NCBI GenBank assembly: GCA_021202635.1
Contig: JAJQCQ010000064.1
Span: 1 to 37,601 of the forward strand
DNA from: Lachnospiraceae bacterium
GTDB taxonomy: Bacteria; Bacillota; Clostridia; Lachnospirales; Lachnospiraceae
Reading direction: 5' to 3'
DNA length: 37,601 nt
Shown here one piece after another: positions 1 to 37,601 of the stretch; position 1 is the first letter of the stretch; every line of letters begins with the position of its first letter. The notes below the pieces were generated by a model. It saw only the letters and a program-made list of their open reading frames with translations, was not told the DNA's origin and did not search any database. The position numbers and the translations under genes were made by a program.

Positions 1-419
1 TTCGTTTTTGTCTATTTATTTTTGGGTTTATTTTCACTTTGATTTATCTGGTGTATTAATTGATTTGTTTTTATTTTGCTATTAGATGAGCTATATAATA
101 TCACTTAATTTTAGAAATGTCAACATATATTATTTTTACTTTGTATTATTTTTAAGTTAATCATATAATATTTTAATACTTTCTTTTTATACTCCGCTTC
201 ACCTCAATAAAAACCCGTATAATTTTGAAACGACAATAAGCTTTTCCAATCAAAAGCCTGCCGCATAACACGGCAGGCTCTCACTCACTCTGTAATATGT
301 AAGAATCACTCTACAATCCTTAAAGTTAACTGTTCCATTCCTTTACAGTTACTTCAAGGTTCCAGATTTTCTGTCGGGATCCCCATCGATGATAATCTAA
401 CAACAAACCTTTTCATTTT
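1..419. other. AT-rich intergenic region without a gene
   Basis: The first 420 bases are very AT-rich to about position 240 and hold no plausible open reading frame. The only structured element I can see is the terminator hairpin at 255-279. The compositional contrast with the coding DNA that follows suggests a boundary or a long untranslated region, but nothing identifies it further. Confidence 0.6.
251..279 (-). terminator. Intrinsic terminator after the ABC exporter gene
   Basis: A perfect 9-bp stem (AGCCTGCCG at 255-263 pairing with CGGCAGGCT at 271-279) with a 7-nt loop is followed on the minus strand by a TTTT tract. It lies about 140 nt after the stop codon of the ABC exporter at 420, so it probably ends that transcript. 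Confidence 0.75.
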
Positions 420-1985
420 CTACATCTCACGACAAATCCAGATCTGTTCGTCGAATTGTTCCGCATACGGTTCTAAATTGTGGGCAATGATAACGAATGT
501 TCGATTTATTTGTGCTATATGCTTCATAAATTCATCAATCGTATGCTGGTTCATGGCTGCAAAGGGCTCGTCCAGAAATATCATATCCTTTCCGCTGCAT
601 AATGCCCGAAGAAGAGCAACCACCTGTTTCTCCCCGCCGCTCATGTTCAGAGGATTCGTGCTGCTCTTAATATGGGAAATCATGTCGGCCGGAAAATATG
701 ATTCATATTCCTTGAGATTCTCCTCATCATAAGCGCCATAGACCGTCACGTTTTCCAGATAGGAGGCATTAAAAATCACCGGAACCTGGGGCACATAACA
801 GATACTCTCAGAAATGAAATCACTCTCCTTGCATCCGTTATAGAAAACCGCACCGGAATCAGCTTCCTCAAAATGCATGAGCAGGCGAAAGAATACACTT
901 TTTCCCGCACCGTTTTCTCCCAAAACCAGATATTTTTTCGGAAAAGACAGCTCTGCCGCCGGGGTACGGATGTCCGCGCCGTCATAGTGCTTTTCCATAG
1001 CTGTCGCGGAAATTCTGTGGATTTCCGCGACAGCTGGTAAATCTGCGGGAACGTCGTCCATGCCGCTTCCAATAATCTCCAACAATTTTTTCTGTATCTC
1101 ACGAACGGAATTGACCATGCCGATACAAACGTTCATTTCATACATGGGGTCAATGAATTTAGTGCTGTAGGTAAAGGCGTTAACCGCCATCCCAAGGGTA
1201 ATGACGTGATTTCCAAGTAAAATGGCTACCACTGCAAAAACAATCACACCAATTGCCTCCACGGAACCGCCGTTCAATACCATGGCCAGGCTGTTCAGCT
1301 TCCGAAAGTGCATATTAAGGTTCAGGACATGATCCAGCTCCCCGTCATGAAGCTCAGTGAGTTTTTTTCGTCCCTTAAAATCCAGAATATCATGAGCTTC
1401 ATACAAAAGCTTCGCGGAAGCGGTATAGCGGCCAATCCCGTCCATATAACCCTTATTCCTCTTCGCCAGATCTTTCTCCGTGAGCTTCGGCACAAAAACC
1501 ACCGCTACAGAGAAAATCAGAATCACCATAGCAATGGAGATATCTACAAAAATCACCAGAAACACTCCGTACACAGCGATCATCATAACGGAGCGAATGA
1601 TAGAAAGCAGAGGGCTCAAGTAGTTCTGGCACATTTCCGTAATGTCATTTGCCTGCATGGAAATGTATTCCGCCACATCATACTGGTGAAATGTCCCAAA
1701 GTCTCGTTGAATTACGGCATTAAAAAAATCCTTCTTTATGGCTTTTTCGAACCGGATGCGGCGGTAATCCGCCAGACGATTGGAACAATATGCCTCAACA
1801 AGATAAATCAGGAACACACCCGCGTATGCAGCCAGAAGTTTTCCTGTGTATGCAAACCCCTTTTGATAGTTATCAATAAGCCAACCGGGAAACAGCAGCA
1901 TAAGCGCGCTAATAACAGCTTCTATAAAGTTCGCCGCAATGGTACCGACGATATACCAACGTATCGTATTAAGATATTTTTTCAT
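420..1985 (-). CDS. ABC transporter, fused membrane and ATPase domains (exporter-type half transporter)
   Basis: This about 521-aa protein has an N-terminal block of hydrophobic segments of ABC exporter type (about residues 10-300) followed by a nucleotide-binding domain. Visible motifs are Walker A (GENGAGKS), signature (LNMSGGEKQ), Walker B (MIFLDEP) and the switch histidine (IIAHN). Half transporters of this type dimerise and export peptides, lipids or drugs; the substrate here cannot be read from sequence. I place the start at ATG 1985, preceded by GGGGA five bases upstream; an ATG at 2000 has poor spacing to its ribosome binding site. The gene begins 33 nt after the ApbE-like gene, so the two are probably co-transcribed and may act together. 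The ATPase domain has a fairly short linker region but all key residues are present, so activity is expected. Confidence 0.85.
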   Translation of the reverse strand: MKKYLNTIRWYIVGTIAANFIEAVISALMLLFPGWLIDNYQKGFAYTGKLLAAYAGVFLIYLVEAYCSNRLADYRRIRFEKAIKKDFFNAVIQRDFGTFHQYDVAEYISMQANDITEMCQNYLSPLLSIIRSVMMIAVYGVFLVIFVDISIAMVILIFSVAVVFVPKLTEKDLAKRNKGYMDGIGRYTASAKLLYEAHDILDFKGRKKLTELHDGELDHVLNLNMHFRKLNSLAMVLNGGSVEAIGVIVFAVVAILLGNHVITLGMAVNAFTYSTKFIDPMYEMNVCIGMVNSVREIQKKLLEIIGSGMDDVPADLPAVAEIHRISATAMEKHYDGADIRTPAAELSFPKKYLVLGENGAGKSVFFRLLMHFEEADSGAVFYNGCKESDFISESICYVPQVPVIFNASYLENVTVYGAYDEENLKEYESYFPADMISHIKSSTNPLNMSGGEKQVVALLRALCSGKDMIFLDEPFAAMNQHTIDEFMKHIAQINRTFVIIAHNLEPYAEQFDEQIWICREM

Positions 1986-2018
1986 TTTTTCCCCACACAT
2001 CTCCCTGAAATATCGACG

Positions 2019-3305
2019 TCAGAAGTATATATACGTCACATCATCCTCGTCATACAGATCCGTAATGCTGGCATCCGGGTCATTGCAGTAAATCACCTGC
2101 TCCTCACAATAAATCGAATAGATTCCATCCTCCCTCAGTTCCTCCAGTGCGTCCGCATCAAATTCATCCGCGATATAGATAGGAATCATTCGCAGCAGAA
2201 TTTCTGCGCAGCCCAGATCCTCCGAATAAGAAACCAGGCCGTCAATCGAGGATTTGCAGTATCCGTCTGCCGTATCGATATAAGCGGTGCGGAATTCTCC
2301 ATCTTCCAGTTCATAATAATGCTGAACATCGAAGCTGCTGTTCATCATGTAATCGCGCAGGAAAACAATGCTGCGCGCACCCTCATATTCCATGGAGGCT
2401 ACTTGATAAATCGTCTGATCCACCCGGTTATAAAGATTGAAAGTCCATTCGTTTCCGCTGGTATCGAGATTCCGGACAAAGCCATCATAGCTGGAAATCG
2501 CGCCCAGGGTATAGCCGTTCTCAATCAGCGTATCCGCGATATAATCAATAATAAAAGCATTTTTCGTCCAGAAGAAGTCGATGTAACTAAGAAAACCAAT
2601 CTCTTCCGCATAGGCAAGATATTCCTCCGAGACATATAGCTCAATGGTATTGTCTCCGAGCAGGCGCAGCTCGATGTATTCATCAGAAGATGCGAAGGTC
2701 AAAACTTCTGCAAAATAGTCCGCAACCTCTTCATTCTGATACGGATCGTATTCTGCAGTCTCCCAGTCGTCGTTGCAGTAAAACAGATTATTGTATTCCG
2801 TATAGATCGGTCCCAGGTAAAGCTGTCTGCCGCCGGATTCCTCCATCAGGGCAAACGCATCGTAAAGAATGTCGTCCACCACGATCTCCTCATTTGGGTG
2901 CGCATTGATATAGCAAATATTATTGACGCCGTCGAAGCTCTCCTCGTTGTGAAAATTCTGATAAGCCGTCTCCAGCGCAGATGTGTAGAGCGAGATCAAT
3001 GCCTTTTTCTCCGCAGACACGGAAAGACCGCTCGCGCCCAGATAATATTCAAAAATGAATTCGCTGCCGTTGTTCCCGGTCGACGAAGAATCCACCTCAA
3101 TCTCCTGCCAGCCGTCATCCGAGCTGAGGAGACCAACCACACCATTGGCCAGCGCACTGATTCCGATAATGGCAAACAGAATCACAAAAACCAGCCGCAG
3201 CTTCCAGTGTTTTATCTTAATATCTACATTTTTCCCGGAATCTGAATTCGTCGACCTTCGTCCCCTCGTGGTGCGTTTCATAGAATCATCTGCTCCATTC
3301 TTCAT
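2019..3305 (-). CDS. Membrane-anchored protein with a degenerate ApbE-like domain
   Basis: The 428-aa product has a basic N-terminus (RRTRGRR-like, residues 9-17), one membrane segment at about 36-60 and a large acidic, tyrosine-rich extracytoplasmic region. I recognise no close family by name. The order of its segments resembles ApbE, the FAD:protein FMN transferase: a helix like 'DLGGIAKGYAAD' appears as WTKNAFIIDYIADTLIENGY, followed by a glycine-type turn (SSYDGFVRNL), then a counterpart of the ApbE 'HIIDPRTGYP' loop reading AYIDTADGYC, then a helix where the metal-binding Asp and Thr of ApbE would be Glu and Arg. If the alignment is right, the metal site is lost and the protein is not a transferase. 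It forms a likely operon with the ABC exporter. The start is uncertain: ATG 3305 has no clear ribosome binding site, ATG 3281 has GGAG rather far upstream. Confidence 0.55.
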   Translation of the reverse strand: MKNGADDSMKRTTRGRRSTNSDSGKNVDIKIKHWKLRLVFVILFAIIGISALANGVVGLLSSDDGWQEIEVDSSSTGNNGSEFIFEYYLGASGLSVSAEKKALISLYTSALETAYQNFHNEESFDGVNNICYINAHPNEEIVVDDILYDAFALMEESGGRQLYLGPIYTEYNNLFYCNDDWETAEYDPYQNEEVADYFAEVLTFASSDEYIELRLLGDNTIELYVSEEYLAYAEEIGFLSYIDFFWTKNAFIIDYIADTLIENGYTLGAISSYDGFVRNLDTSGNEWTFNLYNRVDQTIYQVASMEYEGARSIVFLRDYMMNSSFDVQHYYELEDGEFRTAYIDTADGYCKSSIDGLVSYSEDLGCAEILLRMIPIYIADEFDADALEELREDGIYSIYCEEQVIYCNDPDASITDLYDEDDVTYIYF

Positions 3306-3308
3306 TCA

Positions 3309-3394
3309 TGATATGTCATAAGGAAAACCAGTCTGCCGGAGGATTCCTTATAACACAGGCCGCGCCATTGCCGCAGGCAATTCTGCACGGCGCG
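3309..3394 (-). repeat. Dispersed palindromic repeat, copy A (next to the start codon at 3305)
   Basis: This 86-nt stretch aligns without gaps to 27606-27691 with roughly 80% identity by eye. It contains an inverted repeat (TCATAAGGAA with TTCCTTATAA) and a second stem-loop (CGCGCC with GGCGCG enclosing ATTGCCGCAGGCAAT). In both places the same end of the repeat sits just before a start codon. Confidence 0.75.
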
Positions 3395-3412
3395 GCTCAC
3401 CTGTAAAAGTGT

Positions 3413-3458
3413 AGCCGCAGGTAAACCGCCCAATCTCCTTTGACGGTTCCCTGCGGCT
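3413..3458. repeat. Inverted repeat in the 3.3-3.66 kb spacer
   Basis: AGCCGCAGG at 3413-3421 pairs perfectly with CCTGCGGCT at 3450-3458, and an inner AACCG/CGGTT pair extends the fold. It lies directly beyond repeat copy A. The rest of this roughly 350-nt spacer holds more short inverted repeats but no convincing gene or promoter. Confidence 0.6.
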
Positions 3459-3566
3459 ATCTTGTGTTATCAAGATAATACTACGGATTGCTCCGTGTTT
3501 CGCATCTCCGCTTCGCTCCAGTCGGCGAATATCCCGCACGAAGTGTAGGATGCCACCCGGCGAGGA

Positions 3567-3647
3567 CTAAACGGACATCCACTGGATGTCCAGCGTCTCC
3601 GCTTCGCTACGGTCGGCGCTAAACGGACATCCACTGGATGTCCAGCG
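3567..3647. repeat. Two identical 29-nt palindromic repeats, possible tandem terminators
   Basis: A 29-nt unit occurs exactly twice, at 3567-3595 and 3619-3647, 52 nt apart. Each unit contains GGACATCC and GGATGTCC separated by three bases, a perfect 8-bp stem. On the minus strand each hairpin is followed by GTTTAG, and the first one met by transcription is only about 15 nt after the oppF stop at 3659. They could end the peptide transporter transcript, or be part of a dispersed repeat family: a related segment (TCTCCGCTTCGCT...GTCGGCG) recurs at about 3508 and 3595. Confidence 0.7.
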
Positions 3648-3658
3648 CCCTTGTATTA

Positions 3659-4966
3659 TCATATGATCGCCAGCCCCAGGAAGATCAGGAAGATGACGAT
3701 AATTACCGCCAGCGTGATCAGACCGGCGATCGCGCCCTTTTTGCAGGCATGATAGTTTCGATAATATTGCTTGCTCTTAAATATCTGCCCTGCGATCAGT
3801 CCTATGATCGGCAGGAAAAACGACAAAAACATATAGATCCCGCTGCCGGTATCGTGTACCGGCGCCTTCAGGAACTGGTCATCCGCCGCAGTCAGTGTGC
3901 CGTCCTTCTCCTCCTTCGGGCGTTCTTCGCCTTCTTTCAGAATACGGATCGGCTGCAGGATCTCTCCCTTCTCACGGATCTTGCGGTATTCCTCGATTTC
4001 CTTTTTGTTTCCATAGACGTAGTGGTCATGACCGATGTTGACCAGCTCCGGCTGGTCTGTGCTGTAGTCATGGATCGAGGGATCGTAGGTATACAGCACC
4101 TTATTTTTCTCCAGCTGCGGATCCGGGATCGGAATCGCCGAGATCAGCGAATGGGTGTACGGATGCAGCGGGAAGTCAAACAGCTCTTCTGCTGTCGCAA
4201 TCTCCACAATGTTGCCCTTGTAGATAACGCCGATACGGTCCGAGATGAACCGCACGACGGAAAGATCATGCGCGATAAAGAGGTAGGTGACGTCCTTTTC
4301 TTCCTGGAATTTCTTCATCAGGTTCAGCACCTGCGCACGGATGGAAACGTCAAGCGCGGAGATCGGCTCGTCCGCTACGACCAGCTCCGGCTCCATAACC
4401 ATCGCTCTCGCCAGGCCGATTCTCTGGCGCTGTCCGCCGGAAAATTCGTGCGGATAGCGGGTCAGATGCTCCTTCAAAAGACCTACTTCTTCGATCATGT
4501 TTTCCACCTTTTGAACACGATCCGCCTCATTTTCGTACAGGTGGAAATTGTACAGACCTTCTGATACAATATAGTCGACCGTCGCGCGCTCATTCAGCGA
4601 CGCCGCCGGATCCTGGAATACCATCTGGATATTCCGGATAACCTCCCGGTCGAGAGAATGTGGAATCTTCCCGGAAATGCGGACGCCCTTATACTGAATC
4701 TCACCGGCCGCGCACGGGTTGACGCGGATCACCGCACGCCCGATCGTCGTCTTGCCGGAACCAGACTCACCCACCAGGGAGAACGTCTCGCCCTTATAAA
4801 TATCAAAAGAAGCGTTTTTCACGGCGCGAACCGCATTCTCGCCCTTTCCAAACGTAATATCCACATTTTTAACGGATAATAAAATTTCTCTGCCCTGCTC
4901 ATCAATCGGACCGTGCTCCGGCAGATGGGACGCACTGGATCCTAATTCCTGATTCTGTTTCGCCAC
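3659..4966 (-). CDS. oppF: Oligopeptide ABC transporter ATPase, OppF-type, with a membrane tail
   Basis: This 435-aa ATPase powers peptide uptake together with the OppD-type subunit encoded just upstream. Visible motifs are Walker A (GESGSGKT, residues 66-73), the Q-loop ([11 protein letters not shown]), signature ([15 protein letters not shown]), Walker B (LVVADEP) and the OppF-type C-terminal segment with HPYTHSL. The start is GTG 4966, six bases after GGGAG. The family is usually 300-350 aa. The extra C-terminus is odd: about residues 378-435 contain two strongly hydrophobic segments flanking a basic stretch ([15 protein letters not shown]), so this subunit may be anchored in the membrane. 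It is the last gene of the operon, 61 nt after oppD, and is followed by palindromic repeats that may end transcription. Confidence 0.92.
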
Positions 4967-5027
4967 AGCTTACTCCCTTTCCCTTTCCTTTTCACTCGTA
5001 AAAGCCAGATGGCTACGTGCTTCGCAC

Positions 5028-6779
5028 TCACGCTAAGTGATACGCATCAAGCAGCTTCTGGTGGATGTCCCGGATCGCCTCCGGGCCTTCCACTTCCGGA
5101 GCGTCCTCATCCAGCAGCCACGTCTTCGCAAAATGCGTCTCTGTGACCGGGAACATCGGCGGCTCCTCCAGAGTGTCGATCTTCATGCAATACGGGTTTC
5201 TGGGAGCAAACGCGTCGCCTACGATCTGGTTGTAGAGCGAAGGCGGCGTACCTGTGATGGAATACAGCTTCGTATTCCGCTGCGCCAGCTGCGGCAGAGA
5301 GGAAAGAAGCGCCCAGGTGTACGGGTGGCGCGGGTCGTAGAAGACCTCTTCCACCTTGCCAAGCTCGACAATCTGTCCGGCATACAGCACAGCCACGCGG
5401 TCTGCGATGTTCGCCACGACGCCAAGGTCATGCGTAATAAAGACAATCGTAAAGCCCAGTTCCTTCTGCAAATCTTTTAACAGCTGCAAAATCTGTGCCT
5501 GAATCGTCACATCGAGAGCCGTGGTCGGTTCGTCGCAGATCAGGATCTTCGGCTGACAGGAAAGCGCAATCGCGATAACGATTCTCTGACGCATACCGCC
5601 CGAATACTGGAATGGGTAATCGTCAAAACGCGCCTCCGCGTTCGGAATGCCAACCTTGTGCATCAGCACCAGCGCACGTTTTCTGGCTTCGCCTTCCGAG
5701 CACCCCTGATGTTTAATAATAATAGAAGTAATCTGCTTTCCGATCGTAAGAATCGGGTTCAAAGAAGTCATCGGATCCTGGAACACCGTCGCGATCTTCT
5801 TGCCGCGGATGCGGCTCCAGTCCTTCGCGTATTTCACATTCGCCAGGTTCAGCACACAGGTGCCGTGGATCGTATCTGCCGTCTCATCGAGATACCGCAC
5901 ACGGAAAGCCACCGTATCGAAAACCTTATTGCGCTCATTCTCATCATCCAGATCCACGCCGAGCTGCATCGCCTTTTTCAGCGCCTCGACCAGATCCTTC
6001 GCCAGCTTTCTGCGCTGCCTTGCGTCATAGCGGCCGATGGACAGATAGATTTCCTTTGCGAGAATTTCATTGCGCTTCTTCGTCTTCTCCGAGATGGAGC
6101 CCTGAATCAGCTTGTCATACTCTGCCTGCAGGGCTGACTTTTTCTGCTCATATTCCTTCTGAAACGCAGTGTCCTGTGAAGCTTTCTTCTGCTGCTCCTT
6201 TAAGAGCGCCTCATCCTTTTTCTGTACTTCTTTGATCTGTTTATCCAGCGCGGAAATCTGCGCGGCCATTTCATGAATCTTATCTTTTTCCTTATGCGGG
6301 TCAAGCGTCTGCTTCAGGTTATACAGATCCGTCCGCTTCGCGTTAAGGTCAGCCAGCTCTTTTTTCTCCCTGGCCTGCTCCTCCTCGCTGACCGATTCCC
6401 TGCGGTGCTTTTCTGATTCCAGCTCCTGCAGCTTCCGGTATACCGACGCGCCCAGCTCCAGCTTCGCGTGCTGGTCAAGCTGCTTCCTCGACTTTTCAAT
6501 CATCCGCCTCGCCCGGTCATTCAGCGGCGCCGTCGTATCCGCCAGGTCTTCATCATTAAAAATGATCGTGCCCTGGTCAATAAACCCGTTCGCATCATTC
6601 ATGCCGGAAAAAGTCTTCGTAAAAACTGATTTTCCGGAACCGGACTCACCCACGATGGCAATCGACTCGCCCTCATATATATCCAGGGAAATACCGCGGA
6701 TCGCCGTCAGGACACGGCCGCGCACACGGAACTTCACCCACAGATCCTTTACCGATAATAATACCTTTTGTTCTTCCAT
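5028..6779 (-). CDS. oppD: Oligopeptide ABC transporter ATPase, OppD-type, with a large internal insertion
   Basis: The second ATPase of the peptide importer. Walker A is GESGSGKS at 44-51, the Q-loop TVFQDPMTSLNP lies at 331-342, followed by the signature (YSGGMRQRIVIAIAL), Walker B (ILICDEPTTALD), the switch histidine (FITHDLG) and the C-terminal OppD segment with a late cysteine (AFAPRNPYCMKIDTLEE). Family members are about 330 aa; this one is 583 aa because about 230 residues (roughly 88-320) are inserted between Walker A and the Q-loop. The insertion is rich in Lys, Glu, Gln and Ala and looks like a long coiled coil. In typical OppD only a short linker with 'RGKxIAxIFQ' occupies this place, and the equivalent RGKKIATVFQ is still present after the insertion. 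Start ATG 6779 follows GGGAGG; the gene is 12 nt after oppC. Confidence 0.92.
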   Translation of the reverse strand: MEEQKVLLSVKDLWVKFRVRGRVLTAIRGISLDIYEGESIAIVGESGSGKSVFTKTFSGMNDANGFIDQGTIIFNDEDLADTTAPLNDRARRMIEKSRKQLDQHAKLELGASVYRKLQELESEKHRRESVSEEEQAREKKELADLNAKRTDLYNLKQTLDPHKEKDKIHEMAAQISALDKQIKEVQKKDEALLKEQQKKASQDTAFQKEYEQKKSALQAEYDKLIQGSISEKTKKRNEILAKEIYLSIGRYDARQRRKLAKDLVEALKKAMQLGVDLDDENERNKVFDTVAFRVRYLDETADTIHGTCVLNLANVKYAKDWSRIRGKKIATVFQDPMTSLNPILTIGKQITSIIIKHQGCSEGEARKRALVLMHKVGIPNAEARFDDYPFQYSGGMRQRIVIAIALSCQPKILICDEPTTALDVTIQAQILQLLKDLQKELGFTIVFITHDLGVVANIADRVAVLYAGQIVELGKVEEVFYDPRHPYTWALLSSLPQLAQRNTKLYSITGTPPSLYNQIVGDAFAPRNPYCMKIDTLEEPPMFPVTETHFAKTWLLDEDAPEVEGPEAIRDIHQKLLDAYHLA

Positions 6780-6791
6780 AACCGGCCTCCC

Positions 6792-7763
6792 TTACATATG
6801 CGTTCTCGGGTCAGTCGCGTCGCCCAGGTTCTGTCCCACAACATACAGAACGACCGTAATGATCGCCACGACTGCTACCGGAGACCAGAATTCGAACTCC
6901 CATCCCGGCGTCACCATCGCGCTCTCCGCCGCGTAAATCAGGCGGCCCAGCGACATCTCCGAAAGACCCATGCCAATATAGGCGAGGAACACTTCGTAGG
7001 AAATATAGGACGGAATCTCTGTCGCTGTCATCGTCACAATGATGGACGTCATAAACGGCAGAATGTTCTTCATCGCGATGCGAACCGAGCTCGACCCCAG
7101 ACATTTCGAGGCCAGATTATACTCGCGGTCACGGATGATGATCACCTGCGTTCGGATAAAGTAAGCGACAAACAGCCACTCCGTGATCGTCAGAGACAAA
7201 ACCAGAGTCCAGAAATTCGCCGACAAAAGCATGACGAGCACGGACACCAGCAAAATCATCGGCACGTTTCCGATAATATTGTAAATCGGAATCATGATGG
7301 CGTCCATTTTCCTGGAAAAGCCCCAGAGCGCGCCGACAATCGTACCGATCGTCAGGTTGATCGCAGCACAGACGAAGGCCAGCGACACGGAAATGCGCGC
7401 GCCGTACCAGACTGCGTCAAAGGTAGACTGTCCGGAGCTGCCCGAACCCAGGATCCAGTGAATGTTATATCCCAGCTGTTTCATTGCCTGCAGCGGGCCT
7501 AAGTGCTTTGTCGTAGAGTCCAGCAGGTTGCCGAACCGGTCATAGTCCACCAGCGCCGGATACACATACGTGAACAGCAAAATCACGGCCAGCAGGCCAA
7601 GGATAACAAAATTAATCTTTTTTCGGAAAAACACGCGAAATACGGAGTTCCAGTAGGAATATCGCGGAGCGGTGATCTTCTCAGACTCAAGGTCATTATG
7701 CTCAACAGGGGCGAACAGTTCCTCTTTGGTCATACCGTATTTTTCATAATCTACTCTGCTCAT
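6792..7763 (-). CDS. oppC: Oligopeptide ABC transporter permease, OppC-type
   Basis: The 323-aa inner permease subunit has an N-terminal cytoplasmic stretch (about 1-48), a first membrane segment (about 50-72), an extracytoplasmic loop and a bundle of five further hydrophobic segments. The loop that contacts the ATPases is visible as ASKCLGSSSVRIAMKNILP, matching the EAA motif pattern with its conserved Gly and Leu-Pro. The length is near the family norm, which makes this the only unenlarged subunit of the system. It starts at ATG 7763 after AGGGG and lies 6 nt after oppB and 12 nt before oppD, consistent with tight translational coupling. Confidence 0.92.
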   Translation of the reverse strand: MSRVDYEKYGMTKEELFAPVEHNDLESEKITAPRYSYWNSVFRVFFRKKINFVILGLLAVILLFTYVYPALVDYDRFGNLLDSTTKHLGPLQAMKQLGYNIHWILGSGSSGQSTFDAVWYGARISVSLAFVCAAINLTIGTIVGALWGFSRKMDAIMIPIYNIIGNVPMILLVSVLVMLLSANFWTLVLSLTITEWLFVAYFIRTQVIIIRDREYNLASKCLGSSSVRIAMKNILPFMTSIIVTMTATEIPSYISYEVFLAYIGMGLSEMSLGRLIYAAESAMVTPGWEFEFWSPVAVVAIITVVLYVVGQNLGDATDPRTHM

Positions 7764-7769
7764 AAGCCC

Positions 7770-9341
7770 CTACCTGTCTTTCGATGTAAATGAGATTCTC
7801 GGATCCACGACGGACATCAGCACGTCGCCGAGAATGATGGAAACCACCGACAGCAGCGCGTAAAACAGGGTCACGCCCACGATTACGCCATTATCGTATT
7901 TGTTAATCGCATCCGTCAGCAAACCGCCGGCGCCGGGAACAACGTACACGCGCTCCGTAATGATCGCGCCGACCAGCGCGCCCAGGACACTGCCCGGGAT
8001 ACCCTGTACAATCGGGATCACTGCGTTTTTAAAAATATGCCGGCTGAAAATTTCCGTCTCCGTCAAACCGCCCGCGCGTGCGAATTTCACGTAATCCGCG
8101 TTCATCTGGTCAATCATATAACGGCGCAGCCATTTCATCAGGCTCGCGATCGACGGCAACGCAAGTGAAATCACCGGCAGCACAAACATCGTCCACTTCA
8201 GCTTCTCCACATCAAAGGTCGTGGGCAGTCCAATCTTCCCGCCAATGGCCTTGAAAAGGAAAATATACGCCAGGGACGGCACCGCAATGATAAAGATCAC
8301 GTAAACCGTACCGATCTGATCCACAATCGTATCCTTTTTGAGCGCCATCAAAATGCCGAGCGGTACGCCAAGCAGATAGGACAGCGCCACTGCCAAAATG
8401 CCGATCATGAAGGAATAGCCAATCTTAGAAGCACCCTTCTTTACCGTCTGCACACTCGTATAATCATCCGTATAGCGGGTCGCGTAAACCTGGCTCGTTC
8501 CCAGAGAACCTGCCAGATAGGTCGCTGAGTGCAGATCATCGGCACTTTCCTCGGTCAGCCCGCTTGGGTAGGTAATCGTACTTGAGACATACGAACCCTG
8601 ACTCCGTGTCATTGTCGTAAACACATCCACACCGGAGTTTACCGTATATGACGTACCCAGGTTAATCGATACCAGGTTCTGGTGAATAAACGGAAAACTC
8701 GACGTCATATAAAGCAGATACTTATGCGTCGTACCATTTCCCATAATCGCCGGCGATAACTTGTCTCCGCCATAAACCGGGTCATAAAGGGTAAAGGTCA
8801 GTCCCCGCTCTCCAATGTCTTCCTCCACATTGTGGATATTGTCAACGGTGATCATCCCGCTGAAATATTTGATCAGCCTGGTAATCAGCGGAACATCCTT
8901 GTAAGCGTAGAGCTGCTGCTGCCCGCCGGTCGCAACCTTCTTCGCGTTCATCATGACCGCGTCCAGCCGCGTCACCGTGTATCCTCTCGATTCATAATAC
9001 TCCGTAAACTTCTGCACATATTCAGATACCAGCTCCGAATCCGCGTCCGCGGTCCGGCCAAAGCTCACCGCCGAGCTCCGGGTATCCTCATCGATCTCTC
9101 CCTCATCGACGAGCATGGACAGATAATCGGAATAGGTCACATAATCCAGATAACCGTACTCTTCCCACTTAGAGTACTTATAAACGGTCTTCTGGTTGTT
9201 ACTCTGGTGCGTATATGTCGTATCCGCCGCAAAGACCAGATCACGATTCAGGAGAGAATAAACCATGATCATGACACAGGCGACCACGACAACGACCGAC
9301 AACAGACCTGTGATAATTCGTTTGATTAAATATTTTCCCAC
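7770..9341 (-). CDS. oppB: Oligopeptide ABC transporter permease, OppB-type, with an enlarged external region
   Basis: The 523-aa permease begins with a membrane segment at about 8-28, as in OppB. The first external region then extends from about 30 to 310, where family members have only some 70 residues, before the conserved five-segment core (SFMIGILAVALSYLLGVPLGILMALKK onward) and the EAA-type loop (FARAGGLTETEIFSRHIFKNAV). Part of the usual external motif survives as INLGTSY. The protein ends with the typical DPR motif (VDPRISFTSKDR). The enlarged region probably faces the binding protein. The start is GTG 9341 with AGGAG seven bases upstream. The gene follows the binding-protein gene across a 244-nt gap that holds a strong hairpin. 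Confidence 0.92.
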   Translation of the reverse strand: MGKYLIKRIITGLLSVVVVVACVMIMVYSLLNRDLVFAADTTYTHQSNNQKTVYKYSKWEEYGYLDYVTYSDYLSMLVDEGEIDEDTRSSAVSFGRTADADSELVSEYVQKFTEYYESRGYTVTRLDAVMMNAKKVATGGQQQLYAYKDVPLITRLIKYFSGMITVDNIHNVEEDIGERGLTFTLYDPVYGGDKLSPAIMGNGTTHKYLLYMTSSFPFIHQNLVSINLGTSYTVNSGVDVFTTMTRSQGSYVSSTITYPSGLTEESADDLHSATYLAGSLGTSQVYATRYTDDYTSVQTVKKGASKIGYSFMIGILAVALSYLLGVPLGILMALKKDTIVDQIGTVYVIFIIAVPSLAYIFLFKAIGGKIGLPTTFDVEKLKWTMFVLPVISLALPSIASLMKWLRRYMIDQMNADYVKFARAGGLTETEIFSRHIFKNAVIPIVQGIPGSVLGALVGAIITERVYVVPGAGGLLTDAINKYDNGVIVGVTLFYALLSVVSIILGDVLMSVVDPRISFTSKDR

Positions 9342-9463
9342 TGTGCCTCTCCTATCCTTTTGGTTCCTCCGGACTTTGCCCTCCCTGGGGATCTTCCGGG
9401 CAAAAGCTCTGGTACCGGCTGTAACCGCAAATCAGCCGCGCAGCTACGCCTTACTCATGAAAT

Positions 9464-9504
9464 GGCCGCAGGAAAACGGGGGAGACCCCCGGCCCCCTGC
9501 GGCC
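9464..9504 (-). terminator. Strong intercistronic hairpin between binding protein and permease genes
   Basis: GGCCGCAGG (9464-9472) pairs perfectly with CCTGCGGCC (9496-9504). Nested inside is CGGGGG/CCCCCG (9477-9482 and 9486-9491) with a 3-nt loop, followed on the minus strand by TTTT. It probably works as a leaky terminator or a 3'-end stabiliser, so that the binding protein is made in excess over the membrane subunits. Confidence 0.75.
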
Positions 9505-9585
9505 CATTCTGTTCTATAACCTCAAAACAGCCTTTCGCAGATAAACCTGCGTCTGCATTTCATTTCTCTGCTGTTCTGAACAATT

Positions 9586-11745
9586 TTAGAAGATACCAAA
9601 GCCCTTGGTCATGTAGCCCGCATAATCCGGAAGGAGTGTATCAAGATAGGTGGACGGATCGCCATAGTCCGGACCCCAGCCTGTCGTATCGTTGATATCG
9701 CTGTTCTGCTCATAGCCATAGGTATTGTAATAGTTTGCGTAATACCAGCCTGAGTAATCGCTGCCGTCAACCATGTTGATGATGATCTGTCCGTCAAGGG
9801 CGCCTTCAATCGACTGCTTGAACGCGTTCGCGCGGTTCGTGTACGCTTCTACCTGGCTCGGATATACCAGATCAAGGTAGATCGGGTTCTCAGCGCTGAT
9901 GTCCACACCTTCTGCCGCCAGCTCTTCCACAGCTGTCGCCATCTCAGCTACTGCATTGTCTACATTGTAGATGCCGTCATAGCCGTCGCCGCTGCCATTG
10001 CCGTCGTCTGCAGTCGCGTCATAAACATTCATCGGAATTCCATCCGCATCCAGCTGCGCCTGCATGATCACACCATAATAGGTGCCTGCCGCAAAGGTCG
10101 TCGCCTCGCCGTTGATATCAATGGTCACATCCTCTTCGAGGGAGACAAAGTTCCACGGCGTGTAGGAGTTGCGCATATTCGTGTACTTCAGCTCATCGCC
10201 GCGTACCTGCGCCATCATGGACGCACGGTCGGTCGCATAGGAAAGCGCACGGCGGAAGTGTACGTTCTTCATCGCCACGTTGGAGCGCTCCAGCTCCTCC
10301 TCGGTCTTCGGTGAAGGAGCAGTCGTGCCATCGTTAAAGTTCACGAGAGCAACACGGTTCAGGTTGTACATATTGAAGAAGGTCGTCGCATCCGTACCGG
10401 AAACGGAAGCGTAATCATCAAAATAACCATCCGACTTCGCCAGCTCCAGAATCGAGGAAGTAAGGCCAACCGCGTCAACCGTGCCGTTGAGGAAGTCATT
10501 GTAAAGCTTCGTCGGGTCACTGCCGTCATCATACTTCCAGGTCAGGGTCTGAATGTTCACCGCATCTGCGTTCCAGTAAGTCGGGTTCGCGGAGAAGACG
10601 ATGGAGTTCTGCTCGGTATGTCCGGTCACAAGATACGGGCCGCAGTAAGCGATGGTGTCTGCACTCTTGCCGTAATTGTAATCCGCTGCGGAGGAATCAT
10701 ACTCCATACCGAACTTGCCGCCCTGAGACTCATAGTACGTACGGCTCATCGGCGCAAATACATTGTAGCCGAGCATCGTCAGGAAATAAGAGCACGGAGC
10801 TTCCAGTGTATAGACAAGTGTATAATCATCCACTGCCTCTACGCCGACCTCAGCAAAATCGGTCACTTCACCGGAGATATACTCGGAAGCGTTCACGATA
10901 ATGCCCTCGATCAGGTATTCAAGCCCCCCCTGCGCGTCCATCATGTGCTGCATACCGGCTACGAAGTCATCCGCAACCACGCCTGCAACCTCTCTGCCCT
11001 GGGAATCCACCCATGACACGCCCTCACGGAGATGGAAGGTATAGGTCAGACCGTCCTCAGAAACCTCATAGCTCTCTGCCAGTGCCGGCTGAAGCTCATT
11101 CTCGATATCATAGAGCATCAGACCGTCATAGGTATTGACAATCGCCTCAGAGTCCGCGGAAAGGGAAGTCGCCAGAGCGTCCCAGGTCACCGGGTCTGTG
11201 TTATATGCGAGATTATACTCATCCTTTACTTCATATCCGTGCTCTTCCAGATATGCACGCGCCTCACTCTCATAAGTGCCTGTGCCTCTGGTCTCATTCC
11301 ACAGAGCCTTCAGTGCATTGTAATCCTCAATCGAGATCATCTCCGTGGTAACCAGCACGGTAAAATACCGATCTGAATCATTGCCCCAGAGGGTCGTCGT
11401 AGCGGAATACGGAACGACTCTGGTCAGACGGTAAGAACCGCCGTTTGAGTTCGTCGGCAGGAACACAGCTGCCTCCATAATCTTCGCCTCTGCAACTGCC
11501 ATCAACGCATAACGCTCGGATACCGTCTCCGCGTCCTTTGATACCATATACGCGTCATAGAATTCGCCGAGCACCTCATTGTAGATCTCGGTAGAAGTCG
11601 TATAATACTCATCAAAGTCAATGTCTTCCGACGCCTGTACTACGCTCTCGGAGAAGCCGCCCGCAAACGTCATGGAAAGTGCCAGGGAAGCCGCCGTCGC
11701 CGCGGAACCCTTCAGGAAATCCCGTCTGGAAATTTTTCCAATCAT
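9586..11745 (-). CDS. Family 5 peptide-binding protein, Tat-exported, apparently circularly permuted
   Basis: This 719-aa solute-binding protein is the first gene of the opp operon. A twin-arginine signal (ISRRDFLKG at 5-13, then a hydrophobic stretch to about 30) predicts Tat export; there is no lipobox cysteine. From about residue 178 it reads like the start of OppA (PVTWDALATSLS, YDGLM, LQPALAESYEVS, DGLTYTFHLREGVSW, VADDFVAGMQ). The chain stops shortly after GWGPDYGDPSTYLDTLLPD, where OppA proteins normally run on for about 80-120 residues. That missing piece appears at residues 55-135 instead (EFYDAYMVSK, SERYALMAVAEAKIMEAAVFLP, YRLTRVVPY), matching the usual OppA C-terminal pattern. Such permutation moves the chain ends but can keep the fold. 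A paralogue of identical length lies at 16807-18966. Start ATG 11745 follows TAGGAGG. Confidence 0.93.
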   Translation of the reverse strand: MIGKISRRDFLKGSAATAASLALSMTFAGGFSESVVQASEDIDFDEYYTTSTEIYNEVLGEFYDAYMVSKDAETVSERYALMAVAEAKIMEAAVFLPTNSNGGSYRLTRVVPYSATTTLWGNDSDRYFTVLVTTEMISIEDYNALKALWNETRGTGTYESEARAYLEEHGYEVKDEYNLAYNTDPVTWDALATSLSADSEAIVNTYDGLMLYDIENELQPALAESYEVSEDGLTYTFHLREGVSWVDSQGREVAGVVADDFVAGMQHMMDAQGGLEYLIEGIIVNASEYISGEVTDFAEVGVEAVDDYTLVYTLEAPCSYFLTMLGYNVFAPMSRTYYESQGGKFGMEYDSSAADYNYGKSADTIAYCGPYLVTGHTEQNSIVFSANPTYWNADAVNIQTLTWKYDDGSDPTKLYNDFLNGTVDAVGLTSSILELAKSDGYFDDYASVSGTDATTFFNMYNLNRVALVNFNDGTTAPSPKTEEELERSNVAMKNVHFRRALSYATDRASMMAQVRGDELKYTNMRNSYTPWNFVSLEEDVTIDINGEATTFAAGTYYGVIMQAQLDADGIPMNVYDATADDGNGSGDGYDGIYNVDNAVAEMATAVEELAAEGVDISAENPIYLDLVYPSQVEAYTNRANAFKQSIEGALDGQIIINMVDGSDYSGWYYANYYNTYGYEQNSDINDTTGWGPDYGDPSTYLDTLLPDYAGYMTKGFGIF

Positions 11746-11909
11746 GATGATTTTACCTCCTATTATAAATGTAGGAAAGAATTGTGATGATTTACCGTGT
11801 TAAAGCAGTGCCATTATGCAGCAAAAAAGTCTGTAATAGCAAAAAAGCACGTTGTACGTCCCTGTACAATGCTCTTTCCGAAATCAACCCCAGTTTTCTT
11901 CTTTCGCAT
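11746..11909 (-). ncRNA. 5' leader of the opp operon with promoter-proximal attenuator
   Basis: The about 165-nt leader begins near 11909 and shares its first bases with the leader at 18967-19123 (AUGCGAA, one variable base, GAA). About 45 nt in, both contain the palindromic core GUAC-RRGGAC-GUAC inside a terminator-like hairpin. The first bases could also be read as a leaderless start codon for a 31-codon frame ending at about 11815. The trigger is unknown. Confidence 0.5.
11841..11875 (-). terminator. Attenuator hairpin in the opp leader
   Basis: On the minus strand AGCA-TTGTAC pairs with GTACAA-CG-TGCT (11846-11875) around the loop AGGGAC, with a 2-nt bulge, and runs into TTTTTT. It lies between the promoter and the binding-protein gene, so it would cut transcription unless overridden. 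Confidence 0.65.
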
Positions 11910-11915
11910 AGGTTC

Positions 11916-11943
11916 ATTATACATAATATCCGAATTTTGTCAA
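11916..11943 (-). promoter_or_regulatory. Sigma-A-type promoter of the opp operon
   Basis: TTGACA (11943-11938) and TATAAT (11921-11916) are both perfect consensus hexamers with a 16-bp spacer. The region is about 85% identical to the promoter at 19130-19157. Confidence 0.85.
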
Positions 11944-12023
11944 CGCCCGGTTGAGGGAATAGCAAAAAATGCCAAGCCACCCTTCGCAGATCGCTGAAAA
12001 CAGGATTTTCATTTTTTTCAGTT

Positions 12024-12040
12024 CGTGCAGTTTTTGCACG
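12024..12040. promoter_or_regulatory. Small perfect inverted repeat, possible operator
   Basis: CGTGCA and TGCACG are separated by GTTTT in the divergent region between the opp operon and the flavoprotein gene. It may be a protein binding site or part of the 5' leader of the flavoprotein gene; nothing shows which. Confidence 0.4.
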
Positions 12041-12041
12041 T

Positions 12042-12082
12042 ATGCGGAACGCCCGTATTTGTTTCCCATGTCCGCATTTTTT
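12042..12082 (+). terminator. Terminator-like hairpin upstream of the flavoprotein gene
   Basis: ATGCGGA (12042-12048) pairs perfectly with TCCGCAT (12071-12077), followed by TTTTTT (12077-12082) on the plus strand. If the transcript of the flavoprotein starts upstream of it, this would be an attenuator. A -10-like TATAAT at 12129-12134 without a good -35 could instead give a start downstream. Confidence 0.5.
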
Positions 12083-12276
12083 GCCATTTCTGAAAATACT
12101 GCCGCTTTTTTCCTTTTTTGTCAGCAATTATAATCAAACGTACATGAGAACGCAGGCTTCTTCTTACAGGCATTTCTCAGTTTGCCGGAGAATTCTTTCG
12201 CCGAAAGCCGGCAGCCGAAAAGACAGAGAGTCTGAAGGTTGTAATGTTATGAAAAGAAAGGAAGGTAAAGGATGCT

Positions 12277-14232
12277 ATGAGTAAAGACATTAGCAGGAGA
12301 GATTTCCTGAAAAGCGTAACCGCCGGTTCCGCCGGTCTGGCAGCGGCAGGAATTCTTGGGACAACCGCATTCGCAGAAGAAGAGACAGAAGCGCAGACCG
12401 AAGCTGCCTCCTCCGAGTCCACGGAGCGTGTGGTTACAGAACTGGATATCCCGGAAGCAGAAGCGCCGGACGTAACAGACTACGAATGTGACGTGCTGGT
12501 CGTAGGCGGTGGATTTGCCGGACTATTTGCAGCCATGTCTGCGAAAGAGGCTGGCAGCAATGTACTGCTGGTAGACAAAGGACGTCCCGGTTACTCCGGA
12601 CTCAGTGCCTGGGCCAGCTCTCACAATTTCTTTGACGAGGGCTATGGAGACAGCAAAGAAGAATTTGAGTACGCAATGATGTATTCCAACGAATTTCTGG
12701 CGAATATCGATTGGGTACAGGTCTGGGAAGAGGAATCCAAATCGGTCTATGAAAAGTGTGTAGAGCTTGGGATCCTGACCCAGTACACCAAGGGCGAAGA
12801 CGCCGGATACTGGGTAGACGGAACCGTTCAGAATGACAAGCTGGTAGACTATCATCTGGATAACATTCAGTACGACCGCCGCCTGGCGTTCACAAAGGCT
12901 CTGAATAATCAGGAAATTGATTACGTGGAACACACAATGATTATGGATATCATTGAAGAAGACGGACGGATCGCGGGCGCCATCGGCATGCACGTTCCGA
13001 GCGGCACGCTGATTACCTTCCGCGCAAAGGCCGTCATTCTCTGCACCGGCTCCGGCAGCTACAAACCGGCAGGCTTCCCGACGGGCGAAGACACCTTTGA
13101 CGGAGAATATATGGGCTATATGCACGGACTTCCGGTCACCGGGCAGGAATTTGAAGACTTCCACATGAGCGCTTCTTACGCGCCGGGCAACGTACTTGCC
13201 TGTAACAGCTGGCAGTATGTAGAGAATGTCTGGCTTTGCGCTCCGGGCGGATCGACCAAGGAAAATGCGGCCGCAAAAGCATCCGGAGCAGCCAAATCGG
13301 TAATTACGCCGGTATTTGACAGTGCTTATGGCATCACACCGGTAGATAAATATGAGCTTGTTACAGGAAACGGCCGCGGCGCTTCTACCTCAGAAGATGA
13401 AAGCGACCCCAGAACCGGCAAATACTCCAGCGCAGTGTTTAAGGGCGACGTTTTCGGCGCAGCTCCCGGTATGTTTACCCATTTTGCGGGCGGCATCTTC
13501 TGCGGCATTGGCGACACAGAGGGAAAAACCAGCATCGAAGGTCTCTGGGTAGCCGGAGACGGCACAAACGGCTGCATGGCTACCGGCGGCACGAAGGGTG
13601 CGCCGTCTGGATGGACGTCAAACTTTGCCGGTGTGCAGGGAAAGATGGCCGGCGCGGCAGCGGCAGCCTACGCCGGCGGAGTATCTCTGGCTGAAATTCC
13701 AGACGAGGAAATCAGCAGCCTGAGCGAAGAAATCCTTGCGCCGTTAAGCGTGGAAAAAGGCTATGACCCGAACTGGGCGCGCGATATTCTGACCTCTATC
13801 ATGGGACCATACTGGATTACGATCGCCAAGAATGAGACGTCCCTGAGCAGCGCTCTGGATCAGATTGTCCAGTTCCGCACAGACATCATTCCCAAGCTGA
13901 GAGCAACCAGCGGCCATGACCTGCGTCTCTGCCATGAGATGAAGCACAAGGCACTCGTCGCCGAGCTGAAGCTCCGCGCATCTCTTGAGCGCAAGGAAAG
14001 CCGCGGCTATCATTTCCGCACAGATTATCCGTACCGCGACGACGACTATCTCTGCTACATCACCCTCCAGAAGGGCGACGACGATTCGGTAGAAATTAAT
14101 AAGGTGGACATCAAAGAAGACTGGAAAGGCGATCAGACAATGTCTTATGAAGACAGGTATGGCGCTTATTTCCGCTTCCCGGGCGAAACGGAGGCAATGG
14201 ATCTGCCGGAGACGGAGGCTTCCTCCTGGTAA
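12277..14232 (+). CDS. Tat-exported FAD flavoprotein reductase (fumarate reductase / AprA-like)
   Basis: The 651-aa protein has a Tat signal (ISRRDFLKS at about residue 5, hydrophobic stretch ending near AFAEE), an acidic linker, and an FAD-binding fold beginning CDVLVVGGGFAGLFAAMSAK (about 69-88). A second FAD motif is SIEGLWVAGDGTNG. The C-terminal part resembles the flavoprotein C-domain of succinate dehydrogenase and APS reductase (LRASLERKESRGYHFRTDYPYRDDD). Members of this superfamily reduce or oxidise small organic acids or sulfur compounds; the substrate here is not evident, and there is no FMN-binding domain of the type flavinylated by ApbE. The neighbouring ferredoxin gene suggests an AprAB-like two-subunit enzyme acting outside the membrane. 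The start is ATG 12277 after an AAAGGAAGG-type site. It is divergent from the opp operon. Confidence 0.88.
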   Translation: MSKDISRRDFLKSVTAGSAGLAAAGILGTTAFAEEETEAQTEAASSESTERVVTELDIPEAEAPDVTDYECDVLVVGGGFAGLFAAMSAKEAGSNVLLVDKGRPGYSGLSAWASSHNFFDEGYGDSKEEFEYAMMYSNEFLANIDWVQVWEEESKSVYEKCVELGILTQYTKGEDAGYWVDGTVQNDKLVDYHLDNIQYDRRLAFTKALNNQEIDYVEHTMIMDIIEEDGRIAGAIGMHVPSGTLITFRAKAVILCTGSGSYKPAGFPTGEDTFDGEYMGYMHGLPVTGQEFEDFHMSASYAPGNVLACNSWQYVENVWLCAPGGSTKENAAAKASGAAKSVITPVFDSAYGITPVDKYELVTGNGRGASTSEDESDPRTGKYSSAVFKGDVFGAAPGMFTHFAGGIFCGIGDTEGKTSIEGLWVAGDGTNGCMATGGTKGAPSGWTSNFAGVQGKMAGAAAAAYAGGVSLAEIPDEEISSLSEEILAPLSVEKGYDPNWARDILTSIMGPYWITIAKNETSLSSALDQIVQFRTDIIPKLRATSGHDLRLCHEMKHKALVAELKLRASLERKESRGYHFRTDYPYRDDDYLCYITLQKGDDDSVEINKVDIKEDWKGDQTMSYEDRYGAYFRFPGETEAMDLPETEASSW

Positions 14233-14331
14233 AATGGCTGCGCCACTACATATAAAAGCAGATTTGTCTGGCATGAAACCTGCCATTGACGACGCTTTTA
14301 CAGCAATGAATAAAAAAGGAGATTGGATAAG

Positions 14332-14553
14332 ATGGCTGTAAGAAGATATGATCTGAATAAATGCATCGGCTGTCAGAACTGTGTAAATATCTGTCCCATG
14401 GATGTGTTCCGTTTTGACACTGCCTCAAATAAATCTGTAATCGCCTATCCGGAAAATTGCCAGAGCTGCGGCCAGTGCTGGCTGAACTGCCTCGGCAGAT
14501 CTCTGTATTTTGACGATGAGATCCATGCCTTCGCTCTGACGGCAAGCCGTTAA
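14332..14553 (+). CDS. Small 2x[4Fe-4S] ferredoxin, electron-transfer partner of the flavoprotein
   Basis: A 73-aa ferredoxin carrying two cysteine motifs: CIGCQNCVNICP near residue 11, then CQSCGQCWLNCLG near residue 40. Each supplies CxxCxxCxxxC, enough for two [4Fe-4S] clusters; the second lacks the usual proline after the last cysteine. The arrangement is like the beta subunit of APS reductase and ferredoxin-like subunits of related enzymes. It has no signal peptide. The flavoprotein gene ends 99 nt upstream. Since Tat carries folded complexes, the ferredoxin may be exported bound to the flavoprotein. I choose ATG 14332, about nine bases after AAGGAG, over an in-frame TTG at 14323. Confidence 0.9.
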   Translation: MAVRRYDLNKCIGCQNCVNICPMDVFRFDTASNKSVIAYPENCQSCGQCWLNCLGRSLYFDDEIHAFALTASR

Positions 14554-14621
14554 AACCGGCGTCTGGAACATGCACAGCTCCGGTACGGCGCGCTTTATCT
14601 GTACCATGATAGGGTTAACGG

Positions 14622-14653
14622 AACCGGACAGGGAATTTTCTCCCTGTCCGGTT
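14622..14653. terminator. Terminator hairpin between convergent genes
   Basis: A perfect 13-bp stem (AACCGGACAGGGA at 14622-14634 with TCCCTGTCCGGTT at 14641-14653) has a 6-nt loop. T-tracts on either side are weak. It sits between the ferredoxin gene (plus) and the AraC-type regulator gene (minus) and may serve both. Confidence 0.75.
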
Positions 14654-14704
14654 CACACTTAAAACGTCTCATCTATCTAAACACGCATCATCAACGGGTA
14701 TTCC

Positions 14705-16519
14705 CTATGATCGGGCGCGTTCCGCCTCCCGAATTTTTCCCGGCGTCATATTGGCATAAGTTTTAAACGCACGGTTCATTGTATAAACATTCGTGTATCC
14801 GCACTGCTGGGCGATTTCCGTGATCGTCTGATCCGTTTCCCGCAGCAGACGCACTGCCTCAGTCACCCGCAGTCGGTGAAGATACTCCAGAAACCCGATC
14901 TGGTAATATTTTTTAAATTTCCTGGACAAACCGGAAGGACTGATCTGAAACCTCTCCGCAACCATTCCTGCACTAAGATTCGGATCTCTGAAATGATCCT
15001 GCACATACTGCCGAATCTGTTCAAACTGCTTTCTTTCATTTTCTTCCCCGTCTTCCGTTTCACTTGCCATTGCTTCCAAAACAAAAAGCACCGCCGCCCG
15101 CAATTCATCCGCGTCCTGGCTCTGGCGAATTCTCTGCGCATACCCGCGTACGCTCTCGCGGTCAACATCTCCGGGTAAAGAAAGATCCAGAACAGTAAGC
15201 GCTATCGTATCAACCAGCAGGTAAAATACAAGTTCTTCCCTGCCCGGAGTCTTTCCGCACAATTCTGTCATCTGACGGATCAGAATATCATATTGTTCGA
15301 AAACCGCTTCCTTCGAATGAGCTTCTATCGCGGCAGAAAGAGCGCGAAGCTGTGTACTGTCCGGCACCAGCTCAGAGCGGGTCTGCAGCATCCGGTCTTT
15401 TTCCTGCAGCTGCTCCGCCCACTGATCAAACACGCGGTTGATGATCGCAAAGTCATCCCTGAATACCTTTTTTCCATCACCATCTGTTTTGTCTGTTTCC
15501 TCCGGCAATCTGGAAACCAGCTCTTCCACCGGCCGGTATACCCGTCTGGCGTAAAAAAGGGCAAGCAGAATACAGACAAGAGCCAGGCAAAATACCGCCG
15601 CTAAGACAATCCGCAAAGACAGCGCCCGATTCTCCGCCGCCGTATCCCGGCAGAAAACAGCCAGGCGGATCGGCCGTGAGGCAAACGTATAATAGGAGCC
15701 TATATAAGAATGTCCGCCATTGGAGAACGTAAAAGTGTCCGAATCAGCCTCTCCCAGTGAGTCATAGCTGTACAGCCCGGCTAATTCCTGGTTTTCTTCC
15801 AGCGCGTGGACATTTCCATACCGGTCATAGGTATACATTTCCACGCCCTCCATGTTTGACAGAAACAATTCCGGCAATTCATAAGACGGGCTGCCCAGAT
15901 TCACACGAATCAATCCCAAATCAGATGTAAGCCTGACCAGACTGACGTCATAATAGACGTCATCCCCATCCACGCCCAGATACTTTTCGGAAGCGCCAAT
16001 CTCCATATCCTCAAAACTGACAAGACGCTCTGTCACATAGTCCGGCGCCAGTTCCGAAGCATCCTCCCCTGCAAGCATGGTACACATCAGATAGCCGCTG
16101 TTTTTAAAATAAAAATAGCAGATCAGATCCGCGTAGGAAACCGATTCCTTATAATTCCAGAGCAAATTCTCCGCCTGTTCTACATTCTCGTCCTGGTCGA
16201 TCCGGTCGCGCGAGGCAAGTACTGTCAGGATCGCGTTTTCAGAAAGCTCCGCCTCCAGAGCCGAATACTCATCCGAGGAATAGCTTTCCCCGATACTCTG
16301 TACCTGCAGTGTGAGAATCGTCTCCAGACTGGCCTCCAGCTGACTGCTTGCGTTTTTCAATGCAAAGTAACAGATCATGTAAGCACTGCAGACCAAGGCC
16401 AGAATCAGCGAAGCAAACATGACGAAAAGTGTATAAAATGTTTTTCCTTTTAAAAAATATTTTTTCAATTCAAACCACCGCTTTTCTCTTCCGAAATGAA
16501 TTGTTCCGTTCCTGTCCAT
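14705..16519 (-). CDS. Membrane-bound AraC-family transcriptional regulator
   Basis: The 604-aa regulator has a membrane segment at about 27-52, an extracytoplasmic sensor region (about 53-285), a second membrane segment at about 300-325, a cytoplasmic linker and a C-terminal AraC-type double helix-turn-helix (about 500-600: LSAGMVAERFQISPSGLSRKFKKYY and ITEIAQQCGYTNVYTMNRAFKTY). This layout is common in clostridia for regulators that sense extracellular carbohydrates or peptides and control a nearby transporter. Its neighbours are the second peptide-binding protein gene and the flavoprotein operon, either of which could be a target. The start is uncertain: ATG 16519 lacks a clear ribosome binding site, while a TTG at 16468 has GGTGG six or seven bases upstream. 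Confidence 0.88.
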   Translation of the reverse strand: MDRNGTIHFGREKRWFELKKYFLKGKTFYTLFVMFASLILALVCSAYMICYFALKNASSQLEASLETILTLQVQSIGESYSSDEYSALEAELSENAILTVLASRDRIDQDENVEQAENLLWNYKESVSYADLICYFYFKNSGYLMCTMLAGEDASELAPDYVTERLVSFEDMEIGASEKYLGVDGDDVYYDVSLVRLTSDLGLIRVNLGSPSYELPELFLSNMEGVEMYTYDRYGNVHALEENQELAGLYSYDSLGEADSDTFTFSNGGHSYIGSYYTFASRPIRLAVFCRDTAAENRALSLRIVLAAVFCLALVCILLALFYARRVYRPVEELVSRLPEETDKTDGDGKKVFRDDFAIINRVFDQWAEQLQEKDRMLQTRSELVPDSTQLRALSAAIEAHSKEAVFEQYDILIRQMTELCGKTPGREELVFYLLVDTIALTVLDLSLPGDVDRESVRGYAQRIRQSQDADELRAAVLFVLEAMASETEDGEENERKQFEQIRQYVQDHFRDPNLSAGMVAERFQISPSGLSRKFKKYYQIGFLEYLHRLRVTEAVRLLRETDQTITEIAQQCGYTNVYTMNRAFKTYANMTPGKIREAERARS

Positions 16520-16560
16520 AATCTGTAAACACAGCTACAGGCCTTCATTTCTATGCGCAT

Positions 16561-16589
16561 ATTATACTGAATAAGTCTCAAAAACTCAA
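16561..16589 (-). promoter_or_regulatory. Promoter of the AraC-family regulator gene
   Basis: TTGAGT (16589-16584) and TATAAT (16566-16561) are separated by 17 bp, giving a start about 35 nt before the ATG at 16519. Confidence 0.7.
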
Positions 16590-16633
16590 CCTTTTTCAGC
16601 AAATCATCCAGATCGAGCAAGAGGCAGCCGTGC

Positions 16634-16726
16634 GCAATCGAGTAGGGTGCTTTTCCCCCTACTCGCCGCGCGGGGCGCATCCAGCGCCAGCTGGAAAACC
16701 TTCATGTGCGCCCCTGCGCATCAAAA
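16634..16726. repeat. Palindromic dispersed repeat, family 2, copy 1
   Basis: CGAGTAGGG (16639-16647) pairs with CCCTACTCG (16657-16665), followed by CGCGCGGGGCGCAT, a small GCCAGCTGG-type palindrome and CCCCTGCGCATCAAAAAG. The same order of elements recurs at 25737-25835 and, more diverged, at 37443-37512. Confidence 0.7.
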
Positions 16727-16752
16727 AGAAGAGAGCCAAAATGACTCTCTTC
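16723..16752 (-). terminator. Terminator of the second peptide-binding protein gene
   Basis: GAAGAGAG (16728-16735) pairs perfectly with CTCTCTTC (16745-16752) with a 9-nt loop; on the minus strand it is followed by TTTTT. It lies 55 nt after the stop codon at 16807. Confidence 0.85.
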
Positions 16753-16806
16753 CAAAATTTCAAATTCTTTTCATATCAAAAGGACATTCCGCCACCAAAT
16801 GCTATA

Positions 16807-18966
16807 TTAAAACAGCCCGTAGCACTTCGTTGTATATCCTACATAATCCGGAAGCGCGGTATCAAGGAAAGTCGACGGATCACCATAGTCCGGACCCCAG
16901 CCGGTGCCATCGTTGATGTCGCAGTTCATCTCGTAGCCATAGCTCGGATAGTAGGTCGCGTAATACCAGCCGTCATAGTCGCCCGCATCCACAAGGTTCA
17001 GGATCACAGCTCCGCCGAGGATGGATTCCATCGACTGCTTCATGACGTTCGCGCGGTTCACCAGCGCCTCAACCTGTGATACATAAACCAGATCTACATA
17101 GATCGGGTTCTCTGCGCTGACCTCTACGCCAGCCTCCGCGAGCTCCGCAACCGCTGTCTCAAACTCCGCTGCCGCGTTCTCCTCGTTAAACCAGCCGTCA
17201 AAGCCATCGCTGCTGCCTGTGCCGTCATCTGCGTCCGCACTGTATACGGTCATCGGAACACCGTCTGCGTCCACCTGCGCCTGCATCACCGCGCCATAGT
17301 AGGTGCCTGCCGCGAAGGTGGTCGCCTCGCCGTTGATGTCCACGGTCACTTCTTCATCCAGGGTAACGAATTTGCCCGGCGTCAGGGAGTTGCGGACGGA
17401 GACAAGCTTCAGCTCCTCGCCTACGGACTGCGCATTCATGGAGCCTCTGTCTGTTGCGAAGGAAAGCGCTCTCCGGAAGTGAACGTTGCGCATCGCCTGG
17501 TTGCAGCGCTCCACATCCTCCTCGGTCTTCGAGGAAGCGGCGGTCGTGCCGTCGTTGAAGTTCGCGAGCGCGATACGATTCAGGTTATAGTTGTTGTAAT
17601 AGGTCATAGAACCGGTGCCGGAAACTACGGAATACTCATCAAAGATACCGTCATCCACCGCAAGCTGTACGATCGAGTCGCTCAGGCTGACATAGTCAAT
17701 CGTACCGGAAGTGAAATCGGTATAATACTTGGTCGGGTCACTGCCGTCATTGTATTTCCAGGTAACGGTCTGCAGACGGACATTGTCCGCATTCCAGTAG
17801 GTCGGGTTCGCGGAGAAAATAATCGAGTTCTGCTCTGTCAGGCTGGATACCAGATAAGGTCCGCAGTATGCGATCGAATCCGGGCCTTTGCCATAGGTAT
17901 AATCCGCTGCGGACGGATCATAATCCATACCAAACTTGCCGCCCATGGACTCATAATAGGTACGGCTCATCGGCGCAAACACACTGTAGCCCAGCATGGT
18001 CAGGAAATAAGAGCACGGACTCTCCAGCGTAAAGACAAGCGTTGTGTCATCCGTCGCTTCCACACCAACCTCAGAGAAGTCGGTAATCTCACCATAAATA
18101 TACTCGCTGGCGTTCTTAATAATACCTTCAATCAGGTACTCCAGGCCGCCCTGCGCATCCATCATATGCTGCAAACCCGCCACAAAATCATCCGCCACTA
18201 CGGAAGCCACTTCTCTGCCCTGCACGTCTACCCAGGTCGCACCCTCACGAATGTGGAACGTATAGGTCAGTCCATCATCCGACACCTCATAGCTCTCCGC
18301 CAGCGCCGGCTGCAGCTGATTCTCATTATCATATTCCAGAAGGCCGTCATAGGTCTGTACCACCTTCTCACAGTCCACGGTCAGAGAAGAAGAAAGAACA
18401 TCCCAGGTCACCGCGTCTGCGTTATAATTCAGACTGTAGTCATCCTTTGTCTCGTAGCCGTTCTCCTCCAGGTATGCCAGCGCGGAATCCATAAAGGTAC
18501 CGGTGCCGCGCAGCTCATTCCACATCGTCCGCAGCTCTGTATAATCCGCCGCTTTCAATGCTTCCGTCGTCAGCAGATAATTGTGCATCCGGTAAGAATC
18601 GCTGCCCCACATCACGCTGGAGCCCGATCCCGGCACAACCTTGGTAATCCGGTAATAGCCGCCGTCCGTCGTGGTCGGGAGCGTCACCGCTGACTCCATC
18701 AGCTTCGCCTCCGCAATCGCCATCAGCGCGTACCGTTCCGGCACCGTCTCCGCCTCCAGGGCTACCTGATATGAATCATAGAATTCGCCAAGTACCTCAT
18801 AATAAAGCTCCGTCGAAGTCTCCGTGTAAGCGCTAAAATCAAAATCCTCCTCTGCCAGAACCGCCTTCTGCGTATACAGACCGCCAAATGCTGTGGAAAC
18901 CGCCAGAGTCGCGGCCGTCGCCGCTGTCCCCTTCAAAAAGTCTCTTCTTGAAATCGTAACTGCCAT
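16807..18966 (-). CDS. Second Tat-exported, apparently permuted peptide-binding protein
   Basis: A paralogue of the opp operon's binding protein, also exactly 719 aa when started at ATG 18966, which follows AGGAGG; an in-frame ATG at 19002 has no such site. The Tat signal is ISRRDFLKGTAATAA. Residues about 50-135 again carry the segment that normally ends OppA (EVLGEFYDSYQVALEA, PERYALMAIAEAKLMESAV), the canonical OppA N-terminus starts near residue 178, and the protein stops shortly after GWGPDYGDPSTFLDTALPD. No permease or ATPase genes follow; a terminator comes instead. It is therefore an orphan that probably shares the OppBCDF channel encoded 8 kb away, perhaps with a different peptide preference. 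Its leader and promoter match those of the opp operon. Confidence 0.92.
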   Translation of the reverse strand: MAVTISRRDFLKGTAATAATLAVSTAFGGLYTQKAVLAEEDFDFSAYTETSTELYYEVLGEFYDSYQVALEAETVPERYALMAIAEAKLMESAVTLPTTTDGGYYRITKVVPGSGSSVMWGSDSYRMHNYLLTTEALKAADYTELRTMWNELRGTGTFMDSALAYLEENGYETKDDYSLNYNADAVTWDVLSSSLTVDCEKVVQTYDGLLEYDNENQLQPALAESYEVSDDGLTYTFHIREGATWVDVQGREVASVVADDFVAGLQHMMDAQGGLEYLIEGIIKNASEYIYGEITDFSEVGVEATDDTTLVFTLESPCSYFLTMLGYSVFAPMSRTYYESMGGKFGMDYDPSAADYTYGKGPDSIAYCGPYLVSSLTEQNSIIFSANPTYWNADNVRLQTVTWKYNDGSDPTKYYTDFTSGTIDYVSLSDSIVQLAVDDGIFDEYSVVSGTGSMTYYNNYNLNRIALANFNDGTTAASSKTEEDVERCNQAMRNVHFRRALSFATDRGSMNAQSVGEELKLVSVRNSLTPGKFVTLDEEVTVDINGEATTFAAGTYYGAVMQAQVDADGVPMTVYSADADDGTGSSDGFDGWFNEENAAAEFETAVAELAEAGVEVSAENPIYVDLVYVSQVEALVNRANVMKQSMESILGGAVILNLVDAGDYDGWYYATYYPSYGYEMNCDINDGTGWGPDYGDPSTFLDTALPDYVGYTTKCYGLF

Positions 18967-19123
18967 CTTTTCGCCTCCTGAAATAATTGTCGAATGAAAC
19001 ATACTTTCATTATGTTATCGCGTTACTTTGCTAAAGTCAACAAGAAAAAAAGAGAAAGGGCAGTCTGTACGTCCTCGTACCATGCTGCCCTTTCAACATA
19101 AGTCATATTCTTTTCATTCGCAT
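18967..19123 (-). ncRNA. 5' leader of the second binding-protein gene with attenuator
   Basis: The about 157-nt leader is similar to the opp leader in its first 15-20 nt and in the hairpin core GUAC-GAGGAC-GUAC, placed 49 nt after the -10 box (48 nt in the opp leader). Further downstream the two leaders diverge. Confidence 0.5.
19045..19093 (-). terminator. Attenuator hairpin in the second leader
   Basis: AAAGGGCAG (minus strand, 19093-19085) pairs perfectly with CTGCCCTTT (19063-19055), with an inner GTAC/GTAC pair around GAGGAC, then CTC and seven T. It is a textbook intrinsic terminator placed before, not after, the gene. Confidence 0.85.
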
Positions 19124-19129
19124 AAGTTC

Positions 19130-19157
19130 ATTATACGGAATATCAGACTTTTGTCAA
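19130..19157 (-). promoter_or_regulatory. Sigma-A-type promoter of the second binding-protein gene
   Basis: TTGACA (19157-19152) and TATAAT (19135-19130) with a 16-bp spacer, the same layout as at 11916-11943. Confidence 0.85.
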
Positions 19158-19185
19158 CGCATAACTTTGGTAACAATTTCACCAA

Positions 19186-20937
19186 TTATTCAATCCCCGC
19201 GAGATCAAAATTTTCCAGCCATTGTTTTGCTTCCTCGCACACGCCCCGCAGGCAGGCCTCGTCAAACGGGCTCTCCAGCTCTGCGTTTTTCAGCAAATCC
19301 GTAAAGGTGCGGCTCCCGCCCTGCTCCGTGTAGGCCATGTAGCGTGCCCAGGTTTTCGGGATCGCCGTCTGCTTCTCCCCCGCTTCGGCGCGTTCCCGCA
19401 ATTCCTTCTGCATCATCGCCCAGAATTCCAGCGACACCGTCTGCGCCAGGCAGTAGTCAATGTAATAGAGCGGATAGGAGTAAATATGGTGCTGCCGCTG
19501 CCAGCCCTCGCCCTCGGAATAAAACGGAATCTCGCCGTTCAGCCGCATCCACGGCATATAGATGCCAAGCAGTTCCTTCCAGGCCTCATGGCGCTGCGCC
19601 GGGGTCAAGTCCGGCTTTTCGTAAACGATGTGCTGGAAATGGTCGACCATCGTTCCGTAGGGGATAAATTTCAGCGCACCGGAAAGGTGGCTGTACAAAA
19701 ACTTTCGTTCATCCGCTCCAAAAAAGCCCTCTTCCCACGGCCAGGCGAGAAATTCCATCGACATCGAATGCACCTCGCAGGCCTCTGAAGTCGGCCAGCA
19801 CGCGGACATCGGAATGCGGTCGCGGTTCTGATAATAAGCAAAAGCATGTCCCGCCTCGTGAGTCACCACCTCGACATCCCCCTGCGTCCCGTTAAAATTG
19901 GCAAAGATAAAAGGCACGCCATAGTCCGGAATGCTTGTGCAATAGCCGCCGCCCTCCTTGCCTTCCGTGCTCAGCACATCCAGCAGGCCATGCTCCAGCA
20001 TCATCTCAAAGAACGCGCCGGTTTCCGGAGAGAGCTCATTGTAAAACTTTCTGCCCTGCGCCAGAATTTCCTCCGGCGTCCCGCAGGGGCGCGGATTCCC
20101 GGAACGGAATTCCAGCTGATTATCCGCAAAGCTCATCGGATATTCTTTTCCCAGACGCTTCGCCTGCTCCCGGTAAATGCCGTCCGCGACCGGCACCAGA
20201 TACTTCTGCACCGCCAGGCGAAATTTTTCTACATCCTCTTTCGTATAGCAGTTACGCCCCATCCGGTAATAGCCAAGCTGCAGATAATTTTCATATCCGA
20301 GTTTTTTCCCCATCTCATCCCGCAGGTGCACCAGCTCGTCGTAAAGCCCGTCCAGCTGCTCCTGATTGTCCTTATACCACTGCCCTTCCGCTTTCCACGC
20401 ATTCTCGCGCCGTACATCATTCGGGTCATTTTTAAACGGCGTCATCTGAGAAAGCGTATAGGTCTTCCCCTCAAACGGTACCTGCGCAGACGCCAGCAGC
20501 TTCTCATACTCCTGTGTCAGGTCGTTCTCACGCTGGAGCTGCGGAATGATCTCCGGCGAAAAGGTCTTCAGCTCCATTTCGGCGTTGAGAAACATCAGAT
20601 CCCCATATTCTGCCGCAAATTCTGTCCGGAACGGGCTCTCAAGCAGCGCCATGGTCCACGCCTGCTGATATTCCTGAAGCTCCGGGTATGCCGCGTTCCA
20701 GAACTTCACTTCCTGATCATAATAGTCGTCGCGCGTGTCAATCGAATGACGGATACTCGCCAGAGTCGACAGCGTCGAGCTGTGCTTCTCCATCTCTTCC
20801 TTCTGTAAAAACACCGCCCGCGCAGACGCGTAGTCCGGCGCATCCTTCAGCTGCTGTGTCAGCGCAGCTATCTCCTTTTTCAGTTCTTCCAGCTCCGGCC
20901 GTTCATACGGCATCTGGGAAAAATGGATCGGTTCCAT
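19186..20937 (-). CDS. pepF: Oligoendopeptidase F-type M3 metallopeptidase
   Basis: This 583-aa cytoplasmic zinc peptidase has the HEXXH site as HEAGH (residues 360-364) and the third metal ligand probably at E395 in SMSMEFLAWPW, which fits the M3 family. These enzymes cleave oligopeptides of limited length inside the cell. There is no signal peptide. The start is ATG 20937, with AAGGAGG ten bases upstream; a longer start at 20961 would place the ribosome binding site inside the gene. It begins 16 nt after the ABC ATPase gene, so it is probably expressed with the tetrapyrrole/metal transport genes, although its function points to the peptide importers. It is followed by the promoter of the second binding-protein gene. 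Confidence 0.9.
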   Translation of the reverse strand: MEPIHFSQMPYERPELEELKKEIAALTQQLKDAPDYASARAVFLQKEEMEKHSSTLSTLASIRHSIDTRDDYYDQEVKFWNAAYPELQEYQQAWTMALLESPFRTEFAAEYGDLMFLNAEMELKTFSPEIIPQLQRENDLTQEYEKLLASAQVPFEGKTYTLSQMTPFKNDPNDVRRENAWKAEGQWYKDNQEQLDGLYDELVHLRDEMGKKLGYENYLQLGYYRMGRNCYTKEDVEKFRLAVQKYLVPVADGIYREQAKRLGKEYPMSFADNQLEFRSGNPRPCGTPEEILAQGRKFYNELSPETGAFFEMMLEHGLLDVLSTEGKEGGGYCTSIPDYGVPFIFANFNGTQGDVEVVTHEAGHAFAYYQNRDRIPMSACWPTSEACEVHSMSMEFLAWPWEEGFFGADERKFLYSHLSGALKFIPYGTMVDHFQHIVYEKPDLTPAQRHEAWKELLGIYMPWMRLNGEIPFYSEGEGWQRQHHIYSYPLYYIDYCLAQTVSLEFWAMMQKELRERAEAGEKQTAIPKTWARYMAYTEQGGSRTFTDLLKNAELESPFDEACLRGVCEEAKQWLENFDLAGIE

Positions 20938-20953
20938 ATTCTTCGTCTCCTCC

Positions 20954-22150
20954 TTAATCATAACCCTTTTCTACAGTCAATATCCCCAGCCGCTTCGCTT
21001 CCGCGACCAGCTCCTCATTCCGCGCATTCATCGTTCCAAACGCAGACACACAATTGATCACGCGCCCGCAGCCGCGCAGAATTTTCATCGCCTCCTGTAC
21101 CTTTTCTCCGCTGACCGGCTCAAACATCCGCTCCGTAACCACCGCGGACGCGAGGTATTTTGCCACCTCATAATCCACGTCATTTTCATGCAAAACCCCC
21201 GTGGCAAAGGGAATCCCTTCCCGCTGCAGCCGGCGATAGGTTGGAATCGCACTGCCGCCCCCGCCAATCACAAAGACCTCCGGTTCACCTGCCGCCCCCG
21301 CCAGTTCAATGCTGCCAAAGCGGGGATTGTAGCTGCCGGTCGTTATCCCATAAAGCTGCCGAATATACTCTGGGGTAAAGACCTCCTCCGGCGTACCCGC
21401 GCGGTCAATGTATTCCCCGTGGACGCAGATCACCTGGTCCGATACCTTCTGCGCCAGATCCAGCTCGTGCAGAGACATAATCACCGCGACCTGATTTTGC
21501 GCCACAAGCCGTTTTAATATGGAAAGGAGCTCCAGCTTATGCCGGATATCCAGATACGAAGTCGGCTCATCGAGAATAATGATCTCCGGCTCCTGGCAGA
21601 TCGCGCGCGCAAGCATAATCCTCTGCCTCTGCCCGTCGCTGATCGCCTTAAAATCCCGGTCGCACAGGTCGAGCGCGTGCACCATTTCCATCGCCTCACG
21701 CACTTTTGCCCGGTCCTCATCGGTCAGGATTCCCAGCGTTCCCGTATAGGGATAACGCCCGGTCGCCACGATATCCTCACAGGTCATCAATTCCGAATGC
21801 ATCCGCTCCGTGAGCACAACCGCCATCTTCTGCGAAAGCTCCTTCCCGGAAAGCCGGTGCAAGACCTCATTTTCCAGATACACGGTACCCGCAATCGTCT
21901 TCAGCTGCCGCGTGATACTTTTTAAAATCGTCGACTTTCCACCGCCGTTCGGCCCGATCAAGGTCAAGATCTCTCCACGGCGGACATGCATTTCAATCTC
22001 ACGGATCAGAGGCTTGCCGTCGTAACCGACCGTAAGTTTTTCTGTGTGGAAGTAAAATTGCTTCGGCGAATTCCCCGATTCTGTGTGTTTCATTGCTCCC
22101 GAAGCCTCAGCTTCATACTTACGTGTATTGCCTGCATTTGCTTCCGCCAT
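20954..22150 (-). CDS. ABC transporter ATPase of FecE/BtuD type with extra C-terminal domain
   Basis: The 398-aa ATPase energises uptake of a siderophore-, cobalamin- or tetrapyrrole-like ligand. Walker A is GPNGGGKS, the signature region reads ISDGQRQRIMLARAI, Walker B IIILDEPTSYLD, with the switch histidine in MSLHELD. Family members end near 260 residues; this one has another about 105 residues (VFVIGGGGSAIPTYRRLQ to the end) with an independent nucleotide-fold look. Such tails are known in ATPases of clostridial and archaeal uptake systems, but I do not know their function. It lies 5 nt after the permease gene and 16 nt before pepF. Confidence 0.88.
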   Translation of the reverse strand: MAEANAGNTRKYEAEASGAMKHTESGNSPKQFYFHTEKLTVGYDGKPLIREIEMHVRRGEILTLIGPNGGGKSTILKSITRQLKTIAGTVYLENEVLHRLSGKELSQKMAVVLTERMHSELMTCEDIVATGRYPYTGTLGILTDEDRAKVREAMEMVHALDLCDRDFKAISDGQRQRIMLARAICQEPEIIILDEPTSYLDIRHKLELLSILKRLVAQNQVAVIMSLHELDLAQKVSDQVICVHGEYIDRAGTPEEVFTPEYIRQLYGITTGSYNPRFGSIELAGAAGEPEVFVIGGGGSAIPTYRRLQREGIPFATGVLHENDVDYEVAKYLASAVVTERMFEPVSGEKVQEAMKILRGCGRVINCVSAFGTMNARNEELVAEAKRLGILTVEKGYD

Positions 22151-22155
22151 TCCGA

Positions 22156-23154
22156 TTACCCCGCTTTCCTCTTTACCATGATATAAATCACCACTGGTGC
22201 GCCAAACAGCGCGGTCACTGTGCTGATGGAAAGCTCCGTCGGGGAAAAGACCGTCCGCGCGATCAGATCACAGAACATGCAGAACACCGCGCCGCCCAGA
22301 AAACAGGCCGGAATCACCAGGAGCGGCTTCGCCGTCTTCAGCAGGCTTTTCACCAGATGCGGCACCGCAATCCCCACAAAAGAAATCGGTCCCGCAAAAG
22401 CAGTCACACAGGCGGAGAGTACGCTGGAAAGCAGAATCAGCGCCACACGGAACGCACGAATATTCACCCCAAGGTTCTGCGCATACACCTCGCCGAGCTG
22501 ATAGGCGCTGATCGGCTTCGACAGGAAAAAGGTAACCACCATCGTCACACCCACCACCACTGCCATCACCGCCACATTGCTCCAGGTCATGCCGGAAAAG
22601 CTTCCCTGCGACCAGTTATGCAGGTTAACGATATTCGAATCATCCGCGAACGTCACCACGAAATCCGTAATCGCCGAACAGATATAGCCAATCATCACAC
22701 CGCAAATGACCAGCATCGACATCCGCTTCACCTTATGGGAAACCAGCAGCACAAACCCCATGGAAATCATGGCGCCGACAAAGGCGGCGGCAATCATCTC
22801 GCCCGACGACATTGATTTTGACATGGAAAGATACCAGACCATCACCAGCGCAACGACCAGCTTCGAGCCGGAAGAGATACCTAGCACAAACGGTCCTGCA
22901 ATCGGATTCCCAAAAAAGGTCTGCAAAAGAAAGCCGGACACAGAGAGTGCCCCGCCTAAAATCATAACCGCAAGAATCCGCGGAAGCCGAATTTGCCAGA
23001 TGATGTTATAGGCCGTGCTATCGCCCGTCCGCAGAAAAATAATCCGGCAGATCTCCGCCACTGACAAATCCACACTGCCGGAATTCACATTCCAGACAAA
23101 GAGGACGCCGGTCAGCACAATTAATATAAGGAAAGAAAATGTGTAGCGTTTCAT
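22156..23154 (-). CDS. FecCD/BtuC-family permease
   Basis: The 332-aa permease shows about ten hydrophobic segments and the family hallmark motifs (IRLPRILAVMILGGALSVSGFLLQTFFGNPIAGPFVLGISSG in two overlapping parts, and TAFAGPISFVGIAVPHLVK near the C-terminus). These proteins dimerise to form the channel for vitamin B12, siderophores or haem. I choose ATG 23154, preceded by GAGGGG, because the longer frame from 23217 adds a non-hydrophobic extension and gives an atypical length. It stands 69 nt after the frameshifted toxin gene that separates it from the binding-protein gene. Confidence 0.9.
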   Translation of the reverse strand: MKRYTFSFLILIVLTGVLFVWNVNSGSVDLSVAEICRIIFLRTGDSTAYNIIWQIRLPRILAVMILGGALSVSGFLLQTFFGNPIAGPFVLGISSGSKLVVALVMVWYLSMSKSMSSGEMIAAAFVGAMISMGFVLLVSHKVKRMSMLVICGVMIGYICSAITDFVVTFADDSNIVNLHNWSQGSFSGMTWSNVAVMAVVVGVTMVVTFFLSKPISAYQLGEVYAQNLGVNIRAFRVALILLSSVLSACVTAFAGPISFVGIAVPHLVKSLLKTAKPLLVIPACFLGGAVFCMFCDLIARTVFSPTELSISTVTALFGAPVVIYIMVKRKAG

Positions 23155-23223
23155 ATTCCCCTCTATTTTCACCCCCGCAGATAACATTTCCTCATTTTCC
23201 AACAATATTGAAAACATGAATAA

Positions 23224-23486
23224 CTATTTATCCTTGTAATGTGTACCGCATTGAATAATCTCCAAAACACCTTGTTCTATGCGAAATACAATTCGGTTTG
23301 CTTTATCAATTCGAACGCTCCAAAAACCTGTAAGATTTCCAGACAGGGGTTCTGGTTTCCCTGTACAGTTATATCCGTTTCTATCAATATCTTTCAGTAA
23401 TTGGTTAATCTTTTTAAGCGTTTTTTATCTTCTGTCTGCCATTGCAAATACTCCTCCCAGGCTTCATCTCGCCACAGCTTTCTCAT
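23224..23486 (-). pseudogene. yoeB: YoeB/Txe-type toxin gene, frameshifted
   Basis: From ATG 23486 the frame reads MRKLWRDEAWEEYLQWQTED, very like YoeB, then hits a stop after about 30 codons. One base shift restores the rest of a YoeB protein (KINQLLKDIDRNGYNCTGKP, then FWSVRID, IVFRIE and a C-terminal CGTHYKDK) up to the stop at 23224. The shift falls in or near the A-runs (six A, then five A, minus strand); adding one A to the first run gives DKKTLKKINQLLK, the usual YoeB sequence. The C-terminal His-Tyr of the RNase site lies in the shifted part. The start overlaps the antitoxin stop as ATGA. It is a broken gene, unless the deletion is a sequencing error or the run slips during expression. 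Confidence 0.88.
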
Positions 23487-23749
23487 GATTCCTCCTCAAT
23501 CAAATCATGCTCTTTTAATGTACAATTCCCAGATTTTATTTCTGCAACCCGTCTCTCAAGTTCTGCAATGTTTTCTTCACTATAAAACGGATCTGCAACA
23601 ATCTCAAATGGAATACGCTGCTCTCTCGTTACCTTTGTAGCAAACATTGTAAATGCCGATGTCATTGTAAGACCCATCTTTTTGCAGGTCTGTTCCATAT
23701 TTTTCTTCAGATCTGCATCCATCCTAAAATTAACCATAGCTTGTGCCAT
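23483..23749 (-). CDS. relB: RelB/DinJ-family antitoxin
   Basis: The 88-aa protein begins MAQAMVNFRMDADLKKNMEQ, the ribbon-helix-helix DNA-binding part typical of RelB/DinJ, followed by the helix that wraps a toxin (ISRFE-like segment reading REQRIPFEIVADPFY) and an acidic tail. Start ATG 23749 follows AAGGAGG; a frame extending to 23809 exists but the ribosome binding site decides for the shorter one. Its stop overlaps the start of the toxin gene. Such antitoxins repress their own promoter, which should lie in the 107-nt gap to the binding-protein gene. The intact antitoxin with a broken toxin sits inside a metal-uptake gene row in the same orientation. Confidence 0.9.
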   Translation of the reverse strand: MAQAMVNFRMDADLKKNMEQTCKKMGLTMTSAFTMFATKVTREQRIPFEIVADPFYSEENIAELERRVAEIKSGNCTLKEHDLIEEES

Positions 23750-23856
23750 ATTCGCCACCTCCTTTGTTTCAAGATAACACGATCGCATATGAATGTCAAT
23801 CATTTTCAATCAATTGCTTTACATCTACATATATTTGATATATTTACCATCTATTT

Positions 23857-25680
23857 TCATTCTATTATCCGGTGCAGGTAACTCAGTTCACTGTCATCCA
23901 CATCCTCGTCCGCCAGAATCGTATGAATCTCTACGATCAGATCACCGAGGCTCGTAGTCTCCTGGAACAGATTTTTTCCCGTACACCAGACATTCCCCTC
24001 CTGCACCGCCTTAAAGTCCGCCAGCAGCGCACTTTTTCCATACAGCTCGTCAAGGGTATAGATTTCACCGTCGATGGTACTGTTGTAAATGATGTAGTCC
24101 GCGTCAATCGCCTGCGCGTAAAATTCTTCCATCGTCATGTTCACCGTTGAAACCGCACTGTCATCCTCACCCAGGTCGTCAAAAATATAGGTGCCGCCCG
24201 CGAGTTCAATCATTTTTGCCACATAATCGTTGGATTTGCGGACATTCACGCTTCCGGTCGAGGTGACATAGAAAAACGCGACCGTCTTGCCCAGCGATTC
24301 GGAAGCCTCCACTTCCTGCACGCGCGCCACCTGCTCGTTGAAAATCTCTTCTGCCTCTTCTTCCTTTCCCAAAAGCACCGCGTAAAGCTTCATCCACTCC
24401 GTCCGCCCCATCGGGTGAGACTCGTAGCTGGAGCGCTCCACCAGCACCGGAATGCCAAATGCTTCCAGCTTCTCCTGCACCTCCGGATTGTGATAAATCA
24501 TCGTGGATTCGATTGCCAGGCCGCAGTTTTCCGCCAGAATCAGCTCATAGTCCGGCGCACTGTATTTTCCCGCGTAAAGGATGTCGCCCGCCTCCATCGC
24601 TTCCTGTGCCGCCTCAATATACCAGCCGCTCGCGTTCGTGCCGGAAAGCCGGATGGAATCCAACGCGTCCAGGGAACAGAAAAAATCCATCGCGGAGGTC
24701 GCAACCAGATAAATATTCTCAATCGGCTGCTGCAAAACAGTCACCTCTCCATCGAGCCCATCCGGAACATCCGCACCCTCCGGAACCACAAGGAACACAT
24801 CCTCATCCGCAATGACAATCCGCGCATAACCGCCCTCGTAGTAATCCACTGTGAACATTTCCGCATACAGGAGCTCCAGACTGCTCTCCCAGGCAAGACC
24901 GCACCAGTCCTCCCCGGAAGGATAATTCCGTTCCCCGATTTCATTTGTGTCGGTTTCACCTGTATCCGTTTCCTGCTCACTCGTATTTTCCTCTTCTGCC
25001 TCGACCGCAGCGGAATCCTCCGTATCACAACCAGCTGTATCCGCGTCAGCTTCATCGTCCCCGGCATCCGCGTCCCTGCTTTCCGCTTCTAAAACATCTT
25101 CCCCGCTTTCTGCGGCATCCGCATCATTTGTTTTCGTATTTTCTATATCATCTGTATCCTCATCCGAATCCGCCTCACAAATCGTAGCGGAATCAAAGTA
25201 CAGCGTATATTCAATCTCATGCGGCGTACTCATCGCGGTCGTGTCCGCGGTGACTGCCATCTCATAATCAAAGCCGTCAACCGGAATCTCAAAAGCAGAA
25301 TTTCCTTCCGTATTCACCGGCTCATACCGTTCCCCATCGATCAGCATATAATCATAGTAACTGCTGCTGAAAATAATGGTCGCGGTAACCTGCCCATCCG
25401 CAACCGCAATCGTTGCCGGACTCTCGACCGATGCTTTCCCGGAGCCGCCGCTCAGTGTAACGTCAATCCAATAGCTGCCGTCCGCCAGTCCCAGATCGCC
25501 CGCGGTTATGATTGTATCCGTACTCTCATCCGCGTCCTCTTCTCCCGAATCATCGGAGGTCTCAGAGGCTGACACATGCAAAGCATTCACCGGACAGACC
25601 CAATATATCCCTGATGCCATTCCAGCTGTTACCAGCAAAGCAAATAAAATTCCCGTAAAAAAAGCTTTTCCATTCTTCAT
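23857..25680 (-). CDS. Metal/tetrapyrrole-type ABC binding protein with N-terminal NEAT-like domain
   Basis: The about 607-aa protein begins with a signal or membrane anchor (about 7-30). A beta-rich domain at about 45-165 (DGSYWIDVTLSGG, DYMLIDGERYEPV, STPHEIEYTLYFDS) resembles the iron-transport-associated, NEAT-like domains of clostridial haem and metal proteins. An acidic low-complexity linker (about 165-250, Asp/Glu/Thr/Ala) leads to a TroA/BtuF-type binding domain at about 255-600 (LDALDSIRLSGT, ILYAGKYSAPDYELIL, SYESHPMGRTEWMKLYAVLLGKEEEAEEIF). ATG 25680 has GGAGG seven bases upstream. It fits with the permease and ATPase downstream as one importer, interrupted by the toxin-antitoxin genes. 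The ligand could be a corrinoid, haem-like tetrapyrrole or cobalt chelate. Confidence 0.85.
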   Translation of the reverse strand: MKNGKAFFTGILFALLVTAGMASGIYWVCPVNALHVSASETSDDSGEEDADESTDTIITAGDLGLADGSYWIDVTLSGGSGKASVESPATIAVADGQVTATIIFSSSYYDYMLIDGERYEPVNTEGNSAFEIPVDGFDYEMAVTADTTAMSTPHEIEYTLYFDSATICEADSDEDTDDIENTKTNDADAAESGEDVLEAESRDADAGDDEADADTAGCDTEDSAAVEAEEENTSEQETDTGETDTNEIGERNYPSGEDWCGLAWESSLELLYAEMFTVDYYEGGYARIVIADEDVFLVVPEGADVPDGLDGEVTVLQQPIENIYLVATSAMDFFCSLDALDSIRLSGTNASGWYIEAAQEAMEAGDILYAGKYSAPDYELILAENCGLAIESTMIYHNPEVQEKLEAFGIPVLVERSSYESHPMGRTEWMKLYAVLLGKEEEAEEIFNEQVARVQEVEASESLGKTVAFFYVTSTGSVNVRKSNDYVAKMIELAGGTYIFDDLGEDDSAVSTVNMTMEEFYAQAIDADYIIYNSTIDGEIYTLDELYGKSALLADFKAVQEGNVWCTGKNLFQETTSLGDLIVEIHTILADEDVDDSELSYLHRIIE

Positions 25681-25736
25681 AAGCATCCTCCGACATCCTG
25701 CGATTCCCGCTTCGCAACAGCTCCTTGCCCGACCCT

Positions 25737-25835
25737 GCGATCGAGTAGGAGGCGGCTCGTCGGCTCCTACTCGATCGCGCGGGCTGCTTCCGGCGACAGC
25801 CGGAAAATACCGCTCGCAGCCCTGCGCACAAAAAG
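25737..25835. repeat. Palindromic dispersed repeat, family 2, copy 2
   Basis: A perfect 14-bp inverted repeat (GCGATCGAGTAGGA at 25737-25750, TCCTACTCGATCGC at 25765-25778) is followed by CGCGGGCTGC, a CCGGCGACAGCCGG palindrome and CCCTGCGCACAAAAAGG, the same order as at 16634-16726. It lies between the start of the binding-protein gene and the end of cbiK. Confidence 0.75.
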
Positions 25836-25839
25836 GATA

Positions 25840-25867
25840 CTGCCCCCGCAGAAAAAAGCGAGGGCAG
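25840..25867 (-). terminator. Terminator-like hairpin after cbiK
   Basis: CTGCCC-CCGC (25840-25849) pairs with GCG-A-GGGCAG (25858-25867); on the minus strand a TTTTT tract follows at a distance of about five bases. It is about 110 nt after the cbiK stop and may reduce readthrough into the binding-protein gene. Confidence 0.5.
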
Positions 25868-25976
25868 ATTACCTGATTTCTATAGGAAACGACATTTGTC
25901 GTTTCTCAGCGGCTATTCACTGCTGTTACCATATGACTCCATTTTTATACACTTTACAGCACGTTTCCGCTGACAT

Positions 25977-27590
25977 CTACTCTGCCACTATCGGATTGGA
26001 GACGCTGACCTTGTGGTCATACCATACGCCCTTTGTCCCGATCAGCGCTACATCGTATTCCTCATCGAGTGCCGGAACCGGAATATCAAATCCATAGACC
26101 TCCTCGGTCGTGCCATCGCTGTAGGTAACGGTATCAATCGTCGGCTCAAGCAGAACCGCGCCTTCTGTTTCAGCATCCGCAGCCAGCCCGTAATAAAGGT
26201 TCACGATACTCTGAGATACCAGCGTTACGTGCACGGTCATCTCACCATTCTCGACGGTCAGGGTCGCCTTGCCGTCCAGAGCCTCATTTACGTGAAACAT
26301 ACTGCTGTCGGTGTCAAAATCCACCGTATATACGCCGTCCGCCAGTGCCGCGGTCTCGGTCGCATCTTCCGCATCATCCGTACTGTCACTGTCCGAAAGC
26401 CCTAGGGATTCGATCGCTGCCGCTGTGTGCTCAATGTAGAGCTCCTGAACTGCCTCGATTCTTCCCATGCCTTCGATCTGCGTATCTACGCTCTCAAAAT
26501 AACCGGATGCGTTGAACATGCTCAGCCAGGAATCCTCATCCTCACCCGCCATGTCATTGTTTGCGTGATCGCCAGCCACTACCATCAGCGGACGAAGGAT
26601 CACCTTTGTATAGCCAGCCGCGTAAACGGACTCGATCACTGCCTCGCAGGCGGTCTCTTCCGGCTCACCCTCTACCGTGCCGATAAATACGTTTTCATAG
26701 CCAAGCTCTTCCATCTGGGTCTGCATCTGGCTGTAAGAAACCTTTGCGGTATGGGAAGTGCCATGTCCCATCAGCACGATCGCGGTGCCATCCTCTGCCG
26801 CCGCCTCCAGACTGTCATAATCAGAGCTCTCTACTGCTGCCGCTACCACAGCCTCAGCTACAGCTGCCTTATCCTCATTGATGACCGTCGCGTCGTCGCC
26901 AACCTCGCCAAGCAGCGGCTCTGCAACTGTCACAGACTCGAACTGATCCGCGTATTCCTCAACCGCCTCAACCAGCTCATCATACTCTGCGCCGTGCATC
27001 AGATGGGTCGGCTGAATCACCAGATTCTTCACGCCGTTCGCAACCGCGCGCTCCAGCGCCTGCTCTACATTATCAATCGCCTCGCCGTCGCGGGACTGCA
27101 CATGGTTGATGATGATCTGTGCGGTAAATGCTCTCCTTACCGACCAGTCCGGATATGCCTCGGCAATCGCGTCCTCGATCGCCTTGATGTCCTCTACACG
27201 GCTGTCGTTAAAGGATGTACCAAAGCTTACGACCAGAATCTCATTCTCGCCGATATCGTCCTGATTCCGCGCGTCATCCAGGGAAGCGTCGCCGGTATCT
27301 CTGCCGAAATAATCCGGATCTGCATTCTCTCCCTCGACCAGCTCCTTCTGCTCGTCGGTCAGCGCATCCCAGGCTTCTTTTGCCGCCTCACACTGCGCGT
27401 CCGTGTCATCTGTTCTCGTCTGCACATAGATCGCGTCGATCAGCGCCGCTGCCTCATCCGCGGCTGCCTGGTCTTCGTCCGAAACTGCCGCTTCCGTTGT
27501 CTCCTCTGCAAAAACGTTTGCCGCCCCCATCGAAAAAACGGTGGTCATCGCAAGCGCAACTGCAAGAGCCTTCAGTGATTTTCTCTTCAT
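25977..27590 (-). CDS. cbiK: Secreted CbiK-type cobaltochelatase with C-terminal NEAT-like domain
   Basis: The 537-aa protein has a Sec signal peptide (KRKSLKALAVALAMTTVFSMGAANVFAEE), a short helical segment (about 40-90, WDALTDEQKELVEG), a CbiK domain (about 115-395) and a C-terminal beta-rich domain (about 418-530) similar in style to that in the neighbouring binding protein. CbiK, sirohydrochlorin cobaltochelatase, inserts cobalt in anaerobic B12 synthesis. The family motifs are visible: VVSFGTSF (120-127), QPTHLMHG with H196, VLMGHGTSH with H276, and PLMVVAGDHANNDMAG with H342, so the metal site looks intact. Normal CbiK is cytoplasmic and about 260 aa; an exported CbiK is known in Desulfovibrio. 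In this Gram-positive-type cell it would act outside, perhaps handling metal or tetrapyrrole for the importer encoded next. It lies behind a cobalamin riboswitch. Confidence 0.88.
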   Translation of the reverse strand: MKRKSLKALAVALAMTTVFSMGAANVFAEETTEAAVSDEDQAAADEAAALIDAIYVQTRTDDTDAQCEAAKEAWDALTDEQKELVEGENADPDYFGRDTGDASLDDARNQDDIGENEILVVSFGTSFNDSRVEDIKAIEDAIAEAYPDWSVRRAFTAQIIINHVQSRDGEAIDNVEQALERAVANGVKNLVIQPTHLMHGAEYDELVEAVEEYADQFESVTVAEPLLGEVGDDATVINEDKAAVAEAVVAAAVESSDYDSLEAAAEDGTAIVLMGHGTSHTAKVSYSQMQTQMEELGYENVFIGTVEGEPEETACEAVIESVYAAGYTKVILRPLMVVAGDHANNDMAGEDEDSWLSMFNASGYFESVDTQIEGMGRIEAVQELYIEHTAAAIESLGLSDSDSTDDAEDATETAALADGVYTVDFDTDSSMFHVNEALDGKATLTVENGEMTVHVTLVSQSIVNLYYGLAADAETEGAVLLEPTIDTVTYSDGTTEEVYGFDIPVPALDEEYDVALIGTKGVWYDHKVSVSNPIVAE

Positions 27591-27605
27591 CTTGATTCCC
27601 TCCTG

Positions 27606-27691
27606 TGATATGTCATAAGGGGGACCTGCTTGCCGGCGGATCCCTTATGACGCAGACCGCGCCATTGCCGAAGGCAATTTAGCATGGCACG
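27606..27691 (-). repeat. Dispersed palindromic repeat, copy B (just upstream of cbiK)
   Basis: Aligns without gaps to 3309-3394. GTCATAAGGG and CCCTTATGAC form a perfect 10-bp inverted repeat, next to the ATTGCCGAAGGCAAT stem-loop. It ends 15 nt before the cbiK start, immediately upstream of its AGGAGGG ribosome binding site. Confidence 0.75.
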
Positions 27692-27739
27692 GCTTTCCCG
27701 GATAATAGGTACAGGGTCTCCCGCGGCGAAACGCACAGG

Positions 27740-27769
27740 AAAAAACCCTCTTACACAGGGTAAAAGGGT
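27740..27769 (-). terminator. Riboswitch terminator
   Basis: On the minus strand ACCCTTTTA (27769-27761) pairs with TAAGAGGGT (27753-27745) with one G-U wobble and a 7-nt loop, then TTTTTT. It lies between the cobalamin aptamer and cbiK and is the likely off switch. Confidence 0.75.
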
Positions 27770-27924
27770 GAACGAAACCAGAGTATGCTTTCCAGACAGC
27801 CTTTCTTCGAAGGGCAATCCCAAAAGCAGCTCCTCTCCATCCGCGAACCAATTCCCCGTGGTCCGGAACACAGCCCAAGCCCTGCAAAGTTCCCTCGAAC
27901 TCTTCCGGACAAATCCGTGTTCCA

Positions 27925-28090
27925 TGGCATACAGCAGGCAGGTCTCCTGGCTCATCGGTCTCCGTGCCAGCCGCCTTCCCAGTTTCCCAGTGGCATATCG
28001 GCCGCACTCCCGAAATACAGTGACGGGATCGTACAGGATTCTCACCTGTTTCCCTCTTAGCCGGATGATAATACATCCGGAACCAGCTGC
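27925..28090 (-). ncRNA. Cobalamin riboswitch aptamer
   Basis: On the minus strand the aptamer elements appear in canonical order: GAGGGAAACAGGTGAGAATC, CCCGTCACTGTA, CCACTGGGAAACTGGGAAGG and the B12 box AGCCAGGAGACCTGCC (27952-27937). A 5' hairpin (CCGGATG...CATCCGG) precedes them. Binding of cobalamin should fold the downstream terminator and turn off cbiK and the transport genes. Two overlapping open frames here are only apparent. Confidence 0.95.
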
Positions 28091-28115
28091 ATTATAAAGT
28101 TATAAAAAGTGACTC

Positions 28116-28139
28116 TCGAAGCAGAAACCTCTGCTTCGA
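28116..28139 (-). terminator. Hairpin between the sigma factor gene and the riboswitch
   Basis: TCGAAGCAG and CTGCTTCGA form a perfect 9-bp stem with a 6-nt loop, followed on the minus strand, after nine bases, by TTTTT. It may end the sigma-factor transcript or be the first hairpin of the riboswitch leader. Confidence 0.5.
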
Positions 28140-28145
28140 TTGTCT

Positions 28146-28174
28146 AGTGTACTACAATAATTGTCAGATTTCAA
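28146..28174 (-). promoter_or_regulatory. Probable promoter of the riboswitch-controlled operon
   Basis: TTGAAA (28174-28169) and TACACT (28151-28146) with a 17-bp spacer lie just after the sigma-factor stop codon. A bare TATAAT at 28096-28091 is an alternative closer to the aptamer but lacks a good -35. Confidence 0.5.
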
Positions 28175-28186
28175 GCAATTATTCAA

Positions 28187-28714
28187 TCAGTTTTCCAGGC
28201 AAACCTCTCCGCCAAACTGTTCCCGCACAAATACACGGGCACGGTGAATCCGGGCACGCAGCACGCCCGGTTTCACACCAAGCCGTCCGGCTGCCTCTTC
28301 ATAGGTAAGCTCTTCCACGCAAATCAGATACACCGTCTCATACCACAGTGGGTGCGTCTTGCGCAGCTCGCTCAGGATCCGCTGAATCAGATCTTCCGTA
28401 TCCATGGAACTCTCCACCAGTCCGACACTTCCCCCCGCTCCAATTGCCGCGCTTTCCAGAACCTCTTCATCCATCCACAGCTCCGGCTTGCGGCAAATTC
28501 TCCGAATGTAATCAATCGCAGCGTTTTTCGTGCAACGGAAAAGCCAGCATTTTTCAGCGCCGGGTACGACGTGATCCATATGCTGGTAAAAGGATAAAAA
28601 TACCGTCTGGGAAATATCCTCTGCGGCCTCATGATCCTTCACCTGCTCATAAGCGATCCGGATCACATACCTCTGGTACTTTACATAACAGTCACAAAAT
28701 CTCTCATTTTTCAT
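28187..28714 (-). CDS. ECF-type RNA polymerase sigma factor
   Basis: The 175-aa protein has a sigma-70 region 2 (about 5-75: YQRYVIRIAYEQVKDHEAAE, VFLSFYQHM, CTKNAAIDYIRR) and a region 4 helix-turn-helix (about 115-168: YLICVEELTYEEAAGRLGVK, VLRARIHRARVFVREQ), and nothing else, as in extracytoplasmic-function sigma factors. ATG 28714 follows GGAGAGAAG. The longer frame from 28879 runs through promoter-like DNA. No anti-sigma factor gene is adjacent; the following gene is the riboswitch-controlled cbiK operon. What activates it and its target genes cannot be seen here. Confidence 0.9.
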   Translation of the reverse strand: MKNERFCDCYVKYQRYVIRIAYEQVKDHEAAEDISQTVFLSFYQHMDHVVPGAEKCWLFRCTKNAAIDYIRRICRKPELWMDEEVLESAAIGAGGSVGLVESSMDTEDLIQRILSELRKTHPLWYETVYLICVEELTYEEAAGRLGVKPGVLRARIHRARVFVREQFGGEVCLEN

Positions 28715-28761
28715 TTTTCTCTTCTCTCCTATGGTATCACTGCCTGTGAACCCATAGAAAA

Positions 28762-28790
28762 AGTATACTACAATTTGTGTCTTCCGTAAA
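28762..28790 (-). promoter_or_regulatory. Candidate promoter of the ECF sigma factor gene
   Basis: TTTACG (28790-28785) and TATACT (28767-28762) with a 17-bp spacer, about 50 nt before the ATG at 28714. The -35 match is weak. Confidence 0.4.
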
Positions 28791-28883
28791 GGTCGAATAC
28801 ACGTTTTTGTGTCTTTTTTGTCGAAACTTTTTGCCAGAATCACTCGGTTTTTCGTACATTTTATCTGGCCTGCGCCCACTCAT

Positions 28884-31019
28884 CTACAGCTGCTCCAGCT
28901 CGTCCAGCCACAGCCGCGCGCAGGCGTCGCTCGGCATACGCAGGTCCCCGCGCGGGGAGAGCGCCACACTCCCGACCTTCGGCCCGTCCGGAATGCACGA
29001 CCGCTTGAACTGCTGGGTAAAAAACCGCCGGTAAAAGGTTTTCAGCCACTTCAGGATCGTCCGCTCATCATAAATGCCTGCAAATGCCTGCTTCGCGACA
29101 CGGCAGATCTTGGCCGGCGGATAGCCGAACCGCAGCAGATAGTACAGGAAAAAGTCGTGCAGCTCGTATGGTCCGACAATATCCTCTGTTTTCTGCGCAA
29201 TCTCGCCATTTTGCGGTGGCAGCAGCTCCGGACTGACCGGCGTATCAAGAACATCGTACAGAATCTCACTTACCGCATTGTCCCCGCAGGTATCCGCGTA
29301 ATAGCGCACCAGATGGCGCACCAGCGTCTTCGGCACAGAGCAGTTGACCGCGTACATGGACATATGATCGCCATTGTAGGTCGCCCAGCCGAGCGCCAGC
29401 TCCGACATATCCCCCGTACCAATCACCAGACCGCCGGTTTTGTTGGCAAGGTCCATCAGAATCTGCGTCCGCTCCCGTGCCTGAGAATTCTCATAAGTCA
29501 CATCGTGTACCTCCGGGTCCTGCCCGATATCGCGGAAATGAATGTTTACGGCATCCCGGATGTCCACCTCCAGCAGCTTCGCTCCCAGGCTTTTTGTCAG
29601 GCTGCAGGCGTTATGGTATGTGCGATCCGTTGTGCCAAATCCAGGCATCGTCACAGCAGTCATGGTATCGTGTGGAAGTCCAAGCAGATCACAGGCTTTC
29701 GTCATCACCAGCAGAGCAAGAGTCGAATCCAGGCCACCGGATATCCCGACCACAAGGCTCTTTGCACCGGTGTGGCGCATCCGCTTTTTCAGGCCAAGCG
29801 CCTGAATCATCAGAATCTCTTCGCATCTGCGGCCACGATCCGCCTCTCCCGCCGGCACAAACGGTGCCGGGTCAAAGCGGCGGGTCAGAGGTGTCTCTTC
29901 TATACATAATTGAAACGGAATCTTCCTGTAAGCTCCCGATGTGGGTTCCAGTGCATAACCACCTGCCACATATTCCCGGGCATATCTCGCTGCCGCGTCA
30001 TCCGGCGCACTCGCATGGTTTCCCATCCCGCACCCGGAAACGTCATTTCCCGCCGAAAACGTTGTCATACGCCGACGCTCCGCGCGCAGACGGCTGATAT
30101 CGAGCTCCGCATAGGTCATTCCGCTTTCAAAACGCGGGGACTGTGCCAGAATATGCCCATTCTCCGCGATCAGGCTGTGCCCGCCGTAAACCAGATCCTG
30201 CGTCGACTCCCCCTCGCCTGCGCTCGCGTAGATATAACCGCAAAGCAGCCGCGCCGACTGCCCCTCAACCAGGGATCTGCGGTAGTCGCTTTTCCCAGTC
30301 ACCTCATCGCTTGCCGAAAGATTTACAATCACATTGGCTCCGGCCAGCGCATGAGCGATACTTGGCGGATTCGGCGCCCACAGATCCTCACACAGCTCCG
30401 CCGCCACGACCAGCCCCATTTCCTGTGATACTTCCCGTGGTATTTTTTGTGACGCTTCCTGTGATATTTTCAGACCGGGAACGCCAGCCTCCGTACACGC
30501 GCCGTTGCTCCCGGAAGTAAAAGCTTTCCGTGCCAGCTTTCTCGTTTCACACAAAAACAGCAGATTCATCCCAAACGGCACCATCTTCCCGCCAAACTCT
30601 ACATAAATAACCGTTTCGCTTCCGGGCGTAAAATGTCTCGCTTCATAAAATTCATTGTAATTCGGGAGATATCGCTTCGGCACAAAGCCCAGCAGTTCTC
30701 CATCGGAAAACGCTGCCGCCACATTGTATAATTTCCCATTTACCTCCAATGGCAGTCCGACAAAAATCAGCGCGTCCTTTCCCTCGGAATAATCGACCAG
30801 CCTTGCCAGCGCCTGCCGGGCGGCCAAAAGCAGCGTCTCCTGCCAAAACAGGTCCCCGCAGGTGTACCCTGTAATGCAAAGCTCCGGAAACACCAGAATT
30901 TTCGCGTGCTCCCGCACCGCCTCATCGATCCCGGCACAAATGCTCTCCGTATTAAAAACACAGTCTGCCACCCGGATGTCCGGGGACAGAGCCGCTACCT
31001 TTACGAAACCGTCCTTCAT
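28884..31019 (-). CDS. nadE: Glutamine-dependent NAD+ synthetase
   Basis: The 711-aa enzyme makes NAD+ from deamido-NAD+ using ammonia from glutamine. The N-terminal nitrilase domain has its triad as E46 (VFPELCITGY), K115 (VPKRYLPNYNEFYE) and C210 (AAELCEDLWAP). The C-terminal synthetase domain starts with the P-loop GISGGLDS and carries the later motifs MSELALGWATYNGDHMS and FKRSCIPDGPKVG. Bacterial members are about 640-680 aa; a segment of about 45 residues at 157-201, just before the catalytic cysteine, is low-complexity (repeats of SQE/SQK/PRE) and looks inserted. It lies 33 nt after hslO, so it is the second gene of that operon. Confidence 0.95.
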   Translation of the reverse strand: MKDGFVKVAALSPDIRVADCVFNTESICAGIDEAVREHAKILVFPELCITGYTCGDLFWQETLLLAARQALARLVDYSEGKDALIFVGLPLEVNGKLYNVAAAFSDGELLGFVPKRYLPNYNEFYEARHFTPGSETVIYVEFGGKMVPFGMNLLFLCETRKLARKAFTSGSNGACTEAGVPGLKISQEASQKIPREVSQEMGLVVAAELCEDLWAPNPPSIAHALAGANVIVNLSASDEVTGKSDYRRSLVEGQSARLLCGYIYASAGEGESTQDLVYGGHSLIAENGHILAQSPRFESGMTYAELDISRLRAERRRMTTFSAGNDVSGCGMGNHASAPDDAAARYAREYVAGGYALEPTSGAYRKIPFQLCIEETPLTRRFDPAPFVPAGEADRGRRCEEILMIQALGLKKRMRHTGAKSLVVGISGGLDSTLALLVMTKACDLLGLPHDTMTAVTMPGFGTTDRTYHNACSLTKSLGAKLLEVDIRDAVNIHFRDIGQDPEVHDVTYENSQARERTQILMDLANKTGGLVIGTGDMSELALGWATYNGDHMSMYAVNCSVPKTLVRHLVRYYADTCGDNAVSEILYDVLDTPVSPELLPPQNGEIAQKTEDIVGPYELHDFFLYYLLRFGYPPAKICRVAKQAFAGIYDERTILKWLKTFYRRFFTQQFKRSCIPDGPKVGSVALSPRGDLRMPSDACARLWLDELEQL

Positions 31020-31052
31020 TTTCTTCTCCTTCTGATCGCGCCAACAGTTCTT

Positions 31053-32087
31053 TCATGGACGCTGGCTTATCTTTAACAGCTTGCGCAGTTCTTCCACGTT
31101 CACCCTGTATTTTTTATCGCAGAACTGACAGTTCACCTCGATCGGCTCCCCATCCGCGATCATTTCCTCCAGCTCCTTCTTACCAAGGCTGATCAGCACA
31201 CGCTCAATCCGCTCGCGTGAGCAGTCGCAGTGGTACTGTGTCGGTATTTTGTCCAGAATCTCCAGATGAAATTCCCCGAGCAACTCTTCCAGAATCTGCT
31301 CCGGGCTCATCCCCGCTTCCAACATAGTAGTGACCGGACGTACTTCAGCCAGCTTCTGTTCCAGCCGGTCAATCACCTCATCCGGCGTAAACGGCATCAG
31401 CTGTATGATAAACCCGCCTGCCTGCCGCACCTTTCCCACCTCAGCCAGATCGCCTTCCAGTGTCAGAGAGTCCTTCTGCGGCTCTTCTGTAAAGCCTGTT
31501 TTCAGGGCTTCGGAATCACAAAAGGATGTTTCTTGCAAAGACGCATCCTGCCGCTGGTCAGAGATGTCGGAGCTTTTCTCCAGACTGACATTTCTCTCCA
31601 GAAGCACACCCAGCCCTACCGAAGACGGCACCTGCTCCGACATCGCAAAATAATACGTCAGGTCATCCCCGATTTCCCCGGTCTGCAGCGCGCTCTGCCC
31701 GATATAAGGCTCTTTCATTCCCAGATCGCGGATCACGCGCAGAACGCCATTGCCAACCGCGCCGCCGACGTCCAGCTTTCCCTTAGCCGTCGCCGGCAGA
31801 TAAACGCCCGGATGATTCACGTATCCCTTCACATTCGCCGCGGAATCCGCCGTAACCGTAATCCCGCCGATCGGACCATCCCCGCCAATCTGCAGCGTCA
31901 GAAGATCCTTTTCCCCTTTCATCATCGCGCCCATCATCGCACCCGCGGTAAGAAGCCGTCCGAGTGCCGCCGTCGCTACCGGGCTCGTATTGTGATAGCC
32001 GCGTGCCGTCTCCACCAGATCCTTTGTTGTCGCCGCAAAAGCTCGAATCTGCTGATCCGCCGCCACGGCCCTTACGATATAGTCCAT
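31053..32087 (-). CDS. hslO: Hsp33 redox-regulated chaperone
   Basis: The 344-aa chaperone holds unfolded proteins during oxidative stress. The zinc-binding redox switch at the C-terminus is complete: C287-x-C289 and C320-xx-C323 (HCDCSR, VNCQFCDKKY). The N-terminal domain has typical Hsp33 sequence (TARGYHNTSPVATAALGRLL, YVNHPGV, IGQSALQTGEIGDDLTYYF). Hsp33 proteins are about 290 aa; residues about 166-221 (NVSLEKSSD onward) form an extra hydrophilic segment between two conserved parts, including one extra cysteine (C190). I choose ATG 32087, with AAGGAGA seven bases upstream, rather than 32111. Confidence 0.95.
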   Translation of the reverse strand: MDYIVRAVAADQQIRAFAATTKDLVETARGYHNTSPVATAALGRLLTAGAMMGAMMKGEKDLLTLQIGGDGPIGGITVTADSAANVKGYVNHPGVYLPATAKGKLDVGGAVGNGVLRVIRDLGMKEPYIGQSALQTGEIGDDLTYYFAMSEQVPSSVGLGVLLERNVSLEKSSDISDQRQDASLQETSFCDSEALKTGFTEEPQKDSLTLEGDLAEVGKVRQAGGFIIQLMPFTPDEVIDRLEQKLAEVRPVTTMLEAGMSPEQILEELLGEFHLEILDKIPTQYHCDCSRERIERVLISLGKKELEEMIADGEPIEVNCQFCDKKYRVNVEELRKLLKISQRP

Positions 32088-32303
32088 CCAATCTCTCCTT
32101 ATCATTGCCATTAGGAGCCAGCTGAACTGCTCCTGCTCAATAATGCCGATTCTACCACACTCTGTTTTTATTTGCCATAAAAAAGTACGTGCGGACTACA
32201 GCTTTCACGTGTATTTTTGTAGAACATAAGGTTGGCCATTTCGTCCGTCTGTCTTATTCTCCTCACATATTCCGCTTTTTAACTATGACCATTTCCTTTC
32301 CTG

Positions 32304-32332
32304 ATTATATTTTGCACCATACCCGGCGTCAA
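32304..32332 (-). promoter_or_regulatory. Promoter of hslO-nadE
   Basis: TTGACG (32332-32327) and TATAAT (32309-32304) with a 17-bp spacer. The predicted 5' leader of about 210 nt contains a small hairpin (AGGAGC/GCTCCT near 32115-32135) but no riboswitch I recognise. Confidence 0.75.
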
Positions 32333-32351
32333 TAAAAAAATAAAGATAAGG

Positions 32352-32380
32352 TTGAGAAAGAAAGAAAATGAGAATATAAT
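32352..32380 (+). promoter_or_regulatory. Promoter of the DUF4869/ATPase pair
   Basis: TTGAGA (32352-32357) and TATAAT (32375-32380) with an exact 17-bp spacer. It is divergent from, and only 19 bp away from, the hslO promoter. The leader to ATG 32454 is about 65 nt. Confidence 0.8.
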
Positions 32381-32453
32381 AGAGTATGTGTAACTGTTCG
32401 TTACCATCAGTTACAATGATTGGTTTGTTGGATTAGAACAGGGGGCGATACGA

Positions 32454-32894
32454 ATGTTATCCATCTATTATGGTGATATGCCAGAAGCAGTTTATAACCC
32501 TGCCATATATTTCAAAAATTCTTACACGGATGACTGGATTACAGACGAATTATCCCGAGCCATGATCCAGGATGTAGATAAGTCTACGGTGCTCGGACCA
32601 AGGGTCATTGACTCTCCGGTTCTTGGTGGCATCAGTCCCAGGGAGTTATCCGGTGGTGTAAAAACCCTGATTTCCATTTATAAGGTTCCGTCCAGAATTT
32701 TTAATGCATCTACCTGTGGAGATAACTGTGCTAAATGGATATTGAAAATTGGGGAATTGCAGAATATTACTATCAATCTTCGGCATTTAATGGATTTTGG
32801 AGAGGACGAATTTACTGTAAGAATTTTGAACACAGAACAGATTGTTCATACGATGGATGAACTCGTGCCGATTGCGGGGATGATTGTACGCTGA
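32454..32894 (+). CDS. DUF4869-like protein of unknown function
   Basis: The 146-aa protein begins MLSIYYGDMPEAVYNPAIYF and contains GPRVIDSPVLGGISPRELSGG and NASTCGDNCAKWILKIGE. I associate this pattern with the DUF4869 family, small bacterial proteins of unknown function that I recall being encoded next to P-loop proteins. No membrane segment, signal peptide or known catalytic motif is visible. It has a good promoter and a GGGGG-type ribosome binding site, and is followed after 16 nt by the P-loop gene. Its AT-rich codon use differs from the genes on either side, a sign of transfer. Confidence 0.8.
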   Translation: MLSIYYGDMPEAVYNPAIYFKNSYTDDWITDELSRAMIQDVDKSTVLGPRVIDSPVLGGISPRELSGGVKTLISIYKVPSRIFNASTCGDNCAKWILKIGELQNITINLRHLMDFGEDEFTVRILNTEQIVHTMDELVPIAGMIVR

Positions 32895-32910
32895 CGGGAG
32901 GGAAGCCGCC

Positions 32911-33873
32911 ATGAAGGGAAATTACAGAGTAATTGTATCTAATTCGAATGTAAGATACGATTTTATAATAAGAAGAAATATTACTATCATCAAGGGCGAC
33001 AGCGCTACTGGAAAAACCACTCTGATTGAAATGATCAGTGAGTTCTATGAATCCGGTGCAGACAGCGGTATAGACTTAAAATGTGACAAGCCCTGTCGGA
33101 CGCTTGACGGAAAAGACTGGAAAGTAATTCTTTCTTTGCTTCATGAAACAATTATATTTATTGATGAAGGCAATGTATTTCTCCATAGCACGGAATTTGC
33201 AGAAGCAGTGCGAGATTCAGATAATTACTATGTTCTGGTGACAAGAGAGGGACTGCCGAATCTCCCATATAGTGTTGAAGAAATCTATGGCATTCGCTGT
33301 TCAGGGAAATACGCTGGCTTAAAGCAGGTTTTTAATGAGTTTTACCATATATATGGCAAATTAAATAATCGAGAGTCCATTCATCCGACGAGAATTTTGG
33401 TCGAGGACTCTAATTCGGGTTTTGAATTTTTTGAAGGATTATCGATCAATAAAGATTACAATGTGGTCAGTGCCGGAGGAAAATCAAATGTTTTTACCTA
33501 TGCTCAGCAATACGCTGATTCTGGCGTATTGATTATAGCGGACGGAGCTGCCTTTGGATCAGAAATGGATCGAATCATGAAACTGATTAAGCAAAAGCCC
33601 GACATTGTTTTGTATTTGCCGGAATCTTTCGAGTGGTTGATTTTAAAATCTGGTATAGTAAAAGCGGAAAATTTAAACGATATACTGAATGCTCCGGAGA
33701 ACTATATTGAAAGCAGCCAGTATCTCAGTTGGGAGCGTTTTTTTTCGTCTTTGCTTGTTCAAGCGACAATTGGAAGCGACTTGAAATATTCAAAGAAAAA
33801 ACTTAACCCTGTATATTTACAGGATACGATTGCGACAAAGATACTGGCTGCGATGGAGAAAATAAAGCTATGA
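32911..33873 (+). CDS. P-loop protein with possible TOPRIM-like C-terminal half
   Basis: The 320-aa protein has Walker A GDSATGKTT (29-37) and a hydrophobic Walker B-like strand TIIFIDEGNVF (80-90) with D85-E86, as in ABC/AAA-type ATPases, but only a very short helical part between them. The second half contains RILVEDSNSGFEFFEG (161-176), then VVSAGGKSNVF and VLIIADGAAFGSEMDRIM (206-223). This order (acidic residue after a strand, glycine turn, then Asp-rich strand) is like TOPRIM domains of OLD-type nucleases, although the usual second Asp of the DxD motif is Ala. ATG 32911 follows GGGAGGG; a TTG at 32884 overlapping the first gene is an alternative. It is paired with the DUF4869-like gene. 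I do not recognise a function; a nucleotide-dependent defence or toxin-antitoxin role is only a guess. Confidence 0.8.
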   Translation: MKGNYRVIVSNSNVRYDFIIRRNITIIKGDSATGKTTLIEMISEFYESGADSGIDLKCDKPCRTLDGKDWKVILSLLHETIIFIDEGNVFLHSTEFAEAVRDSDNYYVLVTREGLPNLPYSVEEIYGIRCSGKYAGLKQVFNEFYHIYGKLNNRESIHPTRILVEDSNSGFEFFEGLSINKDYNVVSAGGKSNVFTYAQQYADSGVLIIADGAAFGSEMDRIMKLIKQKPDIVLYLPESFEWLILKSGIVKAENLNDILNAPENYIESSQYLSWERFFSSLLVQATIGSDLKYSKKKLNPVYLQDTIATKILAAMEKIKL

Positions 33874-33889
33874 GGTTTGTTATGCCTTT

Positions 33890-35128
33890 TTATTCTACGA
33901 TCGAATATGCGGTATTTCGCAGTCTGCGGATCATCTCCGGGTGGTAATAGCCGCCGACCTGGAGCATCAGGACGAACGCAAACTCTTCTTTCGGATTTGC
34001 GAGAAAATACGGACCGGTCCAGCCGTCCCAGCCGAATTCGCCTTTGTCTCCGCTGCAGCCGGATTCGGTGCGGTCGTCGTAGACGCGCATGAAATTGCCA
34101 TAGCTGTAGCCGCGAATCTGATCGAAATAAATGGTTTTTTTCTGTGCTTCGTCCAGCTGGCCGTGTTCGAAGCACTCGACGGTCTTGCGGCCGAGGATGC
34201 GATGACCGTTGCCAACGCCATAGTGTGCCAGCATATCCGCGAATTTCGCGTAGTCATCCAGTGTAGAGACAATACCGGCGCCGCCGGACTCGAAAGCGGG
34301 CGGGGTCAGGCACTTTGTCAGGCAAAGATGGCGGGAAGTCGCCTCTTTGTAGCGGAGCGGACGGATGTTTTCTGTGATTGCTTTGGAAATCGGGACGTCT
34401 GCTGCGTCTGGTTCTGAGGATGCACTGGTTTCCGTCTGCGCATCCGTGTTCACTTCATACAGGGTCGTAAAACGGCTCTGTTTTTCTTCCGGCACATAAA
34501 AGCCGGTGTCAATCATGCCGAGCGGCTCAAAGATTTCTTTCTCCATGAATTCGCTTAACGGCTGATCGGCGACTTTCTCAATGACCGCCCCCATCACATC
34601 GCAGCTCAGACCGTAACGCCAGCGCTCACCTGGGTGGAATGCCAGCGGCTGCTGCGCGATCAGGCGGCACAGTTCCTGCGTCGAGGTCTGTTTTCCGCTG
34701 ACAATCTCCTTCTGGATACGGTCAAAAAGCTCCTGCATTGGCTGACCGGGAAGGTCATTGTCCGGGTAGACGAGTCCGGAAGTCATTCGCAGCAGGTCTA
34801 TCAGCAAAATCGGGCGGTTTGCTTCTGTCAGTCCGGAATCGGTGAGTACCTTCATGTGGGCGAACTCCGGCAGATAGCAGGAAAGAGGGGTAAGCCAGTC
34901 TAATTTGCCGCGCTCCCAGAGAATATGGGCGGCAACGGCAGTGACTGGCTTACTCATGGAATAAACTCGGAAAATGGCATTCGGCTCGTAGTTGATGTGC
35001 CGGCGAATAACGGTTTCGCCGTGGTGCAGCACGGCGAAGGAAGCGCCCGGCACACCGCCGGCCGCGATCTCCTCTCTTAGAATGTTTTCCATTTCGTCGG
35101 CTGCGCGATTGATTCTGGTGGTATTCAT
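33890..35128 (-). CDS. Class C beta-lactamase-related serine hydrolase
   Basis: The 412-aa protein belongs to the family of penicillin-binding-protein-like hydrolases and esterases. The nucleophile motif SxxK is S57-M-S-K60 (RVYSMSKPVTAVAA). Tyr172 in WRYGLSCDVMGAVIEK is in the place of the second motif (YxN), and the region before the C-terminus (FGWDGWTGPYFLANP) replaces the KTG motif, as in esterase-like members. There is no signal peptide, so it is probably cytoplasmic; a true beta-lactamase function is unlikely. An extra segment of variable sequence sits around 230-270. It is transcribed towards the accessory P-loop gene with only 16 nt between stops. Start ATG 35128 follows AAAGGAA. Confidence 0.9.
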   Translation of the reverse strand: MNTTRINRAADEMENILREEIAAGGVPGASFAVLHHGETVIRRHINYEPNAIFRVYSMSKPVTAVAAHILWERGKLDWLTPLSCYLPEFAHMKVLTDSGLTEANRPILLIDLLRMTSGLVYPDNDLPGQPMQELFDRIQKEIVSGKQTSTQELCRLIAQQPLAFHPGERWRYGLSCDVMGAVIEKVADQPLSEFMEKEIFEPLGMIDTGFYVPEEKQSRFTTLYEVNTDAQTETSASSEPDAADVPISKAITENIRPLRYKEATSRHLCLTKCLTPPAFESGGAGIVSTLDDYAKFADMLAHYGVGNGHRILGRKTVECFEHGQLDEAQKKTIYFDQIRGYSYGNFMRVYDDRTESGCSGDKGEFGWDGWTGPYFLANPKEEFAFVLMLQVGGYYHPEMIRRLRNTAYSIVE

Positions 35129-35239
35129 CGTGAAATATTCCTTTCTTAGTAATCAGGTGCCCTTTAGTAAGTAAACCTGCATAGTCTGATCTTGCTTCGA
35201 TTCATGTGATTTTGAATTAATGCTATCTGTTTTCATTTG

Positions 35240-35268
35240 AAAAAGGCACCCGGTTTGAGCCGAATGCC
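35240..35268 (-). terminator. Terminator after the GH3 gene
   Basis: On the minus strand GGCATTCGG pairs with CCGGGTGCC (two G-U wobbles, 6-nt loop), followed by TTTTT. It lies 22 nt after the GH3 stop codon at 35291. Confidence 0.85.
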
Positions 35269-35290
35269 AATCTCAGCAGTTTTTTTAAAG

Positions 35291-37393
35291 CTATCTTTTC
35301 AGCACAATCTCCACCGGCTTTTTCCCGGTCAGCTCCACGCTCTTTTCATCCGGCTGGCTGCATCCCACGTAGATTTTATAAGTACCGCCCGTTTCCCTGC
35401 GGACGCCCCCGGCGTCGACCACGGTAAACGCGTTCGCCGCAAGCGGAAGTGTCACCTGCTTTGTCTCACCCGCTTTTACAGAGACCTTCGCAAAAGCCGC
35501 AAGCTGCGGATTTGGCACCGCATCCGCGGAATCCATATTTTTCACGTAAACCTGCACAACATCCTGCGTATCCACAGAACCATGGTTCGTGATCTCTGCC
35601 AGTACTGCACCTGTCCCGCTCCCCGCATCCCCGGTCTCTGCCTGCGCCGCAGCCACTTCTACATCTCCATAGGTCAGTCCATACCCGAACGGGTACTGTG
35701 CCTTCCCGGTCATATAACGGTAAGTGCGCCCCTGCATGGAATAGTCGGTAAATTCCGGCAGCTCTTCCAGTGCCTCATAAAAGGTCACCGGCAGCTTCCC
35801 GGACGGAGAGACCTCTCCGAACAGCACACGCGCCGCCGCGCATCCGCCTTCGCAGCCCGGATACCATAGATCAAGAACGGCATCGAAATGCTCTGCCGCA
35901 TAACCGAGATCGATATCGCTGCCCGCCATCAGAAGCAAAACCGTCGGCTTGCCGCAGGCCGCCACGGTCTCCATCAGTTCACGCTGTACCTCTGGAAGCT
36001 GCAAATCCGCTTTGTCACCGGAGGCGTAGCTGTTTCCAGTGTCGCCCTCTTCTCCTTCGAGGGTCTCATCCAGGCCAACGCACAGAATCACCACATCGCT
36101 TGCTCTGGCGACCGCTCTGGCCTCAGCCAGACGATCCTGTCTCTGCGAAAGCCCTTCTGTCCGGTCACGAAACAGGGAACAGCCAACACTTGTCAGCACA
36201 CGCACGCTTGTCCCCAGATAATCCTGAATGCCTTCCTGAATTGTCACATAACGCGATGCCGTACCGTGATAATTTCCGGCGAGCGCCGCACGGCTGTCCA
36301 TATTCGGCCCGATCAGGCCGATTGTTTTTATCTTTTCTTTCTGTAACGGCAGGATTCCATTGTTTTTCAGAAGAACGAAGCTCTCCTCCGCCGCTTTTTT
36401 TGCCAGAGCCAGATGCTCCGGCGACTCAACCTCCGTGTAGGGGATCGCGTCATATTCGCTGCCGTCGAACAGGCCAAGCAGATATCTTGTCGTAAAGAGG
36501 CGCACAGCCGCCTCCGTAATCGTCTCTTCCGTTACCAGACCTTCCTGGTACGCTTTCATAATATAGAGGTAGGTATTTCCGCAATTCAGATCACAGCCGG
36601 TATTGACCGCCAGTGCCGCGGACTCCGTCGCGTTCTTCGTCACCAGATGGTTCTCATGGAAATCGCGGATGGCCCAGCAGTCAGAGACAAAATACCCCTC
36701 AAAGCCCCAGTCGCCGCGCAGCTTCTTTTGCAGTGCTTTGCTCGCGCAGGCCGGCTCGCCGTTCACGCGGTTGTACACACCCATCACAGCCTCCACACCT
36801 GCCTCCTGCACCAGCGCCTCAAAGGCCGGAAGATACGTCTCCTCCATATCCTTCGCCGTCGCTTCTGCGTCGAATTCATGGCGAAGCGCCTCCGGTCCGG
36901 AGTGTACCGCAAAATGCTTCGCGCAGGCCGCCGCCTTCATCGTCTCGCCGTCTCCCTGCAGCCCTTTTACAAACGCCACACCCAGCCGGCTGGTCAGATA
37001 CGGGTCTTCCCCATACGTCTCATGTCCGCGTCCCCACCGCGGGTCGCGGAAAATATTCACATTCGGGGACCAGAACGTCAGCCCCTTATAAATATCCCGA
37101 TCTCCCTGGGCGGAATACGCATTGTACTTTGCGCGTCCCTCCGTCGAAATCGCAGCGGCAATCTCACCGATCAGTTCGGTATCAAACGTCGCGCCCAGCC
37201 CGATTGCCTGCGGGAACACGGTCGCCTGCCCTGCGCGGGCGACCCCGTGGAGCGCCTCATTCCACCAGTTGTAGGCTGGAATCCCCAGTCTCTCAATCGC
37301 GGGCGCGTCATAGCGAAGCTGGCTGGCCTTTTCTTCTAATGTCATCCTCGAAACAAGCTCTTGTGCCTTACTTCTCGCCTCTTCTCTTTTCAT
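35291..37393 (-). CDS. Glycoside hydrolase family 3 beta-glucosidase/beta-xylosidase
   Basis: The 700-aa enzyme has the GH3 N-terminal barrel (about 1-290) with the nucleophile D238 in YFVSDCWAI, the substrate-binding KHF at 159-161 and RDPRWGRGHETYGEDP typical of xylosidase-like members. The second alpha/beta domain (about 330-560) and a C-terminal fibronectin-like domain (about 600-690, ending KPVEIVLKR) complete the family layout. There is no signal peptide, so it cleaves imported oligosaccharides inside the cell. GH3 specificity cannot be fixed from sequence; SDCWA rather than SDWxA favours the xylosidase/glucosidase branch. It is a single gene with its own terminator. Start ATG 37393 follows GGAGG somewhat far upstream and GGGG closer. 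Confidence 0.93.
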   Translation of the reverse strand: MKREEARSKAQELVSRMTLEEKASQLRYDAPAIERLGIPAYNWWNEALHGVARAGQATVFPQAIGLGATFDTELIGEIAAAISTEGRAKYNAYSAQGDRDIYKGLTFWSPNVNIFRDPRWGRGHETYGEDPYLTSRLGVAFVKGLQGDGETMKAAACAKHFAVHSGPEALRHEFDAEATAKDMEETYLPAFEALVQEAGVEAVMGVYNRVNGEPACASKALQKKLRGDWGFEGYFVSDCWAIRDFHENHLVTKNATESAALAVNTGCDLNCGNTYLYIMKAYQEGLVTEETITEAAVRLFTTRYLLGLFDGSEYDAIPYTEVESPEHLALAKKAAEESFVLLKNNGILPLQKEKIKTIGLIGPNMDSRAALAGNYHGTASRYVTIQEGIQDYLGTSVRVLTSVGCSLFRDRTEGLSQRQDRLAEARAVARASDVVILCVGLDETLEGEEGDTGNSYASGDKADLQLPEVQRELMETVAACGKPTVLLLMAGSDIDLGYAAEHFDAVLDLWYPGCEGGCAAARVLFGEVSPSGKLPVTFYEALEELPEFTDYSMQGRTYRYMTGKAQYPFGYGLTYGDVEVAAAQAETGDAGSGTGAVLAEITNHGSVDTQDVVQVYVKNMDSADAVPNPQLAAFAKVSVKAGETKQVTLPLAANAFTVVDAGGVRRETGGTYKIYVGCSQPDEKSVELTGKKPVEIVLKR

Positions 37394-37442
37394 ATCGCCC
37401 CGTGCCTCCTGTTATTCTGTTTTCATTCTTAATTCCATCATC

Positions 37443-37512
37443 GGCAGGAAACGGTTCTTTCGGCTCCTGCCCGTCCGCGCGGCGCATTCAGCAGCGCTGA
37501 CCTGCCCTGCAC
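37443..37512. repeat. Palindromic dispersed repeat, family 2, diverged copy 3
   Basis: GGCAGGA (37443-37449) pairs with TCCTGCC (37465-37471), followed by CGCGCGGCGCATTCAGC and CCCTGCACATAAA, the same order of elements as in the copies at 16634 and 25737 but with a changed palindrome. The remaining bases to the window end hold a TTGACA (minus, 37565-37560) without a -10 box and no gene. Confidence 0.5.
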
Positions 37513-37601
37513 ATAAAATACCGTCCGATGGGGGAGTTCCATTCCTCTCCTTCCTATTATGTCAAGCCCTAAATTGTTGATTTTAAAGGATTTTTTCGAC
37601 T

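Follow-up and report, generated by a model that had tools for sequence, protein, structure and literature searches.

Two likely peptide receptors of a Lachnospiraceae bacterium very probably carry a circularly permuted family 5 binding-protein fold

Do two peptide-binding proteins of a Lachnospiraceae bacterium keep the fold of their family while changing the order of its chain? A preliminary description of the 37,601-nucleotide stretch of DNA analyzed here (the window) placed two binding proteins of 719 aa at 9586-11745 and 16807-18966, and proposed a circular permutation of the family 5 fold. Both genes are present, each on the minus strand. The first (9586..11745) encodes P0001 (719 aa) and opens an opp operon; the second (16807..19002) encodes P0002, which comprises 719 aa when read from 18966 and 731 aa when read from an extra ATG located 12 codons upstream. 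Both match Pfam SBP_bac_5 (PF00496), with E-values of 2.3e-45 for P0001 (155.7 bits; curated cut-off 32.4) and 7.2e-45 for P0002. The Pfam annotation consisted of this ordinary match plus a Tat signal and did not flag a change of order. The results described below indicate with high confidence that both proteins have a circular permutation of the family 5 (cluster C) fold; judging from their sequences, they are likely peptide receptors of an Opp/Ami-type ABC importer with an ordinary function.

P0001 begins with a Tat-type signal region that includes SRRDFLKG (residues 1-39; 11629..11745, minus strand; PF10518, E 2.4e-7; TIGR01409). Profile matches assign residues ~45-155 (11281..11613, minus strand) to the C-terminal segment of canonical Ami/Ali proteins. 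A linker of ~17 residues (~156-172; 11230..11280, minus strand), defined from the alignment and the helices of the model, then joins the old C-terminus to the old N-terminus. It carries a conserved GTGTYE...YLEEHGY, and helices 100-113 and 119-129 of the predicted P0001 model are cited for this region; the linker start (i.e., the old C-terminus) may be equivalent to the start of helix alpha19. The displaced segment had been reported at residues 55-135, which was right as to its N-terminal location and too narrow as to its extent. Residues 173-719 (9589..11229, minus strand) represent the canonical N-terminal part and end in the loop after WGPDYGDP. Within it, W690...D693 (9667..9678, minus strand) occupy the alignment position of W500/D503 of AliB, residues that contact the peptide N-terminus (PMC11192437), and both are invariant in an alignment of 28 rows. 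The displaced segment of P0002 was located by profile match at 18514..18867 (minus strand). A peptidase of family M3 is encoded just upstream of the P0002 gene (19186..20961, minus strand; PF01432, E 7.6e-25), and a gene for a fumarate-reductase-like flavoprotein (12277..14232, plus strand; PF00890 and PF02910; Tat-like start by reading) sits between both receptor genes on the opposite strand.

The four best distinct PDB sequences for P0001 in a phmmer search were the pneumococcal proteins AmiA (8a42), AliC (8qlh), AliB (8qlj), and AliD (8qlc), which have the same cluster C fold and the W/D pair. The earlier comparison was with OppA; the nearest solved relatives are these proteins and not E. 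coli OppA. The matches were crossed: P0001 residues 176-705 aligned with residues 15-498 of the AmiA chain (i-Evalue 4.8e-68) and residues 69-155 with residues 535-624 (i-Evalue 1.2e-3). AliB, AliC, and AliD showed the crossed pattern too, with weaker second stretches (0.022, 0.025, and 0.12, respectively). The C-terminal ~120 residues of Ami/Ali proteins, which have canonical order, are N-terminal in the permuted proteins. When a profile of the displaced segment was searched against the whole PDB, the distinct sequences retrieved at E<=1 were four, again AliB, AmiA, AliD, and AliC, and all were matched at their C-termini (E 5.5e-9 to 2.7e-7), which strengthens the crossed pattern; a chance match can be discounted.

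The same relation was found in both directions among homologues. A profile built from 15 canonical C-terminal tails matched the N-terminal part of 45/45 permuted proteins (E 9.3e-21 to 7.1e-9), a set that includes near-duplicates and was tested together with 15 of 16 canonical rows; an additional partial stretch was matched elsewhere in five permuted rows. Conversely, a profile of 32 permuted N-terminal segments matched every one of 28 canonical proteins at the C-terminus (i-Evalue 9.4e-15 to 8.2e-6), with a weak extra stretch in three of them (i-Evalue 0.26-1). We also rotated the permuted proteins in silico by moving the displaced segment to the C-terminus and removing signal and tether, and scored the products against a canonical profile. 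All 42 rotated proteins gave one continuous alignment that reached profile position 620 of 626 (median), as opposed to 508 before rotation, and all gained in score (mean +44.6 bits, range 22.3 to 63.3). The gain was about zero in a control with shuffled tails (mean 335.0 versus 335.3 unrotated). No clear gain was obtained when signal and tether were retained mid-chain (27/42 higher, mean +1.4 bits), we think because they then lie between the joined parts.

In their distribution, the permuted proteins are a clostridial clade, as the preliminary description had supposed. Homologues at E<=1e-60 occurred in 14/299 sampled genomes of the window's family, its own genome counted, and the segment was N-terminal in all 13 others, including one (L023) that is cut before its end. 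A scan of GTDB contigs retrieved 28 loci from Lachnospiraceae, Oscillospiraceae, and other Clostridia (e.g., Roseburia inulinivorans DSM 16841, Fusicatenibacter, and Blautia), all with the segment N-terminal, one of them (L041) cut before its end; ruminant caecum or rectum samples are named in five of the record titles. The two samples share members (one gene apparently entered as both L013 and L048), and copies 99% identical were present in Lachnospiraceae MAGs. At E<=1e-40, permuted proteins were found in 5/391 genomes of the class sample (own genome counted) and 2/398 of the phylum sample, and canonical ones in 6/391 and 8/398, respectively. Relatives with canonical order are also present in the same family and in the same genome (L003). 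Two of the canonical relatives, L064 and L067, carry an extra N-terminal part of ~150 residues, which may be a copper amine oxidase N-terminal-like domain.

Relatives were gathered with two queries, a sampling that is not exhaustive, and removal of rows that matched exactly over their last 400 residues left 75 of 93, comprising 42 permuted, 30 canonical, and 3 undecided ones (the truncated L023 and L041, and L090). The tree comprised 59 proteins, after leaving out two incomplete rows (L065 and L100), the three undecided ones, and 11 rows more than 90% identical to others. In this tree (686 columns, IQ-TREE, midpoint root), a single branch with support of 100/100 has all 32 permuted proteins on one side; they stand beside Ami/Ali-like proteins and are joined with L054 and L060/L068 at 100/99. 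Since they form one branch, a single origin suffices, and the permutation appears to be a unique event. Permuted proteins usually evolve through tandem duplication, and tandem duplication, fusion, and trimming were probably the steps taken here; no tandem or fused intermediate was found among the relatives gathered.

A different origin, in which the displaced part came from another binding-protein gene and was fused in permuted order, is unlikely, although it is the least improbable of the alternatives. The tails of permuted and canonical proteins are less alike (row means 16.7-26.0%) than their cores (25.0-33.2%), and the canonical proteins that come closest in the tail (L064, L067, and L066) are not the ones that come closest in the core (L068, L060, and L061). 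Against this, core and tail identities covary (Spearman 0.54, p 0.004, for rows that are not independent), and a tail-only tree recovered the same permuted/canonical split (99), keeping the permuted proteins as one group while resolving little else, the neighbours L054 and L060/L068 included. The pattern left by two close paralogues would not differ from that left by tandem copies of a single gene. A fusion origin was also raised by the authors of a report on TpMglB-2 of Treponema pallidum, a permuted sugar-binding protein (PMC4990184).

Structure prediction agrees with a permutation within one molecule. The P0001 model (pLDDT 83.6, pTM 0.84) has the bilobed three-domain AmiA/OppA fold without the canonical chain order in which the tail is C-terminal. 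Of the 547 residues outside the displaced part, 491 could be overlaid on AmiA at 2.0 A, the match extending to the very end of the chain, with identities to AmiA, AliB, AliC, and AliD of 31-34% in the structural alignments. In the model, the new termini lie inside lobe 2, after the motif that recognizes the peptide N-terminus; they had been placed near the hinge or ligand cleft, of which the hinge has to be given up. One could suppose a domain-swapped dimer in which the segment packs into the partner chain instead of its own, given that canonical AliC crystallized in such a form (PMC11192437; title of 8qlh). The monomer model is confident, however, and such an exchange is very unlikely.

It is more improbable still that the segment arose as a duplicate of a tail and forms an additional domain of its own, with a C-terminal lobe that is complete without it. 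A partial duplicate is conceivable, tandem duplication being so common a step towards permutation, but the chains hold no C-terminal copy. All 45 permuted chains end 20-24 residues past WGPDYGDP (22 in P0001 and P0002), whereas another 127-148 residues follow in 15/15 complete canonical relatives; the early chain end had been recognized before, though assigned to a GDPSTFLD-type motif. The sequence-ordered alignment of the core stops at AmiA residue 533, with more than 100 AmiA residues remaining. A hidden second tail downstream was ruled out, since a six-frame scan of the window with the tail profiles found only the N-terminal parts of both genes at i-Evalue <1, the other matches (3.4 and 5.8) being due to chance. 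Folded alone, the segment was predicted poorly (pTM 0.49), residues 51-70 of the model falling from a block pLDDT of 84-85 to 57-59, and thus shows no sign of being a self-contained domain. An independent domain beside a complete C-terminal lobe, the outcome that was said to speak against permutation, was looked for and not seen. An assembly artefact, frameshift, or wrong start codon is scarcely credible: although the assemblies are drafts, the same order recurs in many contigs of different assemblies, including that of the isolate Roseburia inulinivorans DSM 16841, and mean column identity across the 28 aligned rows is 67%.

Sequence and model together show that the normal chain end is encoded first and connected through the linker to the old N-terminus, and that the chain ends in the lobe 2 loop after WxxD. 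In view of the invariant W/D pair and the conserved operon, we expect the proteins to work as ordinary Venus-flytrap peptide receptors that feed OppBCDF. In the window, the P0001 gene is followed on the minus strand by genes for OppB (7770..9341; 523 aa, with a long N-terminal part), the OppC permease (6792..7763), and the ATPases OppD (5028..6779) and OppF (3659..4966). OppB lies directly downstream (within about 400 bases) of the permuted gene in 25/28 loci; OppB, OppC, OppD, and OppF were all seen in 21 of these, and in the other four the contig or stretch ends before the operon is complete. The exceptions are L041, which ends within the gene, L047, without a permease in 8 kb, and L034, found via an orphan-type copy, whose operon-type copy is in two frames and cut by the stretch end.

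The OppB ORFs of permuted operons span 524-582 codons from stop to stop in 23/24 cases, the exception being L032, in the draft of Roseburia inulinivorans DSM 16841, where oppB (10201-11762) lies in two overlapping pieces in different frames through a frameshift or sequencing error. In canonical loci, the ORF spans 316-328 codons in 10/11 measured cases (L110 is cut by the contig end), whereas the neighbour of L054 has 498. The Ami system likewise has a long permease subunit, AmiC, of 498 residues (PMC11192437). The long OppB of permuted loci, together with the one beside L054, suggests that the long permease probably predates the permutation, which may have arisen in an Ami/Ali-like ancestor already equipped with an AmiC-type OppB. 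P0002 has no permease of its own, and only one of 17 OppB matches in its genome is full length and of the long type; the orphan may therefore use the permease of P0001. By analogy with the five pneumococcal Ami lipoproteins that serve one permease, both receptors probably share it.

OppD carries a charged insert of ~230 residues, coiled-coil-like by reading, that separates Walker A (residue 44) from the Q-loop (residue 333). Judged by ORF length, the insert is present in 20/22 measured permuted operons (all except L039 and L040) and in 0/10 OppD genes beside canonical relatives, with the distant L102 match left out. The window's OppD matches the mycoplasma OppD family NF043079 over nearly its full length, insert region included, at 711 bits (cut-off 740). 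Mycoplasma OppA (NF043077), suspected from this match to be a further permuted group, was rejected: its OppA core has the same order as here, but its tail is C-terminal (783-884 of 896).

New termini in lobe 2 suggest that the tether moves to the other lobe. In the AlphaFold model of the Ami system, ECD1 of AmiC wedges between the lobes, ECD2 touches lobe 1 only, and AmiD touches lobe 2 (PMC11192437). The chain N-terminus would lie in lobe 1 in Ami/Ali proteins and in lobe 2 in the permuted ones, and the main physical consequence would be a membrane tether that leaves from lobe 2 and not from the lobe held by ECD2. The stretch between lipobox and fold has a median length of 46 residues in permuted proteins (27/32 rows scored by regex, at least one doubtful) versus 21.5 in canonical ones (22/27 scored), in keeping with a moved tether and amounting to one evolutionary contrast. 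The same regex found no lipobox cysteine in P0001, P0002, or L003. Twin-arginine signals start 9/10 matches to P0001 in its own genome (L001-L010), which also has TatC; L010 was matched through the twin-arginine stretch itself. A link between permutation and Tat export was dropped, the Tat motif occurring in only three of the permuted rows, most of which scored a lipobox.

Elsewhere in the window, a CbiK chelatase gene (25977-27590, minus strand; PF06180, E 5.8e-71) was noted with a gene at 23857-25686 (minus strand). The chelatase has a signal-like start and a weak NEAT match below cut-off (E 6e-4). A Peripla_BP_2 protein and an ABC ATPase are encoded nearby, and the region is possibly a locus for tetrapyrrole-metal uptake at the surface.

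In the open-access literature and few subscription papers searched, we found no prior description of a permuted protein of the peptide-binding class, and TpMglB-2 (Tp0684) was the only other natural permuted ABC binding protein. As far as this search reached, the permutation is new in its class. TpMglB-2 is a glucose-binding protein proposed as 'Cluster Bc'; the two cases share a natural permutation, homologues in gut Gram-positives, and a possible link to membrane tethering, which its authors considered (PMC4990184). On the other hand, TpMglB-2 has the cluster B sugar-binding fold, its last strands correspond to the start of MglB, it has an extra hinge crossover, and its permuted part is 13% identical to its counterpart (PMC4990184). 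The proteins described here differ in fold class and cut site, and their displaced segment is clearly homologous.

It is conceivable, if rather doubtful, that one permutation founded a new subclass of peptide-binding proteins in Clostridia, a 'cluster Cc'. In this scenario the importer first gained an AmiC-type extracytoplasmic clamp on lobe 1; the permutation then shifted the membrane tether from that lobe to lobe 2 and so changed docking and reloading of the receptor, to which the length of the tether and the insert in OppD would have adjusted later. An advantage in docking is a hypothesis, and neutrality is equally compatible with the data. Natural permutations of ABC binding proteins have rarely been described, and the present proteins represent a second, independent case, in the peptide-binding class, whose changed order goes unnoticed in routine annotation. 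Lobe 2 holds a cut site that is naturally tolerated, which is useful for builders of biosensors who permute binding proteins. Since the genome also encodes a canonical paralogue and structures of canonical relatives have been solved, the proteins constitute a natural experiment on whether chain order and tether position matter in binding-protein-dependent transport.
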